Shown one piece after another: positions 1 through 62,301 of a DNA stretch of 62,301 nucleotides. Origin of the DNA: Eubacterium sp. Its GTDB lineage: Bacteria > Bacillota > Clostridia > Lachnospirales > Lachnospiraceae. The stretch spans positions 1-62,301 of the forward strand of contig JAFWIO010000038.1 in the NCBI GenBank assembly GCA_017514785.1. The letters run 5' to 3'. Made by a program: the position numbers and the translations under genes. The notes beneath the pieces were generated by a model, which saw only the letters and a list, made by a program, of their open reading frames with translations, had not been told where the DNA came from and searched no databases. Within the stretch, counting starts at the first letter, position 1, and the number at the start of each line of letters is the position of its first letter.

Positions 1-43
1 AGTTGCAAAGAAATTATCAAAAGTATCATAAAAGGAGAGAACT

Positions 44-493
44 ATGAAAAAAGCAGAAGTTATTGTTAAGTGGGTGACCGTAGGTTTGATGCTATTGTCT
101 GTGGTAATGTTTTTGTTGCCGTATAGATCGAATGGTAGCGAGAGTATGAACGGCTTAGAAATGGTTAAAGCAACTAATGGAATGCATGGAAGTTGGTTAG
201 CTGAGATGATTATAAGAATAATCATACCTGTAGTATTGATGGTAGTGGCAGGGTTACTACTAATCAAAACCAACTTAGTAACATCTATTATTGCAGCAAT
301 ATGTAGTTTAATCTCATTTGGGATTTATTCAGCATATATAAGTGATTATAGAGGTGATAACTACGGAACTGGAGCAGGATTAGAAATAAATTATATTATT
401 TCAATTCTTGGAATTATTCTACCTATTGTAATTATTGTATTGCACAAGTTGAATGAGAAAAAAGAGGGACAAGCACCTACGCAAAGTGCTTAA
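44..493 (+). CDS. Small four-helix membrane protein, unknown function
   Basis: The product has 149 residues and is not a family I recognise. Four hydrophobic segments are visible at about residues 10-26, 53-74, 80-99 and 115-134. The tail after the last helix is short, charged and Gln/Pro-containing, probably cytoplasmic. The ATG start follows a good AAAGGAGAG ribosome binding site. The gene stands alone, with its own terminator immediately downstream. The window begins 43 bases before it, so its promoter and any upstream partner are mostly out of view. Confidence 0.7.
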   Translation: MKKAEVIVKWVTVGLMLLSVVMFLLPYRSNGSESMNGLEMVKATNGMHGSWLAEMIIRIIIPVVLMVVAGLLLIKTNLVTSIIAAICSLISFGIYSAYISDYRGDNYGTGAGLEINYIISILGIILPIVIIVLHKLNEKKEGQAPTQSA

Positions 494-510
494 TTAATAA
501 TCTATAAAAA

Positions 511-540
511 AAACCGGCTGGGAAACTAGCTGGTTTTTTA
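511..540 (+). terminator. Rho-independent terminator of the first membrane-protein gene
   Basis: A 9-bp stem (511-519 with 528-536, one G-U pair) with an 8-base loop is followed by a T-run. It lies 18 bases after the stop codon. Confidence 0.85.
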
Positions 541-554
541 ATGCCATTCTAATG

Positions 555-583
555 TTCACACTCCATAATAAATATATTATAAT
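555..583 (+). promoter_or_regulatory. Sigma-A-type promoter for the 602 gene
   Basis: TTCACA (555-560), a 17-base spacer, then TATAAT (578-583). It sits just after the terminator of the previous gene and 18 bases before the start codon. Confidence 0.7.
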
Positions 584-601
584 AAACAGCAGAGGTGACA
601 T

Positions 602-1195
602 ATGGCAAACATAGACATTAAAAACCTAGAATACAGAAAACCTAATGAAGAAGAATTAAAAGAAATCAGAAAGAATCTTTCTATTCATAATAGAAAAGTT
701 TTCTTTATAAGATTTGCAATTATATTCTTTGGCTTTGCAGTGTGTATGCTATTCCAATACTTTGGACAGTTCCATAGATACACATACAATGTTTGGGCAA
801 GATTTATTGCGGATCAGTGGTTAATCATTTTGATTTTCATCGTGTTAAATGTGATATCAATTATCCCATTGATTTATGCGCGAATCACTGTTAAGGACAT
901 TGAATTTCATAGATTTAAAGTTCTAAAGAAGATAAAAGTAGCTGAAGTTCAAAATGCAGGAGAAGATATTGGAGATGGAATGACAGGGTTCTTTGGCGGA
1001 GGCAAAGTAAGATATAAGTATTTAATGGTGGAAGATGCTGAGACGGATGAAAATGTAGTGGGTAAAGTTTTCATAAGCGGTCCGATGGAATTTTCTTCAG
1101 TGAGAGAAGGAGATGAAGTGATAGCAGAAAAGGTCCCATACGAAGATCACCACAGATTCTATTATGTGACAGCATTATATACAAAAAGAAAGTAA
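602..1195 (+). CDS. Two-helix membrane protein with a cytoplasmic C-terminal domain, unknown
   Basis: The product has 197 residues. Two transmembrane helices are seen at about residues 33-54 and 72-92, followed by a soluble domain of about 100 residues with alternating hydrophobic and charged residues and a Gly-rich turn near residue 135. I do not recognise the family. The ATG is preceded by GAGGTGA and by a good promoter, so it is a single-gene unit, closed by a terminator shared with the convergent PTS operon. No signal peptide or catalytic motif is apparent. Confidence 0.7.
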   Translation: MANIDIKNLEYRKPNEEELKEIRKNLSIHNRKVFFIRFAIIFFGFAVCMLFQYFGQFHRYTYNVWARFIADQWLIILIFIVLNVISIIPLIYARITVKDIEFHRFKVLKKIKVAEVQNAGEDIGDGMTGFFGGGKVRYKYLMVEDAETDENVVGKVFISGPMEFSSVREGDEVIAEKVPYEDHHRFYYVTALYTKRK

Positions 1196-1197
1196 TA

Positions 1198-1231
1198 AAA
1201 AAGCTGATTGGAAAATCCAATCAGCTTTTTC
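1198..1231. terminator. Bidirectional terminator between convergent transcripts
   Basis: A near-perfect 15-bp stem (1198-1212 with 1216-1230) has A-runs on one side and T-runs on the other. It can therefore end both the 602 gene (plus) and the fru-pts operon (minus, stop at 1248). Confidence 0.9.
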
Positions 1232-1247
1232 TAATATGTATTAAAGA

Positions 1248-2948
1248 TTAAACTACACTGTCTAAATACTCTAACACTTCAGCTTCAGTAGTCATGCTCA
1301 TGATTTTGTCAGCCACCTTATCTGCCTCATCTTTCGTCCATTTAGCGATTGTTCCACGTACCTTTAGTACTGAAGGAGCAGAAACACTAAACTCTGTTAA
1401 ACCGAAAGAAATGAGCAGTGGAATCATCTTTGGATCAGCAGCAGCTTCGCCACACATTCCAACTGGAATGCCTGCGTCGCGTCCATTCTCGATAATGCTC
1501 TTAATCATTCTTAGAACACTAGGTTGGAATGGAGAGTAGAGGTAAGCCACGTCGCTATTTCCTCTGTCAGCCGCCATTGTGTAACCTGTAAGGTCATTTG
1601 TTCCGATACTGAAGAAATCAGCTTCCTTAGCAAGCAAATCTGCTATTACACCAGAAGCAGCAGTTTCTGTCATAACACCCACTGGGATGTCCTCATTGAA
1701 ATCAACTCCAGCTTCCTTAAGTTCTGCTTTACATTCTTCCACTAAAACTTTTCCTTCGCGAAGTTCTTCTACAGCAGTGATAAGTGGGAACATTATTCTC
1801 ACATCACCAAAAGCACTCGCTCTCAAAATAGCCTTAATTTGGCTCTTGAACATATTTTTATTCTTCAAACAATATCTGATAGCTCTAAATCCCATAAATG
1901 GATTTTCTTCTTTTTCTAATCCAAGATAAGGGATTTCTTTGTCGCCACCGATATCGAGTGTACGAATAATCAAACCCTTGCCCTTTAGTGTAAGAGCAGC
2001 TTGTTGATATGCTTCAAATTGCTCGTCCTCAGTTGGAATAGCATCTCTATCCATAAATAAGAACTCAGTTCTGAATAATCCAACACCTTCGCCGTCGGCT
2101 GCCATAGCCTTTTTGGCATCTTCTGGATTTCCGATGTTACAGAATAGTTCGTATTCTGTACCGTCAGCTGATTTTGTAGGTTGGCCGCGGAAGTTTTCCA
2201 GCTCAGCCTTTTCTTTTAGATATTCCTCGCGCTTTGCGGTATATTCGCTAACCTCATCGTCTGATGGATTCGCAATCACTACGCCCTCGCTTCCGTCTAC
2301 AATCACCTGATCACCATCAGCCACAGAAGTAGTAGAGTTTTCTACGCTAAGTACTGCTGGAATCTCAAGAGCTCTAGCAAGAATAGCAGAGTGAGATGTC
2401 TGGCTTCCTGTTTCTGTGATGATGCCAACTATATTGTCTTTGTTGATGCCGGCTGTCATAGATGGTGTGACTTCGTTCGCCACTACCACAGTGCCAGCAG
2501 GGGCATCGCTAATCTTCACAGTTTTTACTCCAAGCAAAATGCTAAGCATTGCAGTTTTGATGTCTTTGACATCGGCCGCACGTTGCTTCATCATTTCGTC
2601 AGGAATCTGCGAAAACATTTCCATATACTTTGTATATGTAACGTCGATTGCTTCCTCGGCGCACTTGCCGTCGTTTATCATCCCAGTTACTTCGCCATCC
2701 ATCATTGGATCTTTTGCCATCTGGATGTGGCCTTCCAAAATCTCGGCTTCCTTTGCGCCGGCAGATTCTTTCAAAGCCTCAGCCTGCTCCACAGTTTCCG
2801 CGCAGAAATCCTCTAACGCATCTTGATAGCGCTTGATTTCCGCATCTGTGTCAGACACATCCTTTGGTGTATAGTCTAAGGAATGCTCCTCAATAATCAT
2901 TACTTTGCCAATTCCGATTCCTTCGGAGGCAGCTACACCTTTTAACAT
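1248..2948 (-). CDS. ptsI: PTS enzyme I (phosphoenolpyruvate-protein phosphotransferase)
   Basis: Enzyme I takes phosphate from phosphoenolpyruvate and passes it to HPr, starting the sugar phosphotransferase cascade in the cytoplasm. At 566 residues the protein is full length. The phosphorylated histidine lies in GSQTSHSAIL (His186). The C-terminal PEP-binding barrel shows FRTEFLFMDR (about 292-301), RTLDIGGDKE (329-338), FFSIGTNDLTGYT (445-457) and the catalytic Cys499 in GMCGE. It is the last gene of fruK-fruA-ptsH-ptsI, 17 bases after ptsH, so the general PTS proteins are co-transcribed with the fructose transporter. The ATG follows a GAGGTGA site on the minus strand. Confidence 0.97.
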   Translation of the reverse strand: MLKGVAASEGIGIGKVMIIEEHSLDYTPKDVSDTDAEIKRYQDALEDFCAETVEQAEALKESAGAKEAEILEGHIQMAKDPMMDGEVTGMINDGKCAEEAIDVTYTKYMEMFSQIPDEMMKQRAADVKDIKTAMLSILLGVKTVKISDAPAGTVVVANEVTPSMTAGINKDNIVGIITETGSQTSHSAILARALEIPAVLSVENSTTSVADGDQVIVDGSEGVVIANPSDDEVSEYTAKREEYLKEKAELENFRGQPTKSADGTEYELFCNIGNPEDAKKAMAADGEGVGLFRTEFLFMDRDAIPTEDEQFEAYQQAALTLKGKGLIIRTLDIGGDKEIPYLGLEKEENPFMGFRAIRYCLKNKNMFKSQIKAILRASAFGDVRIMFPLITAVEELREGKVLVEECKAELKEAGVDFNEDIPVGVMTETAASGVIADLLAKEADFFSIGTNDLTGYTMAADRGNSDVAYLYSPFQPSVLRMIKSIIENGRDAGIPVGMCGEAAADPKMIPLLISFGLTEFSVSAPSVLKVRGTIAKWTKDEADKVADKIMSMTTEAEVLEYLDSVV

Positions 2949-2965
2949 TTAGTCACCTCGTTTCC

Positions 2966-3229
2966 TTATTCGCCAAAGCCGCTTTCGATCATTTCACAAG
3001 CCTTCGCCAAAGCCGCCTCTTCATCAGGACCTTCGCAAACAACTTCTAGTTCATTACCACATTTGATGCAAGCAGCCATTATGTTCATTAGACTCTTTGC
3101 ATTAACATCAACACCGTTGTGTTTTAGTGTGATTTCAGAAGTAAATGCACCCATTTCTTTGGCGAAGTCTGATGCTGGACGCATGTGAAATCCTTGAGCG
3201 TTAACTACTGTTAGTTTCTTTGATACCAT
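2966..3229 (-). CDS. ptsH: PTS phosphocarrier protein HPr
   Basis: HPr (87 residues) carries phosphate from enzyme I to sugar-specific EII proteins. His15 lies in the classical active-site context GFHMRPAS. Ser46 lies in AKSLMNIM, the site phosphorylated by HPr kinase in Gram-positive bacteria, so a role in carbon catabolite control is likely although hprK is not in the window. The gene lies 14 bases after fruA and 17 before ptsI, in one operon. Its length is typical of the family. Confidence 0.97.
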   Translation of the reverse strand: MVSKKLTVVNAQGFHMRPASDFAKEMGAFTSEITLKHNGVDVNAKSLMNIMAACIKCGNELEVVCEGPDEEAALAKACEMIESGFGE

Positions 3230-3243
3230 TTTGTTTCTCCTTA

Positions 3244-5301
3244 TTATTTATTTTTACCTTTTAATAGTGTTAGTATTGCGCATGCTACTACTGAACCTAT
3301 AACTAATGCTAAAAGATACATCAATGCGTGTCCTATAGTAGCAACAACAAAGATTCCTCCGTGTGGAGCCATCAATGTACATTTGAACAACCATGACAAG
3401 AATCCGGCCACACCAGAACCTATCATACAAGCTGGAATTACTTTAAGCGGATAAGAAGCTGCATATGGGATAGCACCTTCAGTAATAAATGAAAGTCCCA
3501 TAATATAGTTTACTGGTCCGCTCTTTCTCTCAGATTCTGTCCATCTATTCTTGAATAATGTAGTTGATAATGCGATTGCAATAGGAGGTACCATACCACC
3601 AATCATAACTGCAGCCATAATCATATAACCAGTATCGTTCTGCATTCCGAGACCAACAACCGATCCAAATACATAAGCAGCCTTGTTAAATGGTCCACCC
3701 ATATCGATAGCCATCATAGCAGCTAGAATAAATCCGAGTAACAATCCTAAGTTATTATTATTTAACCAGATAAGTCCGTCGTTAAGACCTGTGTTTATAA
3801 CGCCCATAATTGGGTTAACTGCACACATCATAACAGCGACAATACCTAAACCAGCCAATGGATATAGTAGAACCGGTTTAATGCCTTCTAATGCATCAGG
3901 TAGCTTATCACAAAGCTTCATAAATAGTTTAATAATTAAACCACCCAAGAAACCAGCTAGCAATGCACCTAGGAAACCAGCCGGAACTATATGAGCAAGT
4001 TTTTCCATAGAATCTGCATCTTTTATGGCAGAAGTAACCATATCAACAGTTCCTTTTCCATTCTTGAAAGCATCCAAATTAAGTGCTCCCATAAAGAAAG
4101 AATTCCAATCTGGAGCTCCCGGGAATTTGAATGTTGCACCAGATGCTGCCATCAAACCACCAACGATACCAACTAGAAATCCAGGACGATCAGCTATAGA
4201 CATAGCAATGAAGCCTGCAAGTATTGGTAACATTAATCCAAATGATAATCCACCAATAGTCTTAAACCAAGCTGATACAGGAGTTCCTGTACCAAAGTTT
4301 CCATCCATTGGAACACCCGCAATTGTATCAATCAAGAATGCGATTGCGATAAAGATACCACCAGCTACTACGAATGGTAGCATGTGTGATACACCGTTCA
4401 TCAAGTGTTTGTATAGACGACGTCCGAAACTGTCGCTATCTGAAGCAGCAGCACTAGAGTCATCTTTCTTCTCAGCCTTAAATGCAGGAACGTCTCCACT
4501 TAATACTTTTTCAATTAATTCTTTTGGTTTGTGAATACCGTCAGCTACCTTTGTAGATAGAACAGGTATTCCGTCAAATCTAGCTGTTTCAACACTCTTG
4601 TCAGCTGCTATGATAACACCATCACAGTTTTTGATATCATCAGCAGTAAGTGCATTTTTAACACCGCCAGATCCGTTTGTCTCTACCTTAATATTAATGC
4701 CCATTTCTTTGCCGGCCTTTTCTAGGTTTTCGGCAGCCATATAAGTATGAGCAATACCAGTAGGACAAGCTGTTACAGCCACGATAAATTTTTCGTCTGA
4801 TAAAGCCTCAGTTTTATCAGCTAAATTTGTAGTAGCATCAGCTTCTTTCTCAGCCTCTTTGGCTTCGATAATACTCAAGAACTCTTCTGGAGTCTGAGCC
4901 GCTTTTAACTTAGAAGTAAACTCTTCATCCATCATCATTCTCATTAGATTTGCCAAAACTTCTAGATGAACATCGCCATCAGTAGTAGCAGCAATCATAA
5001 AGAACAATTTGCAGTCTGCGCCGTCTGGCGCATCATAGTTAACACCACTTGGAACAGTGATGGCACTAAGTGCTGGAGCCTTAACAGCTGTGCTCTTAGC
5101 GTGAGGAGTGGCAATCTCATTTCCGATAGCAGTAGTGCCCATCTCTTCACGCGCAAGAATGTCTTTGGTGAAAGCATCCTTATCAGTTAAGTTTCCACTT
5201 TTGTCGTGGAGGTCTACCAGTTTCTCGATGACAGCATTTTTATCCGCTGCGGCCACGCCCAGCTCAATGCTATCAACTTTTAGTAAGTCTTTAATACGCA
5301 T
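3244..5301 (-). CDS. fruA: Fructose-specific PTS permease, fused EIIABC
   Basis: This 685-residue fusion imports fructose and delivers fructose 1-phosphate. The N-terminal EIIA domain (about 1-145) has its phospho-histidine in ATPHAKS (His67). An Ala/Glu/Lys-rich linker leads to EIIB (about 170-270), with the phospho-cysteine in TACPTGIAHT (Cys179). After a second charged linker, EIIC (about 300-680) forms the membrane channel with many hydrophobic segments. The A-B-C order and length match the Firmicutes FruA family. The gene sits between fruK (57 bases upstream) and ptsH (14 bases downstream). The start ATG follows AGGAGG. Confidence 0.95.
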   Translation of the reverse strand: MRIKDLLKVDSIELGVAAADKNAVIEKLVDLHDKSGNLTDKDAFTKDILAREEMGTTAIGNEIATPHAKSTAVKAPALSAITVPSGVNYDAPDGADCKLFFMIAATTDGDVHLEVLANLMRMMMDEEFTSKLKAAQTPEEFLSIIEAKEAEKEADATTNLADKTEALSDEKFIVAVTACPTGIAHTYMAAENLEKAGKEMGINIKVETNGSGGVKNALTADDIKNCDGVIIAADKSVETARFDGIPVLSTKVADGIHKPKELIEKVLSGDVPAFKAEKKDDSSAAASDSDSFGRRLYKHLMNGVSHMLPFVVAGGIFIAIAFLIDTIAGVPMDGNFGTGTPVSAWFKTIGGLSFGLMLPILAGFIAMSIADRPGFLVGIVGGLMAASGATFKFPGAPDWNSFFMGALNLDAFKNGKGTVDMVTSAIKDADSMEKLAHIVPAGFLGALLAGFLGGLIIKLFMKLCDKLPDALEGIKPVLLYPLAGLGIVAVMMCAVNPIMGVINTGLNDGLIWLNNNNLGLLLGFILAAMMAIDMGGPFNKAAYVFGSVVGLGMQNDTGYMIMAAVMIGGMVPPIAIALSTTLFKNRWTESERKSGPVNYIMGLSFITEGAIPYAASYPLKVIPACMIGSGVAGFLSWLFKCTLMAPHGGIFVVATIGHALMYLLALVIGSVVACAILTLLKGKNK

Positions 5302-5358
5302 CTTTTTACCTCCTTTGTAAATTTTGCATATATAATTAAAATCCGAAAATTTAATTAC

Positions 5359-6261
5359 CTAAAATTTTTCAAGAAGTTCGTTAATCTTTTCCTTTGTCGC
5401 AAGCCATGGAAGGAAAGCAGTAGCATTTCCGCAAACGCTTCCAAGAGTAAGAGCATAAGAGTAGCTGTTTTTCATTTCGTATCCAGCCACAAAACCTGCC
5501 ACCATAGAATCGCCAGATCCCACAGTATTAACAACCTTCTCCTTAATAACGCCAGCCTCGTGAATCTGTCCGTCCTCATCCACAAGCATAGCGCCATCTC
5601 CACCCAGTGAGATTAGTACATTCCTAGCGCCCATATCCTGAAGTTTCTTTGCGTAAGTTATGATGTCTTCTTTAGTCTGAACGTCCACGTCAAAGATTTC
5701 AGAAAGTTCCTGTTTGTTTGGCTTAATTAGGAATGGTTTATATTTAAGTGAGTTAACTAAAAGTTGCTTGGTTGCATCAACTACTATGCGAACGTCTTTG
5801 TCAGAGATTCGCTCGAGCATTCTCTCATAAGTATCGTCCGGCAAAGTATTTGGAATACTTCCAGCAAGAACTAAAGTGTCACCATCTTGAATATGGTCCA
5901 CCTTCATCATTAAAGCCTCTAGTTCATCCTCAGCTATATCCGGTCCTTGTCCGTTTATCTCAGTTTCTTCGCCGGCCTTAATCTTTACGTTGATTCGAGA
6001 AATTCCACTCTTAAGTCTAATGAAATCTGTAGTCACGTAAGTGTTTGCGACCCATTTGTCGATAGCGTCACCCACAAAACCTGCAATAAAACCGAGAGCA
6101 GTGCTAGGAATATCTAGCTCCGCTAAAACCAATGAAACATTGATTCCTTTTCCACCACAATAATACTCTTCGCTATTTGAGCGATTAGTTATTCCCATAT
6201 GGAGTTCATCCATACGCATAATATAATCGATAGCTGGGTTAAGAGTAACTGTATAAATCAT
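5359..6261 (-). CDS. fruK: 1-Phosphofructokinase (PfkB family)
   Basis: The enzyme phosphorylates fructose 1-phosphate, the FruA product, to fructose 1,6-bisphosphate. It has 300 residues, normal for FruK. The N-terminus TVTLNPAIDY and the GGKGINVS sugar-binding motif mark the family, and NTVGSGDSMVAG near residue 250 is the PfkB signature with the catalytic Asp. It is the first gene of the operon, with a GAGGTGA site before the ATG. No DeoR-type fruR gene lies beside it, which is common in related operons, so the regulator must be elsewhere. LacC/tagatose kinase is an alternative PfkB function, but the context favours FruK. Confidence 0.93.
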   Translation of the reverse strand: MIYTVTLNPAIDYIMRMDELHMGITNRSNSEEYYCGGKGINVSLVLAELDIPSTALGFIAGFVGDAIDKWVANTYVTTDFIRLKSGISRINVKIKAGEETEINGQGPDIAEDELEALMMKVDHIQDGDTLVLAGSIPNTLPDDTYERMLERISDKDVRIVVDATKQLLVNSLKYKPFLIKPNKQELSEIFDVDVQTKEDIITYAKKLQDMGARNVLISLGGDGAMLVDEDGQIHEAGVIKEKVVNTVGSGDSMVAGFVAGYEMKNSYSYALTLGSVCGNATAFLPWLATKEKINELLEKF

Positions 6262-6289
6262 TCGATCACCTCTATATTAAATTTTTGAC

Positions 6290-6315
6290 TGAATAAAAAA
6301 GTCCGTCACTATTCA
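6290..6315. promoter_or_regulatory. Dyad upstream of fruK, possible operator
   Basis: TGAATA (6290-6295) and TATTCA (6310-6315) form an inverted repeat in the fruK leader region. The half-sites are short, so this is a weak candidate. No clear -35/-10 pair for the minus strand was found in this interval. Confidence 0.25.
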
Positions 6316-6412
6316 ATCATCGCTAAGTCAATTATCTCACATATTGCGACAAAATGACAGTTGATATTTGCTCTTTGTTTTTGAAATGGTGGCATTTTTA
6401 GGACCATTTTGC

Positions 6413-6440
6413 TTGATATAGTATGCTCTAATGGTATAAT
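6413..6440 (+). promoter_or_regulatory. Promoter of the DUF1015 gene
   Basis: TTGATA (6413-6418), a 16-base spacer, then TATAAT (6435-6440). The predicted transcript has a leader of about 57 bases carrying the palindrome at 6471-6489. Confidence 0.75.
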
Positions 6441-6470
6441 AGCAAAGGTGAGAAATCACATATAAAGAAT

Positions 6471-6489
6471 AGTTCGAAACGGTCGAACT
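6471..6489 (+). promoter_or_regulatory. 7-bp palindrome in the leader, next to the ribosome binding site
   Basis: AGTTCGA (6471-6477) and TCGAACT (6483-6489) are a perfect inverted repeat around a 5-base centre. It ends 14 bases before the ATG at 6504 and directly upstream of the GCGAGGA ribosome binding site. It could be a roadblock operator or a leader hairpin affecting translation. Confidence 0.45.
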
Positions 6490-6503
6490 GAAGCGAGGAA
6501 AAA

Positions 6504-7703
6504 ATGAGTTGTTTTTATCCGGCAGATATACTTTTGCCGAAGAATGCTAGTAAGGAAGATATGCAAAAGTGGGCGGTTATAGCCTGCGATCAGTACACTT
6601 CAGACGAGGAGTACTGGGAAGATGTAAAGGAAATAGTGGGCGATGCGCCATCTTCTCTAAACATTATGCTTCCTGAAATTTATCTGGAAAAAGATAATAC
6701 AGAAAAGATTGAGAAAATCAATGCGAAGATGCAGGAGTACTTAGATAACGACATGTTTGAAGAGTACAAGGATGCAATGATATACGTGGAAAGACAAGTC
6801 GGCGACAAAGTACGTAAAGGCTTGGTGGGAATGGTTGACTTAGAGCAGTATGACTACACACCAGGTAGTAAAACTTTGATTCGCGCTACAGAAGCTACTA
6901 TCATTGATAGACTTCCACCTCGAATCAAGATTAGAAAGAATGCTCCGCTTGAAATGCCACATATTTTGATGCTCTTTAATGATGCAAACAAAACTATCGT
7001 AGCACCTCTAGAGGCTAGAAAAGATGAGTTAGAAGTGGTTTATGATTTCGACCTTATGAAAGACGGCGGTCACATCACTGGATACTTGCTTACTAAAGAG
7101 ATGCAACAAGATGTGGAAAAAGCGTTAGATAAATTTGCCGACGAAAACGATGGTTTGCAGTTTGCCGTGGGCGATGGTAACCATTCTTTGGCGGCGGCGA
7201 AGGCATGTTATGAGAAGGACAAAAATCCTTTGAACAGATATGCACTAGTTGAGATTGAAAATGTGCACAACAGTGCTCAGGAATTTGAATCAATCTTCCG
7301 TGTACTATTTAATGTAGATGCAGAAAACTTCCTAAGCGAGTTTAAAGATTACACTATGCAAAACGGCATGGGTGGTATGCAGAAGTTCAAATACTACGTG
7401 GGCGACGAAGAAGGCGAGTTTGAGGTGAAAGCCACCGCCAAACTTCCAGTTGGGACGCTACAGGGATTTATTGACCTTTATATAGAAGAAAACCCTGAGG
7501 TTAAAGTGGATTACATTCACGGACAGGACGTAGTTAAGAAGTTAGCTAAGAAAGAAAACACACTTGGCTTTATATATGAAGGTATTAAGAAAGATAATTT
7601 CTTTGACGCGATTATCCAAGATGGTTCGCTTCCAAGAAAGACTTTCTCTATGAACGAGGCTGATGAGAAGAGATTTTATATAGAGACAAGGAAAATTAGA
7701 TAA
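6504..7703 (+). CDS. DUF1015 family protein
   Basis: The protein has 399 residues, typical for DUF1015, a family widespread in Clostridia without an assigned role in most members. The N-terminal part (AVIACDQYTSDEEYWED, about residues 24-40) and the central motif VGDGNHSLAAAKACYE (about 221-236) are family hallmarks; the DGNHS segment looks like a ligand or active-site loop. No signal peptide or transmembrane helix is seen, so it is cytoplasmic. The gene is single, with its own promoter and terminator, and is divergent from the fructose operon. I do not assign a reaction. Confidence 0.85.
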   Translation: MSCFYPADILLPKNASKEDMQKWAVIACDQYTSDEEYWEDVKEIVGDAPSSLNIMLPEIYLEKDNTEKIEKINAKMQEYLDNDMFEEYKDAMIYVERQVGDKVRKGLVGMVDLEQYDYTPGSKTLIRATEATIIDRLPPRIKIRKNAPLEMPHILMLFNDANKTIVAPLEARKDELEVVYDFDLMKDGGHITGYLLTKEMQQDVEKALDKFADENDGLQFAVGDGNHSLAAAKACYEKDKNPLNRYALVEIENVHNSAQEFESIFRVLFNVDAENFLSEFKDYTMQNGMGGMQKFKYYVGDEEGEFEVKATAKLPVGTLQGFIDLYIEENPEVKVDYIHGQDVVKKLAKKENTLGFIYEGIKKDNFFDAIIQDGSLPRKTFSMNEADEKRFYIETRKIR

Positions 7704-7710
7704 AAATGTG

Positions 7711-7752
7711 AAAAAAGTGAACAGGTAAACTGATTACCTGTTTACTTTTTTT
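7711..7752 (+). terminator. Terminator after the DUF1015 gene
   Basis: A long stem (7711-7728 with 7734-7751, one G-U pair) with a 5-base loop and flanking A/T runs. Its 3' end overlaps the -35 region of the next promoter. Confidence 0.88.
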
Positions 7753-7769
7753 ATTAAACTCACTATAAT
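7741..7769 (+). promoter_or_regulatory. Promoter for the secreted-protein cluster
   Basis: TTTACT (7741-7746), a 17-base spacer, then TATAAT (7764-7769). Transcription would begin near 7776, which coincides with the first possible start codon of the next gene. Confidence 0.6.
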
Positions 7770-7775
7770 AAAAAG

Positions 7776-8135
7776 GTGAGAAGAAATAGAAATGTGACAA
7801 TTGTTATCGTGACAACAGCAATAATTGTTTTGATAAGCATTTTTGCTGTTTTTTTAGTTGTAGATAACGATTCAAAGAAACAGAATAAAAATGCGGAGAC
7901 TTCTTTGACGCAGGCGAGCGACAAAGAGGAAGGTAAAGACGTCAGCAAATCCAGTAAAGCGGATCAGAAGATTACAGTGGAGGTGGACGTCCATAAAAAA
8001 CCGTCCGCACAAAAGAAGAAAGATAAAAAATCTAAATCTAAAAAAAGCAACAAGAAGAGCAATTCTGGCAAAGCGAAGCAGAGACAGAATGACAATTCCT
8101 ACGAGGGACTACCAATTGATTGGTTTGACGAATAA
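7776..8135 (+). CDS. Membrane-anchored lysine-rich small protein
   Basis: The 119-residue product has one N-terminal transmembrane helix (about residues 7-28) followed by a highly charged, Lys/Ser/Asn-rich extracellular tail with runs of KKxKK. I do not recognise a family; the tail may bind cell-wall polymers by charge, an inference only. The start is uncertain. The in-frame GTG at 7776 falls inside AAGGTGAG, which itself resembles a ribosome binding site for the in-frame GTG at 7794 (113 residues). It probably heads an operon with the two secreted genes downstream (gaps of 15 and 8 bases). Confidence 0.6.
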   Translation: MRRNRNVTIVIVTTAIIVLISIFAVFLVVDNDSKKQNKNAETSLTQASDKEEGKDVSKSSKADQKITVEVDVHKKPSAQKKKDKKSKSKKSNKKSNSGKAKQRQNDNSYEGLPIDWFDE

Positions 8136-8150
8136 AAGGGGACGATTCAT

Positions 8151-8666
8151 ATGAAAAGAAAAATTATAACAATTGCAATGGCGATGGTTCTTTGCCTCAG
8201 TCTAGTGTTTAGCACTGGAGCAGCCACAAAACCTAGACTGAATTATACTAAGGTTGACTTAGTGAAGGGTATGAAATTTAAGCTTAAAGTCAAAGGCAAA
8301 AAAATCAAAAAGAAAAAATTCAAGTCAACAAATAAAAAAGTGGCAACTGTAAGTAAAAAAGGTGTTGTTACGGCTGTGAATGTTGGAATTTGTAAAATAA
8401 AGGTTGTAGTTAAACTTAAAAATAAAAAAGTTAAGAAACTCACATGCAAGGTTAGAGTTCTTAGAAAAAAGATTCAGTATAAAGTGGAGCCGACAAAGGC
8501 CCAAAGTGAAATTACAAAACCGGCGGAGACTACCATAGAGGTGCCAACCAGACGCGACCCAGAAGACATAACAATACAGGTGCCAACTAGGACGCCAAGG
8601 GAAACAACCACACCGGTAGAAACTACAGAGAAACCAACACATAACTTACCAGATATTCAAATATAG
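8151..8666 (+). CDS. Secreted protein with a Big2-like Ig domain and Thr/Pro-rich tail
   Basis: The protein has 171 residues. A signal peptide is clear (basic start, hydrophobic core to about residue 22, then GAA). Residues about 27-105 resemble a bacterial Ig-like group 2 (Big2) domain, with SKKGVVTAVNVGICKIKV matching the usual SxxGxVTAxxxGxxxI pattern. The domain is unusually lysine-rich. Residues 110-171 are Thr/Pro/Glu-rich with a near-repeat (EVPTRRDP and QVPTRTPR), a typical extracellular linker. No LPXTG anchor follows. Lying between a membrane-anchored protein and a large beta-helix protein, it is probably part of one cell-surface unit. Confidence 0.72.
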   Translation: MKRKIITIAMAMVLCLSLVFSTGAATKPRLNYTKVDLVKGMKFKLKVKGKKIKKKKFKSTNKKVATVSKKGVVTAVNVGICKIKVVVKLKNKKVKKLTCKVRVLRKKIQYKVEPTKAQSEITKPAETTIEVPTRRDPEDITIQVPTRTPRETTTPVETTEKPTHNLPDIQI

Positions 8667-8674
8667 AGGAGCTT

Positions 8675-11329
8675 ATGATGAGGAAAGTATTTAAGAAAAC
8701 TTTAGTAATAATATTAAGTGCAGCAATGGCACTTTCATTTTCAGTGCCAGGAAATGTAAAAGCTGATACATATGATCAGACATTCGATATTTACACTTCC
8801 GCAGATTTAACTGCAGCTAAAGATGTTATAAACAATGCAGATAGCGGCAATTTTAAAATTAATGTAAAGGCAGATTTTACAAGCGGAATGGATACTTTCG
8901 AATTTACAAAAAACAAAGTAACAATCGATGGCGAAAATCATTCCATTAAATCCTGTGTAACTGGTGGAGCAGTAGCGGCGTGGAACGATGGAACGGAAGT
9001 ATCTGTTTACAATGCTATTTTTGAAGGCGTAACCACAAATGATAATCCTGGTGTTTTCTATGCTATGAAAGAAGGAACAATCATTATGAACGATGGGGTT
9101 ATTATTAGAAATAACGAAGGAAACAACTATATGGGAGGTGGTGTTACTGTTGCAAACGGTAAGTTTGTTATGAATGGTGGCACTATTGAAAATTGTGGTG
9201 TAAAAGATGGTTCTAACTGTTTTGGTGGTGGAGTAGCTGTTTTTAACGGTTCTATTTTCATTATGAATGGTGGAACAATTAAAGACTGTTATGTTACAAA
9301 TACATCTAGTGCACAATTTTATGCTCCTTACACAGCTGGCGGAGGAGTATGTGTATCGCTCTTCTCATCATTTGTGTTTAATGGTGGAACAATAGAGGAC
9401 TGTTATGCCCAAGGCGGTGGAGCTGTTGGCGGCGGAGTTGCTATACAAGCACATTTAGAAGATTACTATGAGTATGGCGGACAAGGAAATGTTAGTAGTA
9501 ACTTTGAAATGAATGGTGGAACTATCAAAGATTGTTCAGCCACATCAGTAGGCGGTGGAGTATACGCAGGTGGTTACTATATTCGACCAGTTCCAGCGGG
9601 TACTGTTGTGCAGACAGTTATTCCTGAGGGACATACTCGAGGTATATATATGAATGGCGGAACTATAACAGGCAATGATGCTTCAGGCCAATACGGTGGT
9701 GGCGGAATATGCTTGTTCTGGGTTAAGCCAACAGTGACAATTCAAAATACAACTATTTCAAACAATAGCGCAGTAATGGGCGGCGGAGTTTTTGTATTTG
9801 ACAACTACACTGCCGCAACCATTAATGGATGTACTATAACAGGCAATAGTTCCACAAATGTGGGTGGTGGAGTTTGCGTGATGGATGTAGGCAGCAGTTC
9901 AGGTACTACTCTAAGTAACTGTACTATTACAGGCAATACTTCCGAAGAGATAGGCGCAGGCGTGTTCTATAATAACGAGTCACCTCTCAAGATAAGCGGA
10001 GCTAATATTATCCAGAACAATACATACAATGGAGTAACAAACAACCTAAATATTTATATGGCAGATGCTCCAGTTCAAGTTATTGGTTCACTGGCTGGTT
10101 CTAAAATAGGTCTATCAGATCCTACATTATGGGATGACGGCTTGGATGATGACGACCCAGCAGCAGTATCTACAGATTATTTGACGAGCGGATACAAGGC
10201 GAATAATCCGGGAGTAAATCCTAGTGAATATTTTACAAGCGATCACGATACATGGGAACCAGACTTCAGTGATGTAGACACTAATGAAGTTAGACTAGTT
10301 AGAAAAAGTAATGAGAGCGAGATTAAAGGTGGTAACATTATCATCGATGGTTTGGTAGGCGTAACTTTGTGGGCGAAGTTAGATGCTACTTCAGAAGCAG
10401 AGAGAGCAGCCTACTCTATGAAATTTACATCAGGAAGTGATGTACAGACAGCTTCATACGATGCAAAGAAGAAAACTACGAAAGACGGCGTAGATTACTA
10501 CGGCTTTACATATTATGTAGAGACTACACAGATGGCTGACAATATCAATGGAGAATTGTTGCAAAATGGTTCATCTATAGGAGTGGAAGATGATTACTCA
10601 GTTCAAGAATATGCTGAGAATATGATTCCAAAACCTACTACAGATCAGTATTTGATAAATATGCTTAAACCATTCTTAAACTATGGTGCATTTTCACAGT
10701 TATACTTTGACTACAAAACAGGAACGCTTCCAAATGTAAATTATGATATGTCAGATGAAATTAACAGCACATCAATAGACTCAAAGTATCAGTACACTAT
10801 AGAAGATGATTCTTTAAGCGGAATTGATGTTCAAAAGAGTTTATCACTCGGCATCGACAAAGGAGTTAATATTACATTTAAGTTTATTGCAGACGCTAGT
10901 GTAAATATGAATGAGTACAAAGCGGTACTATCAAGTGATGCTAGCGATCCATTCTTTGTAGATGACGATGGAAATCCATATACTACGGAAGTTATGCCAT
11001 TTACACACTTCCCTGGAGACAGCGAGCATTTATACACAATCAACTTGTATAATGTGCCTGCTAGCAGATATGATGACTCATTGACTTTGACGGTGACAAA
11101 AGAGGGAAATCCTTCCCAGAAATACCAGATTAAGTTTAGTGTATTTAGTTATGCATATGCCGTAACTAACGATGAGGCTACATATGTGGATCCAGGAAAG
11201 ATTAGCCCAGAGAAGATGGCTCAGCTAAAGAGTCTTTTGAAGGCTATGTATGTATTTAATGAACAGGCTGAAGCATACGTAAAACAGTATCCTGAAAAAG
11301 TATTTAGATACAAAGTAAAGAACTTCTAA
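8675..11329 (+). CDS. Large secreted right-handed beta-helix surface protein
   Basis: This 884-residue protein starts with a signal peptide (cleavage near residue 31, after VKA). Residues about 100-480 carry imperfect repeats of the MNGGTI / GGGV type, the pattern of a parallel beta-helix as in Pmp-like and adhesin-like proteins. Each coil pairs a glycine turn with an NGGTI strand. The C-terminal 380 residues are non-repetitive, acidic, and not recognised. There is no LPXTG motif, S-layer domain or membrane anchor, so attachment must be indirect. The double ATG follows GAGGAG; the second codon is an equally good start. It is probably the last large gene of the operon from 7776. An adhesin or polysaccharide-active role is possible. 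Confidence 0.78.
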   Translation: MMRKVFKKTLVIILSAAMALSFSVPGNVKADTYDQTFDIYTSADLTAAKDVINNADSGNFKINVKADFTSGMDTFEFTKNKVTIDGENHSIKSCVTGGAVAAWNDGTEVSVYNAIFEGVTTNDNPGVFYAMKEGTIIMNDGVIIRNNEGNNYMGGGVTVANGKFVMNGGTIENCGVKDGSNCFGGGVAVFNGSIFIMNGGTIKDCYVTNTSSAQFYAPYTAGGGVCVSLFSSFVFNGGTIEDCYAQGGGAVGGGVAIQAHLEDYYEYGGQGNVSSNFEMNGGTIKDCSATSVGGGVYAGGYYIRPVPAGTVVQTVIPEGHTRGIYMNGGTITGNDASGQYGGGGICLFWVKPTVTIQNTTISNNSAVMGGGVFVFDNYTAATINGCTITGNSSTNVGGGVCVMDVGSSSGTTLSNCTITGNTSEEIGAGVFYNNESPLKISGANIIQNNTYNGVTNNLNIYMADAPVQVIGSLAGSKIGLSDPTLWDDGLDDDDPAAVSTDYLTSGYKANNPGVNPSEYFTSDHDTWEPDFSDVDTNEVRLVRKSNESEIKGGNIIIDGLVGVTLWAKLDATSEAERAAYSMKFTSGSDVQTASYDAKKKTTKDGVDYYGFTYYVETTQMADNINGELLQNGSSIGVEDDYSVQEYAENMIPKPTTDQYLINMLKPFLNYGAFSQLYFDYKTGTLPNVNYDMSDEINSTSIDSKYQYTIEDDSLSGIDVQKSLSLGIDKGVNITFKFIADASVNMNEYKAVLSSDASDPFFVDDDGNPYTTEVMPFTHFPGDSEHLYTINLYNVPASRYDDSLTLTVTKEGNPSQKYQIKFSVFSYAYAVTNDEATYVDPGKISPEKMAQLKSLLKAMYVFNEQAEAYVKQYPEKVFRYKVKNF

Positions 11330-11400
11330 TTAATACTTGATTTTGACTAGTTAGTTGTGTACTATATTTGAATGTGTGAGGGAAGTAATTGAGGATTATT

Positions 11401-11538
11401 ATGAAAAAGAACTATAAAAAACCTATTTTTGAGACAGTAGAATTTAACAAATGCGACGTCATTACCACTAGTGGCATAGATTTATGGAACGGTGGTTCTG
11501 GCGAAGGTGTTGATACTGATATCGATTGGAAAGATTGA
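11401..11538 (+). CDS. Short peptide gene (45 aa) with a DVITTSG motif
   Basis: A complete 45-codon frame runs from ATG 11401 to TGA 11538, with AGG six bases before the ATG and a strong terminator 30 bases after the stop. The peptide has a basic/aromatic N-terminal half (MKKNYKKPIFETVEF), one Cys, the motif CDVITTSGIDLW, and a Gly/Asp-rich acidic C-terminus. There is no signal peptide. Short proteins of the form KxYxxPxxExxxFxxxDVITTSG are, from memory, recurrent in Clostridia without a known role. A precursor peptide, a secreted signal or a surface-protein partner are all possible. No modification enzyme is adjacent. Confidence 0.6.
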   Translation: MKKNYKKPIFETVEFNKCDVITTSGIDLWNGGSGEGVDTDIDWKD

Positions 11539-11567
11539 TAAATCAGTTGTTTTTGTAGTGTTTATTT

Positions 11568-11606
11568 ATAGCCTCATTTGCTCTTGCAAATGGGGCTATT
11601 TTTGTT
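11568..11606 (+). terminator. Strong terminator after the short peptide gene
   Basis: A 14-bp stem (11568-11581 with 11586-11599, one G-U pair) with a 4-base loop and a T-rich tail. It closes the transcript containing the 45-codon gene. Confidence 0.9.
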
Positions 11607-11661
11607 TTCAACGGGGGAAAAATGAAATGCGATAGAAATATTAAGGTTTTTGTTGCGTGAG

Positions 11662-11690
11662 TTACTATTTATAGTAAATAATGCTATAAT
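11662..11690 (+). promoter_or_regulatory. Promoter with an embedded palindromic operator
   Basis: TATAAT lies at 11685-11690. Where the -35 would sit (11662-11667) begins the perfect palindrome TTACTAT-TT-ATAGTAA (11662-11677). A repressor bound there would cover the -35 and spacer; an activator is also possible because the -35 is poor. The binding protein is not identified. Confidence 0.6.
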
Positions 11691-11725
11691 ATAAACGTAA
11701 AAATGCGATGAAAGGAGATCGATCT

Positions 11726-13072
11726 ATGAAAAAGGTTTTAGGAATAGTTTTAACCTTAGCATTGATTGTCAGCAGTTTTTCTGTTGCTATTTTTGGTGCC
11801 AATAATGACGGCATGTACGAAGATGACGATAATAATGGTAGTTCGATAGCTTTTTATCTCACAGATTCGAATGGAAATAATATTAATAGTACTACAGGCA
11901 CATACACACTAGGACAAGATTTCTATTTCAAAATTAATGTGTATGCCACTTCAGAAATAAAAAACAATAGTCTGGCTAGAAAAATAAACATAATGGATGA
12001 CTATGGAGAGTATGACAACAATGCTACTAACTTAATGTATAAAGAAAGTGGCCAAACTAGTTGGAGTAATGATGATTACTATCAATCTCAGAATTGTTAT
12101 AAATTTAGAGGAACTAAGGAAGATACGTATCCTTTGAAGCAGTACACTTCATTAGGTAATCATACAACATACTTTAAAGTGAAGTTTAATACAGCAGGAA
12201 AACATATAATCGAATACTCGGCTACATGTTTCGAAAAGAATTACAGACTAATTTCTAGGAAGTATATTGATATTAGTAATAATGGAACATTTAAAATTAG
12301 TTCTAAGGAAGAGCAGGAACAGACTACTGAAAAACCTACATATACAGTATATATAGATGGAGTTCCTTTTAAGTCAGATATTAAAGAAGGCGGCAAATGT
12401 GATTTGCCAGGATCTGGACGAGGATTCTATGATAGAAACACTCATGATATGTTTGTATCACACTTCCAATTAAGCAATATTCAAAGAAACTACAACCTCT
12501 ACTCGGTGGATCAAGTTAATGTTTCATGTGCATCGGGCGCTAATATTAGGGCAGATGGTAAACACGGAATTAGATTTGGAAGTATGGTCAATGTAAAAAA
12601 TAAAAACGGAACAGACATTACTTCAGAGGTTCTAAAGAACGGTGGAATTCAAATTGGAACGACTATAACTATGTACGATTTTTACCTTTCTATCTTTGAT
12701 GAGAACCTTAACAAGGTGGATGTAGATAGAGAAGATCCAGATTGCATATATCACTTTGACGTTCTCAATCCTATGGATGACTGGCCTACAAATGCAACTA
12801 CTGGTTTGCCAAGATATGGCTTATGCTATGCGGGAGTCGTCAATGTTAGACAGTCTAATCTTACGAGACAGTTCATTGCTTCAGCATATGCAAAGATTGA
12901 ATATCAGTACTATAACAATACAACTATTGATGAGTATGTGAACGCAGAGAATCAATTAGATACAGTTCGTTCAATCTGCGATGTTGCTCGTAGAATGAAG
13001 GCAGCAGGCTATCCAGGTTGTACGCCAGCGCAAATAGAGGTACTAGAGTATTATTGCTCTATACCTGATTAA
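11726..13072 (+). CDS. Secreted protein of unknown function
   Basis: The product has 448 residues from ATG 11726, chosen because AAAGGAG (11711-11717) is correctly spaced for it; the upstream in-frame ATG at 11708 overlaps that site. A signal peptide is present (MKKVLGIVLTLALIV, cleavage near residue 25). The mature part is Asn/Asp/Tyr/Ser-rich with no recognised domain. Residues about 25-190 and 215-400 look like two beta-rich modules joined by a Glu/Gln/Thr-rich linker. The C-terminal 50 residues look helical and contain two Cys. The gene has its own palindrome-bearing promoter. No anchor motif is present. Confidence 0.68.
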   Translation: MKKVLGIVLTLALIVSSFSVAIFGANNDGMYEDDDNNGSSIAFYLTDSNGNNINSTTGTYTLGQDFYFKINVYATSEIKNNSLARKINIMDDYGEYDNNATNLMYKESGQTSWSNDDYYQSQNCYKFRGTKEDTYPLKQYTSLGNHTTYFKVKFNTAGKHIIEYSATCFEKNYRLISRKYIDISNNGTFKISSKEEQEQTTEKPTYTVYIDGVPFKSDIKEGGKCDLPGSGRGFYDRNTHDMFVSHFQLSNIQRNYNLYSVDQVNVSCASGANIRADGKHGIRFGSMVNVKNKNGTDITSEVLKNGGIQIGTTITMYDFYLSIFDENLNKVDVDREDPDCIYHFDVLNPMDDWPTNATTGLPRYGLCYAGVVNVRQSNLTRQFIASAYAKIEYQYYNNTTIDEYVNAENQLDTVRSICDVARRMKAAGYPGCTPAQIEVLEYYCSIPD

Positions 13073-13111
13073 ATTATTTCATATAGAAATTATATTAAAT
13101 CATTAAGTTTA

Positions 13112-13120
13112 TGATATAAT
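13112..13120 (+). promoter_or_regulatory. Extended -10 promoter element
   Basis: TGATATAAT: a TG one base before TATAAT (13115-13120), in a very AT-rich gap of 87 bases. No good -35 is present, which extended -10 promoters tolerate. Confidence 0.5.
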
Positions 13121-13159
13121 ATTTTAAATTTTATAAATTTCTTTTGGGAGGAAAAAAGA

Positions 13160-14311
13160 ATGCAAATGCTAAAGAAACTTATTGTAACAGTATTGGCGGT
13201 AGCGCTAACAATTACAGCAGTACCAGTTATGGGAGCTACAGTTGATGCTACAAATACTGTGCCTAACAAGAAAAGCTTGATGAAATTAGTGGATGAGTTT
13301 TCTACTCCTATTGGAGTGACAGAAGAGTATATCATGCAGTCTGGAAAGAGCCTGACATACAACTTTAGCAAAGTTACTGCTAGAGCAGACATACTACGTT
13401 TCAAAGCAGAGAAAAAGAAACAAGTTAACAAATATTCAAAGAGAATGTTTGGAAAGAAGACTTCTAAAGTTACTCTTTATCCAGGTGAGTGGGGAGATTC
13501 TCAAGTAGTAATGGAAATTGACAGTATCAAGAAGACTTCAAAGAAAGATTACTACGTTAAAGGACAAGTATATTTTACAAACTTAAGAGATGGTAAAAAG
13601 CACCTTGTTGGAACATTTAGATTATATGTTCAGAGAAAGAAAACTGCTAAGTATAAATATGTAGCAACAAAACTTAAACTTACAAAGTGGAAAAAAGCTA
13701 CTACAAAATCTAGTAAGGTAAATCTATTCTCAAGTGCGAAGAAATATAAGAACATCAAAGCTACTATGACATATCAGCTAATCACAGTAAGTGGTGTAGA
13801 TGGAGCTAAGGGTATTAATAAAGCGCTAAAAGGCGATATGAATGCTTTGCAGAAGTCTCAGAGTGCTACTAACTTCTATCAATGGGTAGCAGAAGATGAT
13901 GCTAAGAAGATTAAAGATACTTATTACTTCACAGCTACTTCAAAAGTTAAGTACAACATGAACAATATCCTTAGTGTTCGTATCACTATTCATTGGTATG
14001 TAGGTGGAGCAGAAAACACTGACGAATATGGTTACAACTTCGATGCTAGAACTGGTAAACAGATCGGCATTAAGAAGGTAGTTAAAGGTTCAACTAATAC
14101 TATCAAGAAGAAGATGTACAAGGCTATAGACAAAAAGAACTGGTCTAAGTCATATAAGAAGAAAGCTAAGAAGTACATTAAGAAGACTAAACTAAGCAAG
14201 TTAGAATTCTATATGAAGAATGATAAAGTTATTATCTGTATGGAACCATATACACTTGGCAAGAAACAGAGAGAATTTAAATCATTCTATATATTTAGTA
14301 TATACTTCTAA
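13160..14311 (+). CDS. Secreted lysine-rich protein, unknown
   Basis: The product has 383 residues with a clear signal peptide (cleavage near residue 25, VMGA). The mature protein is strongly basic, with many KK and YKK clusters and alternating beta-type segments; no family is recognised. GGGAGG lies eight bases before the ATG. Composition matches the other Lys-rich exported proteins of 7776-14311, suggesting a shared envelope role. The stop is only 23 bases from the rubrerythrin start with no terminator between, so read-through into rbr is likely even though the products act in different compartments. Confidence 0.68.
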
Positions 14312-14334
14312 AGAAAAATTGGAGGAAAGTTAAA

Positions 14335-14874
14335 ATGGGAAATAAATACGAAGGTACAAAGACAGAACAAAATTTGAGAGAAGCTTTTGCAGGCGAGTCT
14401 CAAGCTAGAAATAAATACACTTACTTTGCATCAGTTGCAAAGAAAGCTGGTTATGAACAGATTGCAGCATTGTTTTTAAAGACAGCTGACAATGAAAAAG
14501 AGCATGCAAAACTTTGGTTCAAAGAGTTAGAAGAACTTGGAACTACTGAGGAAAACCTTAAAGCAGCAGCTGAAGGTGAAAACTTTGAGTGGACTGATAT
14601 GTATGACAGAATGGCTAAAGAGGCCGACGAAGAAGGATTCCCAGAGTTAGCAGAAAAGTTCAGAGGAGTAGCTGCTATCGAGAAAGAACATGAAGAAAGA
14701 TATCGTAAGCTTTTAGAGAATGTTGAAACTATGAAGGTATTCGAAAAAGCTGGCGTTGTTATGTGGGAGTGTAGAAACTGTGGACATATTGTTGTAGGAG
14801 AAAAGGCTCCAGAAATTTGCCCAGTATGTGCTCATCCACAGAGTTTCTTCGAAGTGAGAGCAGAGAACTACTAA
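14335..14874 (+). CDS. rbr: Rubrerythrin
   Basis: Rubrerythrin reduces hydrogen peroxide in anaerobes using a di-iron centre and a rubredoxin-type iron. The 179-residue protein has the expected order. An N-terminal ferritin-like four-helix bundle contains [11 protein letters not shown] (about 18-28), DNEKEHAK (about 52-59) and IEKEHEERY (about 115-123), giving the Glu/His ligands. A C-terminal rubredoxin-like domain has CRNCG and CPVCA (about 142-163). The ATG is preceded by GGAGG. Its presence supports an anaerobic, oxygen-exposed lifestyle. A terminator follows directly. Confidence 0.95.
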
Positions 14875-14903
14875 AGTTCAAACCAAAGAATAATACAAAT
14901 TTC

Positions 14904-14931
14904 AAAAAGAGCCATTTATATGGCTCTTTTT
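14904..14931 (+). terminator. Terminator after rubrerythrin
   Basis: A 12-bp stem (14904-14915 with 14920-14931) with a 4-base loop and a T-run. Confidence 0.9.
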
Positions 14932-14941
14932 GTGTTATATG

Positions 14942-14950
14942 TGATATAAT
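14942..14950 (+). promoter_or_regulatory. Extended -10 promoter of the serine acetyltransferase gene
   Basis: TGATATAAT (TG one base before TATAAT at 14945-14950). A convincing -35 is lacking. Confidence 0.5.
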
Positions 14951-14982
14951 TCAAAAGAATACTATTTAAGTAGGTGAAAAAA

Positions 14983-15855
14983 ATGAAGGATACAAATAAA
15001 GATATCAAAAAAATAGTTGATAAGATTTTAAAGGATTATCAGGGAGATAGAGATATCGATCACATTGAACTTTTTGATCAACCTGACACCAAGATGGTTC
15101 AGGAGATGATTGGTAAACTCTTAACTATTGTGTTCCCTGGATTCTTTAGAGAGCAACATTATAGATTCTACAATATGGATAGCAGACTTACTGTTTTGAT
15201 AGAAGATGTAATGTACAATTTAAATAAGCAAATAGCAGTAGCACTTCTTCAAAGAGAGGATATGAAGGATGCTTCTGAAGAAGAGAGAACAGAAGAGGCA
15301 CAAAAGATTTCACTAGAGTTCTTCGAAAGAATCCCAAGTGTGAGAGAGTATGTAGATACGGATGTCGAGGCCTTTGTAGAGGGCGATCCTGCAGCGTATA
15401 ACAAAAATGAGATTATTCTTTCTTACCCGGGATTATATGCTATTACAGTTTACAGATTAGCTCATGTTTTGCAGCAGCTACGTGTTCCGCTGATTCCAAG
15501 AATTATGACAGAGTATGCACATAGCAAGACTGGTATTGATATTAATCCAGGTGCTACTATCGGTAAATATTTCTTTATCGATCACGGCACAGGAATAGTG
15601 GTAGGAGAAACTACTATTATAGGCGATAGAGTTAAGGTATATCAGGGTGTAACTATTGGTGCCCTAAGTACTAGAGATGTGATTGGTCTTAAGGGTGAAA
15701 AGAGACATCCAACTATAGAAGATGATGTTACGATTTACTCTGGAGCTTCTATCTTAGGCGGTGAAACGGTAATCGGCAAAGGTTCAGTTATTGGATCAAA
15801 TGCTTTTATCACAGAACCTATACCGGCAGGAAGCAAAATTAAGTTTGAAAACTAG
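14983..15855 (+). CDS. cysE: Serine O-acetyltransferase
   Basis: The enzyme transfers acetyl from acetyl-CoA to serine, the first step of cysteine synthesis. From ATG 14983 it has 290 residues: an N-terminal helical region of about 180 residues and then a left-handed beta-helix of hexapeptide repeats. INPGATIGKYFFIDHGTG and the following VVGETTIIGDRVKVYQGV segment carry the catalytic His/Asp pattern of the SAT family. The length fits the longer EpsC/SAT type of Firmicutes. AGGTG (14972-14976) is the ribosome binding site for ATG 14983; the in-frame GTG at 14974 lies within it and is less likely. It is a single-gene unit between two terminators; no cysK is adjacent. Confidence 0.9.
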   Translation: MKDTNKDIKKIVDKILKDYQGDRDIDHIELFDQPDTKMVQEMIGKLLTIVFPGFFREQHYRFYNMDSRLTVLIEDVMYNLNKQIAVALLQREDMKDASEEERTEEAQKISLEFFERIPSVREYVDTDVEAFVEGDPAAYNKNEIILSYPGLYAITVYRLAHVLQQLRVPLIPRIMTEYAHSKTGIDINPGATIGKYFFIDHGTGIVVGETTIIGDRVKVYQGVTIGALSTRDVIGLKGEKRHPTIEDDVTIYSGASILGGETVIGKGSVIGSNAFITEPIPAGSKIKFEN

Positions 15856-15866
15856 GAAATAAACAA

Positions 15867-15898
15867 AGCGTCACAGTTTTAACTGTGGCGCTATTTTA
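15867..15898 (+). terminator. Terminator after cysE
   Basis: A 12-bp arm pair (15867-15878 with 15881-15892, one G-U pair) forms a hairpin followed by ATTTTATT. Confidence 0.82.
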
Positions 15899-15953
15899 TT
15901 GCTTGTGATATACTTATTTTGGTGTTTTATGATATAAAACTAGGAGGACTAGA

Positions 15954-16379
15954 ATGAAAAGAATTCTTTCAATCGGATTAATTTTAATAATGACAACACT
16001 AGCACTAGCCGCATGCGGCAGTGACTATGATTTTGTGGAAGTGGGAGATGATAAAAAGTCTCTTGATATAAAATTGGATGATAATAAAAAAGGTTATTCA
16101 TGGAAAACTACTATTGCAGAGCTTGATAAACTAACTCTTAAGAAGGAAGCAGTTAAGGACGGAAAGTATATAGCAAAGATTGAAACTGTTACTAAATCAG
16201 GTAAGGGTAAAAAGGGCGGAAGAGCATCTGTAGCTTTCACATACGTAAATGACAAAGATCCTAACGATGTTTATCTAGGATATGTCGTGGGTGTGGGAGT
16301 AAATCCACAGGGAAAAGCAGAGATAAGAGCAATAGACGAATACAAAGTTAATTTTGAAACTACACTAAAAGAAGATTAA
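15954..16379 (+). CDS. Small lipoprotein, unknown function
   Basis: The product has 141 residues. A lipoprotein signal peptide ends in LALAAC, giving lipidated Cys21, so it is anchored on the outer face of the membrane. The mature domain of about 120 residues is Lys/Asp-rich and mostly beta in pattern; no family is recognised. An extended -10 (TGATATAAA near 15930) and AGGAGG precede the ATG. It lies 19 bases before a membrane-protein gene and could be the first gene of the cdaA-cdaR transcript, which would make it a candidate envelope partner of that system. Confidence 0.72.
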   Translation: MKRILSIGLILIMTTLALAACGSDYDFVEVGDDKKSLDIKLDDNKKGYSWKTTIAELDKLTLKKEAVKDGKYIAKIETVTKSGKGKKGGRASVAFTYVNDKDPNDVYLGYVVGVGVNPQGKAEIRAIDEYKVNFETTLKED

Positions 16380-16398
16380 TAGACCATAAGGAGTCTAT

Positions 16399-16836
16399 AT
16401 GTTAAATAACGAGAAGATAACTTTGATGACGAAGTTATCGTTGTATGAAGAAAAACATTTTAAAGATGAGATTACAACCAGTAAGCTTTTTAAGAGTGAC
16501 TACTTATCCTCTAAAATGCTTGGTTCTTTTGCGTGTGTAACTATTGGATATATTTTGATTATGGTGTTGTTGTTTTCTTATTTGCCGGAGGTTATGTTTG
16601 GCTTAATGACGACGACCACCAGTTTTATCATCATGATGATTGCCATGATACTGATTTATATAATAGTGGTAGTCCTCTATATGATTTATAGTTACGCATT
16701 TTACTCTCACAAATTTAAAGAGATTCGCGGACACTTAAAAGAATACAATGGTGATTTAAAGACACTACACAGAATACAAGAGCAAGAGTACGACGCGATA
16801 ATCGATGAGTTAGAGGAGGAGATGGAGAATGATTAG
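16399..16836 (+). CDS. Two-helix membrane protein, unknown
   Basis: The product has 145 residues: a charged cytoplasmic start, two transmembrane helices at about 50-70 and 78-105 separated by a short loop, and an acidic helical C-terminal tail rich in Glu. No family is recognised. It overlaps the next gene by eight bases, so the two are translationally coupled and probably form one functional unit upstream of cdaA. Confidence 0.7.
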   Translation: MLNNEKITLMTKLSLYEEKHFKDEITTSKLFKSDYLSSKMLGSFACVTIGYILIMVLLFSYLPEVMFGLMTTTTSFIIMMIAMILIYIIVVVLYMIYSYAFYSHKFKEIRGHLKEYNGDLKTLHRIQEQEYDAIIDELEEEMEND

Positions 16837-17806
16837 TTTAATGACTATAAAAGAAAAGGTTAAAAATATTTATGCTGAGCATGAATTTATTTTGAAGCCT
16901 GTTTTGAAATTTATCTTTTCATTTTTAGCACTTGTCCTCTTCAAATTAAATATTGGCTATGCGCCAGTAATTAATATGTGGCCAGTAGTTCTTTTGATGG
17001 CAGTGATTATGGCATTCTTGCCAAGAAGAGTAGATGTGATAATTGCTATCCTTGTTATGATATTTGACGTTTACTACGTATCATTAGAATTAGCGGGCGT
17101 AGTATCTATCTTGTTTATCATTTTATTGGTGTTGTTTTTAAGATTTACACCAAAGCAGGGAATATATCTAGTGTTAGTACCACTAGCGTTTTATTTGAAG
17201 ATTCCTTATGTAATTCCACTAGTAGCTGGAATCGTTTCTACACCAGTAGCTATCGTTTCAGTTACATTTGGAACTATCATTTACTATTTGATAGATGTTG
17301 TTAATAAAAATTCAGATGCTATCCAGACTATTTCGAAGAATGCGAATGGAAGCAAAGAAACTATATCTGCAGTTTCATCAATTGTTAACATTGCAACTAG
17401 CAATCCAAGTATGTATTTAACAATTGTTATATTTGCAATTACTATTGCGCTAGTTTATGGACTAAAGAGAAGATCAGTTGACCATTCATGGCAGATAGCT
17501 GTAGTGGTTGGAAGTATCTTTGAATTAGTGGCATTTTTAGTAGGCGGAATTTTGTTTAACGCAAAGTTCTCAATATTATGGGTTATTATTGGTTCAATCA
17601 TCTCGTTTGCAATTGCTTATTTGTTGCAACTACTTGTTTTCTCAGTGGATTATTCCAGAACAGAGAATACACAGTTCGAGGATGATGAGTATTATTACTA
17701 TGTAAAAGCTGTTCCTAAAATTAATGTGACAGCTCCAGAAATGAACGTTAAGAGAATTAACGCTCAGAGAAGAAAGAAAAGTGCACCAGTTAGAAGGGAG
17801 AAATAA
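16829..17806 (+). CDS. Polytopic membrane protein upstream of cdaA
   Basis: The product has 325 residues with about nine hydrophobic segments between residues 20 and 270. A cytoplasmic tail follows, containing EYYYYVKAVPKINV and ending in an Arg/Lys-rich stretch. I do not recognise a named family. The start ATG overlaps the upstream gene by eight bases and the stop abuts the TTG start of cdaA, so it is tightly coupled to c-di-AMP synthesis. The Tyr-rich plus basic tail could be a docking segment. A transporter-like or sensor-like partner of CdaA is an inference from position only. Confidence 0.75.
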   Translation: MISLMTIKEKVKNIYAEHEFILKPVLKFIFSFLALVLFKLNIGYAPVINMWPVVLLMAVIMAFLPRRVDVIIAILVMIFDVYYVSLELAGVVSILFIILLVLFLRFTPKQGIYLVLVPLAFYLKIPYVIPLVAGIVSTPVAIVSVTFGTIIYYLIDVVNKNSDAIQTISKNANGSKETISAVSSIVNIATSNPSMYLTIVIFAITIALVYGLKRRSVDHSWQIAVVVGSIFELVAFLVGGILFNAKFSILWVIIGSIISFAIAYLLQLLVFSVDYSRTENTQFEDDEYYYYVKAVPKINVTAPEMNVKRINAQRRKKSAPVRREK

Positions 17807-18682
17807 TTGAGCGCTATATTTCATAATATTTACAATTTCTTTGATAAATATTTTTCTATCCCAAATATTTATATCAGCGACATTGTCGAAATTATAATTA
17901 TTACAATCGCTGTATATTACATTATCCTTTGGTTTAGAAAGAGCAGAGCTTGGGTTCTTATGAAGGGCCTAATTTTGCTGTTCATTTTTATGTTTATAGC
18001 ATCAGTGTTCCATTTGACTACGGTACTTTGGATTATGAACAAGGCGTTGAGCGTTGGTATCATCGCTATGGTTATCATTTTCCAACCAGAATTAAGACGC
18101 GCGCTAGAGGCACTTGGAAGAAGAAACAAATTATTCCAGGTATTTAGATTTGCTGGTCCTACTTATGAGGAAAGGTTCAGCGACAAAACATTGGACAATA
18201 TTATGAGTGCGACAAAGGAACTTGCAAAAACAAAGACTGGAGCTTTAATTGTTATACAACAGGACTTTGACTTAATCGAATTTGTCGAGACAGGAATCAG
18301 ACTAGATGCTAAAGTTACTAGTCAATTACTTATAAATATATTTGAAAAGAACACGCCACTTCACGATGGTGCTGTTATTATAGACGGCGACGAAATAGTG
18401 GCCGCTACTTGCTACTTGCCAATGTCTGAGAACTTATCTCTAAGTAAAGAACTTGGTACTCGCCACAGAGCGGCAGTTGGACTATCTGAGATTGCAGATT
18501 GTCTAGTTATTGTTGTGTCAGAAGAAACAGGAACTATCTCACTTGCTAGAGATGGTGAATTAACTAGATTTGCAGATCAGCCAACTATCACTTCTGAACT
18601 TTTGAAGTCTCAAGATAAAGAGATGGTGAAAGGTAGCAAAATATTTAAGAAAGGAAGTGACCGCGATGTCAAAGAGCAGTAA
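17807..18682 (+). CDS. cdaA: Diadenylate cyclase CdaA (c-di-AMP synthase)
   Basis: CdaA condenses two ATP into cyclic di-AMP, which controls potassium and osmolyte transport and cell-wall balance. The 291-residue protein has three N-terminal transmembrane helices (about 25-43, 52-69, 76-92) and a DAC domain with both catalytic motifs: HDGA (186-189) and RHR (219-221). The start is TTG, directly adjoining the stop of the preceding gene, with AAGGGAG upstream. It overlaps cdaR by 17 bases. The cdaA-cdaR pairing is the conserved Firmicutes arrangement, but glmM, normally third, is replaced here by galE. Confidence 0.96.
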   Translation: MSAIFHNIYNFFDKYFSIPNIYISDIVEIIIITIAVYYIILWFRKSRAWVLMKGLILLFIFMFIASVFHLTTVLWIMNKALSVGIIAMVIIFQPELRRALEALGRRNKLFQVFRFAGPTYEERFSDKTLDNIMSATKELAKTKTGALIVIQQDFDLIEFVETGIRLDAKVTSQLLINIFEKNTPLHDGAVIIDGDEIVAATCYLPMSENLSLSKELGTRHRAAVGLSEIADCLVIVVSEETGTISLARDGELTRFADQPTITSELLKSQDKEMVKGSKIFKKGSDRDVKEQ

Positions 18683-19637
18683 GATTAAAGACGCCTTCAC
18701 AAAAAACATTGGGTTGAAGATTGTTGCGCTAATCTTGGGTTCAATCATTTGGTTAGCTGTCGTTAATACAAGTGATCCATCAACTACGGTCACTGTACAT
18801 AATATACCTATTACTATTACAAACCAAAAAGCCATTACTAAACAGGGATTGGTTTATGATGTTACTAGCAAACAAAAGGTAGACGTAACTGTTTCTGGAA
18901 ATAGATCTGTAGTAAGTGGTTTAACTGCGGATGATTTCAAAGCCACAGCATCTTTGAAAGAGTTATCTATGGTTAAAGCTGCGCCTGTTACTGTGAAATT
19001 AAAAGACAGATCAAATGCTAGAAGAGTGAATATCCTTTCGCAGGATGTTAATACAGTTACTATCGATATTAATAAAGTTACAAAAGAAAAATATCCAGTT
19101 GAAGTTAAATTTATAGGAAAGCCAGCTGAGGGCTATGTAGCCAAGATTAAGTCGATGAGCTTTAACAATGTCTTAGTGAAAGCTTCAGAAGCAGCTCACA
19201 AGAAGATTGATAAAGTTGTCGCTAAGTGCGATATTGACGAGGCCGACGAAGACTTTTCAGAGACATATAATCTTGTATTCCTAGACAAAGATGGAAAGAC
19301 AATCAAGCCTGAGCATGCAAAACTTTACAAAAAGAAAGTTAAAGTTGATATTCATCTAAGCCAGGAGAAAGAGGTTCCAATTATTATTGATACAGTTGGA
19401 AAACCTAAGGCTGGATATAAGAGCAGCATTAAAGTTACTCCAAAGAATGTAAAGTTAGTGGGCGATACTAATAAACTAAAGAAAGTAGACAAATTGGTGA
19501 TAGATGATCCAATTGATATAAAAGGCAGAAGCAGTAATATTGAACTAGAGATCAACTTGGACAAATACGTGGAAGATGGTCTTTATATAGAAGGAAGTCA
19601 TACTGCAAAAGTCAAAGTGACAATTGAGAAGAAATAA
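18666..19637 (+). CDS. cdaR: YbbR-domain regulator of diadenylate cyclase, CdaR
   Basis: CdaR is the membrane-anchored extracellular partner that modulates CdaA. From ATG 18666 the protein has 323 residues: one N-terminal transmembrane helix (about 17-36) followed by about three YbbR repeats, each of about 80 residues, seen as recurring VxVxGxxxxV...VTVxID patterns. AAGGAAG at 18651-18657 fits ATG 18666; the in-frame GTG at 18657 overlaps that site. The start lies within the end of cdaA, so translation is coupled. The last repeat ends close to the C-terminus, so the length looks complete. Confidence 0.92.
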
Positions 19638-19648
19638 TAGAGGTTATC

Positions 19649-20671
19649 ATGGGAAAGATATTAGTGACAGGTGGCGCAGGTTACATCGGAAGCCACACTG
19701 TAGTAGAACTTATCGATGCAGGATATGATGTGGTAGTGGTTGATAATCTATCGAATTCCTCAAAAGAGTCTTTGAAGAGGGTGGAAGAAATCACTGGCAA
19801 ACAAGTTAAGTTTTACGAGAATGACATAGCAGATATGGTTGCAATGGATAAAATCTTTGGCGAGAACGACATAGATTCAGTCATCCATTTTGCTGGACTT
19901 AAAGCTGTGGGCGAGAGTGTAGAAAAGCCACTTGAGTATTACAAAAACAATATTTCAGGAACACTGAATATGTGCGAAGTGATGAAAAATCACGATGTTA
20001 AAAATATTATTTTTAGTTCATCGGCTACGGTGTACGGAGATCCAGAGACTGTTCCTATTACAGAGGAATGTCCAAAGGGTGTTTGCACTAACCCATACGG
20101 ATGGACTAAATCTATGTTAGAGCAAATTTTGATGGATTTGAATGTGGCAGATCCTAAGTGGAATGTGATTTTGCTTAGATACTTCAATCCTATTGGTGCT
20201 CACAAGAGCGGAAAGATAGGCGAAGATCCAAACGGCATTCCAAACAACTTGATGCCATATATAACTAAGGTTGCAACCAAGCAACTTGAGAAGTTAAACG
20301 TCTTTGGCGATGACTACCCAACACCGGATGGCACTGGTGTGAGAGATTACATTCATGTGGTTGATTTGGCTAAAGGTCATGTTAAGGCGTTGGAAAAAAT
20401 AGTTGAAAACCCTGGCGTTAAAATATATAATCTAGGGACGGGTAAAGGATACAGCGTTTTGGAAGTTGTTAAGAACTTTGAGGACGCTAGCGGCGTAGAA
20501 ATTCCGTACGTGATTGCCCCTAGACGAGCAGGAGATATTGCAGAGTGCTATGCGGATGCGTCTTTGGCGAAGGAAGAACTGGGCTGGGAAGCTGAGTTTG
20601 GAATTAAGGAGATGTGCGCAGACTCATGGAATTGGCAGAAAAATAACCCAAGTGGTTACAATAAGGAATAG
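19649..20671 (+). CDS. galE: UDP-glucose 4-epimerase
   Basis: GalE interconverts UDP-glucose and UDP-galactose (some members also UDP-GlcNAc/GalNAc), feeding envelope polysaccharides. At 340 residues it is full length. The NAD-binding GGAGYIG loop lies at residues 8-14, the catalytic SSS at 123-125, and the YxxxK pair at Tyr150 and Lys154 in NPYGWTKS. It lies 11 bases after cdaR and 2 bases before an LCP-family gene, a context that favours a cell-wall polymer role over galactose catabolism; no galK or galT is nearby. Confidence 0.95.
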
Positions 20672-20673
20672 TT

Positions 20674-21981
20674 ATGGCTAAAGAGAAGAATAAATGGCAA
20701 AAATTAAAGAGTGTTAGAAGAAGAAAAAGAGTTCTTATAACTTTCGAAGCAATATTTGCAGCAATCGTTATTGCGATTGGTGTAATTTGGTTCGTGCCAC
20801 CAGTAAAGAGCGCATTCTTAAAAGGATTTTCTCAGACGTTTATTGGTAGAGAGATATTGAAGTGGTTCGGAAGTGAAGCCTTCGAAAAAGGAGTTTTCGA
20901 TGACGAATTTGATAAGAGTAAACTTATCAAGAACAATTTGAAGTATAAGTATTCAGGTGAGTACATGAACTTTGTATTGTTTGGCGTGGACTCTAGAAAT
21001 AAGGAAGTTGATACTTCTAACAGTGACTCAATTTTGATTGTAAGTATTCACAACACAACTGGAAAGGTTAAGATGGTTTCAGTTTATCGTGATACTATGT
21101 TGGGTATTTATAATAAGGATGGTCAGTTTAAGGAATACTTTAAGGTTAACTCTGCGTTCTCAAATGGTGGAGCAGAGGCTGCCATTAATACTCTAAACAA
21201 AAACTTGGATTTGGATTTGACGGACTACGTCACAGTGAACTTTGGCGGAGTTGCGAGAATTATAGATACACTTGGTGGAATTAAGGTTAATCTAACTAAG
21301 GGCGAGAAGCAGCAGATTAATTATCATATGAAGAGTACAGTTAGTTCCACAGGAAAACGCGGCAAAAAAGTTAAGAAGGCAGGAAAGAATATTAAGCTAA
21401 ACGGTGTTCAGGCAGCAACATACTGCAGAATCCGTAAGGCTACATTTATAGATCCAGAAACTGGAGAGAGAATCAGTAACGACTTTGGTCGTGCAGCTAG
21501 ACAGCGTAGTGTTATTAAGAAGCTGGTTGAGTCTGCGAAGAAAGCCGGAGTTGGACAACTAGAGGATATGGTAGATGAGGTTCTAAATTCTGATAGCAAG
21601 AAAGACAGAATTATTTCTACAAGTTTTGATTTCGACTCTATTGTTAACTTGATTCCAGTGCTATTTGATTTTGAACTAAACGGAAGTGAAGGTTTCCCTT
21701 CAAAACTTCAGACTGGTACATACAACGGAGCAAGTTATGTAGTACCTCAGACTTTGGCTACTAACGTTAAAAAACTTCACAAGTATTTGTATGGCGAAAA
21801 GAATTATCAGCCTACCGCTACTGTAAATGATGCTAGTTTCAGTATTACAAGTAGAACCGGAGTGAATGAGACTTCTGATGGATTTGATCCAACAAAGATT
21901 GAGGGAGTTGAAAAAGTTAGCAAGAGTGATTCAGATGATTTTGATTATGATGATCACTGGAAGAGCCCATACTTTAGATAA
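20674..21981 (+). CDS. LCP (LytR-CpsA-Psr) family cell-wall polymer ligase
   Basis: LCP enzymes transfer lipid-linked teichoic acids or capsular glycans onto peptidoglycan on the outside of the cell. The 435-residue protein has a basic N-terminus, one transmembrane helix (about 24-43) and an LCP domain at about 100-320. The domain shows FGVDSRNKE, DSILIVSI, VSVYRDTM, VNFGGVARIIDTLGG and YCRIRK, with Arg and Asp residues in the expected pyrophosphate and metal positions. The C-terminal 50 residues are Ser/Asp-rich. The gene starts two bases after galE. Its stop codon lies inside the left arm of the nested inverted repeat downstream. Confidence 0.92.
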   Translation: MAKEKNKWQKLKSVRRRKRVLITFEAIFAAIVIAIGVIWFVPPVKSAFLKGFSQTFIGREILKWFGSEAFEKGVFDDEFDKSKLIKNNLKYKYSGEYMNFVLFGVDSRNKEVDTSNSDSILIVSIHNTTGKVKMVSVYRDTMLGIYNKDGQFKEYFKVNSAFSNGGAEAAINTLNKNLDLDLTDYVTVNFGGVARIIDTLGGIKVNLTKGEKQQINYHMKSTVSSTGKRGKKVKKAGKNIKLNGVQAATYCRIRKATFIDPETGERISNDFGRAARQRSVIKKLVESAKKAGVGQLEDMVDEVLNSDSKKDRIISTSFDFDSIVNLIPVLFDFELNGSEGFPSKLQTGTYNGASYVVPQTLATNVKKLHKYLYGEKNYQPTATVNDASFSITSRTGVNETSDGFDPTKIEGVEKVSKSDSDDFDYDDHWKSPYFR

Positions 21982-22238
21982 TAGACAAATAATATAATAT
22001 AGATAGAATTGCTCTTGATTACAAGAATGTATTTGATAGGTGATTCTATTATTAAAAAAAGAGCGTACGAGCTCAATAAAAGGAGTTTTCTTTATGAAAA
22101 CTCCTTTTAGTTCGCTCCAAAAAGTTTTTTGGTGAAAACTTTTTGCCACTCTTTTTTTAATACTATAATCACATCAAATATCATCCTCTCCATAAAGAGC
22201 AATTCTATCTACATTTTCTTATTTGTTCATTATCTAAA
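21973..22238. repeat. Nested inverted-repeat element (about 266 bp)
   Basis: Several arms pair around one centre. The outer arms are 21973-21992 with 22219-22238 (20 bp, 2 mismatches), and then 22000-22016 with 22195-22211 (17 bp, perfect). Next come 22030-22063 with 22149-22180 (a mostly paired stem with a 2-base bulge and few mismatches; 22051-22063 is perfect). Inside are two hairpins, 22069-22117 (12-bp perfect core) and 22119-22144 (10-bp perfect). The shape resembles a MITE or a long structured RNA. It begins within the stop codon of the LCP gene and contains no open frame of note. No target-site duplication is obvious. The 22151-22160 T-run could also end transcription. Confidence 0.8.
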
Positions 22239-22265
22239 ATAATGACCTATCATCACATTTGTGAT

Positions 22266-22302
22266 TTTTGTACACATTTTGTACACAACTACAAAATATA
22301 AT
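22266..22302 (+). promoter_or_regulatory. htrA promoter with tandem 11-bp direct repeats
   Basis: TTTTGTACACA occurs twice in tandem (22266-22276, 22277-22287), one helical turn apart, upstream of TATAAT (22297-22302). The repeats cover the -35 position, where no good -35 is present. That is the arrangement of a promoter activated by a response regulator. HtrA genes in Bacillus are controlled by the CssR regulator through short repeats; whether the same applies here is inference. Confidence 0.6.
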
Positions 22303-22351
22303 AGTCAACAGAATATAACAGATTCAATATATATGGAACAAGGAGGATGTT

Positions 22352-23800
22352 ATGTATTACGAAGAATTTGATAATAAAGAAAATGAGAACAATGAATTCG
22401 TGGACGCGGAATATGAAAATGTGAACAACGGAAACGATTCATCAGGTGGTGGTAAACCACCAAAGAAAAAAGGTAATGGACCTTTGATTGCTTTGATTGT
22501 TGCAATCGTTGTTATAGGATTAGGTGTTTGTACACTTGGAGGATGCTTCCTTCTTAGAATGAAGGACGATTCAAATCAAATACTTAATAATCAAAAAGAG
22601 ACAACAGCAGAGCAAGACATTGGAAATACTAAAACTTCAAGCAATGCGGGCAATTATACTGTGACAGATGTTTCTGGTGTAGTGGAAGATGCTATGCCAT
22701 CTGTAGTTTCTATCACAAGCACAACCTTTGTCGAGAGCAGCAATAATGATATTTATGATTTCTACTTCGGCAACGGTAATCAAGGTAATGGCCAGAAACA
22801 AGAACAGCAAGCAGCTGGCTCAGGATTTATTGTAGATCAAAAAAATAACGAGCTACTTATTGTGACAAATAACCATGTGGTAGAGGGCGCTGATAAATTA
22901 GCAGTTCAATTCTACGGACAGAAGAATAAAGAAACTGTTTCAGGAGTTATCAAGGGTACAAACGATAAGTTGGATGTAGCGATTGTGTCTGTAAATATGA
23001 AGGACATTCCTGCCTCTATCAAGAGTGGAATCAAGAAAGCGACATTAGGCGATTCTAATCAGATTAAAGTTGGTAATGGAGCAGTTGCTATTGGTAATGC
23101 ACTAGGCTTTGGTCAGTCTGTGACAGCTGGAGTTATCAGCGCAGTGGACAGAGAAGTTGATTTAGATGGAACTAAGAGAAAACTTATTCAGACAGATGCA
23201 CCTATTAACGGTGGTAACAGTGGTGGAGCGCTTCTAAACCAGAAGGGCGAAGTTATTGGAATTAACGTTGCTAAGTACTCAGCATCTACATCCTCAGGCA
23301 GCGTCGAAGGTATGGGATTTGCTATTCCTATTTCATCAGTAAAGAGTGAGATTGGAAAACTAGAAAAACAGAAAACTCGTACAAAGAATTCTGAAAAGAG
23401 CAAGGGCTACTTAGGCATAAGTGGAAGAACTGTGGATGCTCAGAGCAGTGAACTCTATTCAATTCCTAAGGGTGTTCTAGTGAAAGAGGTCTTTGACGGA
23501 GAAGCAGCAGATAAAGCTGGAATAGAAGAGAATGATGTTATTACAGAACTAGACGGCAAGACTATTGAGTCAATGGATGAACTATCTAGCACACTTGATT
23601 ATTATAAAGCGGGTGAAACTGTTAAAGTAAAGATAGCTGCTAGAGATGATGGATACAAGACAAAGACTGTAAAAGTTACTTTGGGCAAGCAGCCAAAGAA
23701 CACAAGTGAGGGAAGTCAGGGTAATAATAACTATAATAATGATAATGGGAACTATGGAAATAGTGATGACGCAGAAGATTTCTTCAGCTTCCCATGGTAA
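22352..23800 (+). CDS. htrA: HtrA/DegP-like membrane-anchored serine protease
   Basis: This quality-control protease degrades misfolded exported proteins at the cell surface. The 482-residue protein has a cytoplasmic, Asn/Glu-rich N-terminus and one transmembrane helix (about 44-68). The trypsin-like domain has its triad at His175 (TNNHVV), Asp208 (DKLDVA) and Ser290 (GGNSGGAL). One PDZ domain follows (about 350-445), then an Asn/Gly-rich tail. AGGAGG precedes the ATG. The promoter carries tandem direct repeats, consistent with stress induction. The number of exported lysine-rich proteins in the region suggests a substrate load. Confidence 0.94.
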   Translation: MYYEEFDNKENENNEFVDAEYENVNNGNDSSGGGKPPKKKGNGPLIALIVAIVVIGLGVCTLGGCFLLRMKDDSNQILNNQKETTAEQDIGNTKTSSNAGNYTVTDVSGVVEDAMPSVVSITSTTFVESSNNDIYDFYFGNGNQGNGQKQEQQAAGSGFIVDQKNNELLIVTNNHVVEGADKLAVQFYGQKNKETVSGVIKGTNDKLDVAIVSVNMKDIPASIKSGIKKATLGDSNQIKVGNGAVAIGNALGFGQSVTAGVISAVDREVDLDGTKRKLIQTDAPINGGNSGGALLNQKGEVIGINVAKYSASTSSGSVEGMGFAIPISSVKSEIGKLEKQKTRTKNSEKSKGYLGISGRTVDAQSSELYSIPKGVLVKEVFDGEAADKAGIEENDVITELDGKTIESMDELSSTLDYYKAGETVKVKIAARDDGYKTKTVKVTLGKQPKNTSEGSQGNNNYNNDNGNYGNSDDAEDFFSFPW

Positions 23801-23839
23801 TAATCATAAATGATCTGTTTACAAGTGGCTTAAAACGGC

Positions 23840-23956
23840 TTCGAGATGATATTTAATTATAATCATCACTCGAAAAACTGTAACGGGCATGAACTCAAAA
23901 GAACGAGTATTCCTTATGAATACTCGTTCTTGTTGTTCACATTAACTGTTTTGCCC
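23840..23956. repeat. Paired hairpins related to the 21973 element, upstream of clpX
   Basis: Hairpin A spans 23840-23874 (TTCGAG with CTCGAA and ATGAT with ATCAT, bulge CA). Hairpin B is 23885-23956. It has outer GGGCA/TGCCC and TGAAC/GTTCA pairs, and a perfect inner stem ending in GAGTATTCCTTATGAATACTC. Its core aligns base for base with GAGTTTTCTTTATGAAAACTC inside the 21973-22238 element. The right arm overlaps the -35 of the clpX promoter. Confidence 0.6.
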
Positions 23957-23979
23957 TTTACATCGATATATGGTAAGAT
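23951..23979 (+). promoter_or_regulatory. clpX promoter
   Basis: TTGCCC (23951-23956), a 17-base spacer, then TAAGAT (23974-23979). Confidence 0.55.
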
Positions 23980-24015
23980 ATTCGGTGGAATATTTTAATA
24001 TTCGGGAGAAGAAAA

Positions 24016-25533
24016 ATGAGTGAAAACAAGGATAAAAACAACGAATTTGAAAATGAAAATATAGTTGAAACTGATGAAGTTAGTACAGAAGATTCTGATG
24101 TTAAAAAGGATGAAACTACTGTAGAAAACAGTGGTTCTAATGACGAATCTCAGTACGAAAAAGTTTGTTATGTTTGCCGTAGGCCTGAGAGCAAGTGCGG
24201 TAAACTATTTGACTTGCCTGGAAATGTGACTGTATGTGAAGATTGCTTGCAGAAGAGCTTCCAGAGCATGCAAAATATGGGCATGGGTGTGAGCATTTCT
24301 AAAGAAGAATTGGAAAAGCTACTTAATACTCCGGGTGTTCATATGATGACACCAGAGGAACTTCGAAATGAAGTGCCTAACAAACAGAAACTTAAGAAAA
24401 AAGAAAAGCGCGAGGAGCCTTTGATTGATATAAACAAGATTCCTGCGCCACATAAGATTAAGCATATGCTTGATGATTATGTGATTGGACAGGATCACGC
24501 GAAGAAGATTATGTCTGTGGCAGTTTACAACCACTATAAGAGAGTGGCTACAAACACTATGGACGAAATCGAGATTGATAAGTCAAACATGCTTATGATT
24601 GGACCAACAGGTTGTGGTAAGACATATCTTGTTAAGACTTTGGCGAGGTTACTTGATGTGCCTTTGGCTATCACGGATGCCACATCGCTTACAGAGGCAG
24701 GCTACATAGGCGATGATATCGAGAGTGTTATCTCAAAGTTGTTAGCAAATGCCGACAATGATGTTGAGCGCGCAGAGACTGGTATCGTTTTTATAGACGA
24801 GATTGATAAGATTGCAAAGAAGGATACAACAAGAAGTCGTGACGTTAGTGGCGAATCAGTTCAGCAGGGTATGCTAAAGCTTCTTGAGGGTAGTGAAGTA
24901 GAGGTGCCTGTTGGTGCTACTAGCAAAAACGCAATGGTTCCGCTTGCTACAGTTAACACTAGAAACATTTTGTTTATCTGCGGCGGTGCGTTCCCAGATT
25001 TAGAAGACATCGTCAAAGAACGATTAAATAAAGAAGCAGCTATCGGATTCAAGAGTGATTTGTCGGACAAGTACGACAAAGACCCTAACATCATCAGAAA
25101 TGTGAACGCGGATGACCTTCGCAAGTTTGGTATGATTCCAGAGTTCTTGGGAAGACTTCCAATTATGTTTACACTTGATGAGCTAACAGAAGATATGCTT
25201 GTACAGATTTTGACGGATCCGAAGAATGCGATTATTGCACAGTTCCAGAAGTTGCTTGAACTAGATGAGGTTAAACTTCAATTTACAGATGAAGCGCTTC
25301 ATGCTATCGCAAAGAAAGCGATGGAGAGAAAGACTGGAGCAAGAGCGCTAAGAGCAATTCTAGAAGAGTTAATGCTTGATATTATGTATGAGATTCCAAA
25401 GGATGACAATATTGGAACAGTTACAATTACTGAAGAGTACATCAATGGTAATGGTAGTCCTAAGATTGAGATGAGAGCGACTCACCATAAGGAGGCTCCA
25501 GACCCCGAACCTAAAAAGGAAGCACAAGCATAA
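24016..25533 (+). CDS. clpX: ClpX-type ATP-dependent unfoldase
   Basis: ClpX unfolds tagged proteins and feeds them to ClpP. The 505-residue protein is longer than the usual 420 residues because of an acidic N-terminal extension of about 48 residues. The zinc-binding domain follows (Cys51, Cys54, Cys74, Cys77). Then come Walker A GPTGCGKT (196-203), the GYIG pore loop (229-232), Walker B IVFIDEID (257-264), the RDVSGESVQQ segment, and the IGF loop that docks on ClpP (343-345). A short Glu/Pro-rich C-terminal tail is extra. No clpP is adjacent. The IGF loop argues for a true ClpX rather than a ClpP-independent relative. Confidence 0.92.
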   Translation: MSENKDKNNEFENENIVETDEVSTEDSDVKKDETTVENSGSNDESQYEKVCYVCRRPESKCGKLFDLPGNVTVCEDCLQKSFQSMQNMGMGVSISKEELEKLLNTPGVHMMTPEELRNEVPNKQKLKKKEKREEPLIDINKIPAPHKIKHMLDDYVIGQDHAKKIMSVAVYNHYKRVATNTMDEIEIDKSNMLMIGPTGCGKTYLVKTLARLLDVPLAITDATSLTEAGYIGDDIESVISKLLANADNDVERAETGIVFIDEIDKIAKKDTTRSRDVSGESVQQGMLKLLEGSEVEVPVGATSKNAMVPLATVNTRNILFICGGAFPDLEDIVKERLNKEAAIGFKSDLSDKYDKDPNIIRNVNADDLRKFGMIPEFLGRLPIMFTLDELTEDMLVQILTDPKNAIIAQFQKLLELDEVKLQFTDEALHAIAKKAMERKTGARALRAILEELMLDIMYEIPKDDNIGTVTITEEYINGNGSPKIEMRATHHKEAPDPEPKKEAQA

Positions 25534-25565
25534 AAAATCAAACGTTTATAGATTGGAGAAATAAA

Positions 25566-27302
25566 ATGAAACTAGCAAATATGGTAGGCGATAGGTTTAA
25601 AGAAAGACCAGCCAGTTGTTTAATAGATAGCCATGCGTTAATGGTTAGAGGTGGATACATTAAGAATGTGGCAAACGGAGTTTACTCACAGTATCCAGTA
25701 ATGAAGAGAATTTCTAGAAAGATTGAAAATATCATCCGCGATGAGATGGATAAGTGCGATGGACAGGAAGTCCTATTTCCAGTAACACTTCCAGCTAGCC
25801 TTTGGGATGAATCTGGAAGATACGAGAGCGTAGGATCAGAGCTTCTAAGATTTACAGACAGAACTGGTTCAAAGATGGTTCTTGGCATGACACACGAGGA
25901 AGCTGCAGTTCAACTTGTTCGCGAGTGGGCTAATAGTTACGCTAAGTATCCATTTATGATTTATCAGATTCAGACAAAGTTTAGAGATGAGGCTAGACCA
26001 CGTGCTGGACTTATTCGTGTTCGTGAGTTCACAATGAAGGATGCTTATTCATTCCATACATCACAGGAAGATTTGGAAAAGTATTATCAGAGACAGTACG
26101 ATGCTTACAATAGGATTTTTGCAAGATGTGGAATTCCTGAGGTAAAGGTTGTGGCATCAGACTCAGGTATGATGGGTGGAAGCATTTCACACGAGTATAT
26201 GTTACTAACTCCAGCTGGAGAAGACTCAATAGCAGTTTGTCCAGAGTGTGGTTACAGTGCAAACGTGGAAGCAGCACCAAGCATTATTGAAAATGAGAAT
26301 AAGATTGCTAAGGCAGATTTGGAAATGGTTGAGACTCCAGGCACTGGAACTATCGAGGCTCTATGCGAGTTCTTGGATGTGCCAGCAGAAAACACTGCCA
26401 AAGCTGTTGTATATCAGAGAAACGAAGATGACACATTTATCGTAGCATTTATTCGTGGTGATTTGGATGTAAACGAGACTAAGTTAGTTAGAGCAGCAGG
26501 ATGCGAGATTCATCCAGCAGAAGTTACTGACGATAGTGTTCTAACAGCAGGATTTATTGGACCAGTTGGCATTAATGAAAATGTGACTGTTCTATTTGAT
26601 AAGTCACTTAAAGATATCGATTATCTAGTGACTGGTGCAAACAAAGTAGATTACCACTACAAAGGATTCAACGTAGACAGAGACTGCGACAGTCCAGAAT
26701 ATGTAGATATAGCAAAGATAAGCGAGGGTGGCATTTGTCCAGAGTGTGGAAAGAAAGCCATCAAGATTGAGAGAGGTATCGAGGTTGGTAACATTTTCCA
26801 ACTTGGTACAAAGTACTCGAAGGCTATGAACTTCACTTACCTAGATGAGAACGGTAAGGAGCAGTATCCAATTATGGGATGCTACGGAATTGGTGTTGGT
26901 CGTATGGCTGCATCCATCTGTGAAGTTAGTCACGATGACTGGGGCCCAATCTGGCCTATCACTATTGCTCCATGGCAAGTTCATCTTTGTTGCCTTCGTT
27001 CAGATGATGCTGCGGCAAAGGCAAAGGCTGATGAACTATATGATGCACTTCAGAACAAAGGCATTGAGGTTATCTACGATGATAGAGAAGTTAGACCCGG
27101 TGCTATGTTTGCAGATGCCGATTTACTTGGCGTGCCAGTTAGGGTAGTAGTTAGCCCTAGAAACTTGGCAGAGAATGCAGTTGAGATTTCAACTAGGGAC
27201 AAACAGATTGATAAAGAGATGGTTCCTGTGGATGAAGCCCTAGACAAAGTAGATGAAATCATCAAAATGCTAACTGACCAGATTTACGAAAAAGTAAAAT
27301 AA
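25566..27302 (+). CDS. proS: Prolyl-tRNA synthetase (bacterial type)
   Basis: ProRS charges tRNA-Pro. The 578-residue length and the long insertion between motifs 2 and 3 (about residues 225-400) identify the bacterial type with an editing domain that clears Ala-tRNA-Pro. Class II motifs are visible: the motif 2 region FRDEARPRAGLIRVREF (about 140-156) and motif 3 near GCYGIGVGRM (about 438-447). CPECG repeats at about 224 and 391 flank the insertion. The C-terminal anticodon-binding domain carries EVIYDDREVRPG. A weak GGAG site precedes the ATG. No T-box is evident in the 32-base gap before it. Confidence 0.96.
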   Translation: MKLANMVGDRFKERPASCLIDSHALMVRGGYIKNVANGVYSQYPVMKRISRKIENIIRDEMDKCDGQEVLFPVTLPASLWDESGRYESVGSELLRFTDRTGSKMVLGMTHEEAAVQLVREWANSYAKYPFMIYQIQTKFRDEARPRAGLIRVREFTMKDAYSFHTSQEDLEKYYQRQYDAYNRIFARCGIPEVKVVASDSGMMGGSISHEYMLLTPAGEDSIAVCPECGYSANVEAAPSIIENENKIAKADLEMVETPGTGTIEALCEFLDVPAENTAKAVVYQRNEDDTFIVAFIRGDLDVNETKLVRAAGCEIHPAEVTDDSVLTAGFIGPVGINENVTVLFDKSLKDIDYLVTGANKVDYHYKGFNVDRDCDSPEYVDIAKISEGGICPECGKKAIKIERGIEVGNIFQLGTKYSKAMNFTYLDENGKEQYPIMGCYGIGVGRMAASICEVSHDDWGPIWPITIAPWQVHLCCLRSDDAAAKAKADELYDALQNKGIEVIYDDREVRPGAMFADADLLGVPVRVVVSPRNLAENAVEISTRDKQIDKEMVPVDEALDKVDEIIKMLTDQIYEKVK

Positions 27303-27352
27303 TTACTAAATAGATAAAACACAAACTAGATTTGCAACAAGGTGAATGCTTA

Positions 27353-29878
27353 ATGAGTCAAAGTGAATTCTACGAAAAACTAAATAAGCTTTTTGCAGAA
27401 AAAGATATCGAAAAAGTTGGAGACTTTTTGGATAGTGAGTTAAAGTCGGCCAGAGAGTCGGGCGATGACTTGTTAAGTCTTGTCATCTTAAATGAAGCGA
27501 TAGGATTCAATAGAGATACTGGAAACTTTGACAAGAGCGTACTGTACTGTGATCAGTTGCTCACACTTATGAGAGATTTGAATATGGAAGGAACAGTGGA
27601 GTATGCCACTTCCTTACAAAATATTGCAAACGCATACAGAGCGGCCGGCAAAAAGGTAGAGTCACTTGGATACTATAACAATGTATTTAAGATTTACCGT
27701 GAAACTTTAGATGAAAATGACTATAGATTTGCTAGTTTACATAACAATATTGCTCTTTTGTATCAAGAGATGGGCAATTACATGATGGCTTGCGAGCATT
27801 TGAAGAAGGCGCTATCTATTATTGAACAACTTAATAATTCAAGAATAGAGGTTGCCACTACACTTGCTAATCTAGCAGCCAGTGAGATAGAACTAGGAGA
27901 ACTAGCAAATGCGAAAGAGCATTTGGAAAAGTCTCTAGAAATCTTTGGCGAGGACGAAGAGAAAAACTTCCATTACAGTGGGGCGCTATCTGCCATGGCG
28001 TCTTTGTTGGTGAAAGAGGGAAACACTGATGAAGCTGTCAAATACTTTGATGAAGCATTGGTGGAAATCGAAAAAAATATGGGCAAAGAAAGTAGCGCAT
28101 ATAAAACGGTTCTTGCAAATAGAGAAGAGATTGGCGGGAAGCTAGATGAGAGCAGTAGAAAAGCTCGCAAAGAAAAGAAGAAAGAAATAAAAGAAACTAG
28201 AAAACTCAAGAAAAAAGAGCAGAAGAAGATAGACAGAGAATCTGAGGATATTATAGAGGAAGCGACTGAGGTCATAGGCACAGAAGTGGAATCTATGGAA
28301 GCAGATGGACTTACTGGAATGGAGATTTGCCGCAAGTTCTACGAAGAATACGGCAGACAAATGATTCATGAGAAGTTCCCTCAGTATGAGAATCAGATGG
28401 CAGTTGGCTTAGTGGGCGAGGGCTCCGAAGTCTTTGGCTACGACGATGCATTCTCAAGAGACCATGACTTTGGACCGGGCTTTTGCATTTGGCTCCCAAA
28501 GGAAATGTACAAAACTATGGGAGACAAAGTACAAGAAGAGTACGACAAACTCCCTGATACATATATGGGAATAAAGCGTACTACCACCGAGATGGGCAAA
28601 GGCAGAGTTGGTGTTTGGAGAATGGGTGACTTCTTCGAAGAATACACAGGACACCGCACTGCGCCAGAATTAGCAGCGGAGTGGGTAGAGATAGATGACT
28701 ACAAACTAGCTACAGTGACAAACGGCGAAGTTTGGAGAGATGATTTGGGTGAGTTTACAAAGAGACGTCAAGGTTTTTTGGCGCAGCCACCTGAAGCATA
28801 TAGAGTTAAACTTGCCAGAATGATTAGTTCGATGGCTCAGATGGGCCAGGCTAACTATGCGCGTTCTATGGCTAGAAAAGATTATGTGACTGCAGAGATT
28901 TGTATCGCAAAATATATGGAAGATACTCTTCACTGCATTTTCCTACTTAATGATGCGTATGCGCCATACTATAAATGGTTGCTTACAGGCTCAAAGTCTT
29001 TGGAGATTTTGCCAGAAGTGGGCGATATGCTAAGGGCTTTGGCTGATACAAAAGACCAAAGAGAGCATTGGAAAGATTATAAGTACGATGCTATAACGAT
29101 CAATGAAAATGACCAGAAGGTTATGATTATTGAGATGATTGCAAAACTAGTTCTTAACGAACTTCAAGAGCAGGGAATCATTAAAGATAAGAAGAGTAAT
29201 TTCCTAGGAGATTATGTGCATGAGGTTTTGATGGCACCTCAGGCTGCTAGACTTGTGAAACCACAGACCAAGTCAAAGGATCAGATAATAGACGAGATTG
29301 TAAAACTAGAGTTTGAAGCCTTTGACAAAGTCCAAAACAAAGACGGCAGAGCAAGTTGTCAGGATGACTGGCCAACATTTAGCGTGATGAGAAAGAGTCA
29401 ATATATGACTTGGACAGATGAGATGCTAAAGGCACTTCTCAATCTTTGGAAAGAGAACAAGGCTAAAGGCTGGAATATGATTACTGAGAAGTATGCTAGG
29501 ATGATGGAGAGTACTTCGCCGGAGGAGTATAGGGAGTTAGAACCTAATCTTCCAGTGAAAGATGAGAAGACTAAAGCCATAGTTGACCAGATTGTGAGTA
29601 TACAAGTAGGCTGGATGGAAGAGTTCGCAAGAGAGTATCCAAAACTAGCTGAGAATGCCAGAGATATTACAGCCACAAGCGATAATATGTATAACACTTC
29701 ATATGAAACATATTTGCGAGGAGAACTTTTGACATACTCAAATGAGTTGATTAAAATGTATGGTGAGTTCATTGTTAAATTGTTCCATGAAGGAAAGAAT
29801 TTGGCGAGGATGACTATAGAAAATACTGCTAAGCTTCAAGGCTTTGAAAGTCTAGAGCAAGCAGAGGAGAGTAAGTAG
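27353..29878 (+). CDS. TPR - nucleotidyltransferase-like (DUF4037) - DUF4125 fusion protein
   Basis: From ATG 27353 (AAGGTGA spaced for it, better than the TTG at 27332) the protein has 841 residues. Residues about 30-260 hold five to six tetratricopeptide repeats. A Lys/Glu-rich coiled-coil linker follows (about 265-305). Residues about 310-520 match DUF4037, with a nucleotidyltransferase-like GEGSE (Gly357-Ser358-Glu359) and an Asp370-x-Asp372 pair. The C-terminal region (about 600-820), with DGRASCQDDWPTF, matches DUF4125. The order NTase-like plus a helical partner resembles MNT-HEPN architecture, an inference. It is cytoplasmic. It is followed after five bases by a BspA-like membrane protein. 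Confidence 0.8.
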   Translation: MSQSEFYEKLNKLFAEKDIEKVGDFLDSELKSARESGDDLLSLVILNEAIGFNRDTGNFDKSVLYCDQLLTLMRDLNMEGTVEYATSLQNIANAYRAAGKKVESLGYYNNVFKIYRETLDENDYRFASLHNNIALLYQEMGNYMMACEHLKKALSIIEQLNNSRIEVATTLANLAASEIELGELANAKEHLEKSLEIFGEDEEKNFHYSGALSAMASLLVKEGNTDEAVKYFDEALVEIEKNMGKESSAYKTVLANREEIGGKLDESSRKARKEKKKEIKETRKLKKKEQKKIDRESEDIIEEATEVIGTEVESMEADGLTGMEICRKFYEEYGRQMIHEKFPQYENQMAVGLVGEGSEVFGYDDAFSRDHDFGPGFCIWLPKEMYKTMGDKVQEEYDKLPDTYMGIKRTTTEMGKGRVGVWRMGDFFEEYTGHRTAPELAAEWVEIDDYKLATVTNGEVWRDDLGEFTKRRQGFLAQPPEAYRVKLARMISSMAQMGQANYARSMARKDYVTAEICIAKYMEDTLHCIFLLNDAYAPYYKWLLTGSKSLEILPEVGDMLRALADTKDQREHWKDYKYDAITINENDQKVMIIEMIAKLVLNELQEQGIIKDKKSNFLGDYVHEVLMAPQAARLVKPQTKSKDQIIDEIVKLEFEAFDKVQNKDGRASCQDDWPTFSVMRKSQYMTWTDEMLKALLNLWKENKAKGWNMITEKYARMMESTSPEEYRELEPNLPVKDEKTKAIVDQIVSIQVGWMEEFAREYPKLAENARDITATSDNMYNTSYETYLRGELLTYSNELIKMYGEFIVKLFHEGKNLARMTIENTAKLQGFESLEQAEESK

Positions 29879-29883
29879 AGAGA

Positions 29884-30822
29884 ATGGCAAACACAACCAC
29901 AAAAAGAATAAGAGGAGCAAAGAAAATAATTATTATTGATATCATCTTTTTCTTGATGATTGTGTTTATGGTGTCATTTGTTAAGTTCAGAAAACACGAG
30001 GCCTTGACTTACAAGGAAAATTACAAGTCACTTGATTTGAGTGGAACATGGTACATGGTGGATGTGGACGATGTCTTTGTCGTGGACATGGATGACGGAG
30101 ACTATGTAAAAAAAGATATAGACGGAAACCTTGTTAAGGAAGGTACATATAAAATAGGTGAGCACACTATCAATTTAGATGGAAGTGACTACCCAATTGA
30201 TTACACGGATGATTTCTTAGAGGCAGAGTATTTGGCCGATACAAAGGATTTGGAAGGATACTCTTTGTCTAAGCATTTTGAAGTTAAGATTCACGGAAAT
30301 TCTAACTACTATTTCTCTGTGAAAGAAGCAGCAGAGGATCAAGTGGATTTCAATATGACTACAAACGAGTATTACACAAGAGGTGGATTGTTTAATGACG
30401 AGGGATTTGCAATAGATGGAGATGACACGTTGGTTGCTTACACCGGAAAACAGGAAAGCGTTCGTGTGCCATCAGATGCTACTGATATAGCAGCAAATAC
30501 TTTCTCAACAGATTATGACAGAGCAAAGAAACTAAAGAAGGTAATAGTTCCTTCGTCGGTGAAGACTATTGAGTCTTATGCTTTTGCATTTTCAAATGTT
30601 GAGGAGATTAGTTTGAGTGAGGGAATTACTCAGATTCATGATAATGCTTTTGCAAATAGCAAATTAAAAGATATTTATCTTCCAGATTCTATAGATTACT
30701 TGGGAGACAATATCTTTGGAAATACAAAAGGTGTAAAGGTACACTGTACAAAAGATTCTGACACATTCAAATTCTTAAATGGGCATAATCAGAAAAAAGA
30801 TTTTGAAATAGTAGCAGACTAG
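29884..30822 (+). CDS. Membrane-anchored BspA-type leucine-rich-repeat protein
   Basis: The product has 312 residues with a basic N-terminus and one transmembrane helix (about 14-34). A beta-rich extracellular region at about 45-165 contains LSGTWYMVDVDD, recalling lipocalin-like or DUF-type beta barrels. Residues about 195-300 carry BspA/LRR_5 repeats (SVKTIESYAFAFS, GITQIHDNAFANS, SIDYLGDNIFGN). Such repeats often mediate protein or surface contacts. It begins five bases after the TPR-NTase gene and ends nine bases before a Ca2+ ATPase, so it is likely co-transcribed with both. A GAG-rich site precedes the ATG. Confidence 0.78.
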   Translation: MANTTTKRIRGAKKIIIIDIIFFLMIVFMVSFVKFRKHEALTYKENYKSLDLSGTWYMVDVDDVFVVDMDDGDYVKKDIDGNLVKEGTYKIGEHTINLDGSDYPIDYTDDFLEAEYLADTKDLEGYSLSKHFEVKIHGNSNYYFSVKEAAEDQVDFNMTTNEYYTRGGLFNDEGFAIDGDDTLVAYTGKQESVRVPSDATDIAANTFSTDYDRAKKLKKVIVPSSVKTIESYAFAFSNVEEISLSEGITQIHDNAFANSKLKDIYLPDSIDYLGDNIFGNTKGVKVHCTKDSDTFKFLNGHNQKKDFEIVAD

Positions 30823-30831
30823 GGGTAAGAG

Positions 30832-33462
30832 ATGGACAGTTTTAAAAAAACAGCAAATGAAGTTTTAAGTGGACTCGGAGTTAATCCTACGTTAGGACTT
30901 AACGATGAAGAAGTTAAGACTTCTAGAGAAAAGAATGGCACCAATTCCTTTGGCGAAGGGGAAAAGGTGTCTTTAATAAAGCGCATTTGGAATGCGGCTA
31001 CTGAGCCTATGCTCATTTTGCTTATCATAGCAGCAGTTATAACTGTAGCTGTGAACGTGGCAAATTACGTGCGTGGTAGCGAATACAATTTTATTGAGTG
31101 TATTGGTATTTTTGTGGCTATCGCACTTTGCGTGGTGATTACTGTTGTAACTGAGGGCAGGAGCGCCAAAGCGTTTGAAGAACTAAATAAGATTAATGAA
31201 GATACTTTGGTAAAAGTTATTCGAAACGGTGAAGCGCAGTATGTGACTCAGGGCGAGATTGTTGTTGGCGATATTATGCTTCTTGAAACGGGAGATAAGA
31301 TAGTGGCCGACGGCAGACTTATTGAGACTCAAGAACTAAATGTGGATGAGTCTACACTCACTGGTGAGAGTGACCATGTGACAAAGGATGAAAACTTTGT
31401 AGGGAATGATGAAACTCCTGTGGCGGAGAGACTGAATATGGTTTACTCTGGATGCTTTGTATCGGGCGGTACTGCAAAGATGGTAGTGACTGCAGTCGGA
31501 AAGAAGACAGAGTTTGGTTTGATAGCTGGCGAGTTATCAAGTGTGGAACAGTCCACTACACCACTTCAGGAAAAACTAGACAGAATGGGCAAGATGATTG
31601 CCATTCTTGGAATAGTGGCAGCGGTTGCCATTTTGGGTATTCAGATTTGGCAAATGCGTGCAGATTTGAATTTTGAGAGTATTTCGTCGGCGTTTATTAC
31701 AAGTATTGTCTTGATAGTAGCAGCAGTGCCTGAGGGACTTCCTACTATAGTGGCAGTTTCTTTGGCGTTAAATATTATAAAGATGAGCCGAGAGAATGCC
31801 TTGGTTAAGAAGTTAGTTGCGTGCGAGACTATCGGTTGTGTAAATATCATTTGCTCAGATAAGACTGGTACTCTTACAGAAAACAAAATGACAGTAAGAA
31901 AGTTTTATGCAAATGATGAGCTGTTAGAGCCAGATCAACTAAGAGACGAATACATTATTAAAAACTGCGCAATAAATTCAAATGCTAACTTGGCACAGGA
32001 AGAGGATGGATACTCATTTGTAGGAAATCCTACGGAGTGTGCGCTTCTAGTTGGACTCAAGAAATCTGGTTTTGAATACGAAGATATCAGAGATAAAACA
32101 GAAGAACTAAAAACTTTTGCCTTCTCATCACAGAAGAAGAGAATGACTCGAATTGTAAAGATGGACGGCAAAGTTATGGCATATATGAAGGGCAGTCCAG
32201 GCAAGATTCTAAACAGATGTAATAATGTGGATGAAGCCAAGAAAAAAGAATTGACTGACTTAATGCAATCATTCCAAGAGCAAGCGGGAAGATTGATTGG
32301 CTTTGCTCACAAGGAACTCGATTCATATAATGACGAGCCAGAAGAAGTATTGGAAAAGGACTTTGTCTTTGACGGGTTCGCTGTTATATCGGATCCAGTC
32401 AGTGATGATGTTTATGATTCTTTGGCGAAGTGCCATAAGGCGGGCATCGAAGTTAAGATGTTGACTGGTGATAATATCGTAACTGCTACAGCTATCGCAA
32501 ATGAGCTAGAACTTTTGGGCGAAGATGGAGTGGCTGTGGAAGCAGGCGACATTGATAAGATGAGCGATGAAGAACTGATTGAGGCTTTGAAGAAAATCAG
32601 AGTTATTGCTAGAAGTACACCTATGATCAAGATGAGAGTGGTTAAACTTCTTAAGGGTGAAGGAAACGTAGTGGCAGTAACAGGCGATGGAATAAATGAT
32701 GCACCGGCTATCAAGCATGCGGATGTAGGTATTGCAATGGGTATAGCCGGCACAGAGGTAACTAAGGAAGCGAGCGATATCGTACTTTTGGATGATTCGT
32801 TTACTACTATAGTAAAGGCGGTTAAGTGGGGTAGAGGAATTTATGAAAACTTTAAGCGTTTCATTCAGTTCCAACTAACTGTAAACGTCTCATCGGTGGT
32901 TGTTATTATTGTTTCTATAGTAGCTGGATTTAAGAGTCCGTTCACAGCGCTTGAACTTTTGTGGATTAACATTATTATGGATGGTCCACCGGCCCTTACT
33001 TTGGGATTAGAGCCAATGCGCGATAATCTATTTGATAAGAAACCGACAAAGAGAAATGAAAATATTATTTCAAAGGCTATGTTTGCAAGAATAATGCTTA
33101 ATGGTATTTTTATTTCAGTGATTTGTTTGGTTCAGTATTTTACAGATTTCTTAGGCGCCGGCAAAGATGGATCAGCCACAGTAATATTTACAATGTTTGT
33201 GCTATTCCAGTTGTTCAATGCATTTAACTGTAGAGAACTTGATACTACGCCAATGTATAAAAACATTTTGAAAAACAAACTAATGCTAGGAGTGTTCTTG
33301 CTAGTGTTAGCTATCCAGTTTGTTATTACACAGTTTGGAAAACCAGTATTTGGAACAGTTGGACTCTCAATGGCTGTATGGGGCAAGATGATATTAGTTG
33401 CACTATCAGTAGTTATTCTAAATGAGATAATCAAACTTGGAATGAGAATTATAAAAAAATAG
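30832..33462 (+). CDS. P-type Ca2+-transporting ATPase (P2 type)
   Basis: This pump exports a cation, most likely Ca2+, using ATP. The 876-residue protein has all P2-type landmarks: TGES at 177-180, phosphorylated Asp343 in SDKTGTLT, nucleotide-domain motif KGSPG (about 453), and hinge TGDGIND (617-623). The ion-site residues fit Ca2+: PEGLP in TM4 (300-304) and NIIMDGPPALTLG in TM6. About ten transmembrane helices are present, with a short N-terminal cytoplasmic part. It follows the BspA-like gene by nine bases and is closed by a terminator. Mn2+ or another cation cannot be excluded. Confidence 0.93.
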   Translation: MDSFKKTANEVLSGLGVNPTLGLNDEEVKTSREKNGTNSFGEGEKVSLIKRIWNAATEPMLILLIIAAVITVAVNVANYVRGSEYNFIECIGIFVAIALCVVITVVTEGRSAKAFEELNKINEDTLVKVIRNGEAQYVTQGEIVVGDIMLLETGDKIVADGRLIETQELNVDESTLTGESDHVTKDENFVGNDETPVAERLNMVYSGCFVSGGTAKMVVTAVGKKTEFGLIAGELSSVEQSTTPLQEKLDRMGKMIAILGIVAAVAILGIQIWQMRADLNFESISSAFITSIVLIVAAVPEGLPTIVAVSLALNIIKMSRENALVKKLVACETIGCVNIICSDKTGTLTENKMTVRKFYANDELLEPDQLRDEYIIKNCAINSNANLAQEEDGYSFVGNPTECALLVGLKKSGFEYEDIRDKTEELKTFAFSSQKKRMTRIVKMDGKVMAYMKGSPGKILNRCNNVDEAKKKELTDLMQSFQEQAGRLIGFAHKELDSYNDEPEEVLEKDFVFDGFAVISDPVSDDVYDSLAKCHKAGIEVKMLTGDNIVTATAIANELELLGEDGVAVEAGDIDKMSDEELIEALKKIRVIARSTPMIKMRVVKLLKGEGNVVAVTGDGINDAPAIKHADVGIAMGIAGTEVTKEASDIVLLDDSFTTIVKAVKWGRGIYENFKRFIQFQLTVNVSSVVVIIVSIVAGFKSPFTALELLWINIIMDGPPALTLGLEPMRDNLFDKKPTKRNENIISKAMFARIMLNGIFISVICLVQYFTDFLGAGKDGSATVIFTMFVLFQLFNAFNCRELDTTPMYKNILKNKLMLGVFLLVLAIQFVITQFGKPVFGTVGLSMAVWGKMILVALSVVILNEIIKLGMRIIKK

Positions 33463-33464
33463 AC

Positions 33465-33498
33465 AAAAAGCGATTAGAATATTCTAGTCGCTTTTTTA
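33465..33498 (+). terminator. Terminator after the Ca2+ ATPase gene
   Basis: A near-perfect palindrome (33465-33480 with 33481-33496, one G-U pair) with a terminal T-run. Confidence 0.9.
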
Positions 33499-33528
33499 TT
33501 GATAAAAATGACGTTCATATGGTAAAAT
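33499..33528 (+). promoter_or_regulatory. Promoter of the DUF975 gene
   Basis: TTGATA (33499-33504), an 18-base spacer, then TAAAAT (33523-33528), starting right after the terminator. Confidence 0.6.
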
Positions 33529-33556
33529 TATTGTATCTATGAGTAGGAGGGATATT

Positions 33557-34381
33557 ATGAATAGATTATTAATTAAGAAACAGGCAAAGGCATCACTAAA
33601 AGGTAAATGGGGTAGAGCTCTTGGATTATGTTTTGTAGCTGCTCTTTTGATTAGTATTATTCCATCTATTTTTTATGGAATAGGTTTTGGATCATCATCC
33701 ACTACACAGACAGCTGAGGGCGTTAAGATTACTGCAATAACACCTGCAGGAGCAATCTTTATGATTATTGGTGTGGTTGTACTTGTTATTATTGCACCAC
33801 TTTTCTCTTATGGTACTGTTAAAGCTTTCTTAAAAGCAAACAGAGGAGAAGATTTTACTGTAGGTAATGTATTTGACGGATTCAAAGAAAAACCAGGTAA
33901 GACTATTTGTACTGGTATTCTACAGTTCTTAGTAATTTGGCTATGCTACTTTATTCCATCATTTATAGCAGGAATCTTCCTAGGAACAGCTGCTAATAGA
34001 ATGAAACTATTTTGGGATTACGTTTGGTCTAATAACCACGGAAGAGTAGAATTCTTTGTTAAGCATGTAGGACCACGTTTGACACTAGCTCTAATGTTCT
34101 TTACATTAGCTATCATTTTGGGTGTTATCGCTACATTTATGTATGCAATGGTATACTATGTAAGAGTTGATAATCCAGATATGTCAGTTGTTCAGATACT
34201 TAAGACAAGTAGAAAGATTATGCACGGACGTAAGCTAGATTTCTTTGTACTTGGTGTTTCATTCATCGGATGGGTATGTGTATGTTACATTACTTGCGGA
34301 ATCGGATTCCTATGGTTAGCTCCATATATGCAAGCATGTACAGCTGCATTCTACGATGATGCAAAGGACAATATTATCTAA
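33557..34381 (+). CDS. DUF975 family membrane protein
   Basis: From ATG 33557 the protein has 274 residues; TAGGAGGG at 33543-33550 is spaced for this start, not for the in-frame ATG at 33539. The N-terminus AKASLKGKWGRAL and the C-terminal FIGWVCVCYITCGIGF with PYMQACTAAFYDD are typical of DUF975, a Firmicutes family of integral membrane proteins with no assigned function. Five to six transmembrane helices are visible. It is a single-gene unit between two terminators. Confidence 0.85.
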   Translation: MNRLLIKKQAKASLKGKWGRALGLCFVAALLISIIPSIFYGIGFGSSSTTQTAEGVKITAITPAGAIFMIIGVVVLVIIAPLFSYGTVKAFLKANRGEDFTVGNVFDGFKEKPGKTICTGILQFLVIWLCYFIPSFIAGIFLGTAANRMKLFWDYVWSNNHGRVEFFVKHVGPRLTLALMFFTLAIILGVIATFMYAMVYYVRVDNPDMSVVQILKTSRKIMHGRKLDFFVLGVSFIGWVCVCYITCGIGFLWLAPYMQACTAAFYDDAKDNII

Positions 34382-34409
34382 GAAATAATAAATAATTTAT
34401 TTATAAAAG

Positions 34410-34440
34410 ACAGGTGTTACTATTAACACCTGTTTTTTAT
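34410..34440 (+). terminator. Terminator after the DUF975 gene
   Basis: A perfect 10-bp stem (34410-34419 with 34424-34433), a 4-base loop and TTTTTT. Confidence 0.93.
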
Positions 34441-34445
34441 TTCAA

Positions 34446-34474
34446 TTGACATTGAACACCCTTTATACTATAAT
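34446..34474 (+). promoter_or_regulatory. Consensus promoter of the aspS T-box leader
   Basis: TTGACA (34446-34451), a 17-base spacer and TATAAT (34469-34474): a perfect sigma-A promoter. The start of transcription is expected near 34481. Confidence 0.92.
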
Positions 34475-34480
34475 GAACGG

Positions 34481-34761
34481 CAAATGGCGAAGACAAAGAG
34501 AAGTAGCCGTACTTATCGCTATGAGAGAGTGGGTGATGGTGAGATACCCATAGAATGAATTACGGTGAATAACACTTTCGAGCTGCAAACTGAAAACTTA
34601 GGTTAGTAGGTGCGCCGTAGCCAGTCGTTAATGGCAGGAAAATCAAATGCGATTTACCGATGAGGGGTTGTTTAAAACAACAATTCAGGTGGTACCGCGG
34701 GCAAAGTTTATGAATATAAAAGTCCGTCCTGAAAGCTTTGACTTTTGGGGTGGGCTTTTTC
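34481..34761 (+). ncRNA. T-box riboswitch with an Asn (AAC) specifier, controlling aspS
   Basis: The T-box core AGGTGGTACCGCGG is at 34687-34700. Stem I has AGTA (34502-34505) below the helix GCCGTA/TACGGT (34506-34511, 34561-34566). Opposite is GAA (34567-34569), one base, then AAC (34571-34573) and A, flanked by AAAG/CTTT pairing. This is the GAA-N-codon-A layout of known specifier loops, as in glyQS. AAC reads tRNA-Asn. An 18-bp terminator (34718-34735 with 34742-34759, all paired including G-U) with a T-tail competes with the antiterminator. Uncharged tRNA-Asn should therefore raise aspS expression. Confidence 0.93.
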
Positions 34762-34809
34762 AATTGGAAAAACACTCCAAGGGAAGAACTTAAAAAAGGA
34801 GTAAGAGTT

Positions 34810-36561
34810 ATGGATTTCAAAAACAAGTACAGAGAAGTGACAATGGACAAGATTTCTGAGTCTAACGTGGGCGATACACTAAGAATCGCTGGTTGGATTG
34901 AGAACATTCGTGATCACGGTGGTGTTTCATTTATTGACCTTCGTGATATGTACGGTGTGATGCAAGTAGTTATGCGTGACACTTCTCTTTTAGAGGGATT
35001 AACTAGAGAAGACTGTATTTCAGTGGAAGGTCCTATCCAACACAGAGATGAGGAGACTTACAATCCAAAGATTCCTACAGGAACTATTGAGTTAGAAGCC
35101 AAAGAAGTAGATGTTTTGGGTAAAGTTTACAAGCAACTTCCATTTGAGATAGTTACTTCAAAGGAAACTAGAGAAGATGTTCGTCTAAAGTATCGATATC
35201 TAGATCTTAGAAACCCTAAGGTAAAAGATAATATTGTATTTAGATCAGAACTTATTGCTTATCTTAGAAATAAGATGACAGAGATGGGATTTATGGATAT
35301 TCAAACTCCAATCCTATGTGCTTCATCACCAGAGGGAGCTAGAGACTATATTATCCCTTCAAGAAAGTTTAAGGGTAAGTTTTATGCTTTGCCTCAGGCG
35401 CCTCAACAGTACAAGCAGCTACTTATGGTGTCAGGCTTTGATAAGTATTTCCAAATTGCACCATGTTTCAGAGATGAGGATGCAAGAGCAGACAGAACTC
35501 CTGGCGATTTCTACCAGCTAGACTTTGAGATGGCCTTCTCTACAGAAGAAGACGTGTTCAAAGTGGGAGAGGAAGTATTGGCTGATACATTTAACAAGTT
35601 TAAGCCAGAAGGTTACGAAGAGATAACTACTCCATTTCCAGTATTTACATATGAAGAGGCTATGCTTAAATACGGTACAGATAAGCCGGATTTGAGAAAC
35701 CCACTAGAGATTATCGATTTAACAGACTTTTTCCAGAGATGTACATTTAAACCATTCCATGGAAAAACTGTTAGAGCTATAAAGGTTCACGCAGATATGT
35801 CAAAGGGCTTCCACGAGAAGCTACTTAAGTTTGCTCAGAGCATTGGTATGGGCGGACTTGGTTATTTGGAAGTGAAAGAAGATATGTCATACAAGGGACC
35901 AATCGATAAATTTATTCCAGACGACATGAAAGAAGAGATTCGAGAGACTGCAGGTTTGGAAGTGGGAGATACTATCTTCTTTATCGCGGACAAAGAAAAG
36001 CAAGCATCACTTTATGCGGGCGAGATTCGTACAGCGCTTGGTGAGAGATTAGAGTTAATAGAAGATAAGAAGTTTATGTTCTGTTATATTCACGACTTCC
36101 CAATGTATGAGTATGACCCTGAGACAAAGAAGATGATATTTACACATAACCCATTCTCAATGCCACAAGGTGGATTAGAGGCGCTCGAGACAAAGGATCC
36201 AGAAGAGATTCTTGCATACCAGTTTGATATTGTATGTAACGGTGTTGAACTTTCATCAGGAGCTGTCAGAAACCACGATATGAAGATTATGGTTAAGGCA
36301 TTTGAGATTGCTGGATATACAGAGGATGACTTGAAAGAAAAATTCGGTGCGTTGTATAACGCATTCCAGTACGGTGCACCACCTCACGCAGGTATGGCAC
36401 CAGGAGTTGATAGAATGATTATGCTTCTAAGAGAAGAAGAGAACATCCGTGAAGTAATTCCATTCCCAATGAATGGTAACGCTCAGGATATGATGTGTGG
36501 AGCACCAGGTGAAGTAAGTGAAATGCAACTTAGAGAAGCACACATTAAGGTACGTGATTAA
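34810..36561 (+). CDS. aspS: Aspartyl-tRNA synthetase, probably non-discriminating (Asp/Asn)
   Basis: From ATG 34810 (AAAGGAG upstream) the protein has 583 residues, a bacterial-type AspRS. The N-terminal OB fold binds the anticodon. The catalytic core shows FRDEDARADRTPGDFYQLDF (motif 2 region, about 217-236) and GMAPGVDRMIMLL (motif 3, about 531-543), with the bacterial GAD insertion between. The OB-fold sequence RDHGG (His36) matches the His-type reported for a non-discriminating AspRS rather than the Leu-type of E. coli. With an Asn T-box and gatCAB nearby, it most likely makes Asp-tRNA-Asn as well as Asp-tRNA-Asp. A frame extension back to 34738 lies in the terminator and is rejected. 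Confidence 0.95.
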   Translation: MDFKNKYREVTMDKISESNVGDTLRIAGWIENIRDHGGVSFIDLRDMYGVMQVVMRDTSLLEGLTREDCISVEGPIQHRDEETYNPKIPTGTIELEAKEVDVLGKVYKQLPFEIVTSKETREDVRLKYRYLDLRNPKVKDNIVFRSELIAYLRNKMTEMGFMDIQTPILCASSPEGARDYIIPSRKFKGKFYALPQAPQQYKQLLMVSGFDKYFQIAPCFRDEDARADRTPGDFYQLDFEMAFSTEEDVFKVGEEVLADTFNKFKPEGYEEITTPFPVFTYEEAMLKYGTDKPDLRNPLEIIDLTDFFQRCTFKPFHGKTVRAIKVHADMSKGFHEKLLKFAQSIGMGGLGYLEVKEDMSYKGPIDKFIPDDMKEEIRETAGLEVGDTIFFIADKEKQASLYAGEIRTALGERLELIEDKKFMFCYIHDFPMYEYDPETKKMIFTHNPFSMPQGGLEALETKDPEEILAYQFDIVCNGVELSSGAVRNHDMKIMVKAFEIAGYTEDDLKEKFGALYNAFQYGAPPHAGMAPGVDRMIMLLREEENIREVIPFPMNGNAQDMMCGAPGEVSEMQLREAHIKVRD

Positions 36562-36591
36562 TTTAAAAGTAATTTGCGTGTGAGGTGAATT

Positions 36592-37263
36592 ATGAGTAAA
36601 AAGTATTACGCAGTTAAAGTTGGAAAGACTACAGGTGTATTTGAAACTTGGGAAGAGTGCGAGGCTAGTGTTAAAGGCTACCCGGGAGCACTCTATAAAA
36701 GTTTCAAGAGCGAAGCTGAGGCTTATGCATATATGGGCTGGTCAGGACAACAATTAACTTTTGATAATTTAAATGAGGTGCAGGGCCAAGATGGTCCGCT
36801 TTCAAATGAAGAGGCACCTGATGAAGATATGCCATATTCTAACACGGTAAAAGCAGTAGCTTACGTGGATGGAAGTTTCAACGAGGAATCAGTAGAGTTT
36901 GGCTACGGAGTAGTCATGTTCTTCAAAGGAGAAGAACTTCGAATGAAAGACTCTTCCAAAGATGCTGATTTAGTTGAAATGAGAAATGTGGCTGGCGAAA
37001 TCCAAGGAGCTATGAAGGCTATGGAGTTTGCCGTGGACAATAAGATTAGTTATTTGACTATTTACCACGATTATTTGGGAATAAGCAAATGGTGCACTGG
37101 TGAATGGAAAGCAAATAAAAAAGGCACAAAGGCCTACAAAAAGTTTTATGACAAGTGCAAAAAATCAGTTGACATAACATTTGAGAAGGTGGATGCACAC
37201 ACTGGTGACAAATATAATGAGTTAGCTGATAGTTTGGCGAAGGAAGCTGTGGGAATAAAATAA
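36592..37263 (+). CDS. rnhA: Ribonuclease H1 with N-terminal hybrid-binding domain
   Basis: RNase HI cuts RNA in RNA-DNA hybrids. The 223-residue protein has the small N-terminal RNase H1/caulimovirus-type domain (KKYYAVKVGKTTGVFETWEE, about 3-22, to about 50) and a linker. The catalytic domain (about 80-220) carries its acidic residues in AYVDGS, VAGEIQGA, IYHDYLG and NELADSLAK. GAGGTGA precedes the ATG. It lies 30 bases after aspS with no terminator between and may share its transcript. Confidence 0.92.
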   Translation: MSKKYYAVKVGKTTGVFETWEECEASVKGYPGALYKSFKSEAEAYAYMGWSGQQLTFDNLNEVQGQDGPLSNEEAPDEDMPYSNTVKAVAYVDGSFNEESVEFGYGVVMFFKGEELRMKDSSKDADLVEMRNVAGEIQGAMKAMEFAVDNKISYLTIYHDYLGISKWCTGEWKANKKGTKAYKKFYDKCKKSVDITFEKVDAHTGDKYNELADSLAKEAVGIK

Positions 37264-37286
37264 AACGCCCACCAAAGTGGACGTTT
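37263..37286. terminator. Weak hairpin between convergent genes
   Basis: A 10-bp stem (37263-37272 with 37277-37286, one G-U pair) and a 4-base loop. The T/A tails are short on both sides, so efficiency is uncertain. Confidence 0.5.
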
Positions 37287-37289
37287 AGT

Positions 37290-38087
37290 TTATTTCTTCC
37301 AAGGATTCTTTTTATCAGGATCTGTAGGATCCCAACTAGACTTTTTGTCTTTAGGATTTAACTTGGTAGGTTGTGCATATGGTATAGGAGGTTTCTCACC
37401 TTTCTTATCATATATCTTTATCTCAGTACCGTACGTACAGTTATCATATATCCATTTGATATCAGACACGCACATTCTTACGCAACCGAGAGAAGCACTA
37501 GAACCTAGTTTATTATATTCCTTAGTTTCTAGAGTGTCTGGCGACTGTTTAAAGTAAGGGACTGAATGAAGCATCAACTTATCATAAAAGCGAATAGCAT
37601 ATTGTGCGTATGAACCGTCCACCATTGAGTGCCAACGGTAACGATCGTTCAATCTGTAATCGCCTAGTAGAGTGTTCTTAGTCTCCTTGGCTGTTGAACA
37701 AACAAAGCACTTATAAGGAATCTTGTATTTTCCGTGAATGTCAATTCCGTAAATCATTACGAAGTTTTCGACGCGGTTGATCTTAACCTTATAAGGCACA
37801 GAAGATTTATAGTTAATCTTACGTTTAGCTTTCTTCTCGTGATGTTTAATCTTTGCTTTTGTGGTTTCAGCCTCGCTAGCTTTAGATTTTTTATAAAACT
37901 TATATTGCGGATTGATGTTTAGTTTATAAGAAGCAACTTGACATGTAGATTCTAAGTCGCAATCATTACCTTTGGTATTGTTCGATTTTGGATAATACAA
38001 AAGCAATAAAAAAGAGAACAGTATTATTAAAAGACCTGGTAATACTTTGATGAATGTTTTATTAAATCTTTTAAAAAATGTTCTCAT
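37290..38087 (-). CDS. L,D-transpeptidase (YkuD family), membrane-anchored
   Basis: The enzyme forms 3-3 cross-links or attaches substrates in peptidoglycan through an active-site cysteine. From the ATG at 38087 (GGAG seven bases upstream on the minus strand; a longer frame to 38126 lacks one) it has 265 residues. There is one transmembrane helix (about 15-32), a Lys/Ser/Glu stalk, and a YkuD domain. The domain carries the signature His (LMLHSVPY) and SxGCVRM (SASLGCVRMCVSD). The C-terminal 30 residues are Pro/Lys/Asp-rich. It stands alone, convergent with rnhA. Confidence 0.88.
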   Translation of the reverse strand: MRTFFKRFNKTFIKVLPGLLIILFSFLLLLYYPKSNNTKGNDCDLESTCQVASYKLNINPQYKFYKKSKASEAETTKAKIKHHEKKAKRKINYKSSVPYKVKINRVENFVMIYGIDIHGKYKIPYKCFVCSTAKETKNTLLGDYRLNDRYRWHSMVDGSYAQYAIRFYDKLMLHSVPYFKQSPDTLETKEYNKLGSSASLGCVRMCVSDIKWIYDNCTYGTEIKIYDKKGEKPPIPYAQPTKLNPKDKKSSWDPTDPDKKNPWKK

Positions 38088-38172
38088 TATCCGCTCCGAA
38101 ATTTGTACTAATTTAATAATAAACAAAGACTAAAATATAGTCAAACATTATCGCAAAATTTGATAAATATTT

Positions 38173-38210
38173 CGTCATTTGACGATGAGATTTATATTTG
38201 ATACTATAAA
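38173..38210 (+). promoter_or_regulatory. glnA promoter region with a palindrome
   Basis: CGTCA-TT-TGACG (38173-38184) is a perfect 12-bp palindrome. Its right half supplies TTGACG as a possible -35. The -10 could be TACTAT (38202-38207, spacer 17) or TATAAA (38205-38210, spacer 20). It does not match the GlnR/TnrA consensus TGTNA-N7-TNACA. Confidence 0.5.
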
Positions 38211-38236
38211 AATTGGATAAAATAGGAGGAATTTTT

Positions 38237-39565
38237 ATGAGTTATACGAAGAAAGAGATTCTTGATATCGTAAAAAAAGAAGAGGTAGATTTCATTAGAA
38301 TGCAGTTCACTGACCTATTTGGAACTATGAAAAACGTAGCCATTCCATCTAGTCAGATTGAAAAAGCGCTAGATAATGAGATTATGTTTGACGGTTCTTC
38401 TATAGATGGTTTTGCCAGAATTGAAGAGTCTGATATGTACCTTTATCCAGACTACGATACATTTGTAATACTACCTTTTATAGAAGGTTATGGAAAGGTT
38501 GCTAGACTTATCTGTGATGTTTACAAACCAGATGGTACACCATTCGCAAACGACCCTCGCCAGATTTTGAAGAAGACTATCAAAGAGGCAGAGGATATGG
38601 GCTACTCATTTAACGTTGGCCCAGAATGTGAGTTCTTCCTATTTAATACAGGTGAGCATGGCGAGCCTACTACAAATACATTTGAAAACGGTAGTTACTT
38701 TGACTTGGGTCCTACAGACTTGGGCGAAGATGCTAGACGTGATATTTGTTTAAGATTAGAAGAGTTAGGATTTGAGATTGAAGCATCTCACCACGAGGTT
38801 GCTCCTGCACAGCACGAGATCAACTTCAAATACGGTGATGCTCTAACTACTGCAGATAGAATTATGACATACAAGCTTACAGTTAAGACTGTTGCTCAGA
38901 AGCACGGACTTTACGCATCATTTATGCCAAAGCCAGTATTTGGTGTTTGTGGTTCAGGTATGCACATTAACATGTCATTGTTTGAAGGAAAGAAGAACGC
39001 ATTTATAGATGCTGATGACGAGATGGGACTAAGCAAGACTGCTTACGGTTTCGTGGCAGGTATCATGGAACACATGAAAGAAATTTCTGCTATCACAAAC
39101 CCTATTGTCAACTCATATAAGAGATTGGTGCCAGGATATGAGGCTCCAACATATATCGCATGGTCAGCTACTAACAGAAGTCCATTGGTTAGAGTTCCAG
39201 CAACACGTGGTACTGGTACTAGAGTGGAACTTCGTTGTCCAGACTGCTCATGTAACCCTTATCTAGCATTTGCAGCATGTTTAGCAGCAGGACTAGATGG
39301 AATTAAGAAGGGTCTTACACCTCCACCTAGTGTTCAGAGAGATATTTACTCTATGACAGATGAGGAGAGAGAAGAAGCAGGAATCGTTCAGTTACCAAAG
39401 AACTTGTACAACGCTGTTAAGTATATGAAGAAATCTGAACTTATGAAAGAAACAATGGGTAGAGATGCATTCAAGAAATATACTTCAGCTAAGATGGACG
39501 AGTGGATGGAATATACGTCACAGGTTACTGACTGGGAGATTGATAAATACTTAGCTAATGTATAA
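38237..39565 (+). CDS. glnA: Glutamine synthetase type I
   Basis: GlnA makes glutamine from glutamate, ammonia and ATP. From ATG 38237 (AGGAGG upstream; the TTG at 38213 has none) it has 442 residues, the GSI-alpha length of Firmicutes. Seen are FDGSSIDGF (about 49-57), GPECEFFLF (about 128-136), EVAPAQHEINFKYGDAL with metal-binding Glu residues (about 189-205), and the substrate loop NRSPLVRVPATRG (about 315-327). No 25-residue insertion or adenylylation-loop Tyr typical of GSI-beta is seen, so control is probably by feedback inhibition and a repressor. Its glutamine feeds GatCAB and PurL, both encoded here. Confidence 0.96.
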   Translation: MSYTKKEILDIVKKEEVDFIRMQFTDLFGTMKNVAIPSSQIEKALDNEIMFDGSSIDGFARIEESDMYLYPDYDTFVILPFIEGYGKVARLICDVYKPDGTPFANDPRQILKKTIKEAEDMGYSFNVGPECEFFLFNTGEHGEPTTNTFENGSYFDLGPTDLGEDARRDICLRLEELGFEIEASHHEVAPAQHEINFKYGDALTTADRIMTYKLTVKTVAQKHGLYASFMPKPVFGVCGSGMHINMSLFEGKKNAFIDADDEMGLSKTAYGFVAGIMEHMKEISAITNPIVNSYKRLVPGYEAPTYIAWSATNRSPLVRVPATRGTGTRVELRCPDCSCNPYLAFAACLAAGLDGIKKGLTPPPSVQRDIYSMTDEEREEAGIVQLPKNLYNAVKYMKKSELMKETMGRDAFKKYTSAKMDEWMEYTSQVTDWEIDKYLANV

Positions 39566-39569
39566 AATG

Positions 39570-39600
39570 TTTGGCGCTCGTATGGGCGCCAAATTTGTGT
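39570..39600 (+). terminator. Terminator after glnA
   Basis: An 8-bp GC-rich stem (39570-39577 with 39586-39593) with an 8-base loop, followed by TTTGTGT. Confidence 0.75.
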
Positions 39601-39625
39601 AAATAAAAAAGAAAGAGGATTTGAA

Positions 39626-40849
39626 ATGTTTAAAGTTAATGATAATTATTTGAAATTACCAGGAAGCTATTTGTTTTCTAATATTGCAAAGAAAGTAGCA
39701 GCTTTTAAGGAAGCAAACCCAGACAAAGATGTAATCAGTCTAGGTATTGGTGATGTTACACAGGCTTTGGCACCAGCAGTTATTGATGCTATGCACAAAG
39801 CAGTAGATGAGATGGCAGACCCAGCTACATTTAAAGGATATGCGCCAGATTTAGGTTATGCATTCCTTCGTGAAGCAATTGTAGAAAACGATTTTAAGGC
39901 TAGAGGTGTTGATATTGCGCCTGATGAAGTTTTTGTCTCAGATGGAGCGAAGTCAGACTCAGGAAATATTGGAGATATCTTCTCAGTTGATAATAAGATA
40001 GCAGTGTGCGATCCAGTCTACCCAGTTTACGTGGATGCAAACGTAATGGATGGAAGAACTGGTACATACGATGCTGATACTGAAATGTGGAGCGATGTTA
40101 TTTATATGCCTTGTACAAAGGATAATAACTTCTGCCCAGATTTGCCAGAGGAAACTCCAGATATTATTTACCTATGTTCACCAAACAACCCAACAGGAGC
40201 AGCTTTCAAGAAGGCTGATTTGCAGAAGTGGGTTGATTATGCTAATGAAAAGAATGCTGTTATTATCTTTGACGCAGCTTACGAAGCATATATTACAGAG
40301 GATGATGTGCCACATAGTATTTATGAGTGTGATGGTGCAAAGACTTGTGCTATTGAGATTAGATCTTTCTCAAAGAATGCTGGATTTACAGGAACACGTC
40401 TTGGATTTACTGTTGTTCCTAAGGAACTAAAGGATTCAGATGGAACTAGCTTGAATGCACTTTGGGCAAGACGTCATGGAACTAAGTTTAACGGTGCACC
40501 ATACATTATCCAAAGAGCAGGCGAGGCAGTTTACTCAGAAGAAGGTAAACAGCAGACTAAGGAAATGGTTGCTCGCTATATGGAAAATGCAAAGATTATA
40601 GTAGAGGGTTTGAAAGAAGCCGGCTACAAAGTAAGTGGCGGAGTAAACTCTCCATATGCTTGGTTAGAAGTACCAGAAGGAATGACTTCTTGGGAATTCT
40701 TTGACTTCCTACTTGAGAAGGCAAACATCGTTGGAACTCCTGGTTCAGGATTTGGACCAAGTGGTGAAGGATACTTCCGACTCACAGCATTTGGTAGTAG
40801 AGAAAACACAATCGAAGCTATCAGAAGAATCAAAGAGATTTCAAAATAA
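39626..40849 (+). CDS. dapL: LL-diaminopimelate aminotransferase
   Basis: DapL converts tetrahydrodipicolinate directly to LL-diaminopimelate, a short route to lysine and peptidoglycan precursors used by some Clostridia. The 407-residue PLP fold-type I enzyme starts [17 protein letters not shown], typical of DapL. It shows the [11 protein letters not shown]-terminal strand, [11 protein letters not shown] (about 189-199) and the PLP-binding lysine in [17 protein letters not shown] (about 247-263). AGAGG precedes the ATG. It is a single-gene unit with terminators on both sides; other dap genes are not in the window. Confidence 0.94.
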
Positions 40850-40860
40850 TTAAAATAAAT

Positions 40861-40890
40861 GGCTAGCTACTTAGGTGGCTGGCCTTTTAT
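40861..40890 (+). terminator. Terminator after dapL
   Basis: A 10-bp stem (40861-40870 with 40875-40884, two G-U pairs), loop TTAG, and a TTTTAT tail. Confidence 0.75.
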
Positions 40891-40919
40891 ATAATTTTTA
40901 AGGAAAGGAGGAGGTACAT

Positions 40920-41678
40920 ATTTTTGGATTAGGAAAAAAGAATAGTGGAAAGCCAGAGGCAGTAGTATTTGTAGATTTTGAGCATTGGTATTATGGTTAC
41001 AAAAATAAATTTTCAATGAGACCAAATGTAGAATCATGGTATGAAGAATTAAAAGAAGAATACAATGTTAAAAAGATTATGTTTTTTGGTGACTTTAATG
41101 GAAGTATTGAAAATGAACTTCCAAGAGTGGAGCGAATTTCTAAAAACGTAGTTCATACAGCCAGCACAAAAGAAGGCGTGGACAAAGACTTCACAGATTT
41201 TATTATACTTGATGCCATTTATAGGGAAGCGGCAAAGGATAGTTCACCAGAAGTATTTATTATTTTCACAGGCGATGCTCATTTTAATTTAGCTATACAA
41301 TATTTAAGAGAACTAAACAAAAAGGTTATTGTATACGGAGTAAAATATTCACTAAGTAATAAACTCAAATCATCTGCCAACTCATATGTAGAGATGCCTC
41401 GTTCAGGCGATGAGCAGCAGTTCTACTATGACGCGATATTCTCAGCACTATCTATGCTTAGCAGACGTCGTAAGATGGGAACATATAACAAGACTATTGA
41501 AAATGTTTCAGAGCATAGCGGAGTATCGAGAGATCGCATCCAAAAGGCGCTAGATGATCTTATGAATAATAAGTACATCACGGAAGAGACAAAATACCAT
41601 AAAGGCAAACGTCCTAAGGTGTTAGTTGTAAACTGGAAGCGCGCGATAAAGGATGGGCTTTGGCAAAAGAAAAAATAA
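40920..41678 (+). CDS. NYN-domain (PIN-like) protein with a winged-helix tail; apparent ATT start
   Basis: The reading frame is open from a TAA at 40899, and no ATG, GTG or TTG occurs before ATG 41016. Yet the sequence before 41016 encodes PEAVVFVDFEHWYYG, the first strand and acidic residue of a NYN domain. An excellent AAAGGAGGAGG (40904-40914) lies five bases before ATT 40920, giving (M)FGLGKKNSGKPEA. Translation from ATT yields 252 residues. The NYN domain (about 15-150) also has FFGDFNG and IFTGDAHFNLA, with the acidic residues of an RNase-like site. Residues about 170-250 look like a winged helix. A frameshift or sequence error is the alternative. Confidence 0.8.
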   Translation: MFGLGKKNSGKPEAVVFVDFEHWYYGYKNKFSMRPNVESWYEELKEEYNVKKIMFFGDFNGSIENELPRVERISKNVVHTASTKEGVDKDFTDFIILDAIYREAAKDSSPEVFIIFTGDAHFNLAIQYLRELNKKVIVYGVKYSLSNKLKSSANSYVEMPRSGDEQQFYYDAIFSALSMLSRRRKMGTYNKTIENVSEHSGVSRDRIQKALDDLMNNKYITEETKYHKGKRPKVLVVNWKRAIKDGLWQKKK

Positions 41679-41679
41679 A

Positions 41680-41767
41680 TAGTGCTTGTAAAATACTAAT
41701 GAAGCACTATAATGAGAAATGGAGAGAAACACATACATGTATTTTTTGTGCGTTTCTCTCTTTTTTT
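41680..41767 (+). promoter_or_regulatory. Promoter with overlapping dyad, followed at once by a terminator-like hairpin
   Basis: TTGTAA (41686-41691), a 16-base spacer and TATAAT (41708-41713) form a promoter. TAGTGCTT (41680-41687) and AAGCACTA (41702-41709) are a perfect dyad covering both boxes. A hairpin (41722-41730 with 41752-41760) ends in seven T, so a transcript from this promoter meets a terminator within 50 bases. It may end the NYN transcript, attenuate the next gene, or both. Confidence 0.6.
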
Positions 41768-41825
41768 GTGCGCAAAAGGAGGTGAATTAATAAAAAGAGA
41801 GCAAAATAAAAATGGAGGAAGAAAT

Positions 41826-42377
41826 ATGAAAAACGGTAATGATGAAAGAAGTAGTATTGATGTTATTAAAGATGCGGATGGGAACAAAATAGTAATGATT
41901 AATGACATTAGATTTAAAGGAAAAAGAAGAGTGGATTGGGATGATGTTAAGGAGTATTTAAAACAATTTGTTGGGGAAGTATATGAGATTGCTGAAACAG
42001 AGGATTTAATTTATATAGGTGGGGATTTGCCCGATGAGTATACTGGATCAGAGTATACTTATAATTTGAAAGGTACACTAGCTAAAGCTAAAGCAAATGC
42101 TTCTCAGGGAATTCCAGAAATGATTGAAATAGCCGATAAAAGAAGTTTTACCCATAATAGAAAGACAAAACATAAGATAAAAGCTGCTAAGGGGTGGTAT
42201 AGATATGATACTCGATTTGGATTGCCTGTTTATGGGCAAGATGGTGAAGTTGAACGGTATAATATTTTTCATGCTTATCTTATTGTAAGATATGATAACA
42301 ATGGTAAAAAATACCTATACGATATTATTAACATAAAAAAAGAAGCGAGCAACCCGCTTTGCCATCAAGAGACTTGA
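41826..42377 (+). CDS. Unknown conserved-looking protein, possibly of mobile-element origin
   Basis: From ATG 41826 (GGAGGAAG upstream) the protein has 183 residues, without signal peptide or membrane helix. It has DIRFKGKRRVDWDDVKEYLK at the start, a central DLPDEYTGSEYTYNLKG segment, and a beta-rich end YNIFHAYLIVRYDNNGKKYL. The pattern recalls domains carried by phage or ICE polyvalent proteins with a barnase/EndoU-like fold, from memory and unproven. A perfect AAAGGAGGTGA at 41775-41785 sits seven bases before an in-frame ATA (41790), so initiation 12 codons earlier is possible. The 3' end overlaps the terminator at 42337. Confidence 0.6.
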   Translation: MKNGNDERSSIDVIKDADGNKIVMINDIRFKGKRRVDWDDVKEYLKQFVGEVYEIAETEDLIYIGGDLPDEYTGSEYTYNLKGTLAKAKANASQGIPEMIEIADKRSFTHNRKTKHKIKAAKGWYRYDTRFGLPVYGQDGEVERYNIFHAYLIVRYDNNGKKYLYDIINIKKEASNPLCHQET

Positions 42378-42406
42378 TGCGTACGGTAAAAAACCCGCTT
42401 CTTTTT
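42337..42406 (+). terminator. Terminator overlapping the end of the 41826 gene
   Basis: An 11-bp outer stem (42337-42347 with 42396-42406) encloses an inner CATCAAG/CTTGATG hairpin (42363-42379). The T-run ends at 42406. The 5' arm is inside the coding sequence. Confidence 0.75.
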
Positions 42407-42445
42407 ATGAGAAGAATATACTCCTAATATTTAATGATGTCAAGC

Positions 42446-42480
42446 AAAAAGCGGAGCAGGTAACTGCTCCGCTTTTACTT
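42446..42480. terminator. Bidirectional terminator between convergent genes
   Basis: A perfect 12-bp stem (42447-42458 with 42465-42476) with a 6-base loop and A/T runs on both sides. On the minus strand it terminates the PRTase-like gene. Confidence 0.88.
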
Positions 42481-42489
42481 GGGTATCTC

Positions 42490-43137
42490 TTATAACTTAC
42501 TATACCCATAACCATTAACCAATGCCTCTATAGGCTCGCCAGCTGCACATAATGGGCAACTGTGGTTATCATAAAGCTCGTAGTCTGGAATGTCATCTTC
42601 TCTGAAGATGGAATCAATTCGATATCCTTCTACAGAATCGAGTGCACTAAATATTGTTGAGATACCTTGAACAGTACCGCCATAATATTTAATACATTCA
42701 AGACTGGCTTTAATGGTTTTACCAGTAGAACAAGAAGCCATAAGTAGAAGAACATTCTTACCTCTAATAGTAAGCTTCATATTATCTCTAAAGATCATAT
42801 CGCCATATATATCGTGCTCTGGTGTAACCACATAAATTGTTTTGTGGGCATTCATTGATAAGATACCAGCGCGACTAAGCTCGCTAGCTAAAAATGCACC
42901 AATCACTTCGCATCCATCCAAACATACGATAGTATCAATAGGACGACCCATCACATTATAATAATCTTTCATAGCGATGGCGATGCGCTCTGCCTCGTTG
43001 GCACGAGTTTTCATTGTGGTAACATCCAAGTAACAATTTAGGTGAGTGTGCTTGGTCGAGAAGTGACCAGGAATCACCTTCAAAGCGATATTAGGATCCT
43101 TTCTTGAGTAATACTTTATAACTCTCTCTTCTAACAT
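42490..43137 (-). CDS. Phosphoribosyltransferase-like protein (PyrE-like fold)
   Basis: The product has 215 residues. The central region (DTIVCLDGCEVIGAFLASEL, about 68-87) looks like a type I PRTase core. The PRPP-loop position reads LLMASCSTGKTIKASL, close to the VVDDxxxTG(G/K)T pattern of orotate PRTase but lacking the two acidic residues. The C-terminal region has CPLCAAGEPIEALVNGYG with a CxxC pair. Either a divergent orotate PRTase-like enzyme or a PRTase-derived regulator is possible; the missing acidic pair makes normal PRPP catalysis doubtful. The gene is divergent from gatC. GGAG precedes the minus-strand ATG. Confidence 0.7.
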   Translation of the reverse strand: MLEERVIKYYSRKDPNIALKVIPGHFSTKHTHLNCYLDVTTMKTRANEAERIAIAMKDYYNVMGRPIDTIVCLDGCEVIGAFLASELSRAGILSMNAHKTIYVVTPEHDIYGDMIFRDNMKLTIRGKNVLLLMASCSTGKTIKASLECIKYYGGTVQGISTIFSALDSVEGYRIDSIFREDDIPDYELYDNHSCPLCAAGEPIEALVNGYGYSKL

Positions 43138-43189
43138 ATCTTTCTCCTTATTTTATCCGTTCTACTTTATAAATCGATTATACAATAGT

Positions 43190-43218
43190 TTGACTTTTTA
43201 TGCTAGATTCTTTAAACT
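43190..43218 (+). promoter_or_regulatory. Promoter of the gatCAB-purB operon
   Basis: TTGACT (43190-43195), a 17-base spacer, then TAAACT (43213-43218). Confidence 0.6.
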
Positions 43219-43274
43219 ATTAGTTGTGGATTTAGCCACAAAATATGCCACAAATAAGTGGTTAGGAGGTCTTT

Positions 43275-43568
43275 ATGGCTAACAAAATTACAGACGAAAC
43301 AATCGATTATGTCGGCATTTTGGCGAAGCTTGAACTCTCCGATGAAGAGAAGGAGAAAGCTAAAAAAGACATGGGAGAAATCCTAGATTATATCGATAAA
43401 TTAAACGAACTTGACACTTCTGGTGTGGAGCCTATGAGTCATGTCTTTCCAGTGAATAACGTCTTTAGAGAGGACGAGGTCACAAACGGAGATGACAGAG
43501 AAAATATGCTTAAAAATGCACCGGATAGAAATGAAGAAGCATATATTGTGCCAAAGACTTTTGAATAG
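43275..43568 (+). CDS. gatC: Asp/Glu-tRNA amidotransferase subunit C
   Basis: GatC stabilises the GatA-GatB interface in the transamidase that converts Asp-tRNA-Asn and Glu-tRNA-Gln to the amide forms. The 97-residue length and the [40 protein letters not shown] and FREDEV segments are typical. GGAGG precedes the ATG. It is the first gene of gatC-gatA-gatB-purB, nine bases before gatA. Confidence 0.95.
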
Positions 43569-43577
43569 GAAGATAAA

Positions 43578-45017
43578 ATGAGTTTATTAGAATTAACAGC
43601 AGTTGAATTAGGAAAGAAAATAAAGAGTGGCGAAGTAAAAGTGGTAGATGCCGTAGAAGCTGTCTTTGACCAAATTGAAAAAGTGGAAGAAGACATCAAC
43701 AGCTACGTGACAGTCTACGACAAAGAAGAAGTACTAGCCAATGCTAAAGAGGTACAGGAGAAGATTGATAACGGTGAGTTAACTGGACCTTTAGCTGGTG
43801 TGCCTGTCGCTATTAAAGATAATATGTGTAATGAGGGACACCTCACAGCATGTAGTACAAAGATATTGAGTAATTTCTATCCAACATATACATCTACAGC
43901 AGTTCAAAATTTGAAGGATGCTGGAGCAGTGATTGTTGGTAGTGCAAACATGGATCAGTTCGCGATGGGAAGTACTACAGAGACTTCTTATTTCGGAATC
44001 ACAAAAAACCCAGTGAATACTGAGCACGTGCCTGGTGGTTCATCAGGTGGTTCTTGTGCGGCGGTGGCTGCAGATGAATGTTTCTATTCACTTGGTTCAG
44101 ATACAGGTGGATCTATCAGACAGCCAGCGTCATTCTGTGGCGTGGTTGGATTGAAGCCTACGTACGGAACGGTTTCACGTTATGGTTTGATTGCGTATGC
44201 TTCATCACTTGATCAGATTGGACCTATTGGAAAAGATGTGACAGATGTTGCCACATCGCTTGAAGTTATCTCAAGTTACGACAAACTAGATTCTACATCT
44301 ATAAACAGAGATAGTTATGATTTCACAAGTTCGCTTGTGGATGATGTTAAAGGTATGAAGATTGGTGTGCCAAAGGATTACTTTGGCGAGGGCATAAGTC
44401 CTGAGGTTAAAGAGTCAGTTCTTAAAGCGATTGATGTGCTAAAGGAAAAGGGCGCAGAAGTGGAAGAGTTCGATTTTGACTTAGTAAACTATGCGGTTGC
44501 TACTTACCATATCATAGCGGATGCCGAGGCTAGTTCAAACCTATCAAGATTTGACGGAGTGAAGTACGGCTACAGAACTGAAGATTATAGAGACCTACAC
44601 AATATGTATAAGAAGACTCGTTCAGAGGGCTTCGGCGAAGAAGTTAAGCGTAGAATTATGCTTGGCTCATTTGTGCTAAGTTCTGGTTACTTTGACGCGT
44701 ACTATTTAAAGGCGCTACGTGTTAAGGCTTTGATTAAGAAAGCATTTGACGATGCGTTTAGTAAGTACGATGTAATTATTGGACCAGTCAGTCCAACTAC
44801 CGCGCCAAAGATAGGCGAGAGTTTGAGTGACCCACTTAAGATGTACTTGGGTGATATTTATACAGTTTCAGTAAACATAGCAGGTTTGCCAGGAATTTCC
44901 GTTCCATGTGGCGAGGACTCAGAAGGTCTTCCAATTGGGTTGCAGATTATTGGCGACTGCTTTAGAGAAGATAATGTTATTAGGGCTGCTTACACTTACG
45001 AGCAGTCGCAGAAGTAG
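43578..45017 (+). CDS. gatA: Asp/Glu-tRNA amidotransferase subunit A
   Basis: GatA is the glutaminase that releases ammonia from glutamine for transamidation. The 479-residue protein belongs to the amidase-signature family, with its triad visible: Lys80 (VAIKDNM), cis-Ser155 (GGSSGGS) and nucleophile Ser179 (SDTGGSIRQPA). The C-terminal YTVSVNIAGLPGISVPCG segment is also typical. It lies nine bases from both gatC and gatB. Glutamine is supplied by glnA in the same window. Confidence 0.97.
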   Translation: MSLLELTAVELGKKIKSGEVKVVDAVEAVFDQIEKVEEDINSYVTVYDKEEVLANAKEVQEKIDNGELTGPLAGVPVAIKDNMCNEGHLTACSTKILSNFYPTYTSTAVQNLKDAGAVIVGSANMDQFAMGSTTETSYFGITKNPVNTEHVPGGSSGGSCAAVAADECFYSLGSDTGGSIRQPASFCGVVGLKPTYGTVSRYGLIAYASSLDQIGPIGKDVTDVATSLEVISSYDKLDSTSINRDSYDFTSSLVDDVKGMKIGVPKDYFGEGISPEVKESVLKAIDVLKEKGAEVEEFDFDLVNYAVATYHIIADAEASSNLSRFDGVKYGYRTEDYRDLHNMYKKTRSEGFGEEVKRRIMLGSFVLSSGYFDAYYLKALRVKALIKKAFDDAFSKYDVIIGPVSPTTAPKIGESLSDPLKMYLGDIYTVSVNIAGLPGISVPCGEDSEGLPIGLQIIGDCFREDNVIRAAYTYEQSQK

Positions 45018-45026
45018 GAGGTTCGC

Positions 45027-46457
45027 ATGAAGAATTACGAGACAGTCATCGGTTTGGAAGTTCATGTTGAACTTGCTACCAAGACAAAGATTTTCTGCTC
45101 TTGCTCAACTGAGTTTGGCGGAGCACCAAATACACATACATGTCCGGTTTGTACTGGAATGCCAGGTTCTTTGCCGGTGTTAAATAAGCAGGTGGTTGAA
45201 TATGCTATGGCAGTTGGTATGGCGACAAACTGTGACATCACGCAGAATTGTAAATTCGATAGAAAGAATTATTTCTATCCAGACAATCCACAGAACTACC
45301 AGATTTCTCAACTTTATGAGCCAATCTGTAGAAATGGTTATGTGGAGATAAAGACTGAAGATGGAACTGAGAAGAAGGTTCGCATTCACGAGATTCATAT
45401 GGAAGAGGATGCTGGAAAGTTGATTCACGATGATTTTAATGATGCATCTTTAGTTGACTTAAACCGTTCAGGTGTGCCACTAATCGAGATTGTGTCTGAG
45501 CCGGATATGAGAAGTGCTGAAGAGGTTATTGCTTATCTTGAGAAGTTGAGACTTATCATTCAGTACTTGGGTGCATCAGATTGCAAACTTAATGAAGGTT
45601 CAATGAGAGCCGATGTTAACTTGTCAGTTCGCGAAGTGGGTGCTGAAGAGTTTGGTACTCGTACAGAGATGAAGAACCTTAATTCATTTAAGTCAATCGC
45701 TAGAGCAATCGAGAATGAGAAGAACCGTCAGATAGATCTATTAGAATCAGGTGAAGAAGTACTTCAGGAAACTAGAAGATGGGATGATACAAAAGAGTAT
45801 TCTTATCCAATGCGTTCAAAAGAGGATGCACAGGATTACAGATACTTCCCAGACCCAGACTTAACTCCAATCATCATTAGCGATGAGTGGATGGAAGAAG
45901 TGAAGAGCAAAGAGCCAGAGTTCAGAGATGAAAAGATGGCTAGATATATTTCAGAGTTTGATTTGCCAGAGTACGATGCGGACATCATTACATTGTACAA
46001 GCCTTTGGCGGACTTGTTTGAAGAAACAGTTGCACTTGGCAACAAACCTAAAGAAGTAAGTAACTGGATTATGGGCGAGACAATGAGACTTTGCAAAGAA
46101 GAATCAGTTGACCCAGATCAAGTAAGCGTAAGTGCTGAGAACCTATCAAAGTTAATCAAGATGATAGAGGACAGTACAATAAACCGCGGTGCTGCAAAGG
46201 AAGTCTTTGAAGCAATGTTCAAAGATAATGTAGATCCTGAAAAATATGTGGAAGAGCACAACATGAAACAGGACAACGACGAAGAAGGATTAAAAGAAAT
46301 CATCAAGAAGGTGATTGAAGAAAATCCAAAGGCAGCAGATGATGTTAGAAACGGTAAAGAAAAAGCCATAGGCGCTTTGGTCGGACAGACAATGAAAGCT
46401 ACACAGGGTAAAGCAAATCCTGGATTGGTAAATAAGTTGATAAAAGAATTATTATAA
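45027..46457 (+). CDS. gatB: Asp/Glu-tRNA amidotransferase subunit B
   Basis: GatB binds the mischarged tRNA, phosphorylates the side chain with ATP and transfers ammonia. At 476 residues it is full length. The N-terminal YETVIGLEVHVEL and CSCSTEFGGAPNTHTCPVC segment (zinc-binding CxC and CxxC), KNYFYPDNPQNYQISQ and the LNEGSMRADVNLSV motif are characteristic. The C-terminal YqeY-like helical tail, with KANPGLVNKLI, contacts the tRNA elbow. It starts nine bases after gatA; purB follows after 14 bases. Confidence 0.97.
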   Translation: MKNYETVIGLEVHVELATKTKIFCSCSTEFGGAPNTHTCPVCTGMPGSLPVLNKQVVEYAMAVGMATNCDITQNCKFDRKNYFYPDNPQNYQISQLYEPICRNGYVEIKTEDGTEKKVRIHEIHMEEDAGKLIHDDFNDASLVDLNRSGVPLIEIVSEPDMRSAEEVIAYLEKLRLIIQYLGASDCKLNEGSMRADVNLSVREVGAEEFGTRTEMKNLNSFKSIARAIENEKNRQIDLLESGEEVLQETRRWDDTKEYSYPMRSKEDAQDYRYFPDPDLTPIIISDEWMEEVKSKEPEFRDEKMARYISEFDLPEYDADIITLYKPLADLFEETVALGNKPKEVSNWIMGETMRLCKEESVDPDQVSVSAENLSKLIKMIEDSTINRGAAKEVFEAMFKDNVDPEKYVEEHNMKQDNDEEGLKEIIKKVIEENPKAADDVRNGKEKAIGALVGQTMKATQGKANPGLVNKLIKELL

Positions 46458-46471
46458 AAAGGGGATTTATT

Positions 46472-47902
46472 ATGAACGATAAATACACAACACCACTAGG
46501 AGAGAGATATGCCAGCAAGGAAATGCAGTATATTTTCTCACCAGATAAAAAGTTTAAAACATGGAGAAAACTATGGATTGCTTTAGCTGAGTCTGAGATG
46601 GAACTTGGACTTAATGTCACACAGGAGCAAGTTGATGAGCTTAAGGCTAACGCTGATGACATTAACTATGATGTGGCAAAGGCTAGAGAAAAAGAAGTGC
46701 GCCATGACGTAATGAGTCATGTTTATGCGTATGGACAGCAGTGTCCAAATGCTAAAGGTATTATTCACCTTGGTGCTACTTCATGTTACGTGGGTGATAA
46801 CACAGATATAATCATTATGACAGAGGGTCTTAAACTTGTTAGAAAGAAACTCTTAAACGTAATGAATGAGTTAGCGAAGTTTGCTGACAAATATAAAGAC
46901 CTTCCAACTCTAGGTTTTACTCACTTCCAGCCTGCTCAGCCAACAACTGTTGGTAAGAGAGCATCTCTATGGCTTATGGAATTGAAACTAGACTTAGATG
47001 ATATCGACTATATGATTGATCAGATGGTTCTTTTAGGCTCAAAGGGTACAACAGGTACTCAGGCTAGTTTCCTAGAACTATTTGAAGGTGACCATGAAAA
47101 GGTTAAAGAACTAGATAAGAAGATCGCTGAGAAGATGGGATTTAAAGAGTGCATCCCTGTTTCGGGTCAGACTTATTCTAGAAAGATTGATACAAGAGTG
47201 CTTAATGTGCTTTCAGGTATTGCTGCAAGTGCGCACAAGTTCTCAAATGACATTAGACTTCTTCAGCACTTGAAGGAGATTGAGGAGCCATTCGAGAAGA
47301 GTCAGATTGGTTCTTCGGCGATGGCGTATAAGAGAAATCCTATGCGTTCAGAGCGTATCGCATCACTTGCAAACTATGTAATGACAGTTAACATCAACCC
47401 AGCCATTACATCATCTACTCAGTGGTTCGAGCGCACACTGGATGATTCAGCTAATAAGAGAATCAGTGTGCCAGAGGCATTCCTAGCAACAGACGGAATC
47501 CTAGATCTTTATATGAATGTGGTAGATGGATTGGTAGTTTATGATAAAGTAATCACAAAGAGACTTATGAGCGAACTTCCATTTATGGCTACAGAAAACA
47601 TTATGATGGATGCCGTAAAAGCAGGTGGAGATAGACAGGAACTTCATGAGAAGATTCGTCAGCTTTCAATGGAGGCTGGTGCAAATGTTAAGCAGAAAGG
47701 CCTTGAAAACAACTTGCTTGAACTAATTGCAAACGACGAATCATTTGGTCTAAGTCTAGAGGATCTTCAGAAGACTATGGATCCTTCAAAGTATGTCGGA
47801 CGTGCTCCAGAGCAGGTAGAAGAGTTCCTTCGTGATGTGATTAATCCTATACTTGAGGCCAACAAAGATGAACTAGGACTTAGTGCAGAAATCAATGTAT
47901 AA
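46472..47902 (+). CDS. purB: Adenylosuccinate lyase
   Basis: PurB acts twice in purine synthesis, releasing fumarate from SAICAR and from adenylosuccinate. The 476-residue protein has the fumarase/aspartase fold: IIHLGATSCYVGDNTDI (about 97-113), GFTHFQPAQPTTVGKR (about 148-163) and the signature loop with catalytic Ser in GSSAMAYKRNP (280-290). An AAGGGG site precedes the ATG. It is the fourth gene of the gat operon; linking purB to gatCAB may couple aspartate-consuming pathways, although simple operon packing is as likely. Confidence 0.96.
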   Translation: MNDKYTTPLGERYASKEMQYIFSPDKKFKTWRKLWIALAESEMELGLNVTQEQVDELKANADDINYDVAKAREKEVRHDVMSHVYAYGQQCPNAKGIIHLGATSCYVGDNTDIIIMTEGLKLVRKKLLNVMNELAKFADKYKDLPTLGFTHFQPAQPTTVGKRASLWLMELKLDLDDIDYMIDQMVLLGSKGTTGTQASFLELFEGDHEKVKELDKKIAEKMGFKECIPVSGQTYSRKIDTRVLNVLSGIAASAHKFSNDIRLLQHLKEIEEPFEKSQIGSSAMAYKRNPMRSERIASLANYVMTVNINPAITSSTQWFERTLDDSANKRISVPEAFLATDGILDLYMNVVDGLVVYDKVITKRLMSELPFMATENIMMDAVKAGGDRQELHEKIRQLSMEAGANVKQKGLENNLLELIANDESFGLSLEDLQKTMDPSKYVGRAPEQVEEFLRDVINPILEANKDELGLSAEINV

Positions 47903-47963
47903 TTGTGAAAATTCTGTTACCACTTTGTGATACCAAAGGCAATAAAATGCTTTAATAAAAGAA

Positions 47964-48013
47964 TATAATATGATAAAATCGGTTATGTGTGAAATCGGCG
48001 CATGACCGATTTT
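47964..48013 (+). promoter_or_regulatory. Promoter -10 and 5'-end hairpin before the foldase gene
   Basis: TATAAT is at 47964-47969. A 15-bp stem (47975-47989 with 47999-48013, two G-U pairs) with a 9-base loop begins at the predicted transcript start and ends in TTTTAATTT. It could terminate purB, or protect or attenuate the foldase mRNA. Confidence 0.6.
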
Positions 48014-48037
48014 AATTTGAAGACAGAGGTGAAAATT

Positions 48038-49183
48038 ATGTTTAAAAAATTACTAGCAATTATGCTTACAGTAACAGTTGCACTTAGCGTGGCAGGATGT
48101 GGTTCTTCAGGCGGAGAGATCAAACCAGCTAAGTACAAAGGTGTGGTAGTATACCATGACGATGTTAAAGTAACTGATAAAGATGTGGACAATGCCCTTG
48201 ACCAGGCTATGAGCCAGAGTGCTGAGGAGAAGCAGGTTAAAAAAGGCAAAGTAGGAGCCACAGACAAAGTTAACGTAGACTACGAAGGAAAGATTGACTA
48301 CAAAGGAAAGAAAGAAGCCTTTGAAGGTGGTACTGCTAAGGGTCAGGATATCGATCTAGGACAGGATGCAGGAAACTATATTGAAGGATTCACAAGTTCT
48401 ATCGCAGGACACAAAGTAGGCGACAAGTTTACAGCAAAGATGAAGTTCCCTAAGACTTATACTAATAAAGCAAAGGTTAAGGGTAAAGAAGTTTCACTTG
48501 CTGGAAAACCAGTTTGGTTTACTTTCAAAATCAATAGTTTAACTAAGAAGAATGTGCCAAAGCTTACAGATAAGTTCGTAAAAGATAATGCTAAGAAGTT
48601 ATTTGGCGCAGACGAAGAAATCAAGACTGTTAAGGCTCTTAAGAAGTACGTTAAGAAGCAGATGAGAATTTACAATATCTATAACAAGGTATGGAACAAC
48701 ATTCTTGAGAAGTCAAAAGTTGTTAAGTATGACGAAGATGAGCTTAAAGAGGAAATCAAGAGATATACTGACTATCAGCTAAGCCAGTATAAGCAGCAGT
48801 TAGGTACTGATGTTTCACTTGATAACTATTTGAAAGCATGTCAGATGACAAAGAAACAGTGGAACAAGCAGGCAAGAGAAGCTTGTAAGCAGTCATTGAA
48901 ACAGTCTATGCTAGTGCGTGAGATTGCTAAGAGAGAAGACATCAACATTCCTGAGAAGGAATATAAGAAGAAAGTTAAAGAAATTGCACAGCAGCAGAAT
49001 ATGAGCGTAAAAGATCTTGAGAAACAGTATGGTAGACAGATGATCGAAACTACACTTCTTCAGGACAAAGTTAACGAGTTTATCGCTGACAACGTAAAAG
49101 AGAAGAAAGGTTCAGAGCCTACCACTACACCAGCTCCAATGACAACAAAGAAGGCTAAGACTACAAAAAAAGCTAAGAAATAA
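48038..49183 (+). CDS. Surface lipoprotein foldase: FKBP-type PPIase with trigger-factor-like C-terminus
   Basis: From ATG 48038 (GAGGTG upstream) the protein has 381 residues. A lipobox LSVAGC gives Cys21, so it is anchored outside the membrane. Residues about 60-170 form an FKBP-type peptidyl-prolyl isomerase domain (DKVNVDYEGKIDYKGKKEAF, IEGFTSSIAGHKVGDKFTA). Residues about 180-360 resemble the helical arms of trigger factor. The tail is Thr/Pro/Lys-rich. It probably assists folding of exported proteins, in parallel to PrsA. The cytoplasmic trigger factor is distinct because it lacks a lipobox. It is a single-gene unit. Confidence 0.88.
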   Translation: MFKKLLAIMLTVTVALSVAGCGSSGGEIKPAKYKGVVVYHDDVKVTDKDVDNALDQAMSQSAEEKQVKKGKVGATDKVNVDYEGKIDYKGKKEAFEGGTAKGQDIDLGQDAGNYIEGFTSSIAGHKVGDKFTAKMKFPKTYTNKAKVKGKEVSLAGKPVWFTFKINSLTKKNVPKLTDKFVKDNAKKLFGADEEIKTVKALKKYVKKQMRIYNIYNKVWNNILEKSKVVKYDEDELKEEIKRYTDYQLSQYKQQLGTDVSLDNYLKACQMTKKQWNKQAREACKQSLKQSMLVREIAKREDINIPEKEYKKKVKEIAQQQNMSVKDLEKQYGRQMIETTLLQDKVNEFIADNVKEKKGSEPTTTPAPMTTKKAKTTKKAKK

Positions 49184-49184
49184 A

Positions 49185-49285
49185 AACGGCAAAAAAAGCA
49201 ATTAGTTTAATTGCCGTTCGAGAGAAAAAAATGAACTCGAAATTACGATTTTTAGTAATTTCGAGTTTATTTTTTTAGGCTCGAA
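49185..49285 (+). terminator. Compound hairpin terminator after the foldase gene
   Basis: A first hairpin (AACGGCAA 49185-49192 with TTGCCGTT 49211-49218, with a competing inner GCAATT/AATTGC) is followed by a strong one. That one is 49234-49246 with 49255-49267, 13 bp perfect, with the T-run 49268-49276. An outer TTCGAG (49217-49222) / CTCGAA (49280-49285) pair encloses it. Confidence 0.82.
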
Positions 49286-49312
49286 TGCCATTTTTGTAGG
49301 GGGCTTTTTTGC

Positions 49313-49341
49313 TTTACTTATTGGGTTTTTTGTAGTATATT
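49313..49341 (+). promoter_or_regulatory. Promoter of the pantothenate operon
   Basis: TTTACT (49313-49318), a 17-base spacer, then TATATT (49336-49341). It gives a leader of about 112 bases. Confidence 0.6.
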
Positions 49342-49345
49342 AGCC

Positions 49346-49435
49346 TTCGCGGATGGTATTCGAAAGAAACCATACCCTGAAAAGCGAATAGAGATGACGG
49401 ATTGGCCCAGAGCTTATATCGGAAGAATAAGACTC
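49346..49435 (+). ncRNA. Tandem-hairpin leader of the pan operon, candidate pan-type RNA motif
   Basis: Hairpin 1 (49346-49388) has TTCGC/GCGAA at its base, then GG-A-TGGT with ACCA-TA-CC, and apex ATTCGAAAGA. Hairpin 2 (49410-49435) has GAG-C-TTAT with ATAA-GA-CTC and apex ATCGGAAGA. Both have a short lower pair, an internal bulge and near-identical apices. A conserved pan RNA motif of hairpins with bulged bases is known upstream of panB/panC/panD genes; the match to it is inferred from position and form, not from an alignment. Confidence 0.5.
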
Positions 49436-49459
49436 ATTGTCCCGGAAGGAGGGATGCCC

Positions 49460-50290
49460 ATGAAGTTTGGATTTATTGGCGCGGGAAAAGTTGGCTTTTC
49501 CCTTGGAAAATATTTCGCTGACCATGATTTAGACGTCGTGGGTTACTACAGCGAAGCAAAACAAGATTCACTAGAAGCAGCAGAATTTACTAATAGTAAA
49601 AGTTACGATTCATTAGATGAGTTAGTAGCGGATAGTGATGTTTTATTCTTAACAGTGCCAGACGATTCTTTGGCGGACGTCTGGAATCAGGTAAGCTTAA
49701 GTCATTTTACCGATAAGATTATATGTCACACTAGTGGCGTACATTCATCGGAAATCTTTTCAGGGTTAGATAATCATAAATCTTATGGTTATTCCATCCA
49801 CCCACTCTGTGCGATTAACGACAAATACAAATCGTACAAAGAGTTATCCAACATTTATTTTACAATCGAGGGCGACAAAGAAAAATTAGACGAGGTGTCT
49901 AATCTATTTGTGTGTCTTGGAAACAAAGTAAACCTCATTAAGACAGAGGACAAGGCTAGATATCATTTGGCGGCGGCGGTTGCTAGCAACTTGGTGGTAG
50001 GTCTTGTTGATATGGCAGAAAGAGTTATTCCTCACGAGGCTTTGGTTCCGATTATGAAAGCCAATATGGATCACATTATTGAAGACGGAACAGTGAAAGC
50101 GCTTACGGGTCCGATTGAGAGAGGAGATACAAGCACTATAAAGAAGCACTTGATGGCGCTTAAGGCTAACGAGATAGAGGTTTATCAGTCGGTATCAAAA
50201 CAAGTTTTAGAAGTTGCGAAGAAAAAGCATCCGGACAGAGATTATACAGAGATAGAAGAACTATTAGAGATTCAACCTATAGATTATTAA
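49460..50290 (+). CDS. panG: Rossmann/DUF2520 reductase, likely ketopantoate reductase (PanG-like)
   Basis: From ATG 49460 (AGGAGGG 49447-49453) the protein has 276 residues. The N-terminal NAD(P)-binding fold shows [19 protein letters not shown] and FLTVPDD. The C-terminal helical part (DUF2520) has [15 protein letters not shown] and TGPIERGD. Such proteins (PanG) replace PanE as ketopantoate reductase in some bacteria. The gene lies 10 bases before panB in an operon that otherwise lacks a ketopantoate reductase, which supports that role. Reduction of another beta-keto acid is the alternative. The upstream ATG at 49454 abuts the ribosome binding site and is less likely. Confidence 0.82.
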
Positions 50291-50300
50291 GGAGACAAAA

Positions 50301-51128
50301 ATGAAAAACACAGTTACAACATTACAGGAACAAAAGAACAACGGCGAAAAGATTTCGATGATCACTTGCTATGATTATTCAACGGCAAAGATAATGGAAG
50401 AAGCGGGCGTAAATACAATACTAGTTGGTGACTCGCTTGGAAACGTTATGCTTGGTTACGAGGATACTTTGCAGGTGACGATGGAAGATATGATTCACCA
50501 CTGTGCGGCGGTATCTCGTGCAGTCAAAGATACTTTTGTAGTTTGTGATATGCCATTTATGTCATATCAGGCTGACGTGAGCGATGCAGTGAGAAATGCT
50601 GGTAGACTAGTTCAAGAAGGCCGTGCGAATATGGTTAAGCTAGAGGGCGGTGTGGAAGTTTGTCCACAGATAGAGGCTATCGTAAAAGCGTCTATCCCAG
50701 TTTGTGCGCACATTGGTCTTACACCACAGTCCATCAATGCCTTTGGCGGTTACAAGGTTCAAGGCAGAACTGAGGCCGCTGCAAAGAAGTTGATAGAAGA
50801 CGCATTTGCCGTGGAAAAAGCAGGCGCGTCTATGGTAGTATTAGAGGGCGTGCCAGCCAAACTTGCTAAGATGGTTACTGAAAAACTATCTATTCCAACT
50901 ATCGGAATAGGTGCCGGCAAAGACACAGACGGTCAGGTTTTAGTAATGCAAGATATGCTTGGAATGTTTAAGGACTTTGTTCCAAAGTTTGTTAAGCAGT
51001 TTGCCAATATGGGAGATGTGATGAAAGAGGCATTTGAAAGCTATATAAAAGAAGTGAATGATGGAACATTCCCAGGAGAAGAGCACACATACGATATTGA
51101 TGAAGAAATAATCGAGAAGTTATACTAG
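50301..51128 (+). CDS. panB: 3-Methyl-2-oxobutanoate hydroxymethyltransferase
   Basis: PanB adds a hydroxymethyl group from methylene-tetrahydrofolate to ketoisovalerate, giving ketopantoate. The 275-residue protein shows [16 protein letters not shown] (about 22-37), [15 protein letters not shown] (metal-binding Asp, about 44-58), GHIGLTPQS-like [20 protein letters not shown] (about 137-156) and [17 protein letters not shown] with its catalytic Glu upstream (LEGVP). A GGAGA site precedes the ATG. It is second in panG-panB-panC-panD-coaBC. Confidence 0.96.
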
Positions 51129-51151
51129 GTTTACATAAATAGGAGAGAAAA

Positions 51152-51994
51152 ATGAAGTTAGTAAAGACAATCAATGAAGTAAGAGAACAGGTAAAGGCAT
51201 GGAAAAGTGAAGGATTAACTGTTGGACTAGTTCCAACTATGGGATATCTTCATGAAGGACACGGAAGTTTGATAAAGAAGTCCGTGGAGGAAAATGACAG
51301 AACAGTAGTTAGTGATTTTGTAAATCCAATGCAGTTTGGACCAAGCGAAGATCTAGAAAGTTATCCAAGAGATATCGAAAAGGATTCAGCATATTGTGAA
51401 AGCCTGGGTGCAGATTTGATTTTCAACCCAGAACCAGAGGAAATGTACAATCCTGGATTTAGCACATATGTGGATATGGATGTTTTGACGGAAGAACTCT
51501 GTGGACTATCTAGACCAGTTCACTTTAGAGGAGTTTGTACAGTAGTTAACAAGTTGTTTAATATTGTGGCTCCAGACAAAGCATACTTTGGACAGAAGGA
51601 TGCGCAGCAGCTTGCTATCATCAAACATATGGTGGAAGACTTGAACATGGATTTAGAAATAGTTGGTTGCCCAATTATCAGAGAAGAAGATGGACTTGCA
51701 AAGAGTTCTAGAAACACTTATCTTTCTCCAGAAGAGAGACAGGCAGCGCTTATCCTATACAAGACTATAGAGTTGGGTAAGCAGATTGTGGCTAACGGTG
51801 AGAGCGATGCCAACGTACTAGTAGAAGCAATGAAAGCAAATATCGAGACAGAGCCTTTGGCAAAGATTGATTATGTGAAGGCAGTAAACGGACTTACAAT
51901 GCAGCAGCAGGATAAGATTAAAGCACCAATGCTAGTAGCAATGGCAGTATATATTGGCAAGACAAGATTGATTGACAACTTTATTATTGAATAA
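51152..51994 (+). CDS. panC: Pantoate-beta-alanine ligase
   Basis: PanC joins pantoate and beta-alanine with ATP to make pantothenate. The 280-residue protein has the class I nucleotidyltransferase HxGH in PTMGYLHEGHGSLI (about 29-42), NPMQFGPSEDL, the YFGQKDAQQLAII segment (about 148-160) and the KMSKS-like KSSRNTYLS (about 187-195). It is co-transcribed, 23 bases after panB and 20 before panD. Confidence 0.96.
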   Translation: MKLVKTINEVREQVKAWKSEGLTVGLVPTMGYLHEGHGSLIKKSVEENDRTVVSDFVNPMQFGPSEDLESYPRDIEKDSAYCESLGADLIFNPEPEEMYNPGFSTYVDMDVLTEELCGLSRPVHFRGVCTVVNKLFNIVAPDKAYFGQKDAQQLAIIKHMVEDLNMDLEIVGCPIIREEDGLAKSSRNTYLSPEERQAALILYKTIELGKQIVANGESDANVLVEAMKANIETEPLAKIDYVKAVNGLTMQQQDKIKAPMLVAMAVYIGKTRLIDNFIIE

Positions 51995-52014
51995 ATTTTT
52001 AAGAGGTTTGAAAA

Positions 52015-52416
52015 ATGGTTTTAGAAATGTTGAAAAGTAAGATTCATAGAGCGACAGTGACACAGGCCGATGTGGACTACGTTGGAAGTATTACGATAGA
52101 TGAGGAGTTGATGATTAACTCTGGCATTTTGGAATACGAAAAAGTTCAAGTGGCTGATGTTAACAATGGTAATCGTTTCGATACTTACGTGATTGCTGGC
52201 GACAAAGGTTCTGGCGTTATATGCGTGAACGGAGCAGCAGCTCACAAAGTTGATATTGGAGACAAGGTTATCATTATGAGCTACGCACAGATGAGCGAGG
52301 AGGAGGCAAAGAATACTCCTCCAAAGGTGGTCTTTGTCGATGACGAAAATAAGATCACTCGTGTTACAAACTATGAAAAACACGGAGCATTGTTTGACGT
52401 GGAGAGGTTAGGATAA
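52015..52416 (+). CDS. panD: Aspartate 1-decarboxylase precursor
   Basis: PanD makes beta-alanine from aspartate with a pyruvoyl cofactor formed by self-cleavage. The cleavage site Gly24-Ser25 is present in [12 protein letters not shown] at the canonical position. [15 protein letters not shown] and [19 protein letters not shown] are also typical. The 133-residue length is normal. Its stop codon overlaps the coaBC start (TAATG), so translation is coupled. No PanZ-type maturation factor is expected in Firmicutes. Confidence 0.96.
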
Positions 52417-53603
52417 TGTTAAAAGGAAAAACTGTAGTCTTAGGAGTTACGGGAAGTATAGCGGCTTACAAAACTGCAAATCTTGCAAGCGCTTTGAAGA
52501 AGTTGGGAGCGGACGTTCATGTTATTATGACAAAGAATGCGACTAACTTTATTAACCCTATCACTTTTGAGACTTTGACTGGAAATAAATGTTTGATAGA
52601 GACATTCGATAGAGATTTCGAATTTAATGTGGAGCATGTGTCTTTGGCAGATAAGGCAGATGTGTTTATGGTTGCGCCATGCAGTGCGAACGTGATTGGA
52701 AAGATTGCCGGTGGCATTGCGGATGATATGCTAACCACTACCATTATGGCGTGCAAGGCAAAGAAGATTATCTCGCCTGCCATGAATACAAACATGTTTG
52801 AAAATCCTATCGTGCAGGAAAACATCGAGAAACTAAAGAAATACGATTACGAAATAATAGAGCCAGCTACTGGTTACTTGGCTTGCGGCGACACTGGTAA
52901 GGGTAAGATGCCTGAGCCAGAAGTGCTTTTGGAGTACATCCTAAAAGAAGTAGCTTGCGACAAAGACCTAGAGGGCAAGAAAGTTCTAATCACTGCGGGT
53001 CCTACAAAGGAAGCGATAGATCCAGTTAGATTTATTTCAAACCATTCAACTGGAACTATGGGATATGCTTTGGCAAAGAATGCTGTAAGACGCGGGGCAG
53101 AAGTTACACTTGTAACAGGTCCTACAAGCATCGATAAGCCAATGTTTGTAGACGTGGTAGAAGTAGAGAGCGCAGATGAAATGTATGATGCAGTGGACAA
53201 GGTCTTTGACGAGCAAGACATTGTTATAATGAGCGCTGCAGTGGCAGATTACAAGCCAAAGAACCAGGCAAAAGAAAAAATTAAAAAATCTGAAAAAGAT
53301 GTTATAATAGAGCTCGAGGAAAATAAGGATATTCTCCTATCTATGTCAAAGCGTAAAGAAAATCAGTTCTTAGTTGGCTTTGCTATGGAGACAGAGAATA
53401 TGGTTGAAAATTCTAGACATAAGTTGGAACAAAAAAATCTAGATTTGATATGCGCAAATAACTTGAAAGTGGAAGGCGCAGGTTTTGGCGAAGGCACAAA
53501 TGTTGTTACTCTTATCACTAAGGATAGCGAGGAACAGCTAGAAAAAGCGTCAAAAGACACGGTTGCATCACAAATTTTAGATAAAGTTTTAAGCGGTAAG
53601 TAG
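52416..53603 (+). CDS. coaBC: Bifunctional phosphopantothenoylcysteine decarboxylase / synthetase
   Basis: CoaBC converts 4'-phosphopantothenate and cysteine to 4'-phosphopantetheine in two steps. The N-terminal flavin-binding CoaC domain has catalytic His74 (NVEHVSLADKAD), PAMNTNMF (121-128) and Cys157 (LACGDTGKG). The CoaB domain (from about 185) has ITAGPTKEAIDPVRFISNHS and the MSAAVADYKPK loop. At 395 residues it is complete. It overlaps panD by one base, completing a pantothenate-to-CoA unit. GH25 follows after 20 bases. Confidence 0.95.
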   Translation: MLKGKTVVLGVTGSIAAYKTANLASALKKLGADVHVIMTKNATNFINPITFETLTGNKCLIETFDRDFEFNVEHVSLADKADVFMVAPCSANVIGKIAGGIADDMLTTTIMACKAKKIISPAMNTNMFENPIVQENIEKLKKYDYEIIEPATGYLACGDTGKGKMPEPEVLLEYILKEVACDKDLEGKKVLITAGPTKEAIDPVRFISNHSTGTMGYALAKNAVRRGAEVTLVTGPTSIDKPMFVDVVEVESADEMYDAVDKVFDEQDIVIMSAAVADYKPKNQAKEKIKKSEKDVIIELEENKDILLSMSKRKENQFLVGFAMETENMVENSRHKLEQKNLDLICANNLKVEGAGFGEGTNVVTLITKDSEEQLEKASKDTVASQILDKVLSGK

Positions 53604-53623
53604 CAAATTTCAGAGGGGTATTT

Positions 53624-54697
53624 ATGTCTGAGAGTTTAAAGAAGATAATAAAGGGAGCTATCATTTTAAGTCTAGTCTTTTTGGTAGGCTCCTTTTTTGC
53701 GCCTAATGTTAGTGCATGGACGGCCTGGAGTAAAAATTCAAAGGGCCAGTTTGTCAATAACAAGGGCAAAGTGATAGAAGGTGCCACTATGAAGGGCATT
53801 GATGTCAGTAAGTGGCAGGGAGATATTAACTGGGAAAAAGTTGCAAAGACTGATGTAGACTTTGCGATTATTCGCTGTGGATATAGGAAAAATGGCAAGA
53901 ACTACACAGACGAGTACTGGGAGGATAACGTAGAGGGTTGCGTGGAAAACAACATTCCTTACGGTACATATATTTATTCTTATGCTAAATCCACAACTGA
54001 TGCTAAAAAAGAGGCAAATCATGTTCTAAAATTGGTGGACGGAAAGAATTTATCTTTCCCTATCTATTACGATATGGAAGAAAACTCAGTAGCGTCACTA
54101 GGAAAGACAAAGATTGGAAAAATTGCATATAAGTTTATGGATACTATTAAGGCTCAAGGCTACCAAACTGGAGTTTATGCGAACCTTAACTGGTGGACAA
54201 ACTATATTCCAAGCACAGTGGCCACAGATAACTATGTTTTCAAGTGGGTTGCTAGATACAATTCATATTTAGGCTACAAAGGCGCCATAAATATGTGGCA
54301 ATGCTCATCTACGGGTAAAGTCAAAGGAATAAAAGGAAATGTTGACATAAACTTCTGGTTTGGCCCATATAAGCCAGAGTGGTTTACGAGAAATGTGGGA
54401 GCATCTTTGATCAAGCCTCCGGCAAAGGCAAAGATTACATCGATTAAAGCTGGCAAGAAGAAACTCACAGTGAAGTGGAAAAAGGTTAAAAATGCTATAG
54501 GATATAAGATCAAATATGCTACAAAGAAGAGCTGGTCAAACAAAAAGACATTACTTGTTAAAAAGAATTCCGTAAAGCTTAAGAAACTTAAATCTAAGAA
54601 GAAATATTACATCAAAGTTAAGGCATATGTCTTGAAAGAGAACAATAAAAGATTGTACGGAAATTGGAGTAAAAGAAAGAGTAAAAAGACTAAATAA
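53624..54697 (+). CDS. Secreted GH25 lysozyme with a C-terminal FN3-like domain
   Basis: The enzyme cleaves the glycan strands of peptidoglycan. The 357-residue protein has a signal peptide (about 1-31). The GH25 domain (about 55-245) carries catalytic acids in GIDVSKWQGDINW (Asp60) and YYDMEENS (Asp150, Glu152). A basic fibronectin III-like module (about 265-355, PAKAKITSIKAGKKKLTVKW) is probably wall-binding. It starts 20 bases after coaBC without a terminator between, so it may be co-transcribed with CoA genes. A strong terminator follows. An autolysin role is likely; no phage genes are nearby, so a phage lysin is unlikely. Confidence 0.9.
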   Translation: MSESLKKIIKGAIILSLVFLVGSFFAPNVSAWTAWSKNSKGQFVNNKGKVIEGATMKGIDVSKWQGDINWEKVAKTDVDFAIIRCGYRKNGKNYTDEYWEDNVEGCVENNIPYGTYIYSYAKSTTDAKKEANHVLKLVDGKNLSFPIYYDMEENSVASLGKTKIGKIAYKFMDTIKAQGYQTGVYANLNWWTNYIPSTVATDNYVFKWVARYNSYLGYKGAINMWQCSSTGKVKGIKGNVDINFWFGPYKPEWFTRNVGASLIKPPAKAKITSIKAGKKKLTVKWKKVKNAIGYKIKYATKKSWSNKKTLLVKKNSVKLKKLKSKKKYYIKVKAYVLKENNKRLYGNWSKRKSKKTK

Positions 54698-54750
54698 TCA
54701 GACAAAAATACTATAAGATTTAAATAACAAATAAATATACAAAAAATATT

Positions 54751-54779
54751 AAAAAAAGCCGAAAAAATCGGCTTTTTTT
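54751..54779 (+). terminator. Terminator after the GH25 gene
   Basis: A perfect 12-bp stem (54751-54762 with 54768-54779), loop AAAAA, ending in seven T. Confidence 0.93.
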
Positions 54780-54815
54780 GTGCTTTTTTGTATCGCAAAA
54801 TGTCCTAAAATATGG

Positions 54816-54867
54816 TATGATATAGGGGATTGTGGGGTCGTGTGTTTTGGCGAGGAAAAATACACAA
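54816..54867 (+). other. purL leader region
   Basis: TATGAT (54816-54821) may be a -10 box without a clear -35. A hairpin follows (GTGT-G-TTTT 54840-54848 with AAAA-AT-ACAC, ending near 54865). The leader does not match the guanine/adenine riboswitch or PurR box that I know. Confidence 0.35.
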
Positions 54868-54898
54868 AAAGCCCTAAGAAATTGGAGGAAAAATCGGT

Positions 54899-57800
54899 TT
54901 GGTAAGACGAGTTTACGTGGAGAAAAAAGCGCCATTTGCTATGGCTGCTAAGGAACTAACAGAGGACATTAAAGGATATTTAGGAATAGATGGACTTGAG
55001 AAAGTCCGTGTTTTGGTGAGATATGACGTAGAGAATTTGTCGGATGATACATTCGATAAAGCCCTTACGTCTATTTTTTCGGAACCACCTGTAGATGATG
55101 TGTATGAGGAGGAGTTCCCATACGATGAGAGTAAGAGTAAAATCTTTAGCGTGGAATACTTGCCAGGACAGTTTGATCAGAGAGCTGATTCAGCAGAGCA
55201 GTGTGTGAAGTTCTTGAACGAGGACGAGCAGCCTGTTATCAAATCAGCTACTACATATGTTTTGGTGGGCGATGTATCAGACGCAGAGTTTGAGAAGGTA
55301 AAGAGTTACTGTATCAACCCAGTAGATTCTAGAGAGACAGGTCTAGAAAAACCAGAAACATTAAAACAAAATTTTGAAGAGCCAGAAGACGTTATAGTCT
55401 TTGACGGTTTCAAGGACATGGAAGAGGAGCCTTTAAAAGAATTGTATGACTCACTAGGTCTAGCAATGACTTTTAAAGACTTTTTGCATATTCAGAACTA
55501 CTTTAAAAACGATGAAGACAGAGATCCAACTATGACTGAGATTAGAGTTTTAGATACTTACTGGTCAGATCACTGCCGTCATACAACATTTAACACAGAG
55601 TTAACTGATGTTAAGTTTGACGAAGGTTTTTATAAAGAGGTTATGGAGAGCACTTATGAGGATTACTTGAAAGTGCGTGACGAAATCTTCAAAGGAAGAG
55701 AAGATAAGTTTGTCTGCTTGATGGATTTAGCTTTGATGGCTATGAGAAAACTTAAAGCAGAAGGAAAGTTAGATGACCAGGAAGAGTCAGATGAAATAAA
55801 TGCATGTTCTATCGTAGTACCTGTAGAGGTAGATGGAAAGACTGAAGAGTGGCTTGTGAACTTTAAGAATGAGACTCACAACCACCCAACAGAGATTGAG
55901 CCATTTGGTGGTGCCGCTACATGTTTGGGCGGAGCTATCAGAGACCCACTATCAGGTCGTACATACGTATACCAAGCTATGCGTGTGACTGGTGCAGCGG
56001 ATCCTACAAAGTCTTTGGCGGAGACTATGCAGGGTAAACTTCCACAGAAGAAGTTAGTGCAGGGTGCTGCTGATGGATACAGTTCATACGGAAACCAGAT
56101 TGGTTTGGCCACAGGATTGGTTAAAGAAATTTACCATCCAGACTACGTTGCTAAGAGAATGGAGATTGGTGCAGTTATGGGTGCGGCTCCTCGTCGTGCA
56201 GTACAGAGACTTACATCAGATCCAGGAGATATCATCGTGCTACTTGGTGGACAGACTGGTCGTGATGGTTGTGGTGGAGCTACAGGTTCTTCAAAGATTC
56301 ACACAGAGGAGTCTATTGAAGAGTGTGGCGCAGAAGTACAAAAAGGTAATCCACCTACAGAGCGTAAGCTACAAAGATTGTTCAGAAGAGAAGAAGTTAG
56401 CTACTTGATTAAGAAGTGTAACGACTTTGGCGCAGGCGGTGTGTCTGTAGCTATTGGTGAGTTGGCTGACGGTCTTCACGTTAACTTAGATTTGGTACCA
56501 AAGAAGTATGCAGGTTTGGACGGAACTGAGATTGCTATTTCAGAGTCTCAAGAGAGAATGGCTGTAGTAGTTGATCCTAAGGATGTTGACCAGTTCCTAG
56601 CATACGCAAAAGAAGAAAACTTAGAGGCTACAGTAGTGGCTGAGGTTACAGAGAGTCCAAGACTTGTTCTTGAGTGGAGAGGAAAAGAGATTGTAAATAT
56701 CTCAAGAGAATTCCTAGATACAAACGGAGCTCATCAGGAAACTTCAGTGGCTGTTGATATGCCGGATGAAAATAAAGATTTCTTTAAGGCTGAGGAAGTA
56801 TCGGACATTAAAACTAAGTGGCTAGATACTTTGGCTGACCTTAATGAGTGTTCACAAAAAGGTTTGGTTGAGAAGTTCGACGGCTCTATTGGAGCAGGTT
56901 CAGTATATATGCCACACGGTGGTAAGTATCAGTTAACAGAGACTCAGAGTATGGTTGCAAAACTCCCAGTTCAAAAGGGTGATTGCGACACAGTTACAAT
57001 TATGAGTTACGGTTTTGACCCATACCTATCAAGTTGGAGTCCATACCACGGTGCTATTTACGCGGTTGTTGATTCTATCGCAAAGGTTGTGGCAGCAGGT
57101 GGTGACTTTAGAAAGATTCGTATGACATTCCAGGAATACTTCAGAAGAATGAGCGAAGATCCAAAGAGATGGAGTCAGCCATTCGCAGCACTTCTTGGTT
57201 CATATGATGCACAGATGGGATTTGAACTTCCATCAATTGGCGGTAAGGACAGTATGTCTGGAACATTTAACGATATTGATGTTCCACCAACACTTGTTTC
57301 CTTTGCCGTGGACGTAGCAAAAGAAAAAGATATTATCACTCCAGAGTTCAAGAAAGCTGGAGACAAAGTAGTTAGATTCAAGATTGAAAAAGACGAATAT
57401 GAGAAGCCTAACTACGAGCAAATAAAGAAAATGTATGATGCAATCCACCAGATGATTCAGGACGGCGTGATTGTGGCAGCATACACACTTGATGCCAAGG
57501 GTATTATCCCAGCTGTTTCAAAGATGGCATTTGGTAACAAGATTGGTATCACTATTGATGATTCTTGGGACGGTAAAGATTTATTTGCCCCAGGCTTCGG
57601 TGATATTGTGGCAGAGATTGCTGCGGATAAAGAAGTAACAATTGACCATGACGTAGTTGGTATGACTAATGATACAAAGACTTTGGAAAAGGGCGATGTA
57701 GTAATCGATTTGGAAGAGGCTATTAAGACTTGGGAGAAACCTCTAGAGGCAGTATTCCCAACAAGAAGTCACGATGATACATCAGACCTAGACACACCAG

Positions 57801-58642
57801 TGTACGATAAAGGTTCTATCTATGTTTGCAAAAACAAAGTGGCTAGACCTAAGGTGTTTATCCCAGTTATGCCAGGTACTAACTGTGAGTACGATACAGC
57901 AAAGGCATTTGAACAAGCCGGCGCTGATGTAATAACAAAGGTATTTAAAAACCTTACACCATCAGATATCAGAGATTCTGTAGATGCTTATGTGGAAGCT
58001 CTAAATCAGTCACAGATTCTAATGTTCCCTGGTGGATTCAGTGCAGGTGATGAGCCAGATGGTTCAGCTAAGTTCTTTGCGACAGCCTTCAGAAATCCAA
58101 AGATTGAAGAGGCAGTAACAAAGTTACTAAACGAGAGAGATGGTTTGGCACTTGGTATTTGTAACGGATTCCAGGCATTGATCAAGTTGGGACTAGTTCC
58201 AAACGGACAGATTACTGGACAGAACGAACAGGCGCCAACGCTTACATACAATACAATCAACCGTCACGTATCAAAGATGGTTTACACCAAAGTAGTTTCA
58301 AACAAATCACCATGGTTACAGAAGGCAGAACTGGGTGGAGTTTATACAAACCCTGCATCACACGGTGAGGGAAGATTTGTAGCTCCTAAGGAGGTGCTCG
58401 ATGAATTGTTTGCAAACGGACAGGTTGCTACACAGTACGTGAACGAGGCTGGAGTTCCAACTATGGATGAAGAGTGGAACGTGAACGGTTCATATATGGC
58501 TATCGAGGGTATCACAAGTCCAGACGGAAGATGCTTCGGTAAGATGGCACATATCGAGAGAAAAGGAAGAAGCGTAAACAAAAACATCTACGGCGAAGAA
58601 GATATGAAAGTCTTCGAGTCAGGTGTCGAGTTCTTCAAATAA
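54899..58642 (+). CDS. purL: Phosphoribosylformylglycinamidine synthase, single-chain
   Basis: PurL makes FGAM from FGAR, ATP and glutamine in purine synthesis. The 1247-residue single chain fuses the synthetase half and the glutaminase domain, the clostridial form, rather than separate PurS/PurL/PurQ. The ATP-binding region has NETHNHPTEIEPFGGAAT (about 322-339) and the DSMSGTF segment. The glutaminase domain (from about 985) has MPGTNCEYD, MFPGGFSAGDE, the nucleophile Cys1088 in GICNGFQ, and His1155/Glu1157 in SHGEG. The start is TTG 54899 with GGAGG 10 bases upstream; no ATG is available nearby. It is monocistronic or continues into the DUF308 gene. Confidence 0.96.
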   Translation: MVRRVYVEKKAPFAMAAKELTEDIKGYLGIDGLEKVRVLVRYDVENLSDDTFDKALTSIFSEPPVDDVYEEEFPYDESKSKIFSVEYLPGQFDQRADSAEQCVKFLNEDEQPVIKSATTYVLVGDVSDAEFEKVKSYCINPVDSRETGLEKPETLKQNFEEPEDVIVFDGFKDMEEEPLKELYDSLGLAMTFKDFLHIQNYFKNDEDRDPTMTEIRVLDTYWSDHCRHTTFNTELTDVKFDEGFYKEVMESTYEDYLKVRDEIFKGREDKFVCLMDLALMAMRKLKAEGKLDDQEESDEINACSIVVPVEVDGKTEEWLVNFKNETHNHPTEIEPFGGAATCLGGAIRDPLSGRTYVYQAMRVTGAADPTKSLAETMQGKLPQKKLVQGAADGYSSYGNQIGLATGLVKEIYHPDYVAKRMEIGAVMGAAPRRAVQRLTSDPGDIIVLLGGQTGRDGCGGATGSSKIHTEESIEECGAEVQKGNPPTERKLQRLFRREEVSYLIKKCNDFGAGGVSVAIGELADGLHVNLDLVPKKYAGLDGTEIAISESQERMAVVVDPKDVDQFLAYAKEENLEATVVAEVTESPRLVLEWRGKEIVNISREFLDTNGAHQETSVAVDMPDENKDFFKAEEVSDIKTKWLDTLADLNECSQKGLVEKFDGSIGAGSVYMPHGGKYQLTETQSMVAKLPVQKGDCDTVTIMSYGFDPYLSSWSPYHGAIYAVVDSIAKVVAAGGDFRKIRMTFQEYFRRMSEDPKRWSQPFAALLGSYDAQMGFELPSIGGKDSMSGTFNDIDVPPTLVSFAVDVAKEKDIITPEFKKAGDKVVRFKIEKDEYEKPNYEQIKKMYDAIHQMIQDGVIVAAYTLDAKGIIPAVSKMAFGNKIGITIDDSWDGKDLFAPGFGDIVAEIAADKEVTIDHDVVGMTNDTKTLEKGDVVIDLEEAIKTWEKPLEAVFPTRSHDDTSDLDTPVYDKGSIYVCKNKVARPKVFIPVMPGTNCEYDTAKAFEQAGADVITKVFKNLTPSDIRDSVDAYVEALNQSQILMFPGGFSAGDEPDGSAKFFATAFRNPKIEEAVTKLLNERDGLALGICNGFQALIKLGLVPNGQITGQNEQAPTLTYNTINRHVSKMVYTKVVSNKSPWLQKAELGGVYTNPASHGEGRFVAPKEVLDELFANGQVATQYVNEAGVPTMDEEWNVNGSYMAIEGITSPDGRCFGKMAHIERKGRSVNKNIYGEEDMKVFESGVEFFK

Positions 58643-58652
58643 GGAGTAGAAC

Positions 58653-59273
58653 ATGAACTATCTAAAAAGTTTGAAATGGGAAATGGTCGTATTCTCACTT
58701 GGTTGTATAGCAATGGGAATTCTTATGGCATTCTTCCCACAGGATGTAGAAAAAATCTTGTCATATTGCTTAAGCATTTTAATGTTTGTTTATGCAATCA
58801 GACATGCTATTGAATATTTCAGAAGAAGAGGTTTAAATGGATTCACAGCGTATGAGTTAGTGCTAGCAGTTATCTTCTTAATGCTAGGAATCTTATGTCT
58901 AACTCAGATGAGCAAACTAATCACACTGCTCGCATACTTTATAGCAGCTATCGTTTTGGTTAGCGGACTAATGAAACTGGAGAATGCATTCGACTTAAAG
59001 AGAATGGGACTAAAATGGATTCCAATGCTAGTTGTTGCATTTATATTCATCTTACTAGCAGTTATATTTATGATTTATCCTCCACAAGAGGGAAAAGACA
59101 AAGGACAGACACTAGTAGCAGCAGCTGGAATCGCACTTATCTTTGTAGGTGTCGTTAACTTTATAACAACACTAGCTATCTCAGGAAAGATTAAGAGATG
59201 GACAAAGACCCAGAGTGGTAGTCCAAAAGTGATAGACGTCGAATACGAAGACGTGGATGACGAAAACAAGTAG
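58653..59273 (+). CDS. DUF308/HdeD-like membrane protein
   Basis: The product has 206 residues with about six transmembrane helices in pairs: about 9-28, 36-50, 66-84, 90-107, 120-142, 151-172. A hydrophilic, acidic C-terminal tail ends in YEDVDDENK. This matches the DUF308/HdeD-like family by topology and by the GIxMxFFPQ and LxLGILCL patterns; no function is assigned. It lies ten bases after purL and 22 bases before a polytopic glycosyltransferase-like protein. Confidence 0.75.
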   Translation: MNYLKSLKWEMVVFSLGCIAMGILMAFFPQDVEKILSYCLSILMFVYAIRHAIEYFRRRGLNGFTAYELVLAVIFLMLGILCLTQMSKLITLLAYFIAAIVLVSGLMKLENAFDLKRMGLKWIPMLVVAFIFILLAVIFMIYPPQEGKDKGQTLVAAAGIALIFVGVVNFITTLAISGKIKRWTKTQSGSPKVIDVEYEDVDDENK

Positions 59274-59295
59274 GTTTACATAAAAAGGAGTATTT

Positions 59296-61500
59296 ATGGG
59301 AGTAGTAATGTTGATATTAGGAATAGCGTTGGCAGTTGGCATAATGCTATTCGTGAATAAAACAGAAAAAATCAGTAAGGATGTTGCAACACTGTTTATT
59401 GCATCATTTTTAGTGGGCCTTGTTTTAGAGATATTCACATTTAACTACACCACATATGAAAATATTGGACAGTCTCTAAATAAGAGCGAGAGCATAATTA
59501 CATTTAACGGAACAGAAGCAGATAGTAGCAATTCAAACTATCGAGCTCAAAAAGAAACAGGAAATGAAAAAACAGCATTCCTTGTTGGTATTCACAATAT
59601 AAATTCAAAAGTGAATGATATCTATATTGAACCAGACAAGATGATGGGGAAAGTCAAAGTAGATATTGCATATCAGGATGAAGTATTCACAAAAAACACT
59701 CCACTAGCAGATTCAGACTTGTATGTGGTTTCCGGAGTGGAAAGTACAGAGCATATAAGAGTTCATTTAGCTGGAAAAGTTTCTGCTATCAAATTAAGAC
59801 TAGAACCTTCAAGCGAAGGAGTGCAGAATGCGAATGTGAAAGTGGGAGTAAACCAAGGTATTCCATTCAACTTTAAAGCATACAGACTTATTATTGTAGT
59901 TTTAGTTTTGTTTGCTCTAGCATTAATCTACAAATATAGAAATCTTAATTACGCTGGCAAAAAATCAAAGAAGGTCAGAAGAATTGCTATTGCAAGCTTA
60001 CTAGTTGTACAAGTTTTATTCTCATTCTTTTTGGCGAACGCCCAAAAGGACGCGGAAGATCCGTTCCTATTTGAGAAAAAGACTAAGATGGTTAGTGAAT
60101 ATGACCAGTATCAAAAGTTAGCTATGGCATTTACAAAGGGCCAGACAAACCTAGATGGCTTAAGCAATAATGGTTCAGTAGAGAAGAGAGAATTAGATGT
60201 GCTTAAAGGATTGAAAGATCCTTACAAACCACAGATAAGAGATGACGAAACAAAAAAACAGCGCGTTTCATACGCATGGGATTATGCATATAACGATGGA
60301 CACTATTACACATACTATGGACCGGTTCCAGTTATATTTACTTTCTTACCATTCTATGCAATTTCAGGAGCAATGCTAACTACACGAGTGGTGACATTAC
60401 TGTTTGTAATTATTATTTCACTTCTTATGTGCTTGTTAGTGCACAACATTGCAAAGAGAAGAAAGCTTAATATGTGGACAGTGATAGGAGTAATGGCAGC
60501 ATCGCTAAGTTCCATTTTCCTAACATCAGTATTTAACGGAGCCAAGATTTATGAACTATCTCCACTAGGTGGTCTGGTTTGCATTTTGGCTGGAATCAAC
60601 CTCGTATATGAGGGAGTTCACAGAGAAAACAAAAACACATTGTTCCTAAGTCTAGGAGCATTAGCCTTTGCATTGGCAGTGGGATGTAAAGCAAGTTTCT
60701 TGCTAGCATCTATAGTGGTATTACCACTAATTCTTAACTACTTGGCAAGCAAAGGAAACAGTGATATCAAAAATAAATTTGCAAGATACTTTGCGAACAT
60801 ATTTAGCAAAGTTAATATAAAAACAATTTTGGCAGTGGCTGCACCTTACGTGGTAGTAGGAATACTACTTATGATTTACAACCAGGTAAGATTTGGAAGT
60901 CCATTTGACTTTGGAGTGGCTCATCAGCTTACAGTTTATGACACTTCATACTTCAAACTAACTAGCGTTTCAAAATTGGGAACAGTTATTCAAAATGGAT
61001 TGTTTAGACTTCCAACTACATCAGCCAACTTCCCATTCCTAAACCTACCGGATGCGGGTATTACATATCACGGATACATTTTCGCGATGGCAGGAATTGG
61101 AGTATTTGTATACCCATTCATCTGGGCGTTTGTGGGAGTGCCAGTGACAGTTAAAAACAGTTTAAAGAACAGCAAAGACAAAGCATTTGTAATAGCGGCA
61201 GCTATCATGGCTCTAGTTCTTTGTTACGTAACAATAGTAATGGGTGGCCCATCATTTAGATATTCATTGGACTTTGGTTGGGCATTCGCAATCCCATCAA
61301 TCTTTGTAATCTTTGCCGTGGAAGAATGGGCAAGGAAGAAAAATGTTTTAAGACAAGCACTACTTGGAATTTTTGTGGTATTGGCAGCCACAATCATTAT
61401 AAACACTTTGATCTCATTTAATACAACGTTTAACAACTTACACGAAATGAGACCAGACATTTATTACGACTTATTTAACACAGTAATGTTCTGGAGATAA
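59296..61500 (+). CDS. Large polytopic membrane protein, GT-C glycosyltransferase-like
   Basis: The product has 734 residues. Two N-terminal helices (about 1-22, 33-52) precede an extracellular beta-rich domain (about 60-195). Ten or more helices follow from about residue 198 to the end, with an acidic periplasm-facing loop at about 250-345 containing YAYNDGHYYTYYGPVPVIF. The acidic loop plus helical core resembles GT-C enzymes that use lipid-linked sugars; no exact family is claimed. A GGAG site precedes the ATG. It is followed after 12 bases by a DUF2079 gene, so a pair acting in surface glycan assembly is likely. Confidence 0.72.
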   Translation: MGVVMLILGIALAVGIMLFVNKTEKISKDVATLFIASFLVGLVLEIFTFNYTTYENIGQSLNKSESIITFNGTEADSSNSNYRAQKETGNEKTAFLVGIHNINSKVNDIYIEPDKMMGKVKVDIAYQDEVFTKNTPLADSDLYVVSGVESTEHIRVHLAGKVSAIKLRLEPSSEGVQNANVKVGVNQGIPFNFKAYRLIIVVLVLFALALIYKYRNLNYAGKKSKKVRRIAIASLLVVQVLFSFFLANAQKDAEDPFLFEKKTKMVSEYDQYQKLAMAFTKGQTNLDGLSNNGSVEKRELDVLKGLKDPYKPQIRDDETKKQRVSYAWDYAYNDGHYYTYYGPVPVIFTFLPFYAISGAMLTTRVVTLLFVIIISLLMCLLVHNIAKRRKLNMWTVIGVMAASLSSIFLTSVFNGAKIYELSPLGGLVCILAGINLVYEGVHRENKNTLFLSLGALAFALAVGCKASFLLASIVVLPLILNYLASKGNSDIKNKFARYFANIFSKVNIKTILAVAAPYVVVGILLMIYNQVRFGSPFDFGVAHQLTVYDTSYFKLTSVSKLGTVIQNGLFRLPTTSANFPFLNLPDAGITYHGYIFAMAGIGVFVYPFIWAFVGVPVTVKNSLKNSKDKAFVIAAAIMALVLCYVTIVMGGPSFRYSLDFGWAFAIPSIFVIFAVEEWARKKNVLRQALLGIFVVLAATIIINTLISFNTTFNNLHEMRPDIYYDLFNTVMFWR

Positions 61501-61512
61501 AGGAGAACTCTG

Positions 61513-62301
61513 ATGAAACTTAAAGAGAACAAGTTTGTAAAAAAATATTTGGAGAACGAGAAGTCGATCTTCGAGGGAATAGCGGTAAGTGTCGTTTCTG
61601 CATTAGCAATCACGGGCATTCTAACTGGCTCCTTCAAAGAAGTAACAAATATCGACTTTGTAAAAACCACTTCGCTACTTAAAGTGATTTTGATATTAGT
61701 TTTTTCTGGCGTGTTAGTAGGCGTTTTGTACAACGCTAAAAAGGTAATATCAAAAGTATTAATGTTTGGCGTGGTAATGGTTTATTTCTTGTTGGCTGGA
61801 TACTTCTCAAGCCAAGCTAGTTTCTCGAGCGCAAACAATCCAATAGCACAGATTTGTTTCTTGGCTTTATCAGGAGCGCTAGCAGTTATAGCGTTTTTAT
61901 ATGTGAAAGACGATGTCTTCAAAGTTCAGGCAAATGTTAAAGTAAATGATAAAGCATTAAAAATCTTTACAGCGATAGTAGGTGTTTGCTTGTTCGCGCT
62001 CTGTACAGTGATTGGAGTATTTAAGTATAAGGCTTACGTAGCACCAACATTCGACTATGGAATCTTTGCGCAGGGCTTTGAGTATATGAAGCAGACAGGT
62101 GTATTTAAAACAGTGGTAGAGAGAGGCTATGAACTATCACACTTTGCGGTTCACTTCTCACCAATATTCTACATCGCACTACCAATTTACTTTATATTCT
62201 CTAAACCAGAAACAGTGGCAGTAATCCAAGCGATTATGGTTGCGCTTCCAGTGCTTCCAATTTATCTACTTGGAAAACAATATAAACTAAGTAACAAAGT
62301 A
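61513..62301 (+). CDS. DUF2079-type polytopic membrane protein (partial, cut by window end)
   Basis: The frame is open from ATG 61513 (AGGAGA upstream) to the window edge, 263 codons without a stop. Transmembrane helices are visible at about 21-40, 55-74, 82-100, 110-128 and 154-174. The segment FDYGIFAQGFEYM, then SHFAVHFSPIFYIALPIYF, is typical of DUF2079, a family considered related to GT-C glycosyltransferases. The rest of the protein lies outside. It follows the 59296 gene by 12 bases in the same operon. Confidence 0.8.
   Translation, partial: MKLKENKFVKKYLENEKSIFEGIAVSVVSALAITGILTGSFKEVTNIDFVKTTSLLKVILILVFSGVLVGVLYNAKKVISKVLMFGVVMVYFLLAGYFSSQASFSSANNPIAQICFLALSGALAVIAFLYVKDDVFKVQANVKVNDKALKIFTAIVGVCLFALCTVIGVFKYKAYVAPTFDYGIFAQGFEYMKQTGVFKTVVERGYELSHFAVHFSPIFYIALPIYFIFSKPETVAVIQAIMVALPVLPIYLLGKQYKLSNKV

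Follow-up and report, generated by a model that had tools for sequence, protein, structure and literature searches.

Linear polyphosphorylated peptides (LPPs) are RiPPs of the gene set lppA-K-B-S-D-N, described by Popov et al. in May 2026 (PMC13381572). According to that article, the LPP enzyme set consists of an SpI-like peptidase, a discrete RRE, an HprK-like kinase, an NTP transferase, and an MsbA-like transporter. Polyphosphorylation of core Ser3 is kinase-dependent, and the leader, with the consensus YxxPxVLxHQxIxFETxxS, is removed by a SipW-like peptidase with the assistance of the RRE, in which LppB D70 fixes the leader Tyr (N33 is also named). The biological role of LPPs is given there as unknown, and the main text of PMC13381572 contains no mention of Clostridi-, orphan, surface protein, secreted protein, exported, or in trans. 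Paeninodin-type and other Bacillota lasso peptides also resemble the system considered below, having a [YW]xxP leader, an HprK-type kinase, a nucleotidyltransferase, and a PqqD/RRE protein (PMC7533575).

The gene studied here lies at 11401-11538 of the window, i.e., the whole 62,301-nucleotide stretch of Eubacterium sp. DNA that was analysed. It resembles LPPs in its YxxP leader, in a Ser located shortly past the leader border, in the absence of a detected lasso B2 family, and in the same five enzyme types being encoded by one operon of its own genome. With respect to the LPP consensus, the family keeps YxxP and the Ser, has no HQ, and carries DxIxxS in place of FETxxS, with a Y-to-Ser distance of 19 rather than the 18 of LPPs. 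In contrast to LPPs, there are many precursors per genome, often outside the enzyme cluster (the window copy is on another contig), and they are paired with exported proteins and often have an aromatic tail. The gene probably encodes an LPP-type RiPP precursor, the core of which would be modified, cleaved, exported, and act together with an adjacently encoded 884-aa protein.

Peptide gene and its family

The following features belong to the peptide gene itself (all on the + strand).

11391..11394, +, probable ribosome-binding site GAGG upstream of the peptide ATG
11401..11538, +, gene of the 45-aa LPP-like precursor, among 7 own-genome profile matches
11413..11424, +, codons of Y5xxP8 near the N-terminus, RRE-binding type motif (role from PMC13381572)
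11455..11472, +, codons of D19-V-I-T-T-S24, [DEN]x[IVMLC]xxS motif
11521..11535, +, acidic/aromatic C-terminal tail IDWKD at the end of the gene
11568..11609, +, intrinsic terminator directly 3' of the gene, with a 14-pair stem and T-run at 11568-11599

The frame 11401-11538, its TGA stop counted in, gives the 45-residue product MKKNYKKPIFETVEFNKCDVITTSGIDLWNGGSGEGVDTDIDWKD. The RNA fold of 11530-11610 has a z of -4.5, equalled by none of 200 shuffles. Short frame, start site, terminator, and neighbours are all as a sequence-only reading of this DNA had described them.

A single-sequence search found the peptide at 4 places in its own genome (window copy counted) and in other genomes of the genus down to E 2e-7; among 60 relatives, 25 had matches at E<=1, a part of which lay in long frames and was probably fortuitous. 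Two profiles were used, A1 with 18 genus members and the broader A2 with 32. Profile A1 is positive in 24 of 299 genomes of the taxonomic family at E<=0.01, with 7 matches in the own genome. Profile A2 is positive in 41 of 76 chosen genomes, one of which (G027) was judged false, its match being a 432-aa frame covering profile positions 14-43, and in 45 of 341 class genomes at E<=0.001, the own genome among them. The most precursor matches per genome in the class-wide A2 search belong to G552 (21), followed by G359 and G360 (15 each).

Regarding selection, three groups of close copies have pN/pS values of 0.25, 0.13, and 0.38 (pairs inside one group are not independent), and the window peptide with its closest partner (locus L059) has the weakest value, 0.54, at a high dS of 1.43. 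The family is thus under purifying selection, with pN/pS of 0.13-0.54 in four groups. Since this is accompanied by relatives at E 2e-7 and by 0 of 20,700 shuffled short frames matching the family model at E<=0.01, the 45-codon gene is real and not a chance frame. A lack of conserved homologues or a ratio near 1, which the sequence-only reading had named as signs of its being wrong, was not what these searches returned.

None of the 32 family members matched Pfam or NCBIfam at E<=0.01, and one matched PHROGs at the same threshold (an unnamed family). As for the window peptide, the Pfam scan gave a single sub-threshold match (DUF6559, E 0.22), NCBIfam no match, the PDB sequence search nothing better than E 0.5, and the Rfam scan no match at the peptide locus. 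A literature search for motif strings returned no paper, the sole match in another search being the LPP article (PMC13381572). The earlier description of the family as widespread and uncharacterised is supported, with the refinement that a known relative exists, because enzymes encoded elsewhere in the genome match the LPP set of PMC13381572.

In the 18-member alignment M1, Y5, P8, D19, and S24 are invariant, and I21 and W43 nearly so. The N-half is conserved and the C-half variable, in agreement with the two-part look of a leader plus core noted before. Among 103 distinct family peptides, 95 have [YF]xxP near the N-terminus (Y5KKP8 in the window) and 99 have [DEN]x[IVMLC]xxS, the Y-to-S distance being 19 in 87 of the 92 with both motifs. 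The window peptide has a leader with Y5xxP8, then the nearly invariant Ser of DxIxxS, and a short, acidic core that ends in an aromatic tail. The YxxP...DxIxxS pattern resembles, as a motif, RRE-binding RiPP leaders, and we infer that S24 is a candidate phospho-acceptor, with the leader/core border about there.

Probable biosynthetic enzymes and their distribution

The own-genome operon (L169, G000:C28) is on a different contig from the window and has the gene order NTP5-HprK-PqqD-S26-ABC, which is repeated in loci L174 and L187.

C28 31-1194, NTP5, nucleotidyltransferase, LppN-like
C28 1197-1931, HprK-like kinase, LppK-like
C28 1932-2195, PqqD/RRE, LppB-like
C28 2188-2655, S26, SipW-type protease, LppS-like
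C28 2652-4364, ABC, MsbA-type exporter, LppD-like

A second own-genome set, S26-PqqD-HprK, accompanied by an anchored protein and a divergent peptide, occupies 9704-11969 of locus L299. Loci of distant family members contain genes for the HprK-like kinase, S26 protease, ABC exporter, and nucleotidyltransferase, as well as VanZ-like genes. With positions matched by spacing, the RRE residue corresponding to LppB D70, which fixes the leader Tyr in LPPs, is Asp in 40 of 47 collected RRE-like sequences, and that corresponding to N33 is Asn in 45 of 47. The PDB sequence search with the RRE returned the lasso RREs TfuB1 (E 4e-4) and TbiB1 (E 0.007). All 8 S26 sequences keep the catalytic Ser and His of LppS, and in L169 these two are separated by 39 residues, the same spacing as in LppS; at the position that spacing assigns to the acid, 7 of the 8 have Glu and 1 has Asp.

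According to the enzyme models, the 76 chosen genomes include 53 with NTP5 (51 over the cut-off), 47 with S26, and 52 with HprK. In the 23 genomes of the window's genus, a peptide match was found in 21 (some of them weak, as in G005 and G011), HprK in 22, S26 in 21, and NTP5 in all 23. Outside the genus, all 19 peptide-positive genomes have both HprK and S26, compared with 6 of the 34 negative ones (Fisher p 1.5e-9); the negatives have HprK in 11 and S26 in 7 (one weak). With G027 counted as true, the values become 19 of 20 versus 6 of 33. Nine of these 53 genomes gave sequences to the HprK or S26 models, and with these removed the result is 12 of 12 versus 4 of 32 (p 9e-8). NTP5 is present in 18 of the 19 non-genus positives; G305 has 17 peptide copies and no NTP5, and G022 has HprK and S26 with no peptide detected. 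PqqD exceeds the cut-off in 39 of 39 genomes (20 of the 23 in the genus and the 19 non-genus positives).

Another 80 genomes of the class, from which no model sequences had been taken, gave S26 in 38 of the 43 positives and in 12 of the 37 not listed as positive (p 2e-7), and at >=90 bits in 37 and 7, respectively. The 5 positives of the 43 with no S26 detected are G347, G499, G596, G622, and G623. All of these p values overstate independence, since the genomes are related. A peptide gene lies <=10 kb from S26 in 10 of 19 non-genus genomes, with about 0.7 expected at random (2 of the 17 G305 copies were counted, and the other 15 would lift the expectation by 0.11), and in 10 of 37 class genomes among the matches listed, with about 1.2 expected. 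Taken with the motifs, this co-occurrence and co-localisation make the LPP-type precursor identity well supported.

Two further observations concern the enzyme loci. The L299 enzyme set follows a gene row that looks like one for ribosomal proteins. Loci L177, L178, L181, L184, and L186 combine HprK, S26, NTP5, or ABC genes with proteins that look like radical-SAM enzymes when read from sequence and with YxxP peptides, several of which contain Cys; these loci possibly represent a related RiPP type sharing the recognition and export parts.

Exported protein neighbours

The neighbouring genes in the window are as follows.

7776..8135, +, 119-aa spacer protein anchored in the membrane, C-terminus LPIDWFDE similar to the peptide's IDWKD
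8151..8666, +, 171-aa exported Big_2-domain protein in the same gene row as the peptide
8675..11329, +, 884-aa exported repeat (beta-helix-like) protein, probable partner, ends 71 nt before the peptide gene
10343..11284, +, C-terminal domain type 2 (residues 557-870 of the 884-aa protein)
11726..13072 (from ATG), +, exported protein carrying domain type 1 at its C-terminus, beyond the peptide terminator
12476..13060, +, C-terminal domain type 1

The genes 7776-8135, 8151-8666, and 8675-11329 and the peptide gene point the same way and are separated by 15, 8, and 71 nt; with the terminator coming after the peptide, this suggests a single transcript for the four-gene row. As to the beta-helix nature earlier attributed to the 884-aa neighbour, NGGTI and GGGV repeats are indeed visible, but the Pfam scan of this protein gave no family above the cut-off.

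The fetched loci contain 109 distinct peptide genes, 105 of them with enough upstream sequence. Of these 105 copies, 81 have, at a distance of -35 to 150 nt, an upstream frame of >=250 codons, and a (crude) signal-peptide call was obtained for 69 of the 81 upstream genes versus 49 of 200 background genes, which bears out the suspected tie to surface proteins. The remaining 24 have no large gene directly upstream, and for 9 of them such a protein is found downstream. As it was the peptide that led to the selection of these loci, a reverse count starting from domain type 1 is less biased. Among 61 full domain-1 proteins in 23 genus genomes (7 of 68 rows were partial and were dropped), 44 adjoin a peptide gene, located within 200 nt downstream in 41 and upstream in 3, and for 17 none was detected. 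An incomplete look at these 17, in which a neighbouring gene was taken for the partner in several cases, turned up a YxxP frame in one (L313), next to a different gene. The 24 and 17 exceptions mean that the pairing is not obligatory.

In the fetched loci, 12 frames, representing 11 distinct genes, carry domain type 2 at their C-terminal end or close to it. One of these loci, L180, was fetched for its nucleotidyltransferase, and a peptide gene lies 206 nt behind the domain-2 gene. None of 22 domain-1 members matches Pfam at E<=0.01. Thus, two C-terminal domains without a Pfam family (for domain 2, the window protein alone was scanned) are both linked to peptide genes.

For the window, the LPP-type reading would run as follows. 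The RRE would bind Y5/P8 and pass the peptide to the kinase, which would phosphorylate S24; the protease would cut off the leader near I21-S24, and the exporter would secrete the core. The exported core would work outside the cell with the 884-aa protein, which is the least certain step and is considered most likely because the peptide gene follows the 884-aa gene and is terminated after it. Only gene order points to this joint action of the core and its exported neighbour.

The gene pairing would also suit a small chaperone or regulator that stays in the cytoplasm, serves the exported protein encoded next to it, and is not processed by the RiPP enzymes, given the tight gap to the upstream gene (median 20 nt in 69 cases) and a window peptide without a signal sequence (maximum 15-residue hydropathy mean 0.37). 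Such a role is unlikely, however, as it leaves unexplained both why the peptide genes occur together with, and close to, those of the RRE, kinase, protease, and exporter and why the peptides have an RRE-type YxxP motif and a conserved Ser.

RiPPs are often antimicrobials or signals, and a copy lies <=10 kb from the protease gene in 20 of 56 genomes among the matches listed, as might be expected of an exported LPP-type bacteriocin or pheromone that adjoins surface protein genes by mere coincidence. With 81 of 105 copies behind a large gene, the excess of signal-peptide calls over background, and 44 of 61 domain-1 proteins adjoining a peptide, we regard this as quite improbable. A lasso peptide precursor of the paeninodin group, despite the leader, the Thr before a Ser-Gly, and the HprK and nucleotidyltransferase known from paeninodin-type clusters (PMC7533575), is very improbable: the protease here is SipW-like, none of 39 genomes has the B2 peptidase family PF13471 over the cut-off (three have weak matches), a core GIDLWNGGSG has G, G, and S at ring positions 7-9 and hence no acidic ring residue, compared with Gly1 and D8 or D9 as the lasso core criterion (PMC7533575), and most Bacillota lasso leaders have WxxP (PMC13381572).

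Shared tails and possible role

Under the LPP-type reading, the peptide genes being mostly beside genes for large exported proteins gives a first hint of the purpose of the peptides. Tails common to peptides and other proteins were also found. In locus L059, which is arranged like the window, the membrane-anchored protein and the peptide both end in IDWFDD; in L137, the tail YELPFIP is common to an anchored or exported protein and a peptide of the same genome; and GDGDDIGDL ends both a 191-aa exported protein (L052, 16904-17479) and a peptide of the same genome (L171/L299, at 11829-11969 of L299). These three pairs score 39-56, and 0 of 5,237 cross-genome pairs reach 34. The window match, IDWFDE of the 119-aa protein versus IDWKD of the peptide, is weaker. 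General tail sharing was rejected, as below a score of about 30 within-genome matches are little commoner than those between genomes.

More speculatively, LPP-type cores may be dedicated companions of secreted proteins, with one RiPP line in the cell phosphorylating and exporting many different cores, each of which would dock at the cell surface on the C-terminal domain of its partner, and with small membrane-anchored proteins of the same tail competing for or sharing the site. We consider this general scheme doubtful; if true, RiPP chemistry would serve surface-protein assembly instead of antibiosis. The question of the LPP role is now testable, with the partner protein as the place to look, since a single genome can contain as many as 21 precursor matches, which are scattered, are for the most part paired with exported proteins, and are served by a small number of enzyme sets, sometimes just one. 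This also suggests that searches based only on enzyme clusters miss many precursors. In addition, the peptide family brings in the two C-terminal domains of secreted proteins described above.

Two minor observations come from other parts of the window. A 435-aa protein (20674-21981, +) ends in DFDYDDHWKSPYFR, resembling the tail DPDPGDHWGTEFF of an own-genome peptide on contig C22, with a score of 36, above every cross-genome pair; outside the peptide family, four tail pairs beat all cross-genome pairs (56, 49, 39, and 36). A T-box leader (RF00230, 112.7 bits) is located at 34481-34734 on the + strand.
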